Assembly: GCA_028867675.1 (NCBI GenBank)
Contig: JAGWGA010000005.1
Coordinates: forward strand, 1-64,000
Length of the DNA stretch: 64,000 nucleotides
Reading direction: 5' to 3'
Source of the DNA: Nitrososphaerota archaeon
GTDB lineage: Archaea > Thermoproteota > Nitrososphaeria > Nitrososphaerales > Nitrosopumilaceae
The translations under genes and the position numbers were made by a program. The notes below the pieces were generated by a model that saw only the letters and a list, made by a program, of their open reading frames with translations, was not told where the DNA came from and did no database searches. Of the stretch, positions 1 through 64,000 are shown piece after piece. Each line of letters starts with the position of its first letter. Position 1 is the first letter of the stretch.

Positions 1-2
1 TT

Positions 3-158
3 TATCCAGAGAGATGCATTTCAGATGGTGCATGCATAGGTGTATGCCCAACAAAGGCAATCTTTTGGATGAGACCAATGGACTTTACTCCAGGTCAACC
101 AGTACCACTCTACAGAAACTCTGTATTCGTCAAGGGTTGGACCGAGCTAATCGATTAA
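3..158 (+). CDS. C-terminal fragment of a 4Fe-4S ferredoxin-type protein (truncated by window start)
   Basis: Frame 3 reads YPERCISDGACIGVCPTKAIFWMRPMDFTPGQPVPLYRNSVFVKGWTELID*; CxxxxxCxxxCP cluster motif. Confidence 0.65.
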   Translation, partial: YPERCISDGACIGVCPTKAIFWMRPMDFTPGQPVPLYRNSVFVKGWTELID

Positions 159-242
159 GTCCTAACATCATAATCTCTTTTTATTATTTTTAATTCTCTA
201 CTTAGTTTTCTACATATATGGCATCCATACTAATAAGATATC

Positions 243-740
243 ATGAGTAAGCCAGGAAATATTTGGAGAAAAGTACATGGTAAAATTGCTCGAAAACCTA
301 CAAACTTTAGCTGGCTAATTGATAGCAAGCTAGCAGGAAGTGGAATGCCAACCTCTGTTTCCGAAATTGATTGGATACAAAAACAAGGAGTAAAATCCAT
401 TGTTACAATGACTGAGAACTCACTCCCAGAATCATGGGTAAAAAACATAAAGTATCTTCATGTTCCAACAGAAGATTTCTCTGCACCGGATATGGAACAA
501 ATTGATGAAGCAGTTGGGTTTATCCAAAGTAGAATTGAAAATAACGAACCTGTTATGGTTCATTGTGCTGCAGGTATTGGAAGGACAGGTACTATACTTG
601 CCTGCTATCTAGTAAAATATAGAAAACTTTCAGCAAAAGATGCAATACAAAAAGTACGAAAAGAAAGACCAGGGTCTATCCAATCTGAATCCCAAGAAAT
701 AGCAATCAGCCTATACTACAAATTCCTTAACAACAAGTAA
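243..740 (+). CDS. Dual-specificity/tyrosine protein phosphatase family
   Basis: VHCAAGIGRTGT = HCx5R(S/T) active-site loop with upstream D of general-acid loop. Confidence 0.85.
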   Translation: MSKPGNIWRKVHGKIARKPTNFSWLIDSKLAGSGMPTSVSEIDWIQKQGVKSIVTMTENSLPESWVKNIKYLHVPTEDFSAPDMEQIDEAVGFIQSRIENNEPVMVHCAAGIGRTGTILACYLVKYRKLSAKDAIQKVRKERPGSIQSESQEIAISLYYKFLNNK

Positions 741-741
741 T

Positions 742-897
742 TTATTCTGGTATAGAAGTGGTTACCATCTTGCCATTTTCTAGTTTGATAAATAGAAAAC
801 GGTTGTCTTTGAAGATCAGGGTTATTTGATCTTCTTTTTCTGACTTGTCTTCAACTTCAAGCAATTCTTGTCCTCTAATTCCATCGAATTTTGCCAT
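742..897 (-). CDS. Small hypothetical protein (51 aa)
   Basis: Reverse-strand ORF MAKFDGIRGQELLEVEDKSEKEDQITLIFKDNRFLFIKLENGKMVTTSIPE*, below the ORF-track cut-off; fills an otherwise empty gap. Confidence 0.5.
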   Translation of the reverse strand: MAKFDGIRGQELLEVEDKSEKEDQITLIFKDNRFLFIKLENGKMVTTSIPE

Positions 898-926
898 ATC
901 GTTACACAAATAATTCCATTTATATC

Positions 927-1469
927 CTATTTGGTAACTTCAATCTCGATTTCTTTAGAGTGCACAGTTTCATCAAATGGTTCAATGTAATCATGTTTGA
1001 ACCAGGAGACATAAACTTCAGCTCCAATCTTGTGTTTACCCACTCCAAGCTCTGATGCACTAAATTGTATTTTTTCATCAAAGTCAAGAAGTATCTGTTG
1101 TGCATCTACTTGGTTTTTTGGAATAAACGGCTCGAAATTCTTTGATATCTGTACCCAGACTTTTTTCTCGCCCATCTGGGTAAGTTTTGGATTACGTGTC
1201 CAAAAAAGGGCAACTTTCTTGTACGTGTCTAGGGGCTTGCCAATCTCTTTCTTTCTCAGCCCGCTAGTGTGAAGCTTTACTCCATATCTTAGCTTGAAGG
1301 AATTGTCATGATTTTTGTAAGCTTTTTCCCAATTTTTCTCATTGAAAGCTTCTCGAAGGGCTCCTGTAATGGAGAATTTTACATCTACTGCAATGTTGTC
1401 TCCTACTTTTGGCTTATCAGGGGATTTCTCCAGAGAAACTCCACTTATTGCATTCTTATCGCTAGTCAA
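927..1469 (-). CDS. Conserved hypothetical protein, predicted beta-rich
   Basis: Long ORF filling the gap. Confidence 0.6.
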   Translation of the reverse strand: MTSDKNAISGVSLEKSPDKPKVGDNIAVDVKFSITGALREAFNEKNWEKAYKNHDNSFKLRYGVKLHTSGLRKKEIGKPLDTYKKVALFWTRNPKLTQMGEKKVWVQISKNFEPFIPKNQVDAQQILLDFDEKIQFSASELGVGKHKIGAEVYVSWFKHDYIEPFDETVHSKEIEIEVTK

Positions 1470-1515
1470 CTATTAGAAATGATTTATATCCTCAATAAGT
1501 ATTTTTTTGACTTAC

Positions 1516-1797
1516 ATGGATGTTCTACTGAAGAAATCTTCTCCAAAAGAGGTTCAATTGGACATAACAAAATCAGACATTAGTACTCTATACATAGTCC
1601 AATATGAGATGCTCAAAGATCCTACTGTAGAGTTTGCAGGTGTAGTCTTGAAACATCCACTGACCAAACTACTTTCAATGAGAGTAAATACTTCAAAAGG
1701 TAATCCAGTGAAAGAAATAGAAAAAGCAACAAAGACTGCCATAGAATATACCGATGAATTAAAAAAAGCAATTTTTTCTAAAATTAAAGGTGTTTAA
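1516..1797 (+). CDS. rpoL: DNA-directed RNA polymerase subunit L (Rpb11-like)
   Basis: ORF 1507-1797; ATG at 1516 or TTG at 1507; EFAGVVLKHPLTKLLSMRVNTS...A..AI typical of RpoL/Rpb11; adjacent to TFS. Confidence 0.8.
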   Translation: MDVLLKKSSPKEVQLDITKSDISTLYIVQYEMLKDPTVEFAGVVLKHPLTKLLSMRVNTSKGNPVKEIEKATKTAIEYTDELKKAIFSKIKGV

Positions 1798-2112
1798 ATG
1801 AAATTCTGTCCCAAGTGTCAGGCACGATTAAAGCTAGATAGCTCTGACTCTGAATTTGTATGTCCTAAATGTGGATATAGTGAAAAAGGAAGCAAGACAA
1901 CAAAAGAAGTAAAAAATGAAACTGTCTCCTCTATAATTTCCTTGGATGAAAAAGAAATGAAAGAAGCATTACCAACAATTAAAATTGAATGTGAAAAGTG
2001 TGGAAATAATGAAGCTGTTTGGTGGATGCTTCAAACAAGAAGTGCAGATGAGCCTACTACTCAGTTTTATCGATGTGTAAAGTGTAGTTATACCTGGCGA
2101 AATTACGCATAA
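1798..2112 (+). CDS. tfs: Transcription factor S (TFIIS-like)
   Basis: Two zinc ribbons; C-terminal CEKCGNNEAVWWMLQTRSADEPTTQFYRCVKCSYTWR signature. Confidence 0.93.
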   Translation: MKFCPKCQARLKLDSSDSEFVCPKCGYSEKGSKTTKEVKNETVSSIISLDEKEMKEALPTIKIECEKCGNNEAVWWMLQTRSADEPTTQFYRCVKCSYTWRNYA

Positions 2113-2147
2113 GGTTTAACTTGAACATTCTGGAGATGTGAGTAAGT

Positions 2148-2894
2148 TTGGTATTTTCTGCAAAGACTGGTGGTTCTGATGAATGGAAAGCGGTCATATC
2201 TGCTATATCGACACTAGTTGAAGAAGCTACATTTGAAGCAACAGGAGAAGGAATTGCTTTTAGAGGAATGGATCCATCACATGTTGCACTAATTGATATT
2301 TCCTGGCCCAATTCTGCATTTGAAAAATATGTATGTGATCAGGATGTCAAGTTTGGAGTAAGAATAGACGAGTTTTCAAAATTGATCAAAAGGGCTGATA
2401 AAAAAGACAATATAGAAATCAGCATTTCTGAAGATAATCTCTTACTTGTTACAATAGGTAAAAATAAAAAATATAAGATGAGATTAATCGAAAGTTCCGC
2501 AACTGATACTCCACTTCCAAAAATTACTTACAATGCAAAAGTTGGAGTAACATCTGGAGAATTTGATAAAATACTTGGCGACATTCAAGTAGTTTCAGAA
2601 TATCTCTCAATTAATGCCACCCCTACAAAAGCAGAATTTTTAGGACGTGGTGATTCTGGTGAGGCAATCATAACGCTAGAAAAAGGAATGCCTGAGATGC
2701 CAGAGATTGAGGTCAAGGAAGATAGCAACGCAACCTACAGTCTAGAATATCTCAATAGCATAGTCAAAGCAGTGGGTACCGTTGCAGGAACAGTAGTTTG
2801 TGAGTTTTCAAGTAAAATGCCACTTAGACTAGAATTTAAGGTTGCCAACATAGGACGGATTCACTTTTACCTTGCTCCTAGAGTAGAAAGTTAA
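2148..2894 (+). CDS. pcn: DNA polymerase sliding clamp (PCNA)
   Basis: EWKAVISAISTLVEEATFEATGEGIAFRGMDPSHVALIDISWP and C-terminal GRIHFYLAPRVES. Confidence 0.93.
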   Translation: MVFSAKTGGSDEWKAVISAISTLVEEATFEATGEGIAFRGMDPSHVALIDISWPNSAFEKYVCDQDVKFGVRIDEFSKLIKRADKKDNIEISISEDNLLLVTIGKNKKYKMRLIESSATDTPLPKITYNAKVGVTSGEFDKILGDIQVVSEYLSINATPTKAEFLGRGDSGEAIITLEKGMPEMPEIEVKEDSNATYSLEYLNSIVKAVGTVAGTVVCEFSSKMPLRLEFKVANIGRIHFYLAPRVES

Positions 2895-2929
2895 AAGATT
2901 TTAAGGATAATAAATGAGGTTATACTGAT

Positions 2930-4333
2930 TTGAAACTTGTTCTAAAATTTGGCGGAACTTCTGTTTCCTCTACACAAAATATCCGAAATGTTGCAAACCT
3001 GATAAAAAAACTAACAAAGGAAAATAAAATCATTCCAGTATTTTCTGCCATAAGTGGAGTGACTGATGATTTAATCCGTATAACAAATTTGGTTCAAAAT
3101 AGGAACAAGGATGCTGCAAATTCACTTGCAAAAAAAATTATCAAGATGCATACTGACATTGCAAATCAATGTGTAAAAAATCCAAAGATAAAAAAAGACT
3201 TGATAAATAAAATGAAGACAGATCTTGACGAACTTCAAGATTTGTTACATGGAATGCTGCTACTTGGAGAGGTAACACCAAGATCATCTGATTATTTAAT
3301 ATCATTTGGAGAAAGACTATCTATCAATTTAGTTGCTTTTACATTAAATGAAATGGGAGTAAAAGCAGTTCCTATGACTGGAAAAGATGTAGGAATAGTT
3401 ACAGATTCTAATTTTGGTGGAGCCAAACCTCTAATGGATACTACACGACTACACGTATCTCACATAGTAGAAGATCTATTACAAAAAAAGATAATGCCAG
3501 TAATTGGTGGATTTGCTGGAGCCGACCAACATGGCAACATTACTACATTTGGTAGAGGAGGATCTGATTATACTGCAACAATCATTGCATCCAGTATCAA
3601 AGCAGACGAAGTCTGGTTGATGAGTGATGTAGATGGTTTAATGACAACTGATCCAAAAATTGTAAAAAATGCCAAGCTAATCAAAGAAGTATCATACATT
3701 GAAGCAATGGAGATGGCATTGTTTGGCGCAAAATACATTCATCCAAGAGCACTTGAACCACTTGTTGCAAAAAAAATTCCTTTACGTATCCGAAATACGT
3801 TTAATGTAGACAATCCAGGTACACTAGTTACTGCAAATCCACAGGCTGATACACAAAAGATGGTAAAATGTGTCAGCACAATCCGACATACCGGACTAAT
3901 TGATGTCAGAGGTGGAAGTATGGTTGGTGCTCCAGGTACTGCAGCTACAATATTTTCTATACTGGCAAAAGAAGGAATTAACATAATGATGATATCTCAA
4001 AGTCCATCCGAGTCATCAATATCAATTATAGTAAAGAAAAATGACCTGGATAAGGCAGTAAATGCACTTGAGATGAATCTACTTGGAAAAATAATCAAAA
4101 AAGTAGATGTTACAGTAGATGTTTCTATAATTGCTCTGATAGGCTCTGGAATGAGAGGAATCGCAGGAGTTGCATCCAAAGTATTTACAGCTGTAGCAAA
4201 AAAAGGCGTAAATGTAATAATGATCGCACAAGGTTCTTCTGAGCTAAATCTTGCCTTTGTGGTCAAAGATTCTGATTGTAATGCAGCAGTCCAGGCATTG
4301 CATGATGAATTTGAACTCGGAAAGAACAGCTGA
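2930..4333 (+). CDS. lysC: Aspartate kinase with ACT domains
   Basis: LVLKFGGTSVSS, GRGGSDYTA, C-terminal ACT repeats. Confidence 0.93.
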   Translation: MKLVLKFGGTSVSSTQNIRNVANLIKKLTKENKIIPVFSAISGVTDDLIRITNLVQNRNKDAANSLAKKIIKMHTDIANQCVKNPKIKKDLINKMKTDLDELQDLLHGMLLLGEVTPRSSDYLISFGERLSINLVAFTLNEMGVKAVPMTGKDVGIVTDSNFGGAKPLMDTTRLHVSHIVEDLLQKKIMPVIGGFAGADQHGNITTFGRGGSDYTATIIASSIKADEVWLMSDVDGLMTTDPKIVKNAKLIKEVSYIEAMEMALFGAKYIHPRALEPLVAKKIPLRIRNTFNVDNPGTLVTANPQADTQKMVKCVSTIRHTGLIDVRGGSMVGAPGTAATIFSILAKEGINIMMISQSPSESSISIIVKKNDLDKAVNALEMNLLGKIIKKVDVTVDVSIIALIGSGMRGIAGVASKVFTAVAKKGVNVIMIAQGSSELNLAFVVKDSDCNAAVQALHDEFELGKNS

Positions 4334-4356
4334 AATTTATTCTAAAAGCATATTTA

Positions 4357-5831
4357 TGCAAATTGGATATGCAGAGCATATGAACAGACTTTTACTTTTA
4401 GTAATTATTGTTGCAGGAGGCATGATAATTTCTATTCCCTTACTTAGTGATCAACTTGCTAATGCAGGTTCAACAAAAAAGATCCAGTTCACTCAAACAA
4501 TTACATCTACACAAGATCCTGGACTTGATCATAGTAATGAACAGATGGCAATTGTCTTGCCACCAAATAGTGGTTCCATTTATCACGGTTCAATTACTTA
4601 TAGTGCAAGCCAACCAGTCCAAATTGTAATTTTGCATCAAATTGATAAAGGTGATTCAAAGGGTCAACCAATTTGGACAGTAGATGGCAATACATTTTAT
4701 GCTCTAACGACAATTGATTCAAATTCAAATAGTGGCAGTTTAGATTTTACAGGCTCTGCCATCGGTCTTCATTCAACAAACTCCAGTCAATTTACTGCCA
4801 CTGTAAGTGTTGACGGATGGATAAGAGTAGCAAATCCTCAGGTGATTCCAAGTGCTACCACAATACAACCAATTGAAAATTATACTATAAAATTCTCAAA
4901 ATCTACAATTCCGGTAACAATACCTTTGCATGAAGGAATTGTAGATGGAAAAACTGCTTACTATATCATAACAGATTCAAGTAACAGTCTTGTAGCTAAT
5001 ACAATCTCGGACAAGCAAAACTGGAAGGTCAATGTATCTCCAGTATTGGCACATGTTCCATCAACATCATATGGTAACATGTTTGTTTTTACTAATGGGA
5101 TTGCTGGTAATGGAACACAAGGATTTCAAGATGATGTGTTATCATTTACACCCTCTAGCAAACAATACAGTCCATTAAGCAAAGTAGTTGAAGCTTCATG
5201 GAATATAGGACGAGAACCATTTACTCTTAATTCTACTCAAGCAATTCTTGATGCAAATATGACTGGAAAAATAAAATTGACTATTACTGATACAATTCTA
5301 AATACTCCACAGATAGTCTGGGATGATGGTGCATTGGATGTTAGAGCCAACAAAACCTTGTCAGATCAGACATCCTATCAAGATGGACAAGTACTTGATG
5401 TCAGTATAGATAACATGACGGCTACTTTTGTAGGACATAGGGGATGGGGACCTGATGGAAAAACAATATACTATATCATAACTGCCGGAACCCCTGAAGG
5501 ACCTGCTCAAACCATGAAAATTCAAAACATACCTTCACTTTCAATTTTAGAATCATCTGCAAGAGATCTTTATCACTTTTCTAACGGCTTGAAGAGTGCT
5601 GGACCATTTGGCTATCAAGAAGGAATATCCAGTACACAATCAGGGGATTCTGATTATAGTCCGATCTGTAAAGTTTCAATAATAACTTGGAATGATCCTC
5701 AAAATGCAAAAATTCTGGAAAACAAAAATGATATTGATGCTGAAAAATTAACAGGGGATATAACCGTACAAAATGCATCAGTACTTGATAAGAATTACAT
5801 CCTTGACTGTCCGATAATAGATAACCCGTAA
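4357..5831 (+). CDS. Secreted/membrane-anchored hypothetical protein with two related ~170-aa repeats
   Basis: ORF 4251-5831; likely start near 4357 (MQIGYAEHMNRLLLLVIIVAGGMIISIPLL signal-like); repeats around GKTAYYIITDSS...FTNGIAGNGTQGFQ and GKTIYYIITAGTPEG...HFSNGLKSAGPFGYQ. Confidence 0.6.
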
Positions 5832-5877
5832 AAACTATCAAAAGGGATAAATTTACTTTTAAAATCTTCTGGTATGA

Positions 5878-6666
5878 ATGACCGGTAAATTGTTTATTGT
5901 TGGGGTAGGACCGGGCCACCATGATCATATGACTTTTCGTGCAAAGCAAGCAATAGAAGAAAGTAATACGATTGTTGGATATGAGACATATGTTAACTTG
6001 GTTGAGGATCTAATAGATGGCAAAGAAGTTCACAGATATGCAATGACCCAAGAGGTAGAAAGAGCGCATCAATGCATTGATCTTGCAAAATCTGGAAAGA
6101 TAGTCTCACTTGTATCAAGCGGAGATCCTGGAATATATGGGATGGCTGGATTGATTTATGAAATATTGGCAGAAGAGGGATGGGATAGAAAAACTGGTCT
6201 TAATGTTGAGATTGTTCCAGGAGTTTCATCGCTTAATTCTTGTGCAGCACTAGTTGGTTCGCCTCTAATGACAGATTTTGCTGTGGTAAGTATGAGCGAT
6301 CTTCTTGTTCCTTGGGAAATTATAATAAAAAGAGTTGAAGCAGCAGCTCAGGGAGATTTTGTCATTGTAATATACAATCCTGCAAGTAAGAAAAGAATTC
6401 ATCAATTACAAGATGCGAGAAAAATTCTTCTAAAGTATAGATCTCCTAATACACCAGTAGCAATTGTAAAGGGGGCATTTAGAGAATCTGAAGAAATTGT
6501 CCTAACAGACTTGGAAAATATGGAAGCGCATAACGATAAACTTGGTATGATTACTACTGTGATAATTGGTAATTCTTCGACCTACAAATACAAAGACATG
6601 ATGATAAACCCACGTGGTTATACATCAAAATATAACATTGTAGAGCCACAACAAACCAAAAAATAA
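5878..6666 (+). CDS. cobJ: Precorrin-3B C17-methyltransferase (CobJ/CbiH)
   Basis: GKLFIVGVGPGHHDHMTFRAKQAIEES, SSGDPGIYGMAGL, EIVPGVSSLNSCAALVGSPL. Confidence 0.9.
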   Translation: MTGKLFIVGVGPGHHDHMTFRAKQAIEESNTIVGYETYVNLVEDLIDGKEVHRYAMTQEVERAHQCIDLAKSGKIVSLVSSGDPGIYGMAGLIYEILAEEGWDRKTGLNVEIVPGVSSLNSCAALVGSPLMTDFAVVSMSDLLVPWEIIIKRVEAAAQGDFVIVIYNPASKKRIHQLQDARKILLKYRSPNTPVAIVKGAFRESEEIVLTDLENMEAHNDKLGMITTVIIGNSSTYKYKDMMINPRGYTSKYNIVEPQQTKK

Positions 6667-6667
6667 C

Positions 6668-7648
6668 ATGACATCAGTCCAGATAGGACTTACCTTGCCA
6701 CAAGGATGGCTAGATGAATTTCCTACTAATAATGCGTATGAACAATTTCTTTTTTCAAAAAATGTTGCACTAACTGCAGAAAAGCTTGGATTTGATGCGG
6801 GATATGTTTATGATCATTTTATTCCACATCCTTCAGATAAAAGAACTGAAACTTTTTTTGAAGCCTATACTCTTCTTTCTGCTGTTTCATCAATAACATC
6901 AAAACTTAGAATAGGTCAAGTAGTTACCTGCAATTCTTACAGACATCCATCTCTTTTGGCAAAAATGACATCTACACTTGATGCAATTAGTAATGGAAGG
7001 TTAGAGTTTGGTATTGGAGCAGGTTGGTTTGAATACGAATACAATTCTTATGGATACAAATTTGATGACCCAATAACAAGAATCGAACAACTCGACGAAT
7101 CACTTGTCATAATAAAAAAGATGTGGCAAAATCAAAAATCAAGCTTCAAAGGAAAACACTATTCAATCAAAAATGCAATCTGTAATCCAAAACCCATGCA
7201 AAAACCTCATCCTCCTATTATGGTTGGCGGAGCAGGAAAAAAACTCATTAAAGTTGTTGCAAAACATGCTACGAGATACAATCATCCTTTTGGCACACCA
7301 GATATCTTGGAAGAAAAAATAAAACTATTACAACAGAATTGTAAATTAATTAAAAGAAATCCAGAAGAAATAGAAAACTCTGTATTGTTACGAGTTCTGG
7401 TAGGCAAAGATGATGATGACGTTAAAAATATTGTATCCAAATTAAAAAAGAAAAACGAATCTGTAGCAGAATTTATCATTCGTTCCAAAGACAGTATTGC
7501 ATTAGGTACACCTGATGAGGTATCTAATTATCTAAAACAATATCAAAAAATTGGAATAAACTACTTTATTATCAATTTTATAGGATTATCAAAATCACTT
7601 GAGATGTTATCATTATTTTCAAAGAAAGTAAGACCTAATCTCAAGTAG
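6668..7648 (+). CDS. LLM-class (luciferase-like, probably F420-dependent) oxidoreductase
   Basis: GQVVTCNSYRHPSLLAKMTSTLDAISNGRLEFGIGAGWFEYEYNSYG...PPIMVGGAGKK. Confidence 0.85.
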   Translation: MTSVQIGLTLPQGWLDEFPTNNAYEQFLFSKNVALTAEKLGFDAGYVYDHFIPHPSDKRTETFFEAYTLLSAVSSITSKLRIGQVVTCNSYRHPSLLAKMTSTLDAISNGRLEFGIGAGWFEYEYNSYGYKFDDPITRIEQLDESLVIIKKMWQNQKSSFKGKHYSIKNAICNPKPMQKPHPPIMVGGAGKKLIKVVAKHATRYNHPFGTPDILEEKIKLLQQNCKLIKRNPEEIENSVLLRVLVGKDDDDVKNIVSKLKKKNESVAEFIIRSKDSIALGTPDEVSNYLKQYQKIGINYFIINFIGLSKSLEMLSLFSKKVRPNLK

Positions 7649-8690
7649 TTTTCTTTATTGCCTCTGAGAGTTCTTCTGTTAAGATGATTTTCTCTCTTAT
7701 TGGTCTGATTATGTTGGTAACATATCTGGAGACTGTAGCTTTTAGATCTGAAGGATGTAATTTTTTCTGTGCAAAGTCTGTTTCTAAATCTTGGTAATTT
7801 GTATAAGTAATATTGCCACCAAATTTTTCTGGACGCTCTACAATTACTTCATTAAATTCATGAAAAACTATATGTTTTGAGATCTCAAGTACTGGATTTT
7901 TATCTACAATTCCTTCTGGACACCAAGCTTTTTTGAATTTTGAATTAATCTCCTCGTCAGAATCATGAACAAATATTCCTGATGCTGATTTTGATTTACT
8001 CATCTTACTTGATACCAAATCTGAATCAGTAGAGGCTTCTGGTTCGCCAAGTCCTGCAAGAATATGGTGATGAACTGCAACTGGTACCTTCCATTTCATT
8101 TTTGGAAATATCTCTCGAACAAGCATGTGGATCTTTCTTTGATCCATCCCAGCATGTACTATATCCAAATCTAATGTATGAATATCTACAGCCTGCATTG
8201 GAGGATAGAAAAGTTGACCCAGATCAATCTTGTCTTTCTCGCTACTTCTTCCCATTATAGTAAGAGAACGCATTGTACGTTCAAGTGACATGTTCTTTGC
8301 AAATTTAACAAGATCTAACCAATATCCCCTTCTTGATTCATAAAGTTGTGAACCTTCTACAATCTCAACTCCAGGACAAAACATCTTGAATGCATCAGCA
8401 TAATATTTTGACACCATTCGAATTTTTTCCCAATCTCCTCCAAGTTTATTATTAAGATAAGTATGCCAATCTGCCAAAAATACCGTGCACTTGACTCCAG
8501 CTTTGATAAAATCATTTATCTTAAATCCAGTAAGTATCAAACTTCCTAAATGCATAAAACCAGATATCTCAAGGCCAATGTAGTGCTTAGGGTGTTGATT
8601 GGTGTTAAACAGGTTCAATAACTCTTCTTGAGTGACTACTTCTTCTGTAGGTTCTCTAGTTACAAGTCTGATTTTTTCTGTAACATCCAT
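7641..8690 (-). CDS. tyrS: Tyrosyl-tRNA synthetase
   Basis: YIGLEISGFMHLGSL, DLDIVHAGMDQRKIHMLARE-like, SSKMSKSKSASGIFVHD (KMSKS). Confidence 0.9.
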   Translation of the reverse strand: MDVTEKIRLVTREPTEEVVTQEELLNLFNTNQHPKHYIGLEISGFMHLGSLILTGFKINDFIKAGVKCTVFLADWHTYLNNKLGGDWEKIRMVSKYYADAFKMFCPGVEIVEGSQLYESRRGYWLDLVKFAKNMSLERTMRSLTIMGRSSEKDKIDLGQLFYPPMQAVDIHTLDLDIVHAGMDQRKIHMLVREIFPKMKWKVPVAVHHHILAGLGEPEASTDSDLVSSKMSKSKSASGIFVHDSDEEINSKFKKAWCPEGIVDKNPVLEISKHIVFHEFNEVIVERPEKFGGNITYTNYQDLETDFAQKKLHPSDLKATVSRYVTNIIRPIREKIILTEELSEAIKKTT

Positions 8691-8723
8691 TATAATCAGA
8701 CTCCACCATGTATTCCTATAAAT

Positions 8724-9287
8724 TTAAGCATCTAGTTCTTGAACTGATTTTCTGGGAATTGTACTAAGATAGAATGCATGTGCGCTTATCAAAAATGCAG
8801 CAAGAAACATCTTTGTTGCAAAGATGAGATTCCATGGTCTGTTTGGATCTGGATAAGCTACTGTGAGTGAATCAATATCTGGAACTTTTCCATTGACTAT
8901 TCCTGCAGTAATTTGAGAACTTAGAAGAATAAAGTTGTAAATTGTTTCGTACAAAGTGATTATTGTTAATCCCAGAAGTAATAGTTGAACCATTGTAAGC
9001 TTCCATTTTGAAACAGTAACCGTTCTTTTCCAGCCAATTCGTGAGACACAGTACCAACTAACTATTGATGAAAAAAATAACCATGTTATTAATTTAGCAA
9101 AGTGTGCAGTGGGAAATTCAGTCTTGACAAGTACCTCTCCCATGACATATGTCCCTTTAGTGGACCATTCTTGTATCATGGCATAAAATCCAAAGATAGT
9201 GATTGAACACATTATGAATGCACTAACATAGAAAACATACAAGAATATCCTGTATCCGGGATCGCTTTCTTGTAGATGAACTTTCAT
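8724..9287 (-). CDS. Hypothetical membrane protein (about 4 TM)
   Basis: Four hydrophobic segments in translation. Confidence 0.6.
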   Translation of the reverse strand: MKVHLQESDPGYRIFLYVFYVSAFIMCSITIFGFYAMIQEWSTKGTYVMGEVLVKTEFPTAHFAKLITWLFFSSIVSWYCVSRIGWKRTVTVSKWKLTMVQLLLLGLTIITLYETIYNFILLSSQITAGIVNGKVPDIDSLTVAYPDPNRPWNLIFATKMFLAAFLISAHAFYLSTIPRKSVQELDA

Positions 9288-9372
9288 TTGATCTCGGTGT
9301 ATATCTCTAAAATATAAGAATTGGTTTTAATTTAGGAAGTTTAATTATGGCGTAGAATTTTCTACTGTATTA

Positions 9373-10461
9373 TTGAAAATTCCGATAAATGTACCAATTA
9401 TCGAAAAAGACGAAATAAATGAAGTACACGCTGTACTGACAGAAAAATCTCTTACATCTGCTGCAAATGCTGGTGGAAAGAGGGTACAAGAATTTGAACA
9501 ACTTTTAGCCTCATATGTAAAATCAAAATATGCAATAGCAGTAAACTCGGGAACAGCTGCATTACAAGCTGCACTATATGCTCTTGACATTAAACCAGGG
9601 GATGAAGTTCTACTTCCATCATTTACATTTGTTGCAACTGCCAACTCTGTATTATCTGTAGGAGCAAAACCAGTGTTTGTTGACATACGTCCAGAAAATT
9701 ATACCATGGATCCTAGTGATCTTAAAAAGAAAATTACTAAAAAATCCAAAGTAATAATGCCTGTTCATCTGTATGGCAACTTTTCATACATGGATGAAAT
9801 TTCTGAAATTGCCAATAAGCATAATCTTGAGATAATTGAAGATTCGTGCCAATCATTGGGAACTACATACAAGAAAAAGCAGTCTGGAACATTTTCACGA
9901 ATGGGTTGTTTTAGTATGTATGCTGCTAAGGTTATGACTTCTGGAGAGGGCGGAGCTATAGTTACAGATGATAAAAATCTCTTTGAAAAACTACGTAAGA
10001 TCCGAAACCATGGAATGCTTCATGGATATGACACCCGAATACTTGGATTAAACCTAAGACTACCAGAAATTTGTGCTGCAATAGCTAAAGTCCAAATGAA
10101 AAAGCTTCCAAAATTCCTGGAGAAAAGAAAAAGAAATGCAACAATACTCAATGAACTCTTGTCTGATCTGAATGTTATCTTACCTGAAGAACGGGAAGGC
10201 GTGAATGTAAATTGGTATCTATATACAATTGCTACAGGGAATCGTAATAAAATAATGAAACAACTAAACTTACAAGGAATAGGAGCAACTGCATACTATC
10301 CAATTCCAGTGCACAAGACTCCATTTTATAAAAAAGATCTCAAACTTCCTCTTACTGATTGGGCTGCAAGCTCTGTTCTAAGTCTCCCAGTTAATCCTCT
10401 AGTTACTGAAAATGACTTGCATCACATTTCTAAAGTATTACATAAATCAATCAAAAAATGA
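9373..10461 (+). CDS. DegT/DnrJ/EryC1/StrS-family sugar aminotransferase
   Basis: AVNSGTAALQAALYALDIKPGDEVLLPSFTFVATANSV, EDSCQSLG, AKVMTSGEGGAIVTDD. Confidence 0.92.
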   Translation: MKIPINVPIIEKDEINEVHAVLTEKSLTSAANAGGKRVQEFEQLLASYVKSKYAIAVNSGTAALQAALYALDIKPGDEVLLPSFTFVATANSVLSVGAKPVFVDIRPENYTMDPSDLKKKITKKSKVIMPVHLYGNFSYMDEISEIANKHNLEIIEDSCQSLGTTYKKKQSGTFSRMGCFSMYAAKVMTSGEGGAIVTDDKNLFEKLRKIRNHGMLHGYDTRILGLNLRLPEICAAIAKVQMKKLPKFLEKRKRNATILNELLSDLNVILPEEREGVNVNWYLYTIATGNRNKIMKQLNLQGIGATAYYPIPVHKTPFYKKDLKLPLTDWAASSVLSLPVNPLVTENDLHHISKVLHKSIKK

Positions 10462-10946
10462 ATCTGATTGAGGATATTGCAGGAGAATTATGCAAAATCC
10501 TTCTTCCAATACCAGAAGAGGTATTCTTTGGAAATCCTAAATCAAATATCGCAATTTGTACTCTATCAAACATAAATCTCCTAAAAGAAATTGCAGATTC
10601 TTCTATAATCGGAGATGTTGCAATAGTTGGTAGGCTACTTTCTGAAAATAAGGGAATTGACTCATTGATACAATTTGTAATATCAAATGAAAAAATTGAT
10701 ACAATAATACTATGTGGCAAGGACACACTAGGGCACAAACCAGGTTATTCTCTTCTTTGTTTATACAAAAATGGAATAGATGATGATCATAAAATAATTG
10801 GTTCATCAAGTCCTCATCCAATTCTAACAGTTACAAAAAAAGAAGTAGCAAAATTTCAAAGACAAGTAAAAATTGTAAATAAAATAAACGAATCTAGTAT
10901 TATAAAATTAAAAAGTATAACCAAAGATTACAAACAAACTCAATAG
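10458..10946 (+). CDS. MtrA-like protein (tetrahydromethanopterin S-methyltransferase subunit A, corrinoid-binding family)
   Basis: AICTLSNINLLKEIA...VAIVGRLLSENKGIDSLIQFVISN..IDTIILCGKDTLGHKPGYSLLCLYKNGIDDDHKIIG...VAKFQRQVKIV resembles the MtrA core. Confidence 0.75.
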   Translation: MNLIEDIAGELCKILLPIPEEVFFGNPKSNIAICTLSNINLLKEIADSSIIGDVAIVGRLLSENKGIDSLIQFVISNEKIDTIILCGKDTLGHKPGYSLLCLYKNGIDDDHKIIGSSSPHPILTVTKKEVAKFQRQVKIVNKINESSIIKLKSITKDYKQTQ

Positions 10947-11272
10947 CCGTCTATCTGGCGTTGTCTGTTTATCTGATTCTTTTTTTGATATTCTTTTAAA
11001 ATATCATCTGGAGTCATGTTAAGCTCAAGTGACGCTTGAATGACAAAATGCCAAATATCTATTAGCTCCTCACGCGCTGCAGCTTCATCAAATGGTGTAG
11101 GTTTTTTCCACCATTTCCAATGGGTGGTTCTTTGAAGTTCAACTGCTTCATGAATTATTGCTGTACAAAGTGCAGAAATCTTTCCTTGAGTATCTTTTGG
11201 ATAACGATCAAGATTCATCATTTTTTCAAGATTTTTTTGAAGACTGAAAATTGTTTCTAGCTTATCATCCAT
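10940..11272 (-). CDS. All-alpha dUTPase/MazG-like NTP pyrophosphohydrolase
   Basis: HEAVELQRTTHWKWWK...AAREELIDIWHFVIQASLELNMTPDDIL: ExxE..ExxD metal motif. Confidence 0.75.
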   Translation of the reverse strand: MDDKLETIFSLQKNLEKMMNLDRYPKDTQGKISALCTAIIHEAVELQRTTHWKWWKKPTPFDEAAAREELIDIWHFVIQASLELNMTPDDILKEYQKKNQINRQRQIDGY

Positions 11273-11306
11273 AATCTATTTTTTAAATTGATATCTATAA
11301 CCTTTG

Positions 11307-12200
11307 TTAGAAATGAACCATATTCTTGTATCTATCAAATCTTTGTTTAATATTGGATTTTTTCAGTCCAGTTATTCCATATACTCCGTATTTTTCAACT
11401 GCAAATGAACCCATGATATTTCCATATACTGCAGCCTCTCTGATAGTTGAGATCTTTGTACTGTTTTTACTTGAAAGATATCCTATCATTCCACCTGCAA
11501 AAGAATCTCCTGCACCAGTAGGATCTACAATATTTTCCATCGAAAATGCAGGTGATGGAAATACTACATCATCATAAAATAACAGTGAACCATGCTCTCC
11601 CTTTTTAATAATGACATACTTTGTTCCCCATTCCATAATTTTTTTTGCAGCTTTTATCAAATTGTGAGTCTTTGTCAACAACTTGGCCTCTTCATCGTTG
11701 ATTACAACTGAATCAACAGAACCCATCATCTTGATAACATCATTTCTTTTACTTGAAATCCAAAATTCTATAGTATCACACATTGAAAACTTGACCTTAT
11801 CAAATTCCTCTAGAATCTTAGTATTCTGAACAGGATCATTATTTGCAAGATATACAAACTCTGATTTACGATATTCTTCTGGCACAACTGGTTTGAAATC
11901 TTTGAGTACGTTTAGTTCAGTCTTGTTCGTTGTTCGTTGGCTCAAAGTCAAATCATAACTGCCATCATATCTGAATGTCTTACCTTTTGCATTTACCACT
12001 CCGCGTGAATCAACAAATCTATCAAGTATGCTCTGATACTTTCTTGGAAAATCATAACCTACGACTCCAATCAAGCCTGGTTTTACAAAGAAGCTTGCAG
12101 AGATTGCTGCATATGTTGCTGCTCCACCTAAAGCATTTTTAATAATTTTTGTAGGTGTTCTAATTGTATCAAAGGCTATAGACCCAAAGACGGTCAGCAT
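11307..12200 (-). CDS. PfkB/ribokinase-family carbohydrate kinase
   Basis: NALGGAATYAAISASFF and DPTGAGDSFAGGMIGYL signature. Confidence 0.9.
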   Translation of the reverse strand: MLTVFGSIAFDTIRTPTKIIKNALGGAATYAAISASFFVKPGLIGVVGYDFPRKYQSILDRFVDSRGVVNAKGKTFRYDGSYDLTLSQRTTNKTELNVLKDFKPVVPEEYRKSEFVYLANNDPVQNTKILEEFDKVKFSMCDTIEFWISSKRNDVIKMMGSVDSVVINDEEAKLLTKTHNLIKAAKKIMEWGTKYVIIKKGEHGSLLFYDDVVFPSPAFSMENIVDPTGAGDSFAGGMIGYLSSKNSTKISTIREAAVYGNIMGSFAVEKYGVYGITGLKKSNIKQRFDRYKNMVHF

Positions 12201-12212
12201 ACTTTGCTGGTT

Positions 12213-12683
12213 TTAGGAACCGTGTATAAATTCTCTGGCTTCCTGCTGGGTCGGATAATATGTAAATGGTACATTTACAGTCATACCCATAATTCCATAT
12301 TCGCTTGTTCCAGTCAATTTTATGTTTGGAACATTATCTGTTGTATCATACTTGTGAAGTATTGTATTGTCTGCAAGAAATGGTGCCTGAGACGCAATTT
12401 TTCCCATAGGTGGTATTACAAGTGGCTGTAATGTACCTGTTCCGAGATTCTCATTGTTAATTGATATGACAAAGTCTGTCTTTCCTACAGTAAGGGGAAG
12501 TACTGAGGGATTCTTGAATTGAAGTGTCATGTTGTATAATGAATTATTATCATTTTTTTGTATTGCTTTACTCTGTAATATTGAGATACTAAGATTAGTG
12601 GCAGATAGGTATTGAGAATAACCAAACAGTGCAACAGCGGCAATTATGCCTACTATGATTATTACTTTGGAACGCCTTTCCAT
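12213..12683 (-). CDS. Membrane-anchored LEA14/WHy-like protein
   Basis: N-terminal TM; LQFKNPSVLPLTVGKTDFVISINNENLGTG pattern. Confidence 0.6.
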   Translation of the reverse strand: MERRSKVIIIVGIIAAVALFGYSQYLSATNLSISILQSKAIQKNDNNSLYNMTLQFKNPSVLPLTVGKTDFVISINNENLGTGTLQPLVIPPMGKIASQAPFLADNTILHKYDTTDNVPNIKLTGTSEYGIMGMTVNVPFTYYPTQQEAREFIHGS

Positions 12684-12821
12684 ATGGATAACTTGAAAAA
12701 TTTCCTTTTAGTCCCAATAAGGAAAAAAATCCTGATAAGTTGTGTAAACTTTTTGATCAGTCTTCTAAGCTACTTAGAGCTAATAAAATAAATCAAGTCA
12801 ACCAGAATTAAAAGTTGTAAA

Positions 12822-13295
12822 ATGGCTAGAATTAAGATAAAATACGGTCAAAATGAAATTGAGATAGAATCAAAGGACTTCTATGTAGATAACGAAAGCG
12901 TAGACCAAGTCATATGTAATCTTGCATCTTTTGTAAAGGATTCCTCCTCTAACAATACTCAATACGAATATTCCTATAATCAGTCTCCAAAAACCCCAGA
13001 AATACTGGGAACGCTTGATGACGCAGAGATTCATGAACCTGAGTTTGTAAAACCTACATTTATTGACAAAGAGCAGGTTAGAAGCAAAATGCAGATACTA
13101 ATTCGTGATGGTTTCTTTGATCAAGCAAGAACTGTCTCTGAGGTTGTTGCACAACTAAGAGAATATGGCTGGGCTACTGTTCCACTAGACGTATCAAAAG
13201 TACTTACAAGCATGGCCTTTACTCATGAACTTCAAAAGGACTTGCAAGAAAAACGTAGCTACTATTCTGCAGTAAAGTTACTTGAAGTAAATTAA
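12822..13295 (+). CDS. Conserved hypothetical protein with C-terminal winged-helix-like region
   Basis: C-terminal RTVSEVVAQLREYGWATVPLDVSKVLTSMA. Confidence 0.5.
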   Translation: MARIKIKYGQNEIEIESKDFYVDNESVDQVICNLASFVKDSSSNNTQYEYSYNQSPKTPEILGTLDDAEIHEPEFVKPTFIDKEQVRSKMQILIRDGFFDQARTVSEVVAQLREYGWATVPLDVSKVLTSMAFTHELQKDLQEKRSYYSAVKLLEVN

Positions 13296-13474
13296 ATATT
13301 AAATCTGCACTTTTCACACGAGTCAAATGTGTCACCCTCTAGATGATCAAAATGTGTTTTACATTTAAGACAAGTATGATGCATGTCATAATACCCGTCT
13401 TTTTCAATCTCTCCTGTACGATTAGAGGATAATTCCATACTGCCGCACTTTATACAATGACATCCACATTGCAT
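13292..13474 (-). CDS. Small zinc-finger protein (60 aa)
   Basis: CGCHCIKCGS...HHTCLKCKTHFDH...CEKC. Confidence 0.6.
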   Translation of the reverse strand: MQCGCHCIKCGSMELSSNRTGEIEKDGYYDMHHTCLKCKTHFDHLEGDTFDSCEKCRFNI

Positions 13475-13579
13475 GGAATTAATTGATATTTTGCTATTAA
13501 TAATCTAGTTGAAACATAATCTTGAAGAAATTATGCCAGAATGGTTATACTAAAAATCTTTTCAATTGATTATATTATA

Positions 13580-14647
13580 TCAGGACTTGATTACTTTTGT
13601 TCTTCTTTTTTTAATGATTATTAATCCAGCCACTCCTGCTACAATTATTCCTATAATCAAAATAGGAATTGTCATATCGTTGGATGAAGCAGAAGATGGA
13701 GCTTGTTGCTCTGGAGTGATGGTGGCTTGTTGTTCTTGACTAGTTGATTGCGGTTCCTGACCTAAGGTTGTTCCTGTTATGAGAATAGTACCACTACTTT
13801 TTTCAGGATCAAGTCCAATCCAGGCATGTGTTCCATTATTATGAAAGACTTGGTGTAAGGTTGGTTTACCGTCTAGTGTAACATCATATGGTCCGCCCAA
13901 AAGAACCTCTGGCATTATTACTGTAATTGGTACATTTGCTTTGTTTATACTAAATGCATAAGTTTTTTGGGACTGATCAAAAACATATTGTCCGGGCTGT
14001 GCAAGACTTCTAACTCCTACTATGAAATTATTATTATTCCATTGAACATTCTGCGCAGTTACCGGTTCGTTAATTACATATTTTAATGTGAATCCATTTC
14101 CGTGTTGACCAAGACCAAGATTACCAAGATAAACGGGTCTATCGTTTGCCCATACCGTATCAACTCCTTGTGGGAAATAAAATGCAGTAAAATCAGCATC
14201 ACGCGGTTCGTAATAATTCCATTTCCATACACCATCATTATTTGTTACAGCATTGACGATATCATATTTGACCAAAGTCGCATTTAGTTGGGAAGTATTC
14301 AAAATTATAGCTGGTGGATTATTCATCATTTTACCGTATTGAATCGGATTGCCACTGGTATCTGTGATATTCAAGTTAGTTACATTACCATTTATCAAAT
14401 CAACTTGAATCGGTGCTAGACTGTAGTTTGTATTGTTGACCACGTGTAATACATGTGCAGTACCGGTTTCATCAATGAATACTTTTAGGACTTCATGGGG
14501 AGCTTGACCCATAGATAGTTGTTGACCAAATGCCTGATATCCTGAAAAGACTAGTATTGGAATAATTAAAAGACTGAGAAGAATTTTCAATTTTATATCT
14601 ACTCTGATATGGTCAAGTGAATAATCTTTGCTTCTTGTTGGGGACAA
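13580..14647 (-). CDS. Secreted hypothetical protein with C-terminal membrane anchor
   Basis: Signal-like N-terminus; C-terminal TM IPILIIGIIVAGVAGLIIIKKRR preceded by a Q/S-rich linker. Confidence 0.65.
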   Translation of the reverse strand: MSPTRSKDYSLDHIRVDIKLKILLSLLIIPILVFSGYQAFGQQLSMGQAPHEVLKVFIDETGTAHVLHVVNNTNYSLAPIQVDLINGNVTNLNITDTSGNPIQYGKMMNNPPAIILNTSQLNATLVKYDIVNAVTNNDGVWKWNYYEPRDADFTAFYFPQGVDTVWANDRPVYLGNLGLGQHGNGFTLKYVINEPVTAQNVQWNNNNFIVGVRSLAQPGQYVFDQSQKTYAFSINKANVPITVIMPEVLLGGPYDVTLDGKPTLHQVFHNNGTHAWIGLDPEKSSGTILITGTTLGQEPQSTSQEQQATITPEQQAPSSASSNDMTIPILIIGIIVAGVAGLIIIKKRRTKVIKS

Positions 14648-15078
14648 TCATTTTTGTCTCTTGGTAGCTTGACAATCTTGTCTGCTACATCCATTCCTTG
14701 CAGGACTTGCCCAAAAACTGTATACTGCTTGTCAAGAAATGTGCTATCTGTGGTTACAATGAAAAACTGAGAGCCTGCACTGTTAGGGTCCATGGCTCTT
14801 GCCATAGATACTATGCCTCTGAGATGAGATCTTGAGCTAAATTCGGCCTTTATTGTATATCCTGGTCCTCCCATGCCCCACTGTCCCTTGTCTGACTTCT
14901 TTGTATTTGGGTCTCCTCCCTGAACCATAAAGCCTGGAATCACGCGATGAAATAGTGTGCCATCATAAAAGTTACTTTTTGCCAATTTAGTAAAATTTCT
15001 AACAGTTTCTGGTGCAATGTTTGGAAATAATTCAATAACAATATTGCCAAAATTTGTTTCAATTGTTGCTTTTGACAC
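14599..15078 (-). CDS. ppiA: Cyclophilin-type peptidyl-prolyl cis-trans isomerase
   Basis: ETNFGNIVIELFPNIAPETVRNFTKLA, FHRVIPGFMVQGGDP, GSQFFIVT. Confidence 0.95.
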   Translation of the reverse strand: MSKATIETNFGNIVIELFPNIAPETVRNFTKLAKSNFYDGTLFHRVIPGFMVQGGDPNTKKSDKGQWGMGGPGYTIKAEFSSRSHLRGIVSMARAMDPNSAGSQFFIVTTDSTFLDKQYTVFGQVLQGMDVADKIVKLPRDKNDCPQQEAKIIHLTISE

Positions 15079-15237
15079 ATTTTCACAACCGCTTTTTAAT
15101 CATAAGAACTTTTCTCCACTTTACTATTACAGTAAGATTCTAGATCAAGTAACTACTGTACGATTGTATCATATTAGTAAGATAAAAGCATTTTTGGACT
15201 AGAATCTTTGTCAGTAGAATTTATTCCAAAATTATAT

Positions 15238-15300
15238 TTTTTTGATACAATCCCACAATTTTATTTTCATGTCAAAGTCAGACTTTCAAGTATCAAAAAA
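15238..15300. promoter_or_regulatory. Nested inverted repeats upstream of an HTH gene
   Basis: ttttttgatac (15238-15248) / gtatcaaaaaa (15290-15300) perfect 11-bp arms enclosing palindrome aaagtc-a-gacttt (15274-15286). Confidence 0.5.
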
Positions 15301-15339
15301 TTATTACAAAATCATAGTAACAGTCTTATATAGAACATC

Positions 15340-15597
15340 TTGAAAATAAAATTCGTGAATCGTACTACTCAAAGCACAAGCATCAAACAAGCGATTAACG
15401 AATTGCTTGACAAAGGCTTAACAGATAAACAAGATATCTACTCAAAAGTAGTAGAAGAACTTGGGGTTCCAAGACCAACAGTAAGACGAGTAGCAAGAGA
15501 TCTTAGAAATGAACTTCTACAAAAAATAAAGATTTTACAGTCTGAAGTTCCTGAAATTGAGATCGTGCAAGGAAAGACTACTCAAACCAGTGACTAG
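15340..15597 (+). CDS. Small HTH DNA-binding protein
   Basis: DIYSKVVEELGVPRPTVRRVARDLRNEL HTH; TATA-like cttatata at 15325-15332 is about 26 nt upstream of an in-frame GTG at 15355, so a leaderless start there is plausible. Confidence 0.65.
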   Translation: MKIKFVNRTTQSTSIKQAINELLDKGLTDKQDIYSKVVEELGVPRPTVRRVARDLRNELLQKIKILQSEVPEIEIVQGKTTQTSD

Positions 15598-15682
15598 ATC
15601 CCCTTTTTCATTTTTACAAAGTCACTTTTTCTTCTGACAATCTCCATTACTATTTATATTCTACTACTCTTGACATAATTTC

Positions 15683-16141
15683 ATGGGACATATTCCTACA
15701 ATCGTAGTTGGTTGTCTCGCTTCAGTATTGACAGCCTTGTATTTCATACTCCCTGCCGCAGTTCATTTCACTGTGTTAGTTTTCATATCGGCTGCCTGGT
15801 TCCTAGTAGCAATATGCTGGCTGGCTCAAAAGAGTGCAGACTATATGCATAGAGGTGAAGGTCATGAACACGTACACGAAGAAAAAAAAAAGCTAACTAA
15901 CTACGATAACAATCAACAAACTTTGCAGATGACATCTAGTCAGCTAAGTCAGGCAAAATCTGAATTAAATGCTGAATTGGATTCCCTTAGAAGTTCACTT
16001 AAGAATAAAGATGAAGAGATTGGAAATCTAAAATCAGAGATCTCAAGTCTTCAAACACTTGTTCAAATTGAGAAACTAAAAGTAGATCTTGCCAATCTAA
16101 AGGCTTTAGCAGCAAAGGAAAGCGCAAAAAGAAAAAAATAG
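15683..16141 (+). CDS. Hypothetical membrane protein with C-terminal coiled coil
   Basis: Two TM helices then a heptad-rich region. Confidence 0.6.
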   Translation: MGHIPTIVVGCLASVLTALYFILPAAVHFTVLVFISAAWFLVAICWLAQKSADYMHRGEGHEHVHEEKKKLTNYDNNQQTLQMTSSQLSQAKSELNAELDSLRSSLKNKDEEIGNLKSEISSLQTLVQIEKLKVDLANLKALAAKESAKRKK

Positions 16142-16261
16142 TCACTTACAGTGCGCACAAAAATGTTTACCGTGATTTTCTTTACATGAAGGGCAGCTTA
16201 TAGCTCCCCCATAATGACAGTCACATCTGCATCCATCGTTTAATTTTTCTTCTGATATCAA
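16142..16261 (-). CDS. Small zinc-ribbon protein (39 aa)
   Basis: Reverse-strand ORF MISEEKLNDGCRCDCHYGGAISCPSCKENHGKHFCAHCK* with possible TTG start; dense Cys/His pairs. Confidence 0.45.
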   Translation of the reverse strand: MISEEKLNDGCRCDCHYGGAISCPSCKENHGKHFCAHCK

Positions 16262-16316
16262 GTAATGTAAATAATTAATGCGTCATCTTAATATTTAACA
16301 ATACGGAATCACTAGT

Positions 16317-16739
16317 ATGAAATTGCTAATAGGCGCAATCTTTGGGCTTTCTATGCTTTTGCTTCCAAGTTTTATGTTATCTACATCACAAGGTTCAGAA
16401 TGGAATGTTCAACAACTAGTGCCTGAAGAAAATGTTGCCTTGGAAAAAAATATTGTTTACATGCACATTCCGGGAGATAGTCCATTACCATTTGCTTGTG
16501 TTTGGGGAACAGTGCAAAATGCCGCACCAGGTTATCCAGTTGTAATTCAAATTTACCAAGATGGAAAACCAGTATACTTTGCACAAACTAATGTAAAAAG
16601 CGATGGCTCTTACGAACAATATTTCCGAGTAAAATCTGTTGAAGGTGACAAGGTAATTCACATCTTTGAAGGAGACTACACAGTTGAAATCTACAAAGCT
16701 GTAGTCAAAAGTACAACAACCGGAACAACTTCAACATAA
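16317..16739 (+). CDS. Secreted beta-sandwich hypothetical protein
   Basis: Signal peptide; GYPVVIQIYQDGKPVYFAQTNVKSDGSYEQYFRV Ig-like pattern. Confidence 0.6.
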   Translation: MKLLIGAIFGLSMLLLPSFMLSTSQGSEWNVQQLVPEENVALEKNIVYMHIPGDSPLPFACVWGTVQNAAPGYPVVIQIYQDGKPVYFAQTNVKSDGSYEQYFRVKSVEGDKVIHIFEGDYTVEIYKAVVKSTTTGTTST

Positions 16740-16760
16740 AAATTTTAATTTAAAATAAAA

Positions 16761-16853
16761 CGGGCTCGGAGGGCTTCGATCCCTCGACCTGTAACTTAGG
16801 AGGCTACTGCGCTATCCAAGTTTCGCGTCATTAAGACTCTGCGCTACGAGCCC
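16761..16853 (-). tRNA. tRNA-Arg (CCT), with an apparent 18-nt insertion (probable non-canonical intron) in the D-loop
   Basis: Reverse strand GGGCTCG-TA-GCGC-[28-nt D-loop]-GCGC-A-GTAGC-CTCCTAA-GTTAC-AGGTC-GAGGG-ATCGAAG-CCCTC-CGAGCCC-G; acceptor, anticodon and T stems pair. Confidence 0.85.
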
Positions 16854-16878
16854 AGAAAAAATCAACCTTGGTATGCAT

Positions 16879-17589
16879 TTAAGCGTAATCAAGATTTGAT
16901 ACAATCATTTCATGAATCTGTTGCCAGTTAGGATCAACAGCACTATTCCATTTCTCATAAAAAATAACATCCTTTAGACCAAGACGCGGTAACCAACCAG
17001 CACTTTCTAGATCTGGTTTTTCTGCAAAATTTGATACATGGCCAAGACAAAGATATGCAACAGGAACTACATGTTCTGGAATTTCTAGAATTTTCTTAAG
17101 GTCGTCATTTGAAAGTATACTGACCCAACCTACACCAATTCCTTCCGCTCTTGCTGCAAGCCAAAGATTTTGTATTGCACAACAAACACTATAGATTCCT
17201 GTCTCAGGAATACTTGATCTTCCTATTACAAAGGGACCAAACTTTGTAGGATCATATGTGATGCATACATTTACTGCACAATCTAAAATTCCCTGAAGTC
17301 TAAGTGATAGATACTTGGATCTTTTTGGATCATCAATTAGAGTAGAAGCACGAATACGCTCTTTGTCAAATGAATCCTTTACTTGCTTTCGTGTTTCTTC
17401 ATTTTTGATCAGAATAAAGTTCCAAGGCTGAGAAAATCCGACAGATGGAGCGTGATGTGCAGCATTTAGAATTCTTGTGAGCACTTGCTCATCAATTGCT
17501 TCTGAAGTAAAATGAGATCTGACATCACGTCTGGAAAAGACTGCTTTGTAAAAGCCATCTTTTTCCTCTGGTGAAAAATCACCAATCAT
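16879..17589 (-). CDS. bluB: 5,6-dimethylbenzimidazole synthase (BluB-family nitroreductase)
   Basis: SRRDVRSHFTSEAIDEQVLTRILNAAHHAPSVGFSQPWNFILI; EGIGVGWVSIL. Confidence 0.85.
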   Translation of the reverse strand: MIGDFSPEEKDGFYKAVFSRRDVRSHFTSEAIDEQVLTRILNAAHHAPSVGFSQPWNFILIKNEETRKQVKDSFDKERIRASTLIDDPKRSKYLSLRLQGILDCAVNVCITYDPTKFGPFVIGRSSIPETGIYSVCCAIQNLWLAARAEGIGVGWVSILSNDDLKKILEIPEHVVPVAYLCLGHVSNFAEKPDLESAGWLPRLGLKDVIFYEKWNSAVDPNWQQIHEMIVSNLDYA

Positions 17590-17669
17590 ACAATAGCCAC
17601 TTGTCTATTGCATATTATTCTTGTTTTCTTAAACGTTAATAACGTCTAGCGAAGGTCGAATCCTATTGT

Positions 17670-17743
17670 GGGCCGATGGTCTAGCCTGGTAGGATACCCC
17701 CCTGACACGGGGGTGGTCGAGAGTTCAAATCTCTCTCGGCCCA
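17670..17743 (+). tRNA. tRNA-Val (GAC)
   Basis: GGGCCGA...CCCCC-CTGACAC-GGGGG...GAGAG-TTCAAAT-CTCTC-TCGGCCC-A cloverleaf, anticodon GAC. Confidence 0.93.
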
Positions 17744-17776
17744 TTTCTTTTTATTCAATGTAAATAGATACAATAT

Positions 17777-18175
17777 GTGCTAAAATTTACCATTAAAGAA
17801 TCAGAATTTCTAAAAGAAAATGAGGGATGTAGAATAGCTACATCTCAAAATGATGTACCACATATTGCTCCTGTGTCATATCATTTTGAAGATGGCTTTT
17901 TTTACTTTGCAACAGACTATGATACTAAAAAATATGCAAATCTTAAAAATAATAACAAAATTGCAATTTCTGTTGACATTTACTCACCTGGAAAACACAA
18001 AGCGGTAGTTGTTCAAGGGTCTACTGCCTTTATTGAGAAAGGCCCACAATTCAAAAAACTCTATGAAATATTTTACAAAAAGTTTGCATGGGTTCGAGAT
18101 GATCCTTGGAAAGAAAATGAAGCTCCCTTTGTAAAAATTACTCCAAAGACCAAAATCAGTTGGGGATTAGGCTAA
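17777..18175 (+). CDS. Pyridoxamine 5'-phosphate oxidase-like / FMN-binding split-barrel protein
   Basis: CRIATSQNDVPHIAPVSYHFEDGFFYFATDYDTKKYANLKNNNKIAISVD. Confidence 0.8.
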   Translation: MLKFTIKESEFLKENEGCRIATSQNDVPHIAPVSYHFEDGFFYFATDYDTKKYANLKNNNKIAISVDIYSPGKHKAVVVQGSTAFIEKGPQFKKLYEIFYKKFAWVRDDPWKENEAPFVKITPKTKISWGLG

Positions 18176-18669
18176 CCCAAAGTTACATCAAAATCTTTGG
18201 TAATAGCTGTCAAAAAGGATTCTATAGTTGCCTGCCCTTTTATTTCATATTTTACTGGCTGATTATTCACTATAGCAGAATATTCATTTGCTATACTATC
18301 ACTACTTACAAGATCAAATGTATCAGGTATGGTAGCATTGTCGTTTGCAAAAAGCTCAGGTCTGCCAGCTTCTGGAATGTCCTCTGTTGACAAGTGTCCT
18401 TCACCAATCTTATTTCCATTTGCAAATAATTCATAATTGATTGTCGAAACAGTCAATGTAAGGGCTGTAGGATTCACAAGATTGAATCTCACATCAAGAT
18501 GTGCACGTTTGGTCACTTTGTTCTCATCAAGAACATTAATGCTATCGACATGAATTGTAACCTTCTCAAGATCACCCTGAAAAGAATTTGCATAAAGAAT
18601 GAAAAACAGAAACATTGCACCAAGGCCTGCAAAACAAGCCAATATGACAATTCTTCCCTTACTTAACAA
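18172..18669 (-). CDS. Membrane-anchored LEA14/WHy-like protein, possible paralogue of 12213-12683
   Basis: N-terminal TM; FNLVNPTALTLTVSTINYELFANGNKIGEGHL. Confidence 0.6.
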   Translation of the reverse strand: MLSKGRIVILACFAGLGAMFLFFILYANSFQGDLEKVTIHVDSINVLDENKVTKRAHLDVRFNLVNPTALTLTVSTINYELFANGNKIGEGHLSTEDIPEAGRPELFANDNATIPDTFDLVSSDSIANEYSAIVNNQPVKYEIKGQATIESFLTAITKDFDVTLG

Positions 18670-18759
18670 ATCTAAAAGCTACGAGACCTGTTCAATTAAA
18701 AAACCTTCTCAGAAAATCAGATGATAATAGATATTATTCGTTGATTGTGCAAATAGAGC

Positions 18760-19254
18760 ATGTCAATTGTTAACGCACTCATAATGTGGGCGCATCTTAT
18801 TGCAGCATCAATTTGGGTCGGTGGTTCAATATTCATTGGCATAGTTCTTGCTCCTCTTCTCAAGACAATTTCTGATTCTATAGAGGAAAGACTTTCAATA
18901 ATGATTCGCGTAGGACGCAAATTCAACAAAATCGGAGTACCATCTCTTATCATATTGATTGTAACTGGAATTTACAACTCTGTTGGTTTTATTGTAAATC
19001 CGTCACTGATACTTTCTACAAGCTATGGAGTAGTGCTTTTAGTAAAAATAATTCTTGTAATTATATTGATTATAACATTTGCAATACATGTAAGATTGAT
19101 AAGATCTGAAATAGAACGAAAAATCGAATCAAAGCAACTCTCTGGTGAATTTTTACAAAAACTGCGTTCAAAAATTATTATGCTTGGCAGACTGACAGTA
19201 ATACTTTCTCTTGCCATACTTCTGATGGCAGCATTACTTCATTCAGGCGTTTAA
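18760..19254 (+). CDS. CopD-like integral membrane protein
   Basis: ALIMWAHLIAASIWVGGSIFIGIVLAPLL; 4 TM. Confidence 0.7.
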   Translation: MSIVNALIMWAHLIAASIWVGGSIFIGIVLAPLLKTISDSIEERLSIMIRVGRKFNKIGVPSLIILIVTGIYNSVGFIVNPSLILSTSYGVVLLVKIILVIILIITFAIHVRLIRSEIERKIESKQLSGEFLQKLRSKIIMLGRLTVILSLAILLMAALLHSGV

Positions 19255-20265
19255 AATTCCAGATATTCTGACCTCAAAACCATCATCTAATTTACCAATT
19301 CCGTATTTGCAGCCCGTTATTTTTGATGCAACAAAAAGATTTGTCTCTAGGTGTTTTGTAATTTGTTTTACCCTGTATACCGAAGTCTCTTTGACAAGTG
19401 ACAACGGAACCACTAACATGTCAGAAAGACAAAGATCTACACCAAGATTTGATTCTATGAATTTTTTTGCGACTGTTTCACCTAGTCCGCTCAAACTTTT
19501 TTGATATATTCCATCAGAACCAATTACTGAATTTGTGTCATGCGAAAATATCAGAATGGAACATCCTTTATCTAGTGCATTCTCTTCTGTTATAGAAATC
19601 TCGCAATCAAATCCATTTTTATTAAGAATAGCCTTTGCATTTTGAATTTCTTTCTCTACCATATCTTTGGGAATATGTGAATAGGCACACAAGAGTTTTG
19701 CAAAAGTTGTTTTTCTACCAGTAAGCGATATCGAACTTAAATTTTTACAAGGCTGTATTTGTGTCTCAACCAATCCTCCTCCCTTTGGATAATATCCCCG
19801 CCTTTTGATATTGTAAGTGAAATTAATTCCAATTCTTGAAAATGCTTCAGATAAAACATACTTTGTATAGTCAGATGTAGGACTCCAAGGAACATCTGTT
19901 CCGCCAATAATTGATAATTTCAAACTGTTTTTCATAAGTGAGACAGCAGGAATCAATACTTGTAGAATCAACGGAATGCTTCCTGCAGTTCCAATGTCTT
20001 CTTGCAGATCTAAGTTTAATCCCTGAGAGGGAAAAAACTTCAAAGATGTGGAATTCACATAAAGGCCCTCTACTTTAGATTGGCAAATCTTTGACAGAAT
20101 CTTTACTCCAAGCAAATGTTGTGGCCTAAGACCTGGAACCTTTCTGTTCTTTCGAATATTTTCTATCTCAACTGGTTTGCCTGTAATGGCTGAAAAGATA
20201 ACTGCACTTCGAATAATCTGACCTCCGCCTTCGCCAAATCCACCATCTATTTTTATTGGCTCCAT
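19243..20265 (-). CDS. rtcA: RNA 3'-terminal phosphate cyclase
   Basis: IDGGFGEGGGQIIRSAV; RPQHLLGVK; KRRGYYPKGGG. Confidence 0.95.
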   Translation of the reverse strand: MEPIKIDGGFGEGGGQIIRSAVIFSAITGKPVEIENIRKNRKVPGLRPQHLLGVKILSKICQSKVEGLYVNSTSLKFFPSQGLNLDLQEDIGTAGSIPLILQVLIPAVSLMKNSLKLSIIGGTDVPWSPTSDYTKYVLSEAFSRIGINFTYNIKRRGYYPKGGGLVETQIQPCKNLSSISLTGRKTTFAKLLCAYSHIPKDMVEKEIQNAKAILNKNGFDCEISITEENALDKGCSILIFSHDTNSVIGSDGIYQKSLSGLGETVAKKFIESNLGVDLCLSDMLVVPLSLVKETSVYRVKQITKHLETNLFVASKITGCKYGIGKLDDGFEVRISGILNA

Positions 20266-20346
20266 GACTAGCTCGTTAAATCTTGGAATCTAATTAATGA
20301 TGGTAAACCCAGACTATTATATTGATTAACAAACGAATTTGACAAC

Positions 20347-20362
20347 GTAAACTGTAGTTTAC
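20347..20362. repeat. Perfect palindrome gtaaact-gt-agtttac
   Basis: 7-bp arms, 2-nt spacer. Confidence 0.6.
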
Positions 20363-20389
20363 CGTACTAGGTAATGAACAATTAGAATT

Positions 20390-20637
20390 AACTCAGTTTT
20401 GAACTAGTTCATTTTCACGCACGAAATTAGTTCAAAATGAAAGCTCATGAGTGAAAAATTAGTTAAAAATAGTTTAAAATAATTTTCACGAGTAAAAAAT
20501 TGGTTAATTTACGAGTGAAAAATAGTTCAAAAAAGAGATTGTTAACTTTATGAATTGAACTTTAATTTTTAATACTTTGAAGTTAACTATAACTTGTAAA
20601 CAGTCCATGAACTCAATTTTGAACTATAATTCACATT
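20390..20637. repeat. Repeat-rich non-coding region: four imperfect ~24-nt repeats (consensus yaCGAGTGAAAAAtTAGTTcAAAA) flanked by a degenerate direct repeat aactcaRttttgaacta
   Basis: Copies near 20416-20437, 20446-20470, 20487-20510, 20510-20534; flanking copies 20390-20406 and 20610-20626. Confidence 0.65.
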
Positions 20638-20736
20638 GAATCTTGATGACTTGGTTTTGTCATTTTGCAATTGTAAATGATTTTATCAAAACTATCTTTT
20701 CTTGATCAAAATTCATAATGTCAGGTTTACAAAAAT

Positions 20737-20967
20737 TTGTATGTAAAATTAAGAGTAAATACATCTAGAAATTCGGTGTGTTTAAAACCATTTTTAGTTT
20801 GTTTGGCAGTTAGTATGATACAACTAAGATGTCACAATTGTGATCATTTGTGGTTATACAAAGGAAAGAGTTCTTTTTACACTATATGCCCTCGTTGTCG
20901 TTACAACGTTAACATCAAAAAATACACTATCACAAAAACAGGAGTTAAAGAAATAGATGTCAAATAG
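20737..20967 (+). CDS. Small zinc-ribbon protein
   Basis: MIQLRCHNCDHLWLYKGKSSFYTICPRCRYNV; real start may be the internal ATG at 20815. Confidence 0.55.
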   Translation: MYVKLRVNTSRNSVCLKPFLVCLAVSMIQLRCHNCDHLWLYKGKSSFYTICPRCRYNVNIKKYTITKTGVKEIDVK

Positions 20968-21184
20968 AATAAAATCATTAAAAGTTCGTTGCCAATTCTG
21001 TAGGCGTGTAAACCGAACGAAGAATCTAGAGATGGAGCTTCTTTGTAAGATATGTGGAAAATGGGCAAAACATCGCTTTCAAAAACTTGTACTGAGAAAG
21101 GTACATGATCTTTCTAATCATAAATATCTACAGATCCATGAAGTAATTCCTCAGGATGTAGTACAAGAGGAGATTATAGCTTGA
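20957..21184 (+). CDS. Small zinc-finger protein
   Basis: VRCQFCRRVNRTKNLEMELLCKICGKW. Confidence 0.6.
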   Translation: MSNRIKSLKVRCQFCRRVNRTKNLEMELLCKICGKWAKHRFQKLVLRKVHDLSNHKYLQIHEVIPQDVVQEEIIA

Positions 21185-21381
21185 CTGTAGACTTGGGCAT
21201 AGTACAGACTTTACCTCATAAAGATTGGCTTATTCTTGCTTTGGACAAAAAACTGATGAAATCTAATAATGAAAAATCTCTTGAATTTCAGATTAAAATT
21301 GATAATGATGGGAAATTAATTCTGTTTGGCCCTCGGATAATAGAACCAAACAGAACAGGAGTTAATCTTGATAACAACTAA
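21181..21381 (+). CDS. Small hypothetical protein
   Basis: Overlaps upstream gene stop; TTG start. Confidence 0.5.
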   Translation: MTVDLGIVQTLPHKDWLILALDKKLMKSNNEKSLEFQIKIDNDGKLILFGPRIIEPNRTGVNLDNN

Positions 21382-21523
21382 TTTGCTTTTAATCACACCG
21401 AATCAATTCTCCTTTTTTCCTAAAGTAAAACGAGTATTAGAAATTGAATCTGATGAACGATATTTCCAAAATTGTGAAGATGAATATTATGAACTGATTG
21501 AATCAAGGGAAGAAGATTTCTGA
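21368..21523 (+). CDS. Small acidic hypothetical protein (51 aa)
   Basis: TTG start; ITTNLLLITPNQFSFFPKVKRVLEIESDERYFQNCEDEYYELIESREEDF*; overlaps both neighbouring ORFs. Confidence 0.45.
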   Translation: MITTNLLLITPNQFSFFPKVKRVLEIESDERYFQNCEDEYYELIESREEDF

Positions 21524-23148
21524 TGCATTGGCAATGTGTTTCATGCGACAACAAATCTGCTAAACTTGATGATATTAAATTTGATTCTTGTAAACAAAAT
21601 AATCATAAAATTATGAAAATGCTGTCTCCTTCTGAAGCTAGATCTATTATTAAAAATACTACAAGAGAATCTCCATCAAAATTAATCTATGAATTCATAA
21701 AAACTAGAATTAAAAAATTAATAGTATCTGATAATGATTCTTCCCAAGTATTTGCTCTAGTTGAAAATAATCATAATGAAATTCTTGATCTTTCTAATGG
21801 TAAGGCAAAAGATTGGATTCGATACATGTACTATGAAGAAACTGGTGAAAATCATTCAGATGATGCTTATAAGAACGTCATTTCGTTACTTAGAAGTCAA
21901 GCAATCCATAGTGGAACTATTCACGAACCAATCTACAACAGAATAGCTATGGTTGGTGATACCATCTATTATGATCTAGTTACTACTGATTGGAAATTTG
22001 TTAAGATCACAAAAGAATCTGTAGAGATAGTAAATTATAACAAAAATATGCCTACTTTTGTAAGAAAACAACAACAGAAAGAACAGGTAAAACCGTTATC
22101 AGATGAAAGAGATGCTTTAGACGAGCTAGTAAAACTACTACGAATTCAAGAAAAAGACAGGCAAATATTCAAAGTACATCTTGTATCCATGTTTCTAGAA
22201 GCTTACCCAGTTCCTTTAATGACCATTCTGGGAGAACATGGAAGTATCAAAACTACCATAGCCAAATCTGTTAAACGGATCATAGATCCTTCAGGTGAAA
22301 ATATTTCTTCATTACCTACTAAAATTGAAGATCTAATTCTGCATCTTGCAAATAGATACTTAGCAAATTTTGATAATGTATCTAGCATCAATGATGAAAT
22401 ATCAGATATTCTTTGTAAGGCTATTACAGGTGAAGGACAGTCAAAAAGAAAACTATACACTGATGCAGATGAGATAATTCTAAACTATAGAAGAAAGCTA
22501 ATAGTTAATGGAATATTTCCATATCTTGATCGAACTGATTTAAGAGATAGAATGATTCGTTATGAAACTTTACCGATAAAAGATTCAGAAAGAATGAGTG
22601 AAGGAGAATTCAATAAACATATGACAGAAATATTACCTTATGTGATGAATCAAATCTTCCAGAGTATCCAGAAAACTCTGTCATCTTATGATCATGTCAA
22701 AAATGAAATAAAACACCATTCAAGAATGGCAGATTTTACAGATTATGGAGAATGTATTTCTAGAACGTTAAACTATACACCATTTTCATTTGTTGAATCT
22801 TATAAACAAAAAATTGAAAATGATATTTTAGATATTGTAGAATCATATCCGATAATTCAACTAATAGAAATAATAATGAAGGAAAGAACTCGATATGAAA
22901 AAACAGTTTCAGAATTCTATAGAGAAATCAATAGCTTAGCAGCAATAGAAGAAATAGATGTAGATTCTAAGAAGAGAATCAGATTTCCTTCATCAGCTAA
23001 TAAGGTAAAATCTCATATTGAGAGAATAAAACCAAATCTACGTTCATTAGGATTTGAGGTAGATATTCAGCCATACCAAAAGCGAGATGGTAGATACCCA
23101 CGGGGCAGTCATACTATTATCATATCCAGACCTACTTTAGATATCTAA
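21523..23148 (+). CDS. Mobile-element AAA+/SF3-like ATPase (plasmid/phage primase-helicase type) with N-terminal Zn motif
   Basis: CVSCDNKS...C; Walker A-like GEHGSIKTT; Walker B/sensor region YLANFDNVSSINDEISDILCKAITGEGQSKRKLYTDADEIILNYRRKLIVNGI. Confidence 0.7.
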   Translation: MHWQCVSCDNKSAKLDDIKFDSCKQNNHKIMKMLSPSEARSIIKNTTRESPSKLIYEFIKTRIKKLIVSDNDSSQVFALVENNHNEILDLSNGKAKDWIRYMYYEETGENHSDDAYKNVISLLRSQAIHSGTIHEPIYNRIAMVGDTIYYDLVTTDWKFVKITKESVEIVNYNKNMPTFVRKQQQKEQVKPLSDERDALDELVKLLRIQEKDRQIFKVHLVSMFLEAYPVPLMTILGEHGSIKTTIAKSVKRIIDPSGENISSLPTKIEDLILHLANRYLANFDNVSSINDEISDILCKAITGEGQSKRKLYTDADEIILNYRRKLIVNGIFPYLDRTDLRDRMIRYETLPIKDSERMSEGEFNKHMTEILPYVMNQIFQSIQKTLSSYDHVKNEIKHHSRMADFTDYGECISRTLNYTPFSFVESYKQKIENDILDIVESYPIIQLIEIIMKERTRYEKTVSEFYREINSLAAIEEIDVDSKKRIRFPSSANKVKSHIERIKPNLRSLGFEVDIQPYQKRDGRYPRGSHTIIISRPTLDI

Positions 23149-23154
23149 AAAGAA

Positions 23155-23231
23155 CCTCTGTCATCTCTGTCAGAAATACTCTAGGCTAGGAATAAAATAG
23201 GATTGACAGACGTGGCAGAAATGGCAGAGAT
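23155..23231. repeat. Inverted pair of tandem short iterons
   Basis: cctctgtcatctctgtcagaa (23155-23175) versus ttgacagacgtggcagaaatggcagagat (23203-23231), whose reverse complement is atctctgccatttctgccacgtctgtcaa. Confidence 0.65.
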
Positions 23232-23251
23232 AGTTTTAGAATGAATGAATT

Positions 23252-24196
23252 GTGTTTAAGAAATTTATTCACAGTAGCGCTAATAAAGTACGTAATCATA
23301 CATCCCTCATGACATATGATATTGATATTTTCAAACAAGATTTGGATGCAATTCAAAAGGCACTCCTAGATGACAATCTTGATGGGATAAACATCTTCGC
23401 AAACCGAATTATGAGTAATGCATTCATTATGAGTAGTAGAGAATTTGTATTGCCCGCATTAATGATAAAAGATTTAGATATTTTCCTTTTACAATTAAAA
23501 CAAATACCAAAGGTAAAATCATTTGCAGCCGCAAAAAGTTCTCTTAAATTATTTATTTCACAAGTTGATAAAATTATAGAATCTAAGGATTTTCAAAATG
23601 ATGCATTATGGAAATCATATCATACGTCATTAGGAATTCTTCGAAAATATCTTCTACCAGAAAATGAAAAGGATTCATATGATAAAGAAGATACCGAGTT
23701 TACTAAACAAGCATTTGATATGCTAGTAAAATATCTTGAAAAAAATAAAGAATTTTTAAAAAGACCAAATTATATTCTTAAGAGTATTTTATTGGAAATG
23801 AATAGATTTTATCAAGAATTTGGCATCGATGAAAGAGATGTCAAAGCTCGAATGTTAATAGTAGTAATAAACTACATTTATGATTATATTGAAAAATCTG
23901 ATTTGACAGATGAAAAAATTAGATCAGAAGTAGAAATTTCTCTCATTCCATTTGTTGACAAAATCATTCATACCTTAGAACCAGTAGAAATTCAGCAACC
24001 GGATATCGACAACCTGATTGTAGATATAATCATGCTTTGGAGAGATCAATTTCTTAGATATGGTGAATTACTTACACTACCAACAGAAACCCCCAATAGA
24101 AGAAGTGGTAGGCTAAATTTACCAGAGGAAACAAAGGATAAAATTTCAAAACTCATTACGCAAGGGCTTGAGGATCAAATAAGGAAAGCAAAATAG
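23252..24196 (+). CDS. Hypothetical predicted all-helical protein (314 aa), first gene of SIR2 operon
   Basis: GTG start; no recognised motif; 3 nt between its stop and next ATG. Confidence 0.65.
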   Translation: MFKKFIHSSANKVRNHTSLMTYDIDIFKQDLDAIQKALLDDNLDGINIFANRIMSNAFIMSSREFVLPALMIKDLDIFLLQLKQIPKVKSFAAAKSSLKLFISQVDKIIESKDFQNDALWKSYHTSLGILRKYLLPENEKDSYDKEDTEFTKQAFDMLVKYLEKNKEFLKRPNYILKSILLEMNRFYQEFGIDERDVKARMLIVVINYIYDYIEKSDLTDEKIRSEVEISLIPFVDKIIHTLEPVEIQQPDIDNLIVDIIMLWRDQFLRYGELLTLPTETPNRRSGRLNLPEETKDKISKLITQGLEDQIRKAK

Positions 24197-24199
24197 ATT

Positions 24200-25201
24200 A
24201 TGAAGAAGACTAGTCATAGACCAAATCAGCAATATCTCTTGCGAAGCATAGTAAGCGATTTACAATCTGCTAATTCCGATATGGGAGTAGATGAAATTCT
24301 ATCCCTCATTCCAGACGCAATAGAAGAATTATTGCCAAAAATACTATTCGGTATTAGATTATCAAAGCGCACATTTTCACCATATGAATTTAGACTAAGA
24401 GAAATGAGGATTCACCGAAAACGTGGGATGCTTCAAGAAAGGTTTGAACATCTCGAGGAATCAGACCCCGAATTAATAATAAGCGCTTCTAGAGCGGCAT
24501 TAAACGAAATTACTGATAGTGCATCAGTTTACTATGGAACTCATCATCTTACTAATTCTAATGTATTGCCAATTGAATATAATGTACAAAATGAAATGAT
24601 GTATGCAGCTAGATCGTCAATTACTGAAACTGAATCATACCATATTGCAAGAAAATACGATATTTCTAAAGAAATTGTAACACCAATACGCAAGACTAAA
24701 TTTAAAACTGCTTCATTTAGTCTAGAAGAAGAGATTTCAAGACCCAACCAAGGATTGCCAAAAATTCATACTTTACATGGAGTATTACAAAAGGTACAAG
24801 CAAAAACTTCTGCAAGTGAATTTCTTGCTATTGAAGACATGTTAGACATAGATCATCTCACAAAATCCCGTAAATTAGAACCATCTGAAATATCACTCAC
24901 AAATAAAATTTTATCAGATGACATTAAGCGAAGAAATGATAAATATGATTGTGATTGTGTTGATGAACTTTACAAGAACAGCGAAATTATCCCAATCAGT
25001 CAGCGATTGACAAAACCGAATAAAAACGACAAAATAGCAAAAATAAAAGAGGGAGTGAGAGCAATAATTTTAGACGAGTATGTAAGATTCAAAAAAATAA
25101 AAAACGCTGAATTTTTAGATGGAAAAATTAACTATGATGAATATCAGGAAAAAATAACACAATATGTCAGACAAGTCGCAGAAGCTTGGCCCTCTGGATA
25201 A
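24200..25201 (+). CDS. Hypothetical protein (333 aa), second gene of SIR2 operon
   Basis: Long ORF, C-terminus overlaps the SIR2 gene by 38 nt. Confidence 0.65.
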   Translation: MKKTSHRPNQQYLLRSIVSDLQSANSDMGVDEILSLIPDAIEELLPKILFGIRLSKRTFSPYEFRLREMRIHRKRGMLQERFEHLEESDPELIISASRAALNEITDSASVYYGTHHLTNSNVLPIEYNVQNEMMYAARSSITETESYHIARKYDISKEIVTPIRKTKFKTASFSLEEEISRPNQGLPKIHTLHGVLQKVQAKTSASEFLAIEDMLDIDHLTKSRKLEPSEISLTNKILSDDIKRRNDKYDCDCVDELYKNSEIIPISQRLTKPNKNDKIAKIKEGVRAIILDEYVRFKKIKNAEFLDGKINYDEYQEKITQYVRQVAEAWPSG

Positions 25202-26141
25202 CAAGCTAGAGATCTTCAGATCCACTACAAAGGATTACCTAGTGAGTGAACTGAAGGAATTATCACTAAATCCAGATCAATTGACATCAGTGTTAGAGAA
25301 GTCTATTGATGAAGCAATAAAAGATACAACCAAGAGAATGATACAGAGTAAAGACTTTTCACGTGGAATGCGTTTCTGGCAACGTGATTTAGAAGAATCA
25401 GCATGGCTTTATGTACAAGCAGTATTAGCACAAGGATCTAAAATCAATAATCTACGAGAACATATCAAATCATATGGCTCTGTATTCATCGTAGGTGCAG
25501 GACTTTCTTTCGAAAGTGGACTTCCTCTTATTAGTGTCCTAGAAAGTTTACTTGAATTTTGTAGTTCGAAGAATTATGTGGAATTACAAGGAAATAATGC
25601 AAATGTACTAAAACTCAAAAATGAATTTAGAAGAATTTGTTTAGACAAGAAACCTACAATCTCACATCTTGAGATATCCGAACATTTTCCAGATAAAATA
25701 TGGGAAATTGTTTGTCTGAATTGGGATAATCTCATCGAAGCTGCAGCACAAAGCAAGAGCAAACACATATCTAAAATAAATCAGGAAGTGAATCCCATTA
25801 CAGAACAAAATCATCTGTGGAAATTCCATGGTGATGTGGATATGATCAGTACTGATAATATCAAGGGAAGGGGAGGATGGGTTTTTCCATCAGACGGAGG
25901 TTTTGTCTTAAATTGTTTCCTAAAATATATTCAGGATACAAAAATAACAGAAAAACTGTTTACTTTAGTAATAGTTGGATACAGTGAAAGCGATGAGAAT
26001 GTTTACGAACAAGTGATAAAATTATTTGAACATTCACCTAAGCGCCCTACATTTAGAATAGTTCTTGACTTGAAGAAATTACATGATGCAAAGTATATTG
26101 TAGGGCCTTCTGATTATATTTTACCCAAGATCCTAAACTAA
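25164..26141 (+). CDS. SIR2-domain protein, candidate NADase effector
   Basis: VFIVGAGLSFESGLPLISVLE (NAD-binding GAGxS), LNWDNLIEAAA (NxD), LWKFHGDVD (catalytic-type His), LVIVGYSESDENV. Confidence 0.8.
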   Translation: MSDKSQKLGPLDNKLEIFRSTTKDYLVSELKELSLNPDQLTSVLEKSIDEAIKDTTKRMIQSKDFSRGMRFWQRDLEESAWLYVQAVLAQGSKINNLREHIKSYGSVFIVGAGLSFESGLPLISVLESLLEFCSSKNYVELQGNNANVLKLKNEFRRICLDKKPTISHLEISEHFPDKIWEIVCLNWDNLIEAAAQSKSKHISKINQEVNPITEQNHLWKFHGDVDMISTDNIKGRGGWVFPSDGGFVLNCFLKYIQDTKITEKLFTLVIVGYSESDENVYEQVIKLFEHSPKRPTFRIVLDLKKLHDAKYIVGPSDYILPKILN

Positions 26142-26214
26142 AAACATCAATCCTATTAATAAAAAATTAGATTAATTCCTATGATCTTCTGTATAATACT
26201 GATATACATCAAAT

Positions 26215-26601
26215 ATGAGTATGAAATTGATGCAACAACCAACAAAATTTTTAATTGTTTTTGTATTGAGCATTGTGGCAGGCATTATAATTGAATCTAT
26301 GATTGACTATGCTTACGGGATAAATTGGAAAAATGCCAAACCTGAAGATTTCTTCACAGGAATCACCTCACTATATTCTGGATACATGACATTCTACATG
26401 TTCTTGATATTGTCTATGTTTCTATCTCTCATCCTTACGGTTATTCCATACTTTACTTCAAAATTTCCAGATTCTAAATATATTCCAAAAATTAATAATA
26501 ATACTACAGTAATTCCGATTATCAGAGGCGTAACTTTTGGCTTTGGACTTATGATCTTATATCACTTATTCACAAAAGGATTACCAAAATTATTTATCTA
26601 G
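26215..26601 (+). CDS. Small membrane protein (3 TM)
   Basis: Hydrophobic segments. Confidence 0.55.
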   Translation: MSMKLMQQPTKFLIVFVLSIVAGIIIESMIDYAYGINWKNAKPEDFFTGITSLYSGYMTFYMFLILSMFLSLILTVIPYFTSKFPDSKYIPKINNNTTVIPIIRGVTFGFGLMILYHLFTKGLPKLFI

Positions 26602-26625
26602 TATTAAGATCGAAGATTATATCGC

Positions 26626-27768
26626 TCACGGTTTAAGCATCATTTCCTGTTTTTCTGTTAGCTTAAAACCAAATTTTTCACAAAACTCCATAATTGACTT
26701 GTAATCCTCTTTGATCATATTGAGATCCTTCTCTATCTTGGCGTAATCTGAAATTGTAAGATAAGGTTCAGCTTTTAGATACATTTCTCGTCTTTTTTCT
26801 TCTGTCTGCAGATAGTATGTATCAAGATAGAAATGATGACCCATCAAGGCCTCTGCAAAATCTCTTCCTACTGTATCGCCTACAGTAGTTCTGAAATACT
26901 TTCTAAAAGCATGAAAATGTATCATTCTTCTACCATTTTCATTTAATCTACTTAATTCTGGTATTTTCTGAATATGTCTAGCTAATGTAGTCAACAAGGT
27001 ACATTCAGCAATATACATAGGAGTGCATCTGAATTCTCTTCCTTGCTTCTTAGATTTGCTCTGATATTCTTCATTTTGTGTACGTAGTGTACCAAAAATT
27101 ATCTCATCTGATATTGCTAAGTTATTTTCACTTTCCTTCCAAGAGAAGACCCTTTTGAGATAATCCTTCAGTGCTATTGTTGCTTCAGTTGTTAAAAATG
27201 TCTCTCTCTGTTCCTTTGTTTTTGTAATCTCTGCTCTTATCTTGACCTTGGTAGGTTTTGAATTAAAGTCAATATCTGAAACTTTTATCTGTACTAGCTC
27301 ACCTACTCTGATTCCGCTTGCAACAGCAAACAGTACTGCAGTCTGAAGCTTAACCGGAAGATTTCGTAATAGTCTAACTAAGATCTCTTTGGTAAGTGGT
27401 TCTTCTCTATGCCTACGTTCTTTTGGAAGTTTTACTCTTTTTTTGAACTCTTCAGAATAGATCTTGACATCTTCATGCCAAAGAAAACCTTTGGTAGATG
27501 CCATCCAGAGATGTATTGATGGCGGCTGTTTTCCATTCTTATCTAAATAAGTTACAAACTCTCCTAATATTCTATAAACATCGAGCTTTCCACTCTTGAT
27601 ATTCTCTATGATGTTAACTACAGTTGATTGATGATTTTCTAATACGAATTGCTTGAAGTGATTAAGACCAATCTTATAGGTGTGAACCGTTCCAACACTG
27701 TGTGATATTGCATAAAGTGAATCAAGGTATGCAGAAAAAAGAGTATCATCATTTTTTGGGCTTGACAC
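26626..27768 (-). CDS. Tyrosine recombinase/integrase
   Basis: SGIRVGELVQIKVSD (R), TKTKEQRETF (K), HAFRKYF (HxxR), MGHHFYLDTYYLQ (H..Y). Confidence 0.9.
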   Translation of the reverse strand: MSSPKNDDTLFSAYLDSLYAISHSVGTVHTYKIGLNHFKQFVLENHQSTVVNIIENIKSGKLDVYRILGEFVTYLDKNGKQPPSIHLWMASTKGFLWHEDVKIYSEEFKKRVKLPKERRHREEPLTKEILVRLLRNLPVKLQTAVLFAVASGIRVGELVQIKVSDIDFNSKPTKVKIRAEITKTKEQRETFLTTEATIALKDYLKRVFSWKESENNLAISDEIIFGTLRTQNEEYQSKSKKQGREFRCTPMYIAECTLLTTLARHIQKIPELSRLNENGRRMIHFHAFRKYFRTTVGDTVGRDFAEALMGHHFYLDTYYLQTEEKRREMYLKAEPYLTISDYAKIEKDLNMIKEDYKSIMEFCEKFGFKLTEKQEMMLKP

Positions 27769-27869
27769 GAACAGACAAGCCTAGAAAATCTAGTTAAACA
27801 CACCGATTAACCAAATAGCCGCATTTGGTATATGATGGTTTTTTAAACAAGTGTAACAAGATCTCGACA

Positions 27870-28367
27870 ATGGATGGTCTTTTGATTGGTAGATTTCAAC
27901 CGTTTCACAAGGGACACTTGGCAGCTGTAGATTTTGCATTATCAAAGATTGAAAATCTATGGATTGGAATTGGAAGCTCAAACAAGAGCAATGAAAAAAG
28001 AAATCCATTTACCGCAGATGAACGAAAAGAAATGGTTCTCTCTTCCCTTGGTCCTGAGAGACTAAAAAGAGTCCAGATATTCTATGTTCCAGATACTGGT
28101 GATCATGACAAGTGGACTTTACATGTTGATTCTATTGTTCCAAAGTATGATGTAGTTTTTTCAAATGATGACTTTACTATTACATTATACAAAAAAAGAG
28201 AGAAAACCGTCATTGAGGTTCCTCTGTTGGAGCGAGATATGATATCTGGAACAAATATTCGTGAAATGATCTCTAGTGGAAAAGATTGGTCCGATCTTGT
28301 TCCTGAAGGAACTAAAAATGTGCTCTTAAAAATAGACGCAAAAACTAGGCTTTCCAAGATTCTTTAA
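27870..28367 (+). CDS. Nicotinamide-nucleotide adenylyltransferase (archaeal type)
   Basis: ORF 27825-28367, start MDGLLIGRFQPFHKGHLAAV at 27870; GxFxPxHxGH and SGTNIREMISSG (ISSTxxR-type). Confidence 0.92.
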   Translation: MDGLLIGRFQPFHKGHLAAVDFALSKIENLWIGIGSSNKSNEKRNPFTADERKEMVLSSLGPERLKRVQIFYVPDTGDHDKWTLHVDSIVPKYDVVFSNDDFTITLYKKREKTVIEVPLLERDMISGTNIREMISSGKDWSDLVPEGTKNVLLKIDAKTRLSKIL

Positions 28368-28406
28368 TTATAAATAGCGGTTAACTTTCTCAAAAGTTGA
28401 ACTTAT

Positions 28407-29549
28407 TTGGAATATTTAGTAATGCTGCCTGGACCAACAAATGTTCCAGAAAGAGTAACACGCGCAATGTTTACTCACATGATAAATCACAGAAGTAAAG
28501 ATTTTGTCAAGTTATACGTAGATACCATAGAAAAAAGTCAAAAAATATTTGATACAACAAGCGATGTAGTAGCTCTTAGTGCATCTGGAACCGGAGCAGT
28601 GGAAGCATCTGTTGTAAACATGGTAAAGAAAGGCGACAAGGTAATAATTCCAGTTAACGGTGAATTTAGCAGCCGACTTGCAACAATGTTAGAATGGGCT
28701 GGTGCAAATGTTGTTCGCCTTACAACGCCATTTGGAGAGAATGCAAGTTTTGATAAAGTAAAAGAAGCATTTGACAACAATAAAGACGTTAAAGCATTCT
28801 ACGTTGTTTGGAATGAAACTTCAACTGGAACAATGGTAAATTATCTTGATAGAGTAAAAGATCTTACTGCAAGAAATGATTCATTCTATGTTGTAGATGG
28901 AGTATCAATACTTGGCGGTGAAGAATTTCACATGGATAAATGGGGGGTAGATGTATGTGTCACTGGATCACAAAAAGCATTTGCAGCTCCACCTGGAATC
29001 TCCCCAATTGCAGTTAGTCAAAAAGCAAAAAAACACATGATTGCAAATCCTCCTCCTACATTCTACTTTAACATGGCAAGATACTTCAAGTATTATGAAG
29101 ACACCAAAGAAACACCATTTACTCCTGCTATACCATTACTTTACGCATACAGAGAAGCACTTGATATTATGCTAGAAGAAGGAATGGAAAACAGAATTAA
29201 AAGACATAGAATTTGCTCTGATGCACTTTACAGTGGACTAAGCACGATGGGATTGACACCATTTGCAAAACAAGATGCACGTTCTACAGTTGTAATTGCC
29301 CTAAACTATCTTCAAGGACTTGATGACAAGACATTCAGAGGAACACTCTCTGAAAAATTCCGAGTTTTAGTTGCTGGTGGATTTGGTGAACTAAAAGGCA
29401 AAGTATTTCGAGTTGGATGCATGGGTGAAGTCCACAAATATCATGTAATGAGAACAATCTCAGCAATAGCATCTACACTTGATATGATGGGACACAAGAC
29501 AAATCCAGAAGCACTAAAAGTTGCTGAAGATAAACTAAAGTCATTATAA
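28407..29549 (+). CDS. Class V aminotransferase (serine-glyoxylate/alanine-glyoxylate type)
   Basis: MLPGPTNVPERV; VWNETSTGT; VCVTGSQKAFAAPPGIS (PLP Lys). Confidence 0.9.
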   Translation: MEYLVMLPGPTNVPERVTRAMFTHMINHRSKDFVKLYVDTIEKSQKIFDTTSDVVALSASGTGAVEASVVNMVKKGDKVIIPVNGEFSSRLATMLEWAGANVVRLTTPFGENASFDKVKEAFDNNKDVKAFYVVWNETSTGTMVNYLDRVKDLTARNDSFYVVDGVSILGGEEFHMDKWGVDVCVTGSQKAFAAPPGISPIAVSQKAKKHMIANPPPTFYFNMARYFKYYEDTKETPFTPAIPLLYAYREALDIMLEEGMENRIKRHRICSDALYSGLSTMGLTPFAKQDARSTVVIALNYLQGLDDKTFRGTLSEKFRVLVAGGFGELKGKVFRVGCMGEVHKYHVMRTISAIASTLDMMGHKTNPEALKVAEDKLKSL

Positions 29550-29550
29550 T

Positions 29551-29593
29551 TTCGTGTTAACTTAATATCCTGAACCATTTTGTTCGTGTTAAC
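29551..29593. repeat. Direct repeat ttcgtgttaac, two copies 32 nt apart
   Basis: 29551-29561 and 29583-29593 identical 11-mers. Confidence 0.55.
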
Positions 29594-29724
29594 ACTGGTC
29601 TGAATCATACATAGAAAATAGACATCTATCTTATCTCTTATTGGTTATTATGAAATTACTCAATCTGGGATTTTTTGAAACAAATTAACATGATGACACT
29701 CTTTATTTAGTTCCATTAAGATCC

Positions 29725-30237
29725 GTGATCTCGCTATTGGAAACCTCGAATGAATGTCCTTTCTGTGGAGCAAATTCAATAAAGAAACTTCCCATTTCAG
29801 ACAGAGTAAAGAAGATAGGCGGAGGAGCCTCAGGAGCCGCAGGACCAACCAGTGGCTCTGGTTCTGGTACAATTGAATTAGAGCCAAATCCAGACAAAGA
29901 ACCACACTACAAATGTAATGGTTGTAATAAAAAATACGTTGATGCCTCGCTTGACATTAACATAATCATTAATAATTTCAAATGCCATCCAATTATAGCA
30001 ATGCAAATAGCTCATTATTATAAAAATAAAGTCACACTTACTGACCTTTTGACAGTATATAGAACAGGTATTGTGAGAAAACCAAGTAATTTCTTTTCTC
30101 CCTTGGCCGAGAAAATATCGAAACGCCAACTTTTCATATGTTTTAATTTTAATGGAGTGAGAACAGTTGGAACATTTGTAAAGGAAAAGGAAAGCGATAT
30201 AGAGTACTATAAGATGAAAATGTTGGGGATACCTTGA
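29725..30237 (+). CDS. Zinc-ribbon protein with Gly/Ser/Ala-rich linker
   Basis: CPFCGANS ... GGGASGAAGPTSGSGSG ... YKCNGCNKKY; GTG start. Confidence 0.6.
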   Translation: MISLLETSNECPFCGANSIKKLPISDRVKKIGGGASGAAGPTSGSGSGTIELEPNPDKEPHYKCNGCNKKYVDASLDINIIINNFKCHPIIAMQIAHYYKNKVTLTDLLTVYRTGIVRKPSNFFSPLAEKISKRQLFICFNFNGVRTVGTFVKEKESDIEYYKMKMLGIP

Positions 30238-30836
30238 TGGAAGAAAATTCTTTGGCAGAAAAGGTCTATAATGTTTCAGAAATAGATGCAATGATTAAAA
30301 CACAAACAAAAGATTTCAAATATAGCTTACTAGACGTTATTCTCCTTTTGTTATACGCTGATAAGGATCCCATTAGAGGCAAAATAAGACAGATGAAACA
30401 AATATTTTTAGCATTAAAAGAGGTATTACCCAAAGACTCTACCCAACCAGTTATTTTCAAACGAAAACAATTTGGTCCATATAGTGAAGAAATTGAATAT
30501 GCAATAGATCAACTAGCTTTTTCAAATTATGTTTCAATATTGGGTAGAAAAACTTCAAATGATTTTTCTGTGAAAATAGAAAGAAAAGGAATAGAATACA
30601 TTAAGAATGAATTTGACAATCTACCTAATGATATACAAATTACATTAAAAGAAAAGCGTCATGAATGGGACACATTCACTTCTACTGGAATCATAAATTA
30701 TGTCTATATTCACAATAAGGAATTTCTTGAAAATTCAGTACTGAAGAAACGTCACACATTAGATTGGAGTAATCCTAACCAACTTCCTGAAAAAGTTACA
30801 AAAAAATCTAAATTGGGTGAAGATGATGATAATTGA
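30234..30836 (+). CDS. YwgA/Panacea-like winged-helix protein
   Basis: LLDVILLLLYADKDPIRGKIRQMKQIFLALKEVL...KRKQFGPYSEEIEYAIDQLAFSNYVSI; ATGA overlap with upstream gene. Confidence 0.55.
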   Translation: MMEENSLAEKVYNVSEIDAMIKTQTKDFKYSLLDVILLLLYADKDPIRGKIRQMKQIFLALKEVLPKDSTQPVIFKRKQFGPYSEEIEYAIDQLAFSNYVSILGRKTSNDFSVKIERKGIEYIKNEFDNLPNDIQITLKEKRHEWDTFTSTGIINYVYIHNKEFLENSVLKKRHTLDWSNPNQLPEKVTKKSKLGEDDDN

Positions 30837-31986
30837 GGACATTAAACGTAGATCAGTTGATGACCAAAGCGATCCTACAAGTCCGTATTATTTCAAAACT
30901 AGAATTATTGATATAACCACTGATCGAGGAAGATTTTCTACACCTGGAAGAGTAGTTACGCGTACTGAACTTGTTGCAAGATCCGAATTTGGGATGTCAC
31001 GAGCATTACCAAAAGATCTGAATATTGATTTCAGAATACTAATTGATGATCAAATGAAAGATTTTACCAATGATAATAAATCTGTTAAAACATTAATTCA
31101 AAAAACAAAACAATTCAATGACATAACGAGAAAATCTATCTTTTCCATGTCTGTTTTTCAACCAGCTGAGAACGTTCTAACTTCAATGACTACTGAAACA
31201 AAAATAAAATTTGCTGATCTACAAGCTGATTTTCTTCAAAAAAGATTAGGTACGAATTTAATCACATACCCATATCTTGGATTACCTTATTCAGAATACG
31301 TGGATTTCATCAATGCACGATATCAAAGAAATGAGAATTTCTCAACTGTTTTTGTACTTGATATGAACATGGAGCCTACAACATTTTCTAAAATAATTGA
31401 ACATCTAGTTAAGAAAGGTCCAACAATAATACCTCTAATTTATAGAGATTGGCAAGATACTCCACTACAACATAATGTGATAAGTTCATATTTTAATCAT
31501 AATCAAGTGGCATTTTTTGCATGTCAAGTACCTAGAGAAGAACCAGGAAGTCATACAAGTAATCTACACTCTGTAGCTTTTGGAGGAGGTTTTGATCTGG
31601 TTTCACTGGAGCAACGACGTGGTTTTGGTAAAAATACAAAACTTGATCTGACAAAAATCAGATTTTTCTCACCTAAGACCTTGAGTCTTGATATTCTAGA
31701 AAATGTAATCAGCGATCCTGACAGAAACCTCTATAGTGAGTTTAATTTTGCACCTCACAATTTCAATGATTTTGTTTATCTACGTAAGATAATTGATGGT
31801 TATGTAGGTGCAAGAGTACATCCACAAAAATACCAAATCCTATACTATCTGACTAGATTGCATGAAGCCTTAACCAGTCCTCCAATCTTTGAAATGTCAC
31901 AAGATCTAATAATTAAAAAAGAAATTTCTCAATTTATTACTCAAACCAGCCTCAAAAATGTGCCATTGATAAGGAATAGACATTAG
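30817..31986 (+). CDS. Hypothetical protein (389 aa), third gene of accessory operon
   Basis: 20-nt overlap with upstream gene; no confident motif (faint Beta-family-protein resemblance only). Confidence 0.6.
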   Translation: MKMMIIEDIKRRSVDDQSDPTSPYYFKTRIIDITTDRGRFSTPGRVVTRTELVARSEFGMSRALPKDLNIDFRILIDDQMKDFTNDNKSVKTLIQKTKQFNDITRKSIFSMSVFQPAENVLTSMTTETKIKFADLQADFLQKRLGTNLITYPYLGLPYSEYVDFINARYQRNENFSTVFVLDMNMEPTTFSKIIEHLVKKGPTIIPLIYRDWQDTPLQHNVISSYFNHNQVAFFACQVPREEPGSHTSNLHSVAFGGGFDLVSLEQRRGFGKNTKLDLTKIRFFSPKTLSLDILENVISDPDRNLYSEFNFAPHNFNDFVYLRKIIDGYVGARVHPQKYQILYYLTRLHEALTSPPIFEMSQDLIIKKEISQFITQTSLKNVPLIRNRH

Positions 31987-32123
31987 TGTATAATCTTTAA
32001 ACAATTCTGAGTCGTTATCTTCAAAGATATATAATGAATTTTTTAGAAAATTGAATTTTTCATATTCCGCGTTGGTGCTCCCGTAAAGTTCTAGTCTTTG
32101 ATAGACTGAATACTTTTGGTATC

Positions 32124-33641
32124 ATGTCATCAAAATTACGAATTATAGCATTTTCTGATTATAGGGTTCAGGATATAGATCTACTAATGGATTTTCTTCA
32201 AAAGATGGAAGAAAAACCGGATTTGATACTCTATGCTGGTGATGATATAGATAGATTCGTTGAGCACAAGATGGTATTTTCAAGTAAAGATCCTAGGATA
32301 ATGAAACGTGGAAAAATGATACGGAACCGCTTTGAAGAAATTGCTACATTATCAAAACTCGGTCTGTGTGCAGTAATAGGAAACGATGACTTTCCAACAG
32401 TACGAGAATACATTCAAGGAAAAAATGTTCATAGTGTTCAGAAAGATCCTTTTGTTTTTGGTGATTATGTTGTGATAGGAATAGAAGGTGCAATAGATGA
32501 TCCAAAAGATAAGAGTATAGGAATAGGCTTTACACTTTACAGCGAATCTACTCTTAAAAAACATCTTGCAAATATGAAAAAGAAAATCAAGAATAAAAAA
32601 ATGATAATTCTTTCTCACTCTCCCCCTCGAAATACATTAGATCTAGCTTATAGATTTGGAATTAGAAATATTGGTTCCAAAGCATTGAAAGAGTTTATAG
32701 AAAAAAATCAAAACGATATTCCTCTAGTTGTTTGTGGTCATGTCCATTTACAGGGTGGCAAAAATACAACTATTGGAAAAACTTCCATTGTAAATGCTGC
32801 TTCACATGACAATTTAGGAGAGCCTGGCAGAATTGCAATCATAGACATTAGTGAAAATAATATCAAAATAGGTTGGCATGAAATGTACGGAATAGAAGGA
32901 ATCTTTGGAATAGGACCTGTAACATATCAAAAATTCAAGGAAGCAGGAATAATGACAGTAGATAAGCTTCATGGTGTTAGTGTGGAAGAGTTATGCAAAT
33001 ATATCAAATGTAATCCAAACGTTGCCAGCAAATTTCTAATAAGAGCTAAAGCATCTTATGAAAAGAAAATAATTATTCTTGAAAGAATGATATCCATTGA
33101 GGATGATTCAGCTTTTCTTGATATTGAAACTGACTTGGCACAGAAGCTAGTTTGGTTGATTGGCATTTATTTTAGAAAAACTAATGAATTTGTTCAACTT
33201 GTTGCTCATGAACCTTCTCAGGAAAAATCTATGCTCAAAGAATTCCTCAATAAAATGAGAGGATTCAAAGGAAAAATCTATACATTTTCAGGAACCAGAT
33301 TCGATGAGAGGGTAATAAAAAATAGGCTCGGTTATCATAAAATGGATTCTACCAATCTCTCTGAGTTTGTAGATCTAGCTGGGTACATACAGCGATCTTT
33401 TGCATTCCCTCTGAAATCTTATGGTCTGAAGTCAATTGCAAGCTATTTTGGTTATAATTATAGGCATCAAGATCTTAGCGGAATGACAGTTGCATTAGAA
33501 TATCTCCATAACTATCAAAAAACTAAAGATAAAAAACTCATGAAGAAGCTTTTGGAATACAACGAAGATGATATCTATTCATTACCTTGGATAATGGAAA
33601 AGCTTTCTTTAATGATTAAAGATAAGTTCCACCCAGTTTAA
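32124..33641 (+). CDS. Fusion of metallophosphoesterase, helix-hairpin-helix and RNaseH-like (YprB/DEDD exonuclease-type) domains
   Basis: LRIIAFSDYRVQD, LYAGDDID, VIGNDD, ILSHSPPR, VVCGHVHLQGG; IFGIGPVTYQKFKEAGIMTVDKL; FLDIETD, SGTRFDERVI, LLEYNEDDIYSL. Confidence 0.75.
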   Translation: MSSKLRIIAFSDYRVQDIDLLMDFLQKMEEKPDLILYAGDDIDRFVEHKMVFSSKDPRIMKRGKMIRNRFEEIATLSKLGLCAVIGNDDFPTVREYIQGKNVHSVQKDPFVFGDYVVIGIEGAIDDPKDKSIGIGFTLYSESTLKKHLANMKKKIKNKKMIILSHSPPRNTLDLAYRFGIRNIGSKALKEFIEKNQNDIPLVVCGHVHLQGGKNTTIGKTSIVNAASHDNLGEPGRIAIIDISENNIKIGWHEMYGIEGIFGIGPVTYQKFKEAGIMTVDKLHGVSVEELCKYIKCNPNVASKFLIRAKASYEKKIIILERMISIEDDSAFLDIETDLAQKLVWLIGIYFRKTNEFVQLVAHEPSQEKSMLKEFLNKMRGFKGKIYTFSGTRFDERVIKNRLGYHKMDSTNLSEFVDLAGYIQRSFAFPLKSYGLKSIASYFGYNYRHQDLSGMTVALEYLHNYQKTKDKKLMKKLLEYNEDDIYSLPWIMEKLSLMIKDKFHPV

Positions 33642-33653
33642 GATAATAAAACT

Positions 33654-34994
33654 ATGGAATTTTCTATTACAGATTCAATTATGAAAATAATTGAAAGTTA
33701 TGATTATCGATCAGCCAAGTTTCGATTAATACTAGTCAAACAAGGAAATTTTTGGAAGATTTTGATTTCTCGAGTAATATTGGATATCTCCACACCTCAA
33801 GAAAATACAACTTTGATGAAAGAAGAAAATTTTGCAATAGAAGATATTTACATTTCAATTGAGGATTTCAAAAATTTTCTCTATTATCTTGATACTGTGT
33901 ACATTGGAAAAATTTCACCAGACGGAAAAGCCGAAATCAATGATAATGTAGTTTTTAAGCTGGGTTCATACAAATTGTGTTTTGTAGGAAATTATCCTGG
34001 AAAAGAAATACTTTTCCAAGGTAGAAAGAAGGCAAAAGAGCATTATGGAATAGATGCCCCATTCTATTCAGTAGATTATGCTATTCATTCATCAATATCG
34101 GCAGGATCTTATCCACAACTAGATTTGACAGGGGCCAAAATTCCCCTTCGCAATGCTAGCGAAGCCATCAACTATTTTTGGGGAACTAAATACGAACAAC
34201 ACAGTATCAATAATTACTGTAGCATCTACATGCCTACTTTTGAGGCTAGTATCAATTCAGTCACTTTTAAGGAAAACACATTGGATCTGAAAATTGATTT
34301 TGATGAAAAAAGAGTAAAACTAGATGATCTTTCAGTTGGAATCATAGCTGAAAACAAATCTCAAGAATTTAGACAGAAATTTCCTATTGATAAAAAACAA
34401 ATCAATGTTGATTTCAAATTTATTCCAGATCAAGTTTCAATATTTCTTTATTACAAATCAAAGAAACTAGATGAACTAAATCATTATGATTACAAACCGG
34501 AAAACACACCTCGAATTTCAAAACGATTTTCATATGGAAATGAATCTATATTGGAACCATCTTTTGTACAAGGTACAGTAGAAGAATTACTTGATCAAGA
34601 TCTTGTAGCAAAACTACCATCTCAAATGCAAAAATTACTTTTAGAGTCTGAACATGCTTTTAATGAAGGATTACACAGAGCAGCTGTTCTACTATTCAGA
34701 AGTGCTATAGAGGAAGGAATAACAATTTTACTAAAACAAATTGGAAAAGAGAATGAAATGTATCCTGATAAATTTGAAGTAGGATTAGGAAGAAAAATTA
34801 AATTAATTACAGATTACATCCCTTCATTAAATCAGGTAAGGAGCGAGCTTAATGATGTAAAATGGTTTGGAGACAAAGCTTCTCATGAAGCAAATATGGC
34901 AATTAATGAATCTGATGTTACTACTAACTTAGAACCAAAACTACGATTAATACTCACAAAGTTTGTTGAGGAAATCAAGATTACGAAATCATGA
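33654..34994 (+). CDS. Hypothetical protein with C-terminal DUF4145-like domain
   Basis: SEHAFNEGLHRAAVLLFRSAIEEGITILLKQIGKE...KLITDYIPSLNQVRSELNDVKWFGDKASHE; 12 nt after the upstream nuclease gene. Confidence 0.6.
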   Translation: MEFSITDSIMKIIESYDYRSAKFRLILVKQGNFWKILISRVILDISTPQENTTLMKEENFAIEDIYISIEDFKNFLYYLDTVYIGKISPDGKAEINDNVVFKLGSYKLCFVGNYPGKEILFQGRKKAKEHYGIDAPFYSVDYAIHSSISAGSYPQLDLTGAKIPLRNASEAINYFWGTKYEQHSINNYCSIYMPTFEASINSVTFKENTLDLKIDFDEKRVKLDDLSVGIIAENKSQEFRQKFPIDKKQINVDFKFIPDQVSIFLYYKSKKLDELNHYDYKPENTPRISKRFSYGNESILEPSFVQGTVEELLDQDLVAKLPSQMQKLLLESEHAFNEGLHRAAVLLFRSAIEEGITILLKQIGKENEMYPDKFEVGLGRKIKLITDYIPSLNQVRSELNDVKWFGDKASHEANMAINESDVTTNLEPKLRLILTKFVEEIKITKS

Positions 34995-35009
34995 TTGAAA
35001 GTAAATTAT

Positions 35010-35086
35010 AAAAGATATATTATTCATTTTTCCAGAAATCTAGATTTTTTATATTGAACTGATGACTCTATTAGCAAAATGAAAAG
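35010..35086. repeat. Non-coding repeat copy A
   Basis: aaaagatatattattcatttttccagaaat...atattgaactgatgactctattagcaaaatgaaaa, alignable to 38548-38622. Confidence 0.55.
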
Positions 35087-35118
35087 TAGGTGGAAATCTG
35101 CGTGAGAAAATCATAGTT

Positions 35119-38100
35119 CTAAATTATTTGCTTTAATCGTGGAATCAAAATAATTGAGAATGTAGCAATCATCAAGGTGAGTATGGATAATGGAAATTCT
35201 GGTACTACTGGAATCACTTTTGACATGTTCACAATCGTTATACTATGAGTAGAAAAGTGCGGAACTAGAACTAGAACTTGTACCCCACTTTGAGTAACCA
35301 CTATGGCAAAACTTGGATTGTCTGTGGATTTAGCATGAAGTATTGCATCCATGGTGGGTGTTGGTTGTATGAATTTTCCATCATATTTTATCGCAAGATC
35401 CTTTAGATTTGATATGTTTGTACTGGCTGGAAGATTAAACATGATGACCTTGGGAGCTGTTTGACTTGGTGCACTTACGTTCACATTTAACGAATCGGTA
35501 GTACTACTGGTTGTCTGAACTGAAACTGTATTGTCAATTGTTGTAGTTGTAGGTTGGCTTGCTCCGACATTTACTTCAGCCGCTATTGTTTGACTGGTTT
35601 TTGCTTGATTGATATTTTGAATATCCTGTGGGGTTGGAGTAATAACTGTCGTAGATTGTGTTGCAGTATTTGTAACATTGTTTGCAGATGAAGTTACATT
35701 ACTTGCATTAAAGTAAAATGCTGTTAGAGTTTTGATAGTTGAGTTGTATTGTGCCATTATTGTATATGTTCCACTTGTCTGCCATAATGGGCCTGTAGCT
35801 AGTAGTTTAGTGGTAACACTGCCATCTGGTGCTGGTGCTAATAATGCAATGTCAACAGGATTCTGAAAACTGTTCAAGACTCTAATTGTAATAGCTTGAT
35901 GTGGAATATTCGAACTTAATTTACCATATACTATTATTGTATTACCCTGACTATACGATGATTTATCTGTAGAAAGTGTAATGCCGGTATTGGATATTGT
36001 TGGTACTGAGACAGTGTTGTTTGTAGATGGCGTTGTGGCATTTTGTGCAGGTTGTGTAGACGGTTGAATTGTTATAGTAACAGGTGAAGAAGTACTCGAA
36101 CCTTGATCTGTCACTGTAAGTGTAAATGTCAAAATCATTCCCAGAGATGTTGAGGGGGCAACAAATGTAGGATTAGAAACAGTCTTGCTAGAAAGTGTAA
36201 CAGGTATTCCTCCAATTTGCGTCCAAGAATATTTCAAATAGCTACTTATTGGTTGAAGTGTTCCATCGGCAGGAGTCCATAGTCTTTGTGCATCATTATA
36301 GTATGGATCTACACTTTCACTCCCATCTAGTGTAACTGTATCGTTTCCTTTGACTGTTTGATCTGGTCCAGTTTTAGCAGTAGGAGTAAAATCAACTGAT
36401 TGAACATTAATAGTTGCATTTACCGTTGGACCAAATCCTAATCCAGGGTTGAATTGATACGAGAATTGATCCGTACCTGTGTAGAACGTATTTGGTGTGT
36501 AAGTACCATTACCAGTATTAGGATTAATTACAATTTTTCCATGTGAGGGATTTGTTGTAATAGAATAGACAATCGGAGTTGCTCCCTTGCATCCAAGATT
36601 TATCTGAGCTGGATAATTTTCTTTTGTTGTAGTAGAGCCTCCGCAATTGTAATTGGCTGCCCCCGATCCTTGAAGAGTTATAGGAAATACGACTCCGTAA
36701 TTCGCACCATTGACGTTGAGTGTGTATGAAAACTGATCATTTCCAGAATAGAACGCGTTTGGAATATAGGTTGCAGTATTATTAGAATTGATTACAATTT
36801 TTCCATGTAATGGATTTGTTGTAATAGAATAGATAACAGGTGCCAAGGACTGAAGAGGTGCACAGCCAAGCGGTATATTGACTGGTGTATTTTGTACAAA
36901 ATTAATAGCTGCAATACTGCAATAATTAATATCGAATCCTAAACCATTGATGGGGTAGTTTAGGTCATTGTATCTAATAGTAGCAGACTGACTCCGAATG
37001 TAAGAATTAACTGTAATAACATTTGACTTGTTTCCACCATCCCAGTTACCTAATATGCCAGTATTTGTACCACCTTTTTCAATAAACGTAAGTGGTGCAG
37101 TACTGCTTCCAAGAGTACCTGTAGTAATTGTGAATGGATCACCCCTTGTCGGAGTAGCAGATTGTATTCCATTGGATTGGAAATCAAGAATTCTTACACC
37201 TTGTTGATTTGGATTGATTGTTAACTTGCCATCGTGGTTAAACATAAGAGATGTTAGATTTCCGATTAGGTTCTGCATGCCTGTAGTACCATCTGCGTCA
37301 GATACCCCACTATTTGTAAATGCTTGATAGTACAGCTGTGGATTTGCAGGATTGGTACTCCACGTCCAAGAGTCTACATCAGTTGGATCAATGTTAAGAC
37401 TAGGATCATTTATTGAAATGTATACTGGCCAGTTTTGGTAATAAGATTGATGATCTGCAGTAACTGTAATTTGATTATATGGAATCCTGTCAAATGTAAG
37501 ATCAACTTCTTCTTCAGGACCAGATAAACCAATTTTGTTATACTGAATTTGTACCATTGTTGGAATTGCAGAGAAATCAAATAGTTGAATTATTGGCCAT
37601 GCATTTTGATTTAATCCAATTTGACCTAGTTTTCCACCAGATATTCCAGTCATAGGATTGAGGGAAGGCGCTTTTCTAACTACGTGATTTAGGACAGAGC
37701 TTCCAGAAATGCTTTTGATTGATCCATCAACTTGACCAGTACAAGTAGATGAAATAATTGCATTTGGAGAAGATGAACCGTCTGTTGCACCAGGAGCACT
37801 ACTGGGTATTGCAACACCTTTTGTATTAGAAAAGTCGATACCAGTTGCAGTTATTGCAGATGTTGAAGAACAAAACATGCCAAAATCCAAGCCTTTTCCA
37901 GAACCTCTGGGTTGAGTAGAATCAGCAATTTGAGCTTGCTTACTGTCTGCAAAAAATGCATACCAATAACCATCTACACCCTGTGCCATTCTCAATGGTT
38001 TTCCGTTTATCGTAACTTGTGGTTCTGTTATAACTTGATTTGTACTCTGAATATCAGCATCTTTTATTGCCACTTCAATTACCCTCGGACCAGAAAAATA

Positions 38101-38244
38101 GTCATTCGCATCATACGGGTTATTTTGAGCAGAGACAAAAAGATCCCCATGATATGGAGCAGTGGCGTGAACAGGTTGTGTTTGGAAACCCAGAACAAAA
38201 CTTGAGAATAGCACTAAGACAAGAATCGGAGATATTCTCTTCAT
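35119..38244 (-). CDS. Large (1041 aa) secreted surface protein with tandem Big_9/cadherin-like and PKD-like domains and PEF-type C-terminal anchor
   Basis: Signal peptide; tandem VIYSITTNP.HGKIVIN.N.....Y.PN.FY.G.DQFSY; K319/PKD-like TAKTGPDQTVKGNDTVTLDGSESVDP; C-terminal VVPEFPLSILTLMIATFSIILIPRLKQ. Confidence 0.8.
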   Translation of the reverse strand: MKRISPILVLVLFSSFVLGFQTQPVHATAPYHGDLFVSAQNNPYDANDYFSGPRVIEVAIKDADIQSTNQVITEPQVTINGKPLRMAQGVDGYWYAFFADSKQAQIADSTQPRGSGKGLDFGMFCSSTSAITATGIDFSNTKGVAIPSSAPGATDGSSSPNAIISSTCTGQVDGSIKSISGSSVLNHVVRKAPSLNPMTGISGGKLGQIGLNQNAWPIIQLFDFSAIPTMVQIQYNKIGLSGPEEEVDLTFDRIPYNQITVTADHQSYYQNWPVYISINDPSLNIDPTDVDSWTWSTNPANPQLYYQAFTNSGVSDADGTTGMQNLIGNLTSLMFNHDGKLTINPNQQGVRILDFQSNGIQSATPTRGDPFTITTGTLGSSTAPLTFIEKGGTNTGILGNWDGGNKSNVITVNSYIRSQSATIRYNDLNYPINGLGFDINYCSIAAINFVQNTPVNIPLGCAPLQSLAPVIYSITTNPLHGKIVINSNNTATYIPNAFYSGNDQFSYTLNVNGANYGVVFPITLQGSGAANYNCGGSTTTKENYPAQINLGCKGATPIVYSITTNPSHGKIVINPNTGNGTYTPNTFYTGTDQFSYQFNPGLGFGPTVNATINVQSVDFTPTAKTGPDQTVKGNDTVTLDGSESVDPYYNDAQRLWTPADGTLQPISSYLKYSWTQIGGIPVTLSSKTVSNPTFVAPSTSLGMILTFTLTVTDQGSSTSSPVTITIQPSTQPAQNATTPSTNNTVSVPTISNTGITLSTDKSSYSQGNTIIVYGKLSSNIPHQAITIRVLNSFQNPVDIALLAPAPDGSVTTKLLATGPLWQTSGTYTIMAQYNSTIKTLTAFYFNASNVTSSANNVTNTATQSTTVITPTPQDIQNINQAKTSQTIAAEVNVGASQPTTTTIDNTVSVQTTSSTTDSLNVNVSAPSQTAPKVIMFNLPASTNISNLKDLAIKYDGKFIQPTPTMDAILHAKSTDNPSFAIVVTQSGVQVLVLVPHFSTHSITIVNMSKVIPVVPEFPLSILTLMIATFSIILIPRLKQII

Positions 38245-38330
38245 ATTCGTGATGTATTTGTTATGGTAAAATACTTAAGGTGGATCTTAGGATACATGAT
38301 TATGATATATCATAATGGTATCTACTAACT

Positions 38331-38537
38331 ATGTCTCCCAAATTTGACGAAATCGACAAAAAGATCCTGAAATACATAGAGAAAAGCGACTGGCCGGTGA
38401 CTACTGAAATGGTTGGTAAAGGAGCTGGTGTAAGCTGGAATACAGCCCAGATCCATCTTTACAAGTTACAATCTGAAGGAAAGATCAAAGGAAAGAGAGT
38501 TGGGCGACAGAATCAATGGATGCGAATAAAATCTTAA
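38331..38537 (+). CDS. Small winged-helix DNA-binding protein
   Basis: EIDKKILKYIEKSDWPVTTEMVGKGAGVSWNTAQIHLYKLQSEGKIKGKRVGRQNQW. Confidence 0.75.
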   Translation: MSPKFDEIDKKILKYIEKSDWPVTTEMVGKGAGVSWNTAQIHLYKLQSEGKIKGKRVGRQNQWMRIKS

Positions 38538-38547
38538 ACAAGTTTCT

Positions 38548-38622
38548 AAAAGATATATATTCATTTTTTCAAGAAATTTCAAAAATTCCTATACTGATCT
38601 CATGATCTATTAAAATGAAAAA
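38548..38622. repeat. Non-coding repeat copy B
   Basis: aaaagatatatattcattttttcaagaaatttcaaaaattcctatactgatctcatgatctattaaaatgaaaa, alignable to 35010-35086. Confidence 0.55.
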
Positions 38623-39077
38623 AATGTACGTGTTTTTTTGCTTTACAGTTTATGGGAAATTTCTTTTCGCGGGTATGAACTCAATAATACACACAAGTTG
38701 ATTTGTAAAATCGAGAGCCTTAGAGTTTCAATATATGTTTTCGATTCGTTGTTGTTGTTTTTATTTTAAATTATTTTTTTAAACAAGAAAAAATGATTTG
38801 ATAAGTATTAGGTATACAAATATTACTTACAAAGATCAAATATAGATAATTAATAGATAGTAAATACTCTATCAGTAATACATTATTTTCTTTTATCTTT
38901 ATTATTGAATTATTATCTTATATAGATTGTTATTTCTAATAATGAAATTAATATCATTATAATGATCAATCAGTATGAAAGTAATTGTACACTATCAAAG
39001 AACTTTCTAAACTTAGTGAATATAATAATTTTTTAATAATAACAACGACAACAGATTATTTTATTTCGTATTCAATG

Positions 39078-39851
39078 TTAAACTAATCTTTCAATTCTAG
39101 ATTGTAATTTTATATATCGTCTAAAATGGATTTTTAATTTATGACATATTTCATAAACGTGAGTATTATCAATTTTTAATTTAGATAATTTTTCTAAAAC
39201 ATCCTCATCTGAGCATGAAAAACAATATTCACTTCCTTCTCTCTTTATTCCAACACTTGTTAAATTCCAATGTTTCAGATATGAGTCATCTGTTGTTTTA
39301 CCATTTTTAATAATTTCATCTACTAATTTGGTTAATTTTTCTCCGCGTTCGTAAAATATTGTAAGCATAGGCATGTTATCTAAAATAGGCTCAATGTATT
39401 TTGTGTAAAAATCTTGTTTGCTACATCTCTGTTCTGGTATCAAATCATAAAGTGTACTATTGAAACTAGATTCATTATCAATATACCCACACATGACCAT
39501 TTTTTCAATTTCTGAGACAATACTCATGATTAGCTTTGCCTTTTGGTAGTCACAAATGATTTCTCCCCCAGGTATGTGTAATGGAATTAATGATTTTCTC
39601 TGTGTTTTATGGTTAGCATCTCCATATTTTCTTAAATTCTGATAGTGTTTCATACATAATTGATTATTTTTGTTATAGACCACATCTGTACAATTTTCAA
39701 TCTTACACGATGTTGGACTTGTAATTTTTCGTTCATAATTTGGATCACCATGATTTCTAGATCTAGTTTCATGCATTTGGCATAAACCTAGTTTTTTTAT
39801 TCTAACAGGTTTCTCACATCCCTCAATTTTACATCTAATAGTATCTGTCAT
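39078..39851 (-). CDS. Protein with tandem zinc-binding (phage HNH-associated-like) N-terminal repeats
   Basis: CKIEGCEKPVRIKKLGLCQMHETRSRNHGDPN and CKIENCTDVVYNKNNQLCMKHYQNLRKYGDAN. Confidence 0.65.
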   Translation of the reverse strand: MTDTIRCKIEGCEKPVRIKKLGLCQMHETRSRNHGDPNYERKITSPTSCKIENCTDVVYNKNNQLCMKHYQNLRKYGDANHKTQRKSLIPLHIPGGEIICDYQKAKLIMSIVSEIEKMVMCGYIDNESSFNSTLYDLIPEQRCSKQDFYTKYIEPILDNMPMLTIFYERGEKLTKLVDEIIKNGKTTDDSYLKHWNLTSVGIKREGSEYCFSCSDEDVLEKLSKLKIDNTHVYEICHKLKIHFRRYIKLQSRIERLV

Positions 39852-39889
39852 TTAATCCGGCTTCCTTACTTTCTTCTGTAAGACAGATC

Positions 39890-40018
39890 TCATTTTTCAA
39901 TAACCTCAATTTCTACTTCTTTGTCACAGCTTACACAAATTCTTCTAGTGGTACCCTCTACCTTCATCATTTCTCTTTTACAATCAAGACAGATGACTTT
40001 GGGAATGTTAACTTTCAT
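39890..40018 (-). CDS. Small zinc-ribbon protein (42 aa)
   Basis: Reverse ORF MKVNIPKVICLDCKREMMKVEGTTRRICVSCDKEVEIEVIEK*; overlaps upstream gene stop. Confidence 0.5.
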   Translation of the reverse strand: MKVNIPKVICLDCKREMMKVEGTTRRICVSCDKEVEIEVIEK

Positions 40019-40473
40019 TTTGATAATTCTCCAAGATACATTTGTACAGATTTTGTTTTAAAATACAATTGATATTTTTTCTCTTCAAATTCAGGGATTT
40101 TAGAAAGGATCTTTAGTTTAGAGTCTAAATCATCATGTTCTGCATAAAGGATCTGAAGATCTTTAATTGCATTATCTAATAAAATAATTGAATCTTGTAG
40201 AGACTGACAAAAATCCTTGATTGATTGTTCTTCAAACCAATGTCGTGATAATTCGTTAATATCATGCAAATCTTTCTCTATAGTTCTAAGACTACAACCT
40301 ATGAAATTCGATATTTCTACATTAGTATAACCGCGAAGGTGAAGTTGATTTATTCGTCTTCTTCTGAACTTGATTTTATCTTGAGATATTGTATTAGATG
40401 TAGATTCTTCATAAGAAGGGTCTTGGAGGTTTATAATAGTTTGAAGGGTTGTCAGAGTCTGTCTTTTTTTCAT
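40015..40473 (-). CDS. HTH protein with C-terminal coiled coil (terminase-small-subunit/resolvase-like HTH)
   Basis: RRINQLHLRGYTNVEISNFIGCSLRTIEKDLHDI. Confidence 0.6.
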   Translation of the reverse strand: MKKRQTLTTLQTIINLQDPSYEESTSNTISQDKIKFRRRRINQLHLRGYTNVEISNFIGCSLRTIEKDLHDINELSRHWFEEQSIKDFCQSLQDSIILLDNAIKDLQILYAEHDDLDSKLKILSKIPEFEEKKYQLYFKTKSVQMYLGELSK

Positions 40474-40652
40474 TGTTTTTGAACCTCTTCAACAAATCTA
40501 CATTCGGGATACAATTCGTGATGTTCTTGTAACTTTACTATATTCTCATGATTATGTTCAGACAGGAATTCTGAATCGATATTAGGCAAATCTAGCCGTA
40601 GATTGTGAGCAGAACAAACAACTTTTTTCATTATTTTCCTTCCCCTTTCCAT
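40470..40652 (-). CDS. Small Cys/His-rich protein
   Basis: Likely start at internal MKKVVCSAHNLRLDLPNIDSEFLSEHNHENIVKLQEHHELYPECRFVEEVQKQ. Confidence 0.5.
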   Translation of the reverse strand: MERGRKIMKKVVCSAHNLRLDLPNIDSEFLSEHNHENIVKLQEHHELYPECRFVEEVQKQ

Positions 40653-40795
40653 TTATCGCAGGCTTCAAGATGATCCATGATTTTATACAGAATATTATCC
40701 CAACTGTCTGTACGATTTCCAAATCTTCCTAGGTCTACCTTAGTATCATGATTCAACGTTAGATACGTCTTTTTTGATGAATTTGTGTTAGACAT
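40631..40795 (-). CDS. Small VapB/RHH antitoxin-like protein (54 aa)
   Basis: Reverse ORF MSNTNSSKKTYLTLNHDTKVDLGRFGNRTDSWDNILYKIMDHLEACDKWKGEGK*. Confidence 0.45.
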   Translation of the reverse strand: MSNTNSSKKTYLTLNHDTKVDLGRFGNRTDSWDNILYKIMDHLEACDKWKGEGK

Positions 40796-40830
40796 ACTAA
40801 TTTAGTATAGGATTTTGATTGTAGATAACA

Positions 40831-41634
40831 TTGAAAAACGAAAATGGTAAACTGAATCAAGCCAAGTCTAATCAAGCATCTGCAATGAAAGAATATCTTG
40901 AGGTTATTATTCAAGGCAGAGCTAACAATATAATAGAATTTTCTGATAAATTTATGATAGAAAATCTTCTCTATGCAAGAACACCAAACACAATCAGATC
41001 TATTACTAGAAAATTGTATAAAAATGGAATAATAGAAAAAACTAGAATGGGTGCCAGAGGTGAAAAATTTTATAAAATTAAAGATTATGAAAAAGCCAGC
41101 ATATTATATCAACAAAATATTGGTTTGTATGTACATAATAGGAAACATAAACCAAAAATTGCTTTTACCCCCTTTGGAATCATAAATGATCCTCATGCAA
41201 ATTTAGAAAGTAATTTTTTACTGAGATTAAAGCAGGGTAGAGACGAAAGAAGATATTTTTATCCAAAGAGCAAATATCAACAAAATATCTGTCCTGTTTG
41301 TACTGGTGTACTCATAAAATATAAACATGGAAAAGTGGGAAAGGGAAGTTTAACACATCCAGAAATTCCATCTCATGACTTAGATCGAAAATGTACTAGC
41401 TGCAAATGTAAATTCTTGTATCAAATACCATATCATGAATATAACCATGGCCTAAATCCTGATGAAAGAGAATATTTTGTAATTGTAATCAGTGACAAAA
41501 TCCCAGTACCGGTTAAGAAACAAACAGATATGGATGAATTAGAAAATCGATACAAAGAAGTTAGAAACTTTTATGCAAAAACCAATCCTGAGATTGCAAA
41601 AATGTTTGATAAAGTACTACAAGACAAGCCCTAG
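40831..41634 (+). CDS. Hypothetical protein with N-terminal winged-helix and central zinc ribbon
   Basis: TPNTIRSITRKLYKNGIIEKTRMGARGEKFYKI; CPVCTGVL...CTSCKCKF. Confidence 0.6.
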   Translation: MKNENGKLNQAKSNQASAMKEYLEVIIQGRANNIIEFSDKFMIENLLYARTPNTIRSITRKLYKNGIIEKTRMGARGEKFYKIKDYEKASILYQQNIGLYVHNRKHKPKIAFTPFGIINDPHANLESNFLLRLKQGRDERRYFYPKSKYQQNICPVCTGVLIKYKHGKVGKGSLTHPEIPSHDLDRKCTSCKCKFLYQIPYHEYNHGLNPDEREYFVIVISDKIPVPVKKQTDMDELENRYKEVRNFYAKTNPEIAKMFDKVLQDKP

Positions 41635-41652
41635 GAATAGAATATTACTACT

Positions 41653-42768
41653 TTAGAAGCCATTTGGTAAGATTCCTTTATCTCTCATTTCATCAAGGAT
41701 TTTCTTGTCCTGTTTGGCCTGATTTTCCCTTAGCTTTTTGACCTCTTCTCTAAGTTCTTTAATAGATTGATTTTCATCACGAAGCTTTTCTATCTCTAAT
41801 TCATTTTTTGTCTGATCAAATACAACTAAATCTAATTCTAATTCTAGATACATTTTCAATTTATCTTCATCTGATATTCTGTCATACTGCATTAGATAAC
41901 CGCCATGGCCAGTAAGCTTATGTGCATAATTTTCTCCATGTTTTCTTGTTGCAAAAGTAAAGAAATATGCTCTAAAGCTATGTGATGTAATTTTGTAAAA
42001 TCCATTTGATGAATATTTCTGATTATATCCTAGTCTTTCAAGTACATTGTTCAAAATCTGTTGCTCATTTCTCATCTTATCCCCATTCCCAGTATCACAG
42101 AAAACTAGATCGTTATCATTTAATTTATCTAAATAAATGCGAATTTTTTGTTCACATTCTTTTGAAACAAATGTAGTTCTTGCTTCTTTTGTTTTTGTAT
42201 ATTCTGCCTTTATCTTAATCATAATTCTCTGAAGAGAAAAATCCAAATCTTTTTTACGGATTTTAAGAGCCTCACCCATTCTCATTCCGGAGCTACTACA
42301 AGCTAAATACAATGCCTGTCTTTTTGGATATCTACCATGTGCTAGAACTAAATCTTTTAATTCTTGTTTCTTAAGTGGATATCTTTCTTCATTAATCTTC
42401 TTTGGAAATTTTAGTAATTGTTTAATGTCTTGGGAATTAGTTTTGACTCCTAGATGATAAAGATAAGATCTGATACAGCTAAATCTTGTTCTTATTGTGT
42501 AATTTCCTGTCTTTACTGTGATATTCCAATCAATCCAGTCTTGGAGTAGAGTGTACAAAGCATCTTGGTATTCGTCTTCACCTTCAGATTTCTTGGTTTT
42601 TAATAATTCCAGACAAAGATTATCCGGACTAGTTTGATATTTTTCCTCACAAAATCTAATGAAGTTTCTTATCGCTCCACGTACACTTTCCCAACTTTTC
42701 TTCGGTAGAGTACGAGATATCTTTTCTAGGTAAGACTCTGTAGTTCGCTTTTTTACAAGTATGCTCAT
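41653..42768 (-). CDS. Tyrosine recombinase/integrase with C-terminal coiled coil
   Basis: SSGMRMGEALKIRKKD (R), TKTKEARTTF (K), HSFRAYF (HxxR), TGHGGYLMQYDR (H..Y). Confidence 0.9.
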   Translation of the reverse strand: MSILVKKRTTESYLEKISRTLPKKSWESVRGAIRNFIRFCEEKYQTSPDNLCLELLKTKKSEGEDEYQDALYTLLQDWIDWNITVKTGNYTIRTRFSCIRSYLYHLGVKTNSQDIKQLLKFPKKINEERYPLKKQELKDLVLAHGRYPKRQALYLACSSSGMRMGEALKIRKKDLDFSLQRIMIKIKAEYTKTKEARTTFVSKECEQKIRIYLDKLNDNDLVFCDTGNGDKMRNEQQILNNVLERLGYNQKYSSNGFYKITSHSFRAYFFTFATRKHGENYAHKLTGHGGYLMQYDRISDEDKLKMYLELELDLVVFDQTKNELEIEKLRDENQSIKELREEVKKLRENQAKQDKKILDEMRDKGILPNGF

Positions 42769-42895
42769 TTTGATCTACCTCTATTCTGTTTTTTCTTTAA
42801 AAAAGGTCTTTTCGAATCTGCGGGTTTTGCGGGTCTTATTCTGAATGAATCATTATCTCTAAACTTAATATAAGGAAGTTAAAGGATCGATCACG

Positions 42896-43642
42896 TTGAC
42901 TTTCCAAAAAGGCACCTTAGTTTTAGTAGATTATACTGCCAAGGTTAAAGATTCAAACGAGATGTTTGAAACAACACGCGAAGCTGATGCTAAATCAAAT
43001 TCAACTTATGATGCAAATGTAAAGTATCAACCAAGACTCATCTCAGTAGGAGAGGCATGGGTTCTAAAAGGTCTTGACGATGCACTTGCTGATGCCAAAG
43101 TAGGCGACAAACTCTCAATCGAAGTTCCTCCAGAGAAAGGATTTGGAATGCGAGATTCCGCTAAAGTTCGTATGATTCCACTAAGAAAACTTGGAGAAGA
43201 TGCAGAAAAGGTTACAGTTGGAGATACTATTGAGATTGATGAAAGAACAGGAATTGTAAGATTTATTGGCTCAGGAAGAGTCCAGGTTGATTTCAATCAC
43301 AGATTTGCAGGAAAAACAATTGTTTATGATCTAAATGTTATCAAATCCCTAGATACAGACCAAGACAAAGTCTTGGGATTACTCAAAAGAAGATTCCCAA
43401 TTGAAGAATCAAAGATAAAGTTTGAGATAAAAGGAACAGATCTTGATGTAATTATCCCTGAAGAGGCAATGATGATGGAAGGACTTCAGATAGTAAAACG
43501 TGCAATTGCAAATGAGATCTTCAAATTTGTACCAAAATTAGAGAAAGTAAACTTTGTTGATACTTACAACAAACCAAAACAAGAAAAACCAGTAGAACAA
43601 AAACCAGCTCAAGCAAAGCCAGCTGAACAAAAAGCAGCCTAG
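42896..43642 (+). CDS. FKBP-type peptidyl-prolyl cis-trans isomerase (SlyD-like)
   Basis: GTLVLVDYTAKVKDSNEMFETT...PRLISVGEAWVLKGLDDALADAKVGDKLSIEVPPEKGFG. Confidence 0.93.
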   Translation: MTFQKGTLVLVDYTAKVKDSNEMFETTREADAKSNSTYDANVKYQPRLISVGEAWVLKGLDDALADAKVGDKLSIEVPPEKGFGMRDSAKVRMIPLRKLGEDAEKVTVGDTIEIDERTGIVRFIGSGRVQVDFNHRFAGKTIVYDLNVIKSLDTDQDKVLGLLKRRFPIEESKIKFEIKGTDLDVIIPEEAMMMEGLQIVKRAIANEIFKFVPKLEKVNFVDTYNKPKQEKPVEQKPAQAKPAEQKAA

Positions 43643-43644
43643 AA

Positions 43645-44694
43645 CTATAGTACACCAGTACTTTTTGCAATCTCTATAGCTTTTTCTTCGGTCATCTTTA
43701 CCTTACTTAGAATTGTATATCTTTCGGGTCTTAATGATTGAGCTATTGTTAATGCTCTTGCAAGAATCTTAGGCTCTAGTCCAATCTCTTTTGCTTTAGT
43801 TGGCGCTCCTACATTTTTTAGCATCTGAACTATTTTTTTCCAATCTTGACCTTGAAGTTTTGCAATCAATATGGCACCAATACCGCACTTTTCTCCATGT
43901 AAACCAATGCCTGGCTTGATATGATCAACTGCATGAGAAAACAAATGTTCTGCACCAGAGCATGGCCTACTACTTCCTGCAATGCAGGCAGCTACACCTG
44001 AACTAATCAAAGCTTCAACAATCATTCTAACATCTGGTTTTTTCTTGAAATCTTTTGAATTGTCGATAACTATCTTTGCACTCATTGATGCCAAATTTGC
44101 TGCATAAGTTCCATAGTATTCGTCAACTTCATCCCTTGCCAGTTCCCAGTCTCGTACTGCAGTAACCTTGGCCATGAGATCACCACAACCACTAGCTAGT
44201 AATCTTCTAGGAGCCTTTTTCAAAATTGCAATATCTACAAAGACTGCAAGTGGTGCTGTTGCTATTATAGAATAAGGCTTGTCTCCACGTAAGGAAACAA
44301 AGGGACTTGCAATACCGTCATGTGAAGCAGATGTTGGAATGCTCACAAATTGTTTCTTTAGTGTAAATGCAATCATTTTTGCAATATCAACAGACCTTCC
44401 ACCACCAATTCCTATGATCAAGTCACTCTTGTCTTTCTTTATTTCTTGAAGTGTTTTTTTTGTCGCTTCTACATCATTGCTTGTACTACGATGCCAAACA
44501 TACTTGATTTTTGAATCTGAAAGTGATTTAGAAATTTTCTTGTCTGTAATTTTTTTTACTTTATCTCCTGAAACTAGGGAAACTTTCCTTGGGCTTGATA
44601 GTTCTACGAGAAAATTTCCTAAGTCAGAAATATTGTTCTCACCTATGAGTATCTTTCTTGGTAGCTCCATTACATGAGAAGCCATGGTTTTCAC
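43645..44694 (-). CDS. egsA: sn-glycerol-1-phosphate dehydrogenase
   Basis: DLIIGIGGGRSVDIAKMIAF; SIPTSASHDGIASPFVS; RPCSGAEHLFSHAVD. Confidence 0.93.
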   Translation of the reverse strand: MKTMASHVMELPRKILIGENNISDLGNFLVELSSPRKVSLVSGDKVKKITDKKISKSLSDSKIKYVWHRSTSNDVEATKKTLQEIKKDKSDLIIGIGGGRSVDIAKMIAFTLKKQFVSIPTSASHDGIASPFVSLRGDKPYSIIATAPLAVFVDIAILKKAPRRLLASGCGDLMAKVTAVRDWELARDEVDEYYGTYAANLASMSAKIVIDNSKDFKKKPDVRMIVEALISSGVAACIAGSSRPCSGAEHLFSHAVDHIKPGIGLHGEKCGIGAILIAKLQGQDWKKIVQMLKNVGAPTKAKEIGLEPKILARALTIAQSLRPERYTILSKVKMTEEKAIEIAKSTGVL

Positions 44695-44789
44695 TTGAAA
44701 CTTGGATATTTATCGATATCCTGAAGATCCAAAGTTATTTAAGCGGGTTAATCTCAAACTGTGAGTATCTCAAATAGGGAGTAAATTAT

Positions 44790-45422
44790 TTGTCAGACTA
44801 TATTGAACAACACACATACCACGGAACAACTACAGTTGGAATACACTGTACTGACGGAGTAGTCTTATGCGCAGATATGAGAGCAAGTGCAGGATACTTC
44901 ATAGCAAATAACAATACAATGAAGATCCAAAAGATCGACAATCACGCAGGAATGACAATTGCAGGTGGTGTTGCAGACGCACAAAATGTTACAGACATGT
45001 TGCGATATCATTCAAACATTCACAGAATAGAAAAACAAGAATATCTGCCAATCAAGTCAATTGCAAGACTTGCTTCATTGATTTTCTTCCAAAATAGATA
45101 CTATCCATTTGTAGCCGATATTCTCGTAGGAGGATATGACAAACAAGGTCCGGCACTTTACAACATTGACATGTTCGGATCGCTTGATAAAAAAACATAC
45201 GTAACAACTGGAAGTGGTTCTCCAGTAGCATACGGTCTCTTAGAAAATGAGTACCGTGATGGCCTAACAGTAGAAGAGGGAAAAATAATTGCCCTAAGAG
45301 CGGTAAAAGCTGCAATCACCAGAAACATTGGAACAGGTGATGGAATTAATGTCGCAATAATCGACAAGCAAGGATACCGACTCTTATCCAAAGAACAGAA
45401 GAAGGCCATAATTACGCTTTAG
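44790..45422 (+). CDS. psmB: Proteasome beta subunit
   Basis: GTTTVGIHCTDGVVLCADMRASAGYFIANNN; TGSGSPVAYGLLENEY. Confidence 0.95.
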   Translation: MSDYIEQHTYHGTTTVGIHCTDGVVLCADMRASAGYFIANNNTMKIQKIDNHAGMTIAGGVADAQNVTDMLRYHSNIHRIEKQEYLPIKSIARLASLIFFQNRYYPFVADILVGGYDKQGPALYNIDMFGSLDKKTYVTTGSGSPVAYGLLENEYRDGLTVEEGKIIALRAVKAAITRNIGTGDGINVAIIDKQGYRLLSKEQKKAIITL

Positions 45423-45429
45423 TGATTTA

Positions 45430-47361
45430 ATGCAAAGAAAACAAACACAACGTGAACTATCTCCTGCCCAAAACATAATGGCAACTATACTGCAAAGTAT
45501 ACCAAAAGAAGCTGACGTTACCAAGATAGATTATGAAGGACCAAGAATTGCAATCTATACAAAGAATCCAAAATACCTGATGGAGCATAATGAAGTAATC
45601 TCTAACATGGTAAATGTCATCAAAAAAAGAATTGTAGTTAGAACAGAAGAATCAATCCGAAAAACTGAGGAAGAATCAAGACAAATTTTATCTCAAATGC
45701 TTCCAAAGGAGGCAGAACTTGGAGGAACTTTTTTTGATACTGCAACAGGTGAAATGATTGTAGACGTAAAACGTCCATGGCTTCTTAACAATCCTGAAGC
45801 CTTTAACATGCCAGAGATTGTCTCAAAGACTGGCTGGAGAGTACGAATCAAAAAGGCAACTGCAAGTCAGTCTTCTACAATTCAAACTATCAACTATAAC
45901 CTAAAAATTTCCTCAACTGAACGAAGCAAACATCTCAGACAGATTGGTGAGCAAATATTCAGACCAAAACTATCTGAAGATGCCGAAGTCTCACTGATGA
46001 CATTAGGGGGCTTTAGTCAAGTAGGAAGATCGTGTATGTTACTTACAACTCATGAAAGCAAGATCCTAATTGATTGTGGCCTAAACCCCGGTGCAAGAAA
46101 TCCAATAGAAGCATATCCACGCCTTGATTGGCCAAACATGACTTTAGACGAAATTGATGCTGTAGTAATTAGCCATGCTCACCTAGATCACACGGGATTT
46201 CTCCCAGTATTATTCAAGTATGGCTACAAGGGTCCTGTCTATTGCACAGAACCAACCTTACCAATGATGAACTTAATTCAGCTTGATGCCATTAAAGTCG
46301 CAGCAGCACAAGGTAGAGTTCCTCTATACTCTGAGCGTGATGTCAAGCAAATCATGAAGCAGACCATACCATTATCATATGGAACTGTTACAGATATTTC
46401 ACCTGACATCAAATTGGTATTTTCAAATGCAGGGCACATCTTGGGTTCTGCAAGCTGTCACTTCCATATAGGAAATGGCAATCATAATTTTGTCTACACG
46501 GGAGATCTAAAATATGGTAAATCGATGCTCTTTGAGAGCGCTTCTTGGAACTTCCCAAGAGTTGAGACTCTACTAATTGAGAGTACATATGGTGCAAAGG
46601 AAGACATCCAGGCATCAAGAGAAGAAGTAGAGGGCGCATTTATCAAATCAGTAAATGAGACACTACGAAATGGTGGCAAAGTACTCATTCCAATTCCTGC
46701 AGTAGGTCGTGCACAGGAACTAATGATGGTAATCGATCAATACATGAAACAAGGACAACTCATGGAAGCTCCGGTATTTACAGAGGGAATGATCTCAGAA
46801 GCAACTGCAATTCATGAATCTTATCCAGAATATCTTGCACGTGAACTCAGACAAAAGATCCTTGAGACAGATGATAATCCATTTGATTCTGAATATTTCA
46901 CAAACATTGAACATTCTGATGCAAGAGAAGAACCATTACGGGAAGGACCATCGATCATTTTAGCAACATCTGGAATGTTAGAAGGTGGACCAGTTCTTGA
47001 ATACTTTAAAAATATTGCACCAGTCCAGAAAAACAAGATCTTGTTTGTATCATACCAAGTAAATGGAACTTTAGGAAGAAGAGTTCTTGATGGTTCAAGA
47101 CAAGTTTCTGTTGTTGGTAAAGATGGAAAAATTGAAGTGATCAATATCAATTGTGCAACAGAGCGACTTGATGGATTTAGTGGTCACAGTGACTACAACC
47201 AGCTAATGTCATACATCCACAGACTCAGACCAAAACTTAGAAGAGTTATTGTAAATCACGGTGAGCGACGCAAGTGTGAAAACTTGGCAAGCTCAGTACA
47301 CAGGATGTTTAGAATTGCAACAACCTGTCCACAAGTACAAGAAGGAATTAGATTACTTTAG
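45430..47361 (+). CDS. KH-domain beta-CASP ribonuclease aCPSF1/FttA
   Basis: N-terminal KH, SHAHLDHTGFLP metallo-beta-lactamase, ATSGMLEGGPVLEYF and GFSGHSDYNQL beta-CASP motifs. Confidence 0.95.
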   Translation: MQRKQTQRELSPAQNIMATILQSIPKEADVTKIDYEGPRIAIYTKNPKYLMEHNEVISNMVNVIKKRIVVRTEESIRKTEEESRQILSQMLPKEAELGGTFFDTATGEMIVDVKRPWLLNNPEAFNMPEIVSKTGWRVRIKKATASQSSTIQTINYNLKISSTERSKHLRQIGEQIFRPKLSEDAEVSLMTLGGFSQVGRSCMLLTTHESKILIDCGLNPGARNPIEAYPRLDWPNMTLDEIDAVVISHAHLDHTGFLPVLFKYGYKGPVYCTEPTLPMMNLIQLDAIKVAAAQGRVPLYSERDVKQIMKQTIPLSYGTVTDISPDIKLVFSNAGHILGSASCHFHIGNGNHNFVYTGDLKYGKSMLFESASWNFPRVETLLIESTYGAKEDIQASREEVEGAFIKSVNETLRNGGKVLIPIPAVGRAQELMMVIDQYMKQGQLMEAPVFTEGMISEATAIHESYPEYLARELRQKILETDDNPFDSEYFTNIEHSDAREEPLREGPSIILATSGMLEGGPVLEYFKNIAPVQKNKILFVSYQVNGTLGRRVLDGSRQVSVVGKDGKIEVININCATERLDGFSGHSDYNQLMSYIHRLRPKLRRVIVNHGERRKCENLASSVHRMFRIATTCPQVQEGIRLL

Positions 47362-47658
47362 ATCGTACTCGGCTCGCCAGATCTTAACTCCAGTTGGAGT
47401 AACAATGATCCTCTCTTCGCCAAGTCTTGCAATATCTGCATCGGCATTCTTTGCAATGTTGTAGATCTCTTCTACTGCCTTTCTAAGCTCATCCACATTT
47501 TTTTGTGCAAGTGGAGTTACCCTGAGAACTAATATCATTCCCTTTTTGATATCTTCCTTTACACCATGGACATCACTATAATCCCTCAAAGTTATTGCCT
47601 TGAGGTATGTGGGAGCCTTTTGTGTCTGCATACTCTTGTAAGCGATCAACTCCCTCAA
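47353..47658 (-). CDS. sepF: SepF-like cell division protein
   Basis: ITLRDYSDVHGVKEDIKKGMILVLRVTPL...DIARLGEERIIVTPTGVKIW. Confidence 0.85.
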   Translation of the reverse strand: MRELIAYKSMQTQKAPTYLKAITLRDYSDVHGVKEDIKKGMILVLRVTPLAQKNVDELRKAVEEIYNIAKNADADIARLGEERIIVTPTGVKIWRAEYDLK

Positions 47659-47702
47659 AAAGTCTTTGCAGTCAAATGCAATTCACAGATTGGGTTGTAT
47701 GA

Positions 47703-48749
47703 CTAAATTCTATACTGGAGGTACTCTGATTCTGCAACTGAGGCAGTAGATATTTCAGATTTTGTATCATTCTTTTCTGTCAGTACTAGACCCACCTGAT
47801 CCTTTGGTGCATCAGAATATCGTAATGTAATAGCTGCAGCTAATTTGACATTTTTCTCAGAATCATCACCACGTAACATTGAGATTGGACCGACATGATC
47901 CTTTGTATCAAATAATACATCACCAGGTAACGCAAGAGCTTTTAACATTTCATTTTCATCTTTGTGTCTTCCAACAATTAATTTTGTTTTTACATCAAAT
48001 CTAAAATGTCTTCCAATCTTTAAAAGATCAATATCATTTGTTGTTGGTGTTTCAATATGTTCAAAAAGATCTTTTGCTCTAAGTGCAAATGCAGGATCAG
48101 TAAGTAAACATCCCCCACCTGCATTTGGTGGATCAACAAAACCAAATTCTTTTGCCATCTTCAACTGTTCTTTTCTAGAACGTCCGCGAATCATTCCAAG
48201 GTTTTCTCTTTTGATTATTCCATCAATTTCAGGCTGTGTTGGTGGTAATAATCCTGCAGAAAGTGGTCTAACTATAATTCCTTCAAGTCCAGATTCTTTT
48301 TCTATTGTTCGAAGTGCTGGACCGTGCTGACTCATTGGTCTTTGACCAAGAACCTCACCAGATATGATAAATTCTGCACCAATGTCATCCATTACTTTTT
48401 TGCCAGCTTTGAACATCATTGATCTACAATCAATGCATGGATTCATGCCAGACCCATAACCATGCTTTGGATTTTTTAGCATCTCGATATAATCATCACC
48501 AAGGTATACAGTTTTGAGTTCAACACCTAGCGTGTCTGCAGTCTCTCTAATTTCAAATCCGCAACCTCTACCACAATCAAAATCACAAAACGGAGTTTTT
48601 ATTGCAACAGCAGTAACATCAAATCCTTGATTTTGCATCATTTTTACTGCTAATCTACTATCTAATCCACCTGATAGTAATGCAACAACTTTCTTTTTAT
48701 CTTCCACAAATCCAGAAAGTCTTTTTCCAATATCTAAACCTTCCAGCAA
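47703..48749 (-). CDS. MnmA/ThiI-like PP-loop tRNA thiolation family protein
   Basis: VALLSGGLDSRLAVKMM (SGGxDS), CIDCRSMMFKAGKKVMDDIGAEFIISGEVLGQRP, GGGCLLTDPAFALR. Confidence 0.85.
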   Translation of the reverse strand: MLEGLDIGKRLSGFVEDKKKVVALLSGGLDSRLAVKMMQNQGFDVTAVAIKTPFCDFDCGRGCGFEIRETADTLGVELKTVYLGDDYIEMLKNPKHGYGSGMNPCIDCRSMMFKAGKKVMDDIGAEFIISGEVLGQRPMSQHGPALRTIEKESGLEGIIVRPLSAGLLPPTQPEIDGIIKRENLGMIRGRSRKEQLKMAKEFGFVDPPNAGGGCLLTDPAFALRAKDLFEHIETPTTNDIDLLKIGRHFRFDVKTKLIVGRHKDENEMLKALALPGDVLFDTKDHVGPISMLRGDDSEKNVKLAAAITLRYSDAPKDQVGLVLTEKNDTKSEISTASVAESEYLQYRI

Positions 48750-48781
48750 ATGTAAAATAGTAAAAGGTTAGAGTTGTTGTA

Positions 48782-49843
48782 TTGAATCAACGCAGGAAGA
48801 ATCTTCTAAAATATTGTAGTACCATGGGATGTGATACTTTAGTTGCATTTGAGCCTGAAAACCTGTTTTACATGACTGGATTTTGGGGTGAAGCAATTGC
48901 AATATTGGATAAGAACGGCTGTACTGTTGTAACTCCTGAACTTGAGATGAGACGTGTAAAAGAAGAGTCTACTGATTGTGAAGTGGTAAAATCAGAGCGT
49001 GGCAAGGGCTCACTATCTACTATAATCAAGATGTTAAAGGGAAAAAAAGTTTGTACAGATAGCGATAGTTACAGTATAGTAGAGAGTCTGAAAAGGTCTA
49101 TTCCTTCAGTACGTTCTTCAACTGATCCATTTTATCGTGCAAGAGAAGTAAAGGATCAACAAGAAATTGTTCTACTAAGAAAGGCATCCTCTATACTTGA
49201 TGAGATGTATGAAATGTGTGTAGATGAAATGATGATAGGCCAATCTGAGGTACAACTCCAAACCATATTGATGCAATATGCAATGGAAAGAGGCATGTTC
49301 TCTACAGGATACAAATCAACTCTGAATCCATTAATTATTGCAGCTGGCCCAAATGGTTCATTGCCACATGCACAAGTAACTGATCGAAAATTCAAACGTG
49401 GCGATATGGTTGTAGTTGACCTTACTTTACGATACAAAGGATATGTCTCTGATGCAACTAGGACCTTTGGTCTTGGTTCGGTATCAGCTGAGGCAAAAAA
49501 AATCTATGAAATTGTGCGACAATCACAAGCTGCAGGACTCAAAGCTGTCAAGCCAAATGTATCTTGTAAATCTGTAGACGATGCTTGTAGACAAGTAATT
49601 GAAAAGAAAAAATACGGAAAATATTTTATTCATTCAACAGGTCATGGAATAGGACTTGAGGTACATGAATTTCCAAATCTTGGTCCATCAAGTAAAGCTA
49701 TTTTATCAAAGAACATGGCAGTTACAGTAGAGCCTGGAATATACATTCCAAGAAAGTTGGGTGTAAGAATTGAAGACTCTGTTATAGTTGGTAACAAAGT
49801 TGAAGTGTTACATAAATTTACAAAAGAACTTGTTATAATTTAG
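48782..49843 (+). CDS. pepQ: M24-family Xaa-Pro peptidase
   Basis: LVAFEPENLFYMTGFWG; VVVDLTLRYKGYVSDATRTF; HSTGHGIGLEVHEFPNLG; VTVEPGIYIP. Confidence 0.93.
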   Translation: MNQRRKNLLKYCSTMGCDTLVAFEPENLFYMTGFWGEAIAILDKNGCTVVTPELEMRRVKEESTDCEVVKSERGKGSLSTIIKMLKGKKVCTDSDSYSIVESLKRSIPSVRSSTDPFYRAREVKDQQEIVLLRKASSILDEMYEMCVDEMMIGQSEVQLQTILMQYAMERGMFSTGYKSTLNPLIIAAGPNGSLPHAQVTDRKFKRGDMVVVDLTLRYKGYVSDATRTFGLGSVSAEAKKIYEIVRQSQAAGLKAVKPNVSCKSVDDACRQVIEKKKYGKYFIHSTGHGIGLEVHEFPNLGPSSKAILSKNMAVTVEPGIYIPRKLGVRIEDSVIVGNKVEVLHKFTKELVII

Positions 49844-51071
49844 AAAATCTCTTCTCTATTTCATTTCTGATAAATTTTACAATTTTTGATTTACTTTTCC
49901 ATCCTGATTCCGTAATTCTATCGGAATCAATTGCTAGAACATTATTGTAATCTGGGTTTTCCTTGTATCGTTTTGTTCCTATATCGTTTGCAATTACAAG
50001 ATCACAACTTGATTGATTCATCTTCTCCCTTGCTTTATTTATCAAATCTTTTTTTGAAATATTAGTTTCTGCCTTGAATCCGACAAGAAAGACACCATTC
50101 TGTATCTTTTTGACATCGTTTATCATCTTTGGAACTCTTTTTAATTTCAAAGAAATTCTGAGAAGATCACTATGGATCTTGGTTTTACTTGGTTTTTCTA
50201 AGGTATAATCAGAAGCTGCTGCAGCCAAAATTACAATATCAAATTTCTGTCGCAGTTCTTTTCTTAGTGCATCTCTCATTTCTTCACTTGTCTGAACTCG
50301 TATTACTCTAGCACCCTTGGGAGGTATTTCTATTCCGGGACCATAAATCATGGTAACCTTGGAACCTGCTGAGACAAATTCTGATGTCAGCAAAACTCCG
50401 GTCTTGCCAGTACTTTGATTTGTTATTACCCTAACAGGATCAATGTATTCTATAGTGGGACCTACAGTGATGAGTACTCTTTTCCCCTTGAGAACTGGTG
50501 ATGAACCAAATTTCTGTAATATATTATCAAGTATCTCTTCAGGTTCTGCAGCCTTGGCCTTTCCTTCCACAAAGTTTGGAGAAATAAAATCAACCTTATT
50601 TTTTAGAAATTCTATGTTTTTTATAACTGCAGGATTTTCATACATTGCCTGATGCATAGCAAGTCCTATAATAATTGGAATCTTGGAACCTAGTCCCACA
50701 CTTAATACAGTAGATATTGGGGTGTCATCAATTCCGTTTGCCAATTTCCCCAGCGTATTTGCAGTACATGGATAAACAACTATACAATCAGACTGTTTGT
50801 AGTCTGCAACCTTGATGTGTTCCAAATCCCCAGTTAATTTTGTTATAACTTCATTTCCTGTTGCCCACTTGAAGTAGCTTGGTTTAATCAGATCAGTTGC
50901 GGCTTTGCTTGCAACGCAAATAACATCAGCACCATGTCGCATGAACAATCTAGCTAGTTCAATTGACTTGTATGCCGCAACACTTCCTGAAATACATAAA
51001 ATTATTTTCTTTCCTGAAAGCTCGGAACCATCAGAGCCTACTATATCTAAAGAAGGATGTTTTTTAGACAA
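49833..51071 (-). CDS. coaBC: Bifunctional phosphopantothenoylcysteine decarboxylase/phosphopantothenate-cysteine ligase
   Basis: IILCISGSVAAYKSIELARLF; VYPCTANTLGKLANGI; GPTIEYIDPVRVITNQSTGKTG. Confidence 0.95.
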   Translation of the reverse strand: MSKKHPSLDIVGSDGSELSGKKIILCISGSVAAYKSIELARLFMRHGADVICVASKAATDLIKPSYFKWATGNEVITKLTGDLEHIKVADYKQSDCIVVYPCTANTLGKLANGIDDTPISTVLSVGLGSKIPIIIGLAMHQAMYENPAVIKNIEFLKNKVDFISPNFVEGKAKAAEPEEILDNILQKFGSSPVLKGKRVLITVGPTIEYIDPVRVITNQSTGKTGVLLTSEFVSAGSKVTMIYGPGIEIPPKGARVIRVQTSEEMRDALRKELRQKFDIVILAAAASDYTLEKPSKTKIHSDLLRISLKLKRVPKMINDVKKIQNGVFLVGFKAETNISKKDLINKAREKMNQSSCDLVIANDIGTKRYKENPDYNNVLAIDSDRITESGWKSKSKIVKFIRNEIEKRFSKL

Positions 51072-51897
51072 GTTCTTTTTTCAACCTCTCCAGTTCTGAT
51101 TTATCCATGGAAAAAGAGTGCTCTATTCCAGGAAACTTGCCTGATGTTACGTCATTTTTGTAAGACTCTACAGCTTTTACAATATCTGAAGATAATTCAA
51201 GATACCTTTTTGCAAACTTTGGTTTTATCTTTTCATACAATCCTAGAACATCATGAACCACAAGCACCTGTCCATCACAATCGCCCCCAGAACCAATTCC
51301 GATTGTGGGTATCTTGATAGAATCTGAGATCATCTTTGAGACCTCTTTTGTTACCATTTCAAGTGCTATACAAAATACTCCTGCCTTCTCAAGTGCTTTG
51401 GCAGACTCGATTAATTTTATTGCAGCATCCTTTGTCTTTGCCTGTACCTTGTATCCTTCTTGCAATGTTGTAGTCTGTGGCTGAAATCCAATATGTCCCA
51501 TTACAGGAATTCCAATCTCAACTATGCTATGTATGGTATCTTTAATCTCAGTACCACCCTCTAGTTTTACTGCATCTGCCCCTGCCTTGATTAATTTTCC
51601 AGCATTTTCAATTGCTTGTGATTTGCTTGACTGATATGACATAAAGGGCATGTCTGCAACAACCATGGCATTTTGTCTTCCTCTTGCAACTGCTTCAGTG
51701 AATAGACACATCTGATCCATTGTAACAGGAATTGTATTGTCATATCCTAACATAACCATGCCAGCACTATCTCCTACAAGTAACATGTCAATACCAGCCT
51801 TGTCACAAAGCTGAGCTGTTGTATAATCATATGCGGTGATAACAGTAATCTTTTTAGAATCTTTCATCAATAAAATATCTCTGACAGATTTAGGCAT
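51064..51897 (-). CDS. panB: 3-methyl-2-oxobutanoate hydroxymethyltransferase
   Basis: ITVITAYDYTTAQLCDKAGIDMLLVGDSAGMVMLGYDNT; GHIGFQPQ. Confidence 0.95.
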   Translation of the reverse strand: MPKSVRDILLMKDSKKITVITAYDYTTAQLCDKAGIDMLLVGDSAGMVMLGYDNTIPVTMDQMCLFTEAVARGRQNAMVVADMPFMSYQSSKSQAIENAGKLIKAGADAVKLEGGTEIKDTIHSIVEIGIPVMGHIGFQPQTTTLQEGYKVQAKTKDAAIKLIESAKALEKAGVFCIALEMVTKEVSKMISDSIKIPTIGIGSGGDCDGQVLVVHDVLGLYEKIKPKFAKRYLELSSDIVKAVESYKNDVTSGKFPGIEHSFSMDKSELERLKKELV

Positions 51898-52636
51898 TAG
51901 CCATTCGCCTCAAGTTTTTTCTTATGATAAGAATTGATTTTTTCAAGTTCTTTTTGTTATCAAACTTTGGTTTCTCTTCCAGCTCTTCTTTTGATAATTT
52001 TTTACAAGTATCAATCAGTAAATGTATTCCGCGTGTTATGTTGTCTACAATTGTAATGTCAGCAGTCTGTGCGGTTCGTGACATTGGATTTAGATCAAAT
52101 GTTATTACATTCTTTCCAAATTTCTTTAATGCAATTGTTCTGTCTCCATCTTCTAGTGGCACTAGCACAACATCAGCAGAGAATATTCCACGCTTGTCCA
52201 CGATTCTTCTTGCACTGTCAAGCTTTGTAATTCTCTTTGAAAATCTAGAATCAATACCTAGAATTTCCTTGGCACCATTTTTTTTCAGAGTCTGTGCTAT
52301 TGTCTTTTTTCGTTTCTCACTTGCATAAAACAGATTTACCTCAATTTTTGCGCCTGTAATCTTGGATAATTCTACAATCTCCTTTGGACAAAGAGAAGCA
52401 ACATTGCCATTTACTGATATGACTGGAGATTTAGCCGTGAGAAGTGTTCTTGCGGCAGCCTTGATTGCCTTACGGGCAGTCTTTGTAGTTTTTTCACCAA
52501 TGAGGTAATCAAACATCTCACCTCTTCCATGGGCCAAAAGGCCTTCTTCTACTGCAAGACCGTCTCTAAAGCCATGAACAAGTTTTTCTCTGATATACAG
52601 GGATGCGGCCCTAGGATGGGTTTTTGGGATTAACAC
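51890..52636 (-). CDS. 4-phosphopantoate-beta-alanine ligase (phosphopantothenate synthetase)
   Basis: HPRAASLYIREKLVHGFRDGLAVEEGLLAHGRGEMFDYLIGEKT. Confidence 0.92.
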   Translation of the reverse strand: MLIPKTHPRAASLYIREKLVHGFRDGLAVEEGLLAHGRGEMFDYLIGEKTTKTARKAIKAAARTLLTAKSPVISVNGNVASLCPKEIVELSKITGAKIEVNLFYASEKRKKTIAQTLKKNGAKEILGIDSRFSKRITKLDSARRIVDKRGIFSADVVLVPLEDGDRTIALKKFGKNVITFDLNPMSRTAQTADITIVDNITRGIHLLIDTCKKLSKEELEEKPKFDNKKNLKKSILIIRKNLRRMANA

Positions 52637-53559
52637 TAGGAGACTCTAGCTCCGCTTTTGTCTATCTCGGTCTTGATTATCATGCCATCATATTTTTCTA
52701 AAATTCTCATCACTTCAGACTCTTTTGTTTTTGGTACTAGAGTAAAGATGGTCTCTCCAAACATTGCAACTCCTGACTTGAATCCATTTTGTGACAAGTC
52801 ATCAATCACTTGCTGCATTTGTGGTGTAATGACATCAACATATTTTGCAAATTCAAGTGACATGTCCAAAAATTCCATCTGATCTCTTGACTTTAATAAT
52901 TTTGTAACCATCTTTCCTCCAAGACCATTTATTTTAGAGAGTTCAGTCTTGATGAATTGTTTTGTTGATATTGGAGAAAAGCAAATTACAATTGCAGAAT
53001 AATCTGTATGAATTTTCTGCAGGCTTCCAATTCCTGGAGCTCCATGTTTTGTTCTGATTTCAAATCCTCCATGATATGATGATAGTACAGTTCCAAGTCC
53101 TGTCTTACAATAAATTTCTGCATTATGTGCAATCTGGCCTATCTTTGTTCTTGATAGATTAGTTCCAAGTGCCTTGTTTAATGCAAATGCCAAACTTAGT
53201 GCTACTGCACCGCTTGAGCCAAGACCATACCCAACTGGAATTGTAGTGTCATGTTCAATGTCTAAAAAATAATTTTCTTTTGCAATTTTAAAAAATTCTT
53301 TTACTACAAATTCTGAAACTTGGGTGTTATCGGATTTGTAACCAATTACTGTAATCTTAAATCCAGGTTTGTCAGAGCTTGTCACTTTGACTTTGGTAGT
53401 TACACCTTCTTTGATACAAAATCCTGCACCGATTGATCCCTTTTGTTCAGGCTCCTTTGGTTCTACTTCAGCTTTGAAAAATCCTGTAATGTGGCCTGGT
53501 GCAAAGGCTACTGCCTGCATAATGAGCTTAAACTGGTGAAAAAATATAAAAATGATCAT
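52636..53559 (-). CDS. Pantoate kinase (GHMP family)
   Basis: APGHITGFF; GYGLGSSGAVALSLAFALN; next to phosphopantothenate synthetase. Confidence 0.9.
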   Translation of the reverse strand: MIIFIFFHQFKLIMQAVAFAPGHITGFFKAEVEPKEPEQKGSIGAGFCIKEGVTTKVKVTSSDKPGFKITVIGYKSDNTQVSEFVVKEFFKIAKENYFLDIEHDTTIPVGYGLGSSGAVALSLAFALNKALGTNLSRTKIGQIAHNAEIYCKTGLGTVLSSYHGGFEIRTKHGAPGIGSLQKIHTDYSAIVICFSPISTKQFIKTELSKINGLGGKMVTKLLKSRDQMEFLDMSLEFAKYVDVITPQMQQVIDDLSQNGFKSGVAMFGETIFTLVPKTKESEVMRILEKYDGMIIKTEIDKSGARVS

Positions 53560-53582
53560 TAAATAATATAAATTAGTATAAA

Positions 53583-54560
53583 TTGACTAAATTCATTCGA
53601 CGCCTACAAAGGATAGGGAGCAGCATTCTAGTGTCTCTTCCAATAGAGTGGGTCCAAGCAAACAAACTTGAAAAAAGTGATGAGGTAGAAATTGAAACTG
53701 GAATTAACAGTGTCTCAATTACTCCAACTGGTGGTAGCAGACCTCCAAATGAAGTTGTTATAGAGTATCCAGTATCAAAACAAGAAAACATTAGCGCATA
53801 TGTTACGGGTGCATATCTGCTTGGTTTTGATATTATAAAAATAAAAGGAAAATCAACAATATCTGTAGAAGACAGAGAAAAGATCAGAGGACTAATGCGT
53901 AGACTAGTTGGAATGGAGATAGTTGAAGAAGATGCATCAAATGTCAATGTACAATTTCTTTTAGATGCAACAACACTAAGTCCAGATAAAATTCTCAAAA
54001 GAATGGGTTCAATTGTACTTGGAATGTTTCGTGATACTATATCATGTCTTACATCCACTGACAAGTCGGTGTTGCAGACAATGCCAAGTAGAGATGATGA
54101 AATTGATAGACAATATTTCTTGCTTGTAAGGCTAATTCGTAGTGCAATGGTTGACAAGAAACTTGCTACTGCATTAAATCTTGGAAATATAGATATCTTG
54201 GATTATAGAGTAGCTGCAAATCTGTTAGAGACTGCAGGTGATACAATAATAGAACTTGCACATTCCATCTCTGAATTATCGACATCTAATACAGATATGA
54301 AAAAGCTCTATGATATTGCAACTGAAATAGAAAATGTTCATGAAAAATCAATTACCTCATTTATTGAAAACAATAGAAAACTTGCAATTGAGGCAATTAC
54401 ACTCCATAGAAATTATCAGAAAAAAATATCAAATGTGGGCTCATCACTTGATCCAAAGAAACAGGGCTCAGTACAATTGATAAATCTAGTATTTACGTTT
54501 GAGAAACTGTCAAGATGTTGGGCAGATGTTGCTGATTTGGTAAAGCCAGTCTATACTTGA
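53583..54560 (+). CDS. AbrB-PhoU-type phosphate uptake regulator
   Basis: RRLQRIGSSILVSLPIEWVQANKLEKSDEVEIE (SpoVT/AbrB), C-terminal PhoU helices. Confidence 0.85.
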   Translation: MTKFIRRLQRIGSSILVSLPIEWVQANKLEKSDEVEIETGINSVSITPTGGSRPPNEVVIEYPVSKQENISAYVTGAYLLGFDIIKIKGKSTISVEDREKIRGLMRRLVGMEIVEEDASNVNVQFLLDATTLSPDKILKRMGSIVLGMFRDTISCLTSTDKSVLQTMPSRDDEIDRQYFLLVRLIRSAMVDKKLATALNLGNIDILDYRVAANLLETAGDTIIELAHSISELSTSNTDMKKLYDIATEIENVHEKSITSFIENNRKLAIEAITLHRNYQKKISNVGSSLDPKKQGSVQLINLVFTFEKLSRCWADVADLVKPVYT

Positions 54561-55063
54561 ATTTTTTTCTTTATTGCATAAGTCAAGACAGCACAGATTG
54601 TCTTTGAATCTGTAATCTTTCCAGACATTATCATTCTAATTACCTTTTTGAAATCAATTTTTACAACAGACATTATCTCGTCGTGGTCAAGCTGCAAATC
54701 GCCAACTTTCTTGATACCTGATGCTACATAGCAGTGAATAATTTCAGTATTATATCCAATTGAGGGATAGTACTTGATCAAAGGAGCCATCTTCTTTGCA
54801 GTATGTCCTGTCTCTTCTCGAAGCTCTCTGTAGGCACACTTTAGCGGTTTTTCTCCTTTCTCAAGTGTTCCTGCAGGAATTTCAAGCACGTATCCATGTG
54901 GAAATCTGTGTTGTCTTACAAGCAGTAACTTGCCATCTTCAATAGCAAGTATAGCTGCAGCACCAGGATGCTCTATTACTTCACGTGTAACTTTTCGTTT
55001 GTTTATTGATAAAGTGTAAAGACTCAGTGAGAGAACTCTTCCCTTGAAGACATTTTTTCTCAT
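54551..55063 (-). CDS. NUDIX hydrolase (ADP-ribose pyrophosphatase type)
   Basis: PAGTLEKGEKPLKCAYRELREETGHTA. Confidence 0.9.
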   Translation of the reverse strand: MRKNVFKGRVLSLSLYTLSINKRKVTREVIEHPGAAAILAIEDGKLLLVRQHRFPHGYVLEIPAGTLEKGEKPLKCAYRELREETGHTAKKMAPLIKYYPSIGYNTEIIHCYVASGIKKVGDLQLDHDEIMSVVKIDFKKVIRMIMSGKITDSKTICAVLTYAIKKKIQV

Positions 55064-55087
55064 TTGGTAAAATTACAAAATAATATG

Positions 55088-55993
55088 TTATGAATGTATC
55101 TCAGACATTAGATGCAACCTCTTTGATTTCTTTGCCTCTATGATTGCATCCTTAACCCATTTTTGTGGGAAGGTAATACTCTTTGGCATGAAAAGATCAA
55201 CTGATTGTATTCCTTCAATATCTTGTACTGTTCTAGCAAGATCATCCATCTTGTATACATTATTTGTATACATGAAGAGGACAATTTGATTCATGTGAAC
55301 AAAAGGTTTTTGCAAAAATGATCCTGAAAATACTTTGGTAAGTTTTGCAAGTGTTTTTTTGATATCTGTTTTTACTCCAACTAAAATTGCAAATGGGATA
55401 AATTCTCCCATGTTCTTTGGATTGTATATCAATGTAAATTGTATTGCTTCATCATTTTGTAACTTTTCAAGTGAGCGAGTTATTGTCTTTGTTGAAAAGC
55501 CAGATTTTTTTGCAATCTCTTCTATCTTTAATCTTGGATCTTTTAACAAAATATCAATTATTACTATATCTGTTTTTGTCAGATCTGATCTTATCTCTGG
55601 ATTCTTTGCTTCAAATATGCTCAAAACTCTAACATCATGTAACAAATTCTTTGCAAGTTCCATTTTTTTTGCAGGATCTTCTTTTACTACAATACTGCAA
55701 ACAGTAACACCTCCAACACATGGAACAACATAGAACGGTTCTCCAACTAATCTTATTTGGTTTAAGATGTAGTCGATCTCTTTTCCAACTACAACAAAAT
55801 ACAAAACACTATACCCTAATACTGGCGGTTCAATCTTCAAGGCAAATTCTTCAATTACTTTATTTTTGATCAGCTTTTGTATTCTTGATTTTACTGCAAC
55901 GCCTGAGATGCCAATTTCAGTACCTATCTGTCTGTCAGATTTTCTACAATTATTGAGTAAATGGGAGAGAATTTGTATGTCTAATTTGTCCAT
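55088..55993 (-). CDS. Lrp/AsnC-family transcriptional regulator (tandem HTH)
   Basis: LDIQILSHLLNNCRKSDRQIGTEIGISGVAVKSRIQKL; second HTH IIDILLKDPRLKIEEIAKKSGFSTKTITRSLEKL. Confidence 0.85.
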   Translation of the reverse strand: MDKLDIQILSHLLNNCRKSDRQIGTEIGISGVAVKSRIQKLIKNKVIEEFALKIEPPVLGYSVLYFVVVGKEIDYILNQIRLVGEPFYVVPCVGGVTVCSIVVKEDPAKKMELAKNLLHDVRVLSIFEAKNPEIRSDLTKTDIVIIDILLKDPRLKIEEIAKKSGFSTKTITRSLEKLQNDEAIQFTLIYNPKNMGEFIPFAILVGVKTDIKKTLAKLTKVFSGSFLQKPFVHMNQIVLFMYTNNVYKMDDLARTVQDIEGIQSVDLFMPKSITFPQKWVKDAIIEAKKSKRLHLMSEIHS

Positions 55994-56110
55994 TTTATAT
56001 GGTTATTCCTCACTAATTATATCAAAATATACATCTTGTATATAATAATGTCTAATATGATGATTTTAATACTATAAAACATTAAATATCAGACTAATTA
56101 TGATCGTCTG

Positions 56111-57304
56111 TTGGACTATAGAGCCCAAATAGGTATTCGATTCATCACTAGACGTAGAGGTAGTCTTATTGCAGCAAGTCTAGCTGTTGCAATTGCTATA
56201 CTTGTAGTTCAAGTAAATTCTGTCATCTTTCAGGGATTGTATGATGCAATAGTTCGTGATCAGATTAACTATAGATTTGGTCATGTTTACATTACCAGAC
56301 AAGAAGATTTTATCAAAAAATCTGATTTTATGTTGATTAACTGGTTGGAAAGAATTCCATATGTTCAAGCTGCTGCTCCAAGAATTGAAACTACAGCTTC
56401 AGTTAATGCAACAATAAATGGCCAAATAATACACGATTATGCAGTTCCTGTAATTGGCGTTGATCCAGTTCTGGATAGGGCAGCCTCTACAATGGCTCAA
56501 ACTGTGGGAAATGGCCAATATGTTTCATTTAGAAATTCAGCTGTACTAGGAGCAATTGTAGATAGAGATCTTGGATTCCCACAGGTAGGAGATACTATAA
56601 AACTAAAATTTAAAGATCAACACGGTCTTGATATTTTACGAAGATTAACAGTAGTTGGAATAACGTCAACTGCAGGATCAGTGGGTCTTGATAATAGTGT
56701 CATAATGAATATTGATACACTACGTGAAATAATAGATAGACCACACCAAACACAATCAATAATTGTTAAATTAAACGATCCATCAAAAGATCAGGATGTC
56801 AAAAATCTATTTCTTAGTGCATTTCCATCAAATGCTGATAAATTCAAGGCCCAAACAATAGAGGAATCAGCAGAGACAACACTACGTGGTTTTAGATCAG
56901 GTATTGCTCTGATTAATCTAGTTGGATATTTTGGAATGATGTCATCTGCATTTGCAGTTGTTACCATACAAATGATGCAGGTAACAAGTAAGACACGTGA
57001 TATTGGTGTAATGAGAGCAATTGGAGCAAAAAGAAAAGATGTACTACTAGTTTTCATATTTCAAGGAATGGTTATCGGCGCAATAGGGGCAGGACTTGGT
57101 TCTGTGATGGGTGTGGCATATACGGCATATGCGAAAGAAACTCACATGACATTCCAAGGAAGTTTACCGTTAGAGGTCAAATACAACTGGACAAGTATAA
57201 TCCAGACAGACATCATGGCTTTTGTGCTTGCTGTAATTGCATCAATCTATCCTGCATACAAGGCTACAAAACTAGAACCAGTGGAGGCCATGAGAGTTGG
57301 CTGA
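56111..57304 (+). CDS. ABC transporter permease (MacB/FtsX type)
   Basis: TRRRGSLIAASLAVAIAILVVQV; TSKTRDIGVMRAIGAKRKDVLLVFIFQGMVIGAIGAGLG. Confidence 0.9.
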   Translation: MDYRAQIGIRFITRRRGSLIAASLAVAIAILVVQVNSVIFQGLYDAIVRDQINYRFGHVYITRQEDFIKKSDFMLINWLERIPYVQAAAPRIETTASVNATINGQIIHDYAVPVIGVDPVLDRAASTMAQTVGNGQYVSFRNSAVLGAIVDRDLGFPQVGDTIKLKFKDQHGLDILRRLTVVGITSTAGSVGLDNSVIMNIDTLREIIDRPHQTQSIIVKLNDPSKDQDVKNLFLSAFPSNADKFKAQTIEESAETTLRGFRSGIALINLVGYFGMMSSAFAVVTIQMMQVTSKTRDIGVMRAIGAKRKDVLLVFIFQGMVIGAIGAGLGSVMGVAYTAYAKETHMTFQGSLPLEVKYNWTSIIQTDIMAFVLAVIASIYPAYKATKLEPVEAMRVG

Positions 57305-57995
57305 TTACGTCTTGGAAGTAAAAAATGTCGATAAGGTGTATGGGCAGGGAGATACCGAAGTGTATGCTCTACGAAATCTATCATTTAGTGTAAAACGAGG
57401 AGAGTTTATGCTAATTGTTGGAAGCTCAGGTTCTGGAAAATCTACTTTGCTTAACATGATTGGATTACTTGATAGACCAACAAGAGGTAAAGTGATAATT
57501 GATGGAGTTGATACATCTTCACTTAATGATAATCAACTTTCTTCATTTAGAAATTCAAAGCTTGGATTCATATTCCAGTTTTCAAATCTTTTATCAGATC
57601 TTACTGTTCTTGAAAACGTAACATTACCAAGAAGAATTCAAGGTACAATGCAAAATGCTGCAGAAGAATCAAAAACATTACTTAAAACAGTAGGACTTGA
57701 AAGTCAGATGCACAAATTTGGAAATCAAATATCTGGTGGACAAGCTCAACGAGTTGCAATAACAAGAGCTCTTGTAAACAAGCCAGCAATTGTATTAGCA
57801 GATGAACCAACAGGAAACTTGGATTCGGTATCTGCCGAAACCACTGTACAATTACTCAAATCATTAAATCGAAAGTTATACCAGACTTTCATTATAGTTA
57901 CACATGACCGTCATCAATTTGGTGATGTGGATAAAGTGGTAACAATTAAAGACGGCAGAATTGTCAAAGAAGAGATGGAGTCAAGTTTGACTTGA
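57297..57995 (+). CDS. ABC transporter ATPase (LolD/MacB type)
   Basis: GSSGSGKSTLLN, ISGGQAQRVAITRALVNKPAIVLADEPTGNLDS. Confidence 0.96.
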   Translation: MADYVLEVKNVDKVYGQGDTEVYALRNLSFSVKRGEFMLIVGSSGSGKSTLLNMIGLLDRPTRGKVIIDGVDTSSLNDNQLSSFRNSKLGFIFQFSNLLSDLTVLENVTLPRRIQGTMQNAAEESKTLLKTVGLESQMHKFGNQISGGQAQRVAITRALVNKPAIVLADEPTGNLDSVSAETTVQLLKSLNRKLYQTFIIVTHDRHQFGDVDKVVTIKDGRIVKEEMESSLT

Positions 57996-59644
57996 TCTAC
58001 CAAACCATTACATTAACAATTCTATTATTAGCAGGACAAATTATAATTCCAAGCTATGCAACATCTCCTGAAATAATAACACCAGGATTATCTCCATTTG
58101 AGCATGACTTTGCTGATGTCAAATTCCTTGATGCATACTTTGGAACCTTTGGACAAAAAATTGAGGTAGAACCAGGAGATCTAAACGTCCCACTTACAAT
58201 TGTATTTTCAAATATTGGCTCCCAAGATATTACTGGGATAAGAGGTCTTCTTAGCTTACCAACTGGATTTACTTCAGCTAATTCAGCTAATGGTCTTATA
58301 CAAGCTGATAATACTGCAACAGCTACCTCTGGACAATCATTTTCTCTAACCTTCTTTGTAAATGTAGATAAAAATCTCAATATTCACAGTTACGCTGGAA
58401 CAGTCAAGGTTACTTACACTCTAGTACGAGAAAACGGTGAACGTACTTCATTTATTGACTTTAACTTTAAGGTGACAGGAAAAAGTATAATTAATCTAAA
58501 GGCTGCAAATCCATTTCTAAATCCTGCAACAACCAATGATGTAACAGTTGATATCTCAAATGGGGGAACTGGACCTCTTAACAATGTAGATGTTGTTATA
58601 CAAAGATCACAAAATACTGGTACTTCAACTGATACAAGTAATTTGTCTGGCATAGTGCTTGACCAAAACCACTGGAATATAGGAACTGTTCAACCAGGAT
58701 CATCTAGTACATTTGCAATCAAAGCATTTATTCCACAAAGTTTAGCTGGTCAAACCATTCATGCTACATTTGTAATAACATACTTTGATGGACAAGGAAA
58801 TCAAGTTTCTACAACAAGGACAGTTGACTTTATTACGGAACCCACAAGCTATACATCAACTATCAAAATATCTTCCCCACCGTATCTACTTTCTGCTGTA
58901 ATGCAGAACTTGACTCTAGGAATTGAGAACCTGTCTCCATCAAAAATATCTCACATTTCAATATCAATTACACCAAATTCGAATAATCTGAAGATACTTC
59001 AAGATAATAAATGGCTAATCGACGAGATTAATCCACTTGATAAGACAAACCTAGTGATTCCTGTATTTGCAGACCAGAGTATTGAAGGTCAGGCCGTAAA
59101 CTACGAAGTTGATCTTCAATATACTAAAGACGGTTCAACTAATATCGAAAAACAGACTTTTGCAACCTATATTCGTGGAGTGATTGATATCTCAGTTCAT
59201 GACATAGGGGTATCAGAAATTGCTGGAAAGAAGATGATAATAGGAAATGTACTCAATCAAGGAAACGTAAAAGCTGTATTTGGTCAGGTAACTGTAATTC
59301 CATTAGATAATTCAATTATAAAACAATCAAGTCAGTATATTGGTGATATCGATATAGATGCACCAGTTCCATTTAACATACCAATAAATTCTGATACACC
59401 ACCAACAGGTGATCAAAAAGTTCAGGTAACACTAACTTGGAAAGACACACTGTTACAACAACATACTATAACTGAAATTGATACAGTCTCTTTTGGAAAT
59501 CCACCGGTTTCAAGCGATAATTCTAACTTTAATCAACTACAAATTGTAATACTGGTAGCAATCGCAGCAGGAATAGGTGGAATTGTGTTTAAGGTAAGAA
59601 AGAAAAAGGTTGCATTAGAAAAGAAAGTAGAACAATCAAGCTAA
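57992..59644 (+). CDS. COG1361-type secreted/S-layer-like protein with C-terminal anchor
   Basis: Signal peptide, repeated CARDB-like domains, C-terminal TM; ATGA-type overlap with ABC ATPase. Confidence 0.75.
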   Translation: MIYQTITLTILLLAGQIIIPSYATSPEIITPGLSPFEHDFADVKFLDAYFGTFGQKIEVEPGDLNVPLTIVFSNIGSQDITGIRGLLSLPTGFTSANSANGLIQADNTATATSGQSFSLTFFVNVDKNLNIHSYAGTVKVTYTLVRENGERTSFIDFNFKVTGKSIINLKAANPFLNPATTNDVTVDISNGGTGPLNNVDVVIQRSQNTGTSTDTSNLSGIVLDQNHWNIGTVQPGSSSTFAIKAFIPQSLAGQTIHATFVITYFDGQGNQVSTTRTVDFITEPTSYTSTIKISSPPYLLSAVMQNLTLGIENLSPSKISHISISITPNSNNLKILQDNKWLIDEINPLDKTNLVIPVFADQSIEGQAVNYEVDLQYTKDGSTNIEKQTFATYIRGVIDISVHDIGVSEIAGKKMIIGNVLNQGNVKAVFGQVTVIPLDNSIIKQSSQYIGDIDIDAPVPFNIPINSDTPPTGDQKVQVTLTWKDTLLQQHTITEIDTVSFGNPPVSSDNSNFNQLQIVILVAIAAGIGGIVFKVRKKKVALEKKVEQSS

Positions 59645-59677
59645 GGGTATATTTACTCGAAAGACATTTTTTTAGAT

Positions 59678-60070
59678 ATGATCTGGGATGAGATTGAAAT
59701 CCCAAAAGAAGTTCGCCATTTTATGCCCGAAGAAGCAGAAGAAACAGTCTTGGGTCAAAAAAATGGTGCAAAAAAACAATATCGCTATGGTAATCTACAC
59801 ATTCGCGAATATGATGACAAGTATCTTGTTCACATGGACAAAGTTGATCCACGACACGACCCATTAGGTCATCTTGTACATGATGCACCTGAAATTTTAA
59901 TTGGCATAGCAAGTGGAATAATTGCAGGAAAAAAAATTGCATCAAGTATATACAAATTACAAAAGAATGCCCCTCTTGCAAAAAGTACATCTGTTTTAGC
60001 AGGACTTGTAGCATCTGCAATAGCAGGATATGCAAGTTATTCCTTTGTAAAAAGACTCAAAGAGTTCTAA
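59678..60070 (+). CDS. Conserved hypothetical protein
   Basis: ORF with C-terminal hydrophobic GIASGIIAG segments. Confidence 0.6.
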   Translation: MIWDEIEIPKEVRHFMPEEAEETVLGQKNGAKKQYRYGNLHIREYDDKYLVHMDKVDPRHDPLGHLVHDAPEILIGIASGIIAGKKIASSIYKLQKNAPLAKSTSVLAGLVASAIAGYASYSFVKRLKEF

Positions 60071-60122
60071 GAGGGGAATTGAAATTTCAAAATCACGCAC
60101 AATTCAAACTTTTATCAAACTT

Positions 60123-61634
60123 GTGCCTCTAGTACTTGCACTAAAAAAAGATAGAAGAGAATGGGTAAGAAAACAAGGAAAAAATGTTGATCTAAAAAGA
60201 TATCAAAAAAATGCCAGAAAAGCTCTCAAGACATTCATATCTCTTGGTCCTGTATATGTAAAACTAGGTCAGTGGTTATCATCAAGGGCTGACATTTTAC
60301 CACAGCCATATCTTGAAGAACTTGCAAAGCTACAAGATGAAGTTCCTGCAGAACCATTTGATAAAGTAAAACCAATTATAGAAAAAGATCTAGGACCAAT
60401 GAATCAAAATTTTGATTTTGTTGATACTGATGTGATTTCTGGTGCATCATTGGGCCAAGTTTACAAAGCAAAACTTCGAGGTAAAGATGTTATAATTAAA
60501 GTTAGAAGGCCAGGAATTGAAAAAGTAGTTGAGGAGGATATTCGTGTTCTTAAAAAAATTATTCCACTTGCAATGAAGTTTGTAGATCCAAATCTTAGAT
60601 ATTCTGCAGAAGCGATGCTTTCACAATTTATTGAAACAATTCACGAAGAAATGGATTACAGAATTGAATCCCAAAATCTCAAATCAATAAAGAAAAACAT
60701 GCAAAACTTTCCTAAACTAATAATTCCATCTGTAATAGATGACAGATCAACCCAAAATATCCTCACTATGGAATACCTTCCTGGAATCAAGATTACAAAC
60801 GTAAAGGCCCTTGATGAGGCAGGAATTGATAGGGAACAGCTTGTTGTGAGGGCTCACAAGGTGTTTTTTACTATGTTATTAAAACATGAATTATTCCACG
60901 CAGACCCCCATCCAGGAAATATAGCTGTGACAAATGATGGTTCACTAATACTCTATGATTTTGGAATGGTTGGAAGACTAGATGCCAAAACTCGTCTGAA
61001 ATTAATTCGACTTTACTTGGCACTTGTAGAAAGAGAGCCGGTAAGAACTGTTTCTGCAATGGATGATCTTGGAATGCTTATGCCAGGATATGATAGAAAT
61101 ATTATCGAAAAAGGAATCGCACTTTCAATCCAGGCTTTTCATGGAACCAAAGTAGATAGAATGGAAGTCAGAGCATTAATGGATCTTGCAAACAAGACAA
61201 TGAGTAGATTTCCTTTCAAGCTTCCAAAACATCTTGCACTCTATATGAGAATGGCATCGATACTTGAAGGAGTATACTTGACACACAAAGTCAATTTTAG
61301 ATTCATCAATGTATTACAAAATATTCTAGAAGAAGAAAATATCATAAAAGATGCATACATTGAAGAGCTAAAAATTTCATTTAACAGATTTGTAAAATCA
61401 GTAGATTCTGCAATTGCAATAGTTCCCGAAATCAGGCAGTTCTTAGAACAAAATAAAAACATGCAGGCAAATGTACCAAAATCTAGAACAATTCTACTTT
61501 CTGGTAGTATTCTCTCAGCAGCAACATTTGTTGGTTCTGCAATTTTGTATCCGACAAATTATCTAGTAGGTGAAATTGGAATGATTGGTTCTGTTGTGAT
61601 AATGGGAATTTCTATTTTGTTAAGAGACCGTTAA
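60123..61634 (+). CDS. ABC1/UbiB-family atypical kinase (start may lie slightly upstream)
   Basis: FISLGPVYVKLGQWLSSRADILPQPYLEELAKLQDEVPA; GASLGQVYKAKL; HADPHPGNI; LYDFGMVGRLD. Confidence 0.95.
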   Translation: MPLVLALKKDRREWVRKQGKNVDLKRYQKNARKALKTFISLGPVYVKLGQWLSSRADILPQPYLEELAKLQDEVPAEPFDKVKPIIEKDLGPMNQNFDFVDTDVISGASLGQVYKAKLRGKDVIIKVRRPGIEKVVEEDIRVLKKIIPLAMKFVDPNLRYSAEAMLSQFIETIHEEMDYRIESQNLKSIKKNMQNFPKLIIPSVIDDRSTQNILTMEYLPGIKITNVKALDEAGIDREQLVVRAHKVFFTMLLKHELFHADPHPGNIAVTNDGSLILYDFGMVGRLDAKTRLKLIRLYLALVEREPVRTVSAMDDLGMLMPGYDRNIIEKGIALSIQAFHGTKVDRMEVRALMDLANKTMSRFPFKLPKHLALYMRMASILEGVYLTHKVNFRFINVLQNILEEENIIKDAYIEELKISFNRFVKSVDSAIAIVPEIRQFLEQNKNMQANVPKSRTILLSGSILSAATFVGSAILYPTNYLVGEIGMIGSVVIMGISILLRDR

Positions 61635-62018
61635 TTATTCTATTGTGATATTTTTTCCAGTCTTTGTTGGTATTGTCAAGGTGAGAACACCATCATGATA
61701 TTTTGCTGATGCTACAAGGTCTTCGTCATCTTTTACTTCTATTGGAAGTCTCATTTTTTTATCAATTGAACTTGGTCTTTGTCTCCAAATGACTGTTCCC
61801 TCTACCTCGTGCTCTCTTTTTGCATTGATTGAGAGGATATTACCATTGAGTCTGACCTTGATCTCTTTCTTATCGAAACCAGGCATGTCTATTGTTATTG
61901 TAAGTTTGTCATTTTGGAAAATCATGTCTACAGGAGGAAGAATGAATTCGTAAAACTCACGTGATCTATTACCTATTTCTTTCATGACTTCTTTTACCAT
62001 ATAGTTACCAAAGCCCAT
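61635..62018 (-). CDS. Hsp20/alpha-crystallin small heat shock protein
   Basis: ITIDMPGFDKKEIKVRLNGNILSINAKRE...DGVLTLTIPTK. Confidence 0.9.
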   Translation of the reverse strand: MGFGNYMVKEVMKEIGNRSREFYEFILPPVDMIFQNDKLTITIDMPGFDKKEIKVRLNGNILSINAKREHEVEGTVIWRQRPSSIDKKMRLPIEVKDDEDLVASAKYHDGVLTLTIPTKTGKNITIE

Positions 62019-62099
62019 TTAATATCAAATAGTCCTTTTTTGATTATTAAACCTTAGTTAGATTCACAATTTATCTACTGCCCAATTTAATAGGATTTA

Positions 62100-62678
62100 A
62101 TGATTATAGTTATAGAAGGCTTTGACCAAGCTGGAAAAAAAACCCAATCAAAACTATTGGGTGATTTTTTAAAGACTAGAAATAAGAAATCAATGATATT
62201 TAGTTTTCCAGATTATACAACTCCTGTTGGAAAAGAGATCAAAAACTTTCTTAGTGGAAAAAGAAAATTTCCTCCACAGGTAATTCACTGTCTTCTTGCA
62301 GCAAATAGGTGGGAAAGATCAAAAGATATCGAAGATGCTCTTTCAAAAAATTATGTTGTAATAATGAATCGTTATTACCAATCAAACCTAGTATATGGAA
62401 CCGTTAACGGACTTGATTTGAAGTGGCTTGCAAATCTAGACAAGGGACTTCCAAAAGAAGACATGGTTATTTTACTTGATGTCAAGGTATCAGATTCATT
62501 TTCAAGAAAAAAACAACGACGTGATAAATTTGAAAAAGATAAAACATTTGCACTCAAAATTGCTGGAACATACAGAAGGCTGGCAAAAAAATATGGTTGG
62601 TACATTGTAAACGCATCACAAAGTAAAGATCAAGTTCATCAAGAAGTGCAAAAAACCATACTAAAACACATGAAATGA
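62100..62678 (+). CDS. tmk: Thymidylate kinase
   Basis: IVIEGFDQAGKKTQSKLLGDFL; NRYYQSNLVYG; LLDVKVSDSFSRK. Confidence 0.9.
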   Translation: MIIVIEGFDQAGKKTQSKLLGDFLKTRNKKSMIFSFPDYTTPVGKEIKNFLSGKRKFPPQVIHCLLAANRWERSKDIEDALSKNYVVIMNRYYQSNLVYGTVNGLDLKWLANLDKGLPKEDMVILLDVKVSDSFSRKKQRRDKFEKDKTFALKIAGTYRRLAKKYGWYIVNASQSKDQVHQEVQKTILKHMK

Positions 62679-62682
62679 TAAC

Positions 62683-63930
62683 ATGACTAGAAAATATCTT
62701 CAGATTGTAGATCCGATTCATGATTTTATCACAGTATATCCGCATGAGCTTGAGCTAGTAGATTCTCCAGCATTTCAAAGACTAAGAAGAATAAGGCAAC
62801 TTGCAGGAGCTCATCTTGTATATCCCGGCGCCCAACATTCAAGATTTGAACATTCCCTAGGAACAATGCATATTGCAAGTCAAGCAGCAAACGTTCTCAA
62901 AGATAAAGGATATCTTAATTCTAAAGATTCTGAAAACGTTCGAATGGCTGCACTATTACATGATATTGGTCATGGCCCGTTTTCACATCTATTTGAAGAG
63001 GTAATTCAAAAAAAGAAAAAAATCTCTCATGAAGAAATAGGAAAAAGACTCATTCTAAAATCCGAAATTGGTGATATCATAACAAAATCAGGATTTGATA
63101 AAACATTTCTTAGTAAACTTGCATTTGGAGATTCAAAATATCAATTCATGAATGAGATAATTTCTGGTGGGCTAAGTGCTGATATGATGGATTATCTTCT
63201 ACGTGATGGTTATTTTACGGGTTCAGAACATGCCAAAGTAGATTTTATGCGTATAATACATTCACTTGATGTTTACAACAAAAAACTTTCACTTGACAAA
63301 TCAGCACTTTACTCTTTTGAATCAATGATGATTTCAAGATACCAGATGTTCAAAGCGGTATATTTTCACAAGACAGTAAGATCTGCAGAGGTAATGTTAA
63401 TTCAATCAATGTTACTTGCAGACGATGAACTTGATCTTACTACAGATAATTTAGAAAAATATATCAAACTTACAGATGAATTTGTAATTTCAAAACTTGT
63501 TTCACTTGTACCTAGAAATTCTGATCTTAAAAGAGCAAGACAGCTTGCACTTGAATATCAAGAGCGAAAGTTGCTCAAGTGTGTTTATGAAAAGATCTTT
63601 ACAGGTCCACGAATGGGCAGAATAAACATAAATGATCTTCAAAAAGAGATTGCCAAAAAATCGAAGGTTGATGAGTGTGAGGTTTTCATCGATGTATCAA
63701 AGACCCCATCCATACCACTTTCTCCATCAAAAAAAGAATCACATTCTATTATTCTTACTACAAAGAAAGGTGAAGGTCCCAAGGAGTCATATGAGCTTCC
63801 AATATCTGAGATTCCTCTAGTCTCTGCAATTTCTGGCTTTATGGATATACTTAGGGTCTATACAAGACAACAATTTAGAAAAAAGGTTGAAATGGCAGCA
63901 CACGTCATTCTTGGTGAAAACAGACAATGA
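62683..63930 (+). CDS. HD-domain phosphohydrolase (dNTPase/SAMHD1-like)
   Basis: RLRRIRQLAGAHLVYPGAQHSRFEHSLGTMHIA; AALLHDIGHGPFSHLFE. Confidence 0.93.
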   Translation: MTRKYLQIVDPIHDFITVYPHELELVDSPAFQRLRRIRQLAGAHLVYPGAQHSRFEHSLGTMHIASQAANVLKDKGYLNSKDSENVRMAALLHDIGHGPFSHLFEEVIQKKKKISHEEIGKRLILKSEIGDIITKSGFDKTFLSKLAFGDSKYQFMNEIISGGLSADMMDYLLRDGYFTGSEHAKVDFMRIIHSLDVYNKKLSLDKSALYSFESMMISRYQMFKAVYFHKTVRSAEVMLIQSMLLADDELDLTTDNLEKYIKLTDEFVISKLVSLVPRNSDLKRARQLALEYQERKLLKCVYEKIFTGPRMGRININDLQKEIAKKSKVDECEVFIDVSKTPSIPLSPSKKESHSIILTTKKGEGPKESYELPISEIPLVSAISGFMDILRVYTRQQFRKKVEMAAHVILGENRQ

Positions 63931-64000
63931 AAAAAAGAATTGTAGTGAAATTATCTGGAAGTTTATTTGGTCTTGAAGATACAAAAACACTGAAACAATA
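63927..64000 (+). CDS. pyrH: UMP kinase, N-terminal fragment (runs off window end)
   Basis: ATGA overlap with HD gene; MKKRIVVKLSGSLFG amino-acid-kinase start. Confidence 0.7.
   Translation, partial: MKKRIVVKLSGSLFGLEDTKTLKQ

What the first reader, a model, noticed from the sequence alone, without database searches (positions are those of the whole stretch)
23252..26141. Candidate undescribed SIR2-linked three-gene defence operon in an integrated element
Seen: three collinear ORFs with almost no spacing. A GTG-start 314-aa predicted helical protein is followed 3 nt later by a 333-aa protein, which overlaps a 325-aa SIR2-domain protein by 38 nt. The SIR2 ORF keeps VGAGLSFESGLP, NWD and KFHGD. 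Established: prokaryotic SIR2 domains act as NAD-depleting effectors in several anti-phage systems (Thoeris ThsA, DSR, SIR2-pAgo, SIR2-HerA). Inference: the two motif-less partners would be sensor/regulator or immunity components. I do not recognise this gene trio as a described system, and it lies between a replication operon and an integrase.
Basis: partly seen in the sequence, partly recalled or inferred. Interest (0 to 1): 0.85.

Follow-up and report, generated by a model that had tools for sequence, protein, structure and literature searches.

The report
Defence-like operon with swappable toxin gene
A mobile piece of DNA in an archaeon carries two undescribed helper genes next to a probable NAD-destroying (SIR2) gene; relatives of the helpers in other archaea and in a bacterium carry either the same killer gene or an RNA-targeting one instead, which points to an unrecognised plug-and-play anti-virus or anti-plasmid system.

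Summary
The three ORFs are present as described, and the trio is real. Protein A (23252-24196; more likely from ATG 23309, 295 aa) belongs to an all-helical family absent from Pfam, PADLOC, PHROGs, NCBIfam and the PDB. I found 10 independent A loci: Nitrosopumilaceae-type and other Thermoproteota archaea, Bathyarchaeota, a Dehalococcoidia bin and a Methanofastidiosum/Syntrophorhabdus bin. In every one A is followed at once by a B gene. The third gene varies: SIR2 (window; full trio in Dehalococcoidia, SIR2 39% identical, catalytic Asn/His kept), HEPN (five loci) or other. B is modular: its first ~110 aa are shared by all classes, while its remainder is similar only within an effector class. 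So B is probably an adaptor coupling A to an interchangeable effector. The window copy lies in a 7,535-bp element bounded by an 8-bp repeat; the empty site is seen in relatives. Other copies neighbour a BglII restriction-modification pair or an AbiJ-domain gene, or integrases. Best reading: an undescribed, element-borne, abortive defence system with swappable NADase/HEPN effectors. Activity, trigger and complex are untested. SIR2 is one flavour, not the defining part.

The parts
20297..27839 (.). Integrated element: 7,535-bp insert (20297-27831) between RtcA and NadM genes, with 8-bp direct repeat ATGATGGT at 20297-20304 (attL) and 27832-27839 (attR)
   Evidence: Empty site in five genomes of the same genus with one copy of the repeat
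20737..21381 (+). Three small ORFs of the element (76, 75, 66 aa); the first two look like Zn-ribbon proteins
   Evidence: ORF list; the 76-aa ORF has weak, below-cutoff Pfam Zn-ribbon matches
21523..23148 (+). 541-aa plasmid-helicase-like protein of the element (presumed replication; no Pfam family)
   Evidence: Homologues at 34-42% identity in G209 (three), G197 and G092
23149..23251 (+). Intergenic stretch with two direct copies of CTCTGTCA and inverted copies; can fold into a long hairpin (operator, iteron or terminator)
   Evidence: fold z -2.53; 3 of 200 shuffles fold as well
23252..24196 (+). Protein A: all-helical common component (presumed sensor/scaffold); likely true start ATG 23309 (295 aa)
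   Evidence: Ten independent homologous loci; AlphaFold pLDDT 77, pTM 0.75, 12 helices; no fold match
24200..25201 (+). Protein B: presumed adaptor; residues ~1-110 shared by all classes, C-terminal part (about residues 200-333) shared only with the other SIR2-type unit
   Evidence: Z-scores, BLASTP, profile controls
25164..26141 (+). SIR2-type effector, probable NAD+ hydrolase: GAGLS 111-115, N186, D188, H222
   Evidence: PF13289 E 2.4e-8; 39% identity to the L034 orthologue with all motifs kept; no zinc-binding cysteines
26215..26601 (+). 128-aa predicted membrane protein of the element; not conserved with the trio
   Evidence: No homologue beside other A-B units; only below-cutoff Pfam hits
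26626..27768 (-). Tyrosine integrase of the element
   Evidence: PF00589 E 1.7e-12; PHROG integrase E 1e-17

Best explanation
The trio is one version of an undescribed three-component, mobile-element-borne, abortive defence system. Protein A is the common sensor or scaffold. B is an adaptor: its N-terminal part docks on the common chassis (A) and its C-terminal part fits one effector. The effector here is a SIR2-type NAD+ hydrolase; in sister units it is a HEPN protein. A trigger from an invading virus or competing element, sensed by A-B, releases or activates the effector, which depletes NAD+ (or, with HEPN, attacks RNA) and stops the cell before the invader spreads. Shown by sequence: co-conservation of A-B, exchange of the third gene, modularity of B, intact SIR2 catalytic residues, integration in an element. 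Inferred: the complex, the trigger, NADase activity and protection.
For: A followed directly by B in 10 of 10 independent loci. Same trio with SIR2 in a Dehalococcoidia bin. HEPN third gene in five loci (PF05168 E 4.8e-7; profile match to solved HEPN proteins). B N-terminal part shared across classes, C-terminal part only within a class. SIR2 active-site Asn/His present; the matching residues are needed for immunity in Nezha (PMC11559045). Defence neighbours: second SIR2_2 gene, MT-A70 methylase plus BglII endonuclease, AbiJ_NTD4. Element or integrase context. Rare and scattered distribution.
Against: No experiment and no modelled complex; the B model is unusable. Only two SIR2-type units are known. 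HEPN members lack the canonical Rx4-6H motif. The third gene is unclear in L022, L024 and L036. Toxin-antitoxin modules can show the same gene layout.
Confidence: 0.6

Rival explanations
1. A three-gene toxin-antitoxin / addiction module of integrated plasmids: the effector (SIR2 or HEPN) is a toxin held inactive by A-B, and loss of the element frees it. No infection sensing is needed.
For: Carried by integrated elements next to integrase or replication genes. HEPN proteins are classical TA toxins (PMC3710099). Tight, overlapping genes.
Against: About 600 aa of A plus B would be unusually large for an antitoxin. A has no DNA-binding-type family or autoregulator signature. Some copies lie beside restriction-modification or Abi genes and not beside an obvious replicon (L034, L032). 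SIR2 toxins known in defence are normally trigger-activated.
Confidence: 0.25
2. A and B are element housekeeping proteins (replication, partition or regulation), and SIR2 or HEPN are unrelated passengers at a cargo site.
For: The window and L044 units directly follow a replication-like ATPase gene.
Against: A-B occur without the helicase in L034 and L032. No viral or plasmid family or record matches. The C-terminal part of B changes with the effector class, which passengers would not explain.
Confidence: 0.06
3. The SIR2 protein is a protein deacylase or ADP-ribosyl-modifying regulator, and the trio regulates host or element genes without killing.
For: Weak matches to deacylase models.
Against: Lacks the zinc-binding cysteines and the TFR motif of the CobB-type sirtuins in relatives; best family is SIR2_2; the third gene is replaced by HEPN in sister units.
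Confidence: 0.07

Closest known systems
SIR2-HerA (Nezha)
   Same: SIR2-type NADase effector with catalytic Asn and His, encoded with a partner that is needed for activity (PMC11559045)
   Different: Partner there is the HerA ATPase; here two helical proteins without an ATPase or any known family, and the effector is exchangeable for HEPN
DSR1/DSR2, Avs5 and similar large SIR2 proteins
   Same: N-terminal SIR2 domain; L034 SIR2 weakly matches the Avs5 model, and its best plasmid hits are SIR2-like regions in uncharacterised ~1,100-aa proteins
   Different: There SIR2 and sensor are one large protein; here SIR2 is a 325-aa protein with separate A and B
Thoeris (ThsA SIR2-SLOG + ThsB TIR)
   Same: SIR2 effector encoded with a partner
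   Different: No TIR protein, no SLOG domain; ThsA model match only E 0.0027, 14 bits
HEPN-MNT toxin-antitoxin / PDC-M05
   Same: HEPN proteins of sister units resemble HEPN_IX and PDC-M05B weakly; PDC-M05 is archaea-enriched (PMC12988326)
   Different: PDC-M05 pairs HEPN with a nucleotidyltransferase; A and B match no nucleotidyltransferase family

Membership tests
SIR2-type NADase effectors | SIR2 Rossmann motif and catalytic Asn/His | tested here: met
   PF13289 E 2.4e-8; GAGLS, N186, D188, H222 conserved with L034 and aligned to sirtuins
SIR2-type NADase effectors | NAD+ hydrolysis | not testable with these tools
   Needs an enzyme assay
SIR2-HerA (Nezha) | HerA-type ATPase partner | tested here: not met
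   A and B have no ATPase family in Pfam, PADLOC or NCBIfam
Thoeris | TIR-domain ThsB partner | tested here: not met
   No TIR match in A or B; ThsA match weak
DSR1/DSR2 | Single large protein of about 1,000 aa with N-terminal SIR2 | tested here: not met
   SIR2 protein is 325 aa
SIR2-pAgo (SPARSA) | Short Argonaute / APAZ partner | tested here: not met
   No Argonaute or APAZ match in A or B
HEPN-MNT / PDC-M05 (sister units) | Nucleotidyltransferase partner | tested here: not met
   No nucleotidyltransferase match in the A or B of L032, L021, L023
HEPN RNases (sister units) | Canonical Rx4-6H active-site motif | tested here: not met
   Usual site reads R-x3-ADY; R30, R35, H62 invariant in the four-row alignment. 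Many HEPN toxins lack the motif (PMC3710099), so RNase action is uncertain
Type II toxin-antitoxin | Toxin neutralised by the co-encoded partner | not testable with these tools
   Needs expression of SIR2 with and without A-B
Anti-phage defence system | Association with defence genes / mobile elements | tested here: met
   Restriction-modification, second SIR2_2 and AbiJ neighbours; integrated element
Anti-phage defence system | Protection against a virus or plasmid | not testable with these tools
   Needs a challenge assay

The most novel reading that the evidence does not exclude
A previously unrecognised family of archaeal and bacterial immune systems with a new helical sensor protein (A) and a two-faced adaptor (B), whose C-terminal half is exchanged together with the effector (SIR2, HEPN, others), so that one detector can be wired to different killing chemistries.
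Probability: 0.5. Interest if true: 0.85.

Novelty: new variant of a known kind. Interest (0 to 1): 0.72.

Why it matters
Few defence systems of archaeal origin are known, and nearly a third of archaeal genomes show none beyond CRISPR and restriction-modification (PMC12988326). This unit uses two undescribed protein families and would be missed by existing defence models except through its SIR2 or HEPN gene. The coordinated exchange of the adaptor's C-terminal half with the effector is a natural experiment on how one detector is coupled to unrelated toxic enzymes. It gives direct predictions: A binds the N-terminal part of B, the effector binds the C-terminal part, and chimeric B proteins should re-wire the effector.

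Tried and rejected
Single-protein scans of viral contigs with A, B and SIR2, and of genome contigs with SIR2 alone, found nothing; only an A alignment reached distant relatives. Profiles against viral contigs were also empty. Plasmid and phage searches with A or B found nothing. The SIR2 hits in G190 and G136 align with CobB-type sirtuins (Pfam-confirmed for G190), and the G009 hit does not keep the catalytic motifs. The structure of B is unusable (pLDDT 47). Foldseek of A gave no match with E below 0.001 in the PDB or viral libraries. Independent gain of SIR2 in the two SIR2-type units was tested by tree and not established (AU p 0.139). The MarR and CARF hits on L022 B and the Csa5/Cas11a hits on L032 A are below cutoff or at chance level and were not used.

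Full report
OBSERVATION. The gap is 3 nt and the overlap 38 nt. SIR2 passes Pfam SIR2_2 (E 2.4e-8). A and B have no family in Pfam, PADLOC or PHROGs, and NCBIfam gives only a chance-level hit for B. The start of A is probably ATG 23309 (295 aa): homologues start near there, and the first 17 residues have a pLDDT below 50 in the model.

THE ELEMENT. In five relatives of the same genus (L068, L069, L070, L071, L075) the RtcA and NadM genes that flank the window element are joined without it. The joined sequence holds one copy of ATGATGGT; the window holds one copy at 20297-20304 and one at 27832-27839. The insert is therefore 7,535 bp (20297-27831). It carries small Zn-ribbon-like ORFs, a 541-aa helicase-like protein whose relatives recur in other genomes, the trio, a 128-aa membrane protein and a tyrosine integrase (PF00589). 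Element GC is 31.7%, against 34-35% in the flanks.

RELATIVES. A protein search of 250 genomes of the family with A found four clear homologues at 24-29% identity. An alignment of these reached Bathyarchaeota, Dehalococcoidia and Methanofastidiosum/Syntrophorhabdus bins and further Thermoproteota genomes. After merging copies of one contig held in two bins or collections (L033 with L034, L037 with L036, L035 with L024, and the G970 hit, which has the same contig coordinates as L032), there are ten independent loci: window, L021 (G092), L022 (G217), L023 (G177), L024 (G141, a Nitrosopumilus MAG), L032 (Bathyarchaeota), L034 (Dehalococcoidia), L036, L044 (G330) and L055 (G680). The alignment of the ten A proteins has 11 invariant columns, including N28, I29, N32, R33 and M35 of the 295-aa form. 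In all ten, A is followed by a B gene on the same strand, with gaps of -4 to +44 nt.

THE THIRD GENE CHANGES. SIR2 occurs in the window and in L034 (39% identical over the full length, all catalytic motifs kept, 4-nt overlap with B). HEPN occurs in L032, L044, L055, L021 and L023: PF05168 E 4.8e-7 for L032, and a profile of four of them matches solved HEPN proteins 9xbd and 9xbc at E 5.5e-7 and 1.4e-6, and UPF0332 protein AF0298 weakly; the L055 protein was assigned by eye from the same motifs. In L022 and L024 a homologous pair of 150- and 136-aa ORFs follows on the opposite strand, and B is longer. L036 has a short B, a 105-aa ORF and a probable membrane protein. On the A tree, L021/L023 (HEPN) and L022/L024 (other) form one supported group (100/99) apart from the other HEPN units, so the third gene was exchanged at least once. 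Independent gain of SIR2 in the two SIR2 units is not established (AU p 0.139).

B IS MODULAR. Smith-Waterman Z-scores against shuffles were computed for every pair. For the N-terminal 115 aa the window B reaches Z 14.1 with L032 and 12.4 with L055, both HEPN-type, although only 0.8 with L034 directly. For the rest of B, similarity is found only within one effector class: 20.4 for window/L034, up to 23.4 among HEPN units, 14.5 for L022/L024, and at most 2.3 between classes. BLASTP agrees. A profile of the N-terminal part made only from non-SIR2 units picks out of 757 ORFs exactly the ten B genes, with L034 at E 1.5e-7 and the window at E 1.7e-5; the next ORF has E 0.66. The C-terminal profiles find only their own class (shuffle control). 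The plain reading is an adaptor: the common end faces the common partner A, the variable end faces the effector. That is an inference from sequence; no complex was modelled.

STRUCTURE. AlphaFold gives A as twelve helices with pLDDT 77 and pTM 0.75; the last helix (292-313) follows a low-confidence linker. No PDB or viral model matches with E below 0.001. B could not be modelled (pLDDT 47).

DEFENCE CONTEXT. Beside the L034 trio lie another SIR2_2 gene (E 3.1e-9), an MT-A70 methylase (E 3.2e-30) and a BglII-type endonuclease (E 6.6e-45). Close to the L023 unit lies an AbiJ_NTD4 protein (E 2.9e-11). Near L032 lie a SNF2-type helicase and a weak HSDR_N match. L021, L022 and L055 have integrase genes or fragments close by, and L023 a D5-type primase-helicase. 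The unit is rare and scattered: 6 of 400 genomes of the class, 5 of 398 of the phylum, and only the L034 genome itself among 201 of its bacterial phylum. Rare, scattered, element-borne units with toxic-type effectors are typical of defence or conflict systems (general knowledge).

MECHANISM. The SIR2 protein keeps G111-S115, N186, D188 and H222 and lacks the zinc-binding cysteines and TFR motif seen in the aligned CobB-type sirtuins, so NAD+ hydrolysis is the likely activity. In Nezha, mutation of the active-site Asn or His abolishes immunity (PMC11559045). I propose that A senses, B couples and SIR2 stops the cell by NAD+ depletion. The HEPN units would act on RNA, although their HEPN lacks the canonical Rx4-6H motif; R30, R35 and H62 are invariant, and many HEPN toxins lack that motif (PMC3710099). 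The main rival is a three-gene addiction module, which the present data cannot exclude.

NOVELTY. Nine full-text searches and targeted look-ups in the thaumarchaeal mobile-element survey (PMC6563490), the archaeal dark-matter survey (PMC4158269) and the 2026 survey of archaeal immunity (PMC12988326) turned up no such unit. Most subscription papers and preprints are not held, and DefenseFinder was not available, so absence from the literature is probable, not certain. The effectors are known kinds; the A-B chassis and the effector-matched adaptor are new. I file it as a new variant of a known kind (modular abortive defence), and not as a member of SIR2-HerA, Thoeris, DSR, SIR2-pAgo or PDC-M05, whose defining partners were tested for and not found.

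Noticed in passing
window 20297-27839; L072:1683-4989; L073:1702-1746: The RtcA-NadM intergenic site is variable: G203 (L072) holds a different 3.3-kb insert there (a protease-like 622-aa protein and a 182-aa ORF, no integrase seen), and G210 (L073) a ~43-bp difference.
   Followed up: partly
window 27825-28367: A SIR2 (NAD-consuming) unit sits next to nadM, an NAD-synthesis gene. The empty site in relatives suggests this is a property of the integration site, probably coincidence.
   Followed up: partly
window 23149-23251: Hairpin-forming stretch with repeated CTCTGTCA and inverted copies between the helicase gene and A; may be an operator, iteron or terminator.
   Followed up: partly
window 41653-42768: A second tyrosine integrase (-), 26% identical to the element's integrase, may mark another integrated element in the window.
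   Followed up: no
L025, L026, L027 (G209), L028 (G197): One genome of the same genus (G209) carries three relatives of the element's helicase on three contigs, most beside integrase-like ORFs: a family of small integrated plasmids.
   Followed up: no
L033/L034, L036/L037: Near-identical A-B regions sit in bins named for different phyla (Bacteroidetes/Dehalococcoidia; Methanofastidiosum/Syntrophorhabdus). At least one bin of each pair is probably wrong; the L034 contig is 186 kb, so Dehalococcoidia is the safer host.
   Followed up: partly
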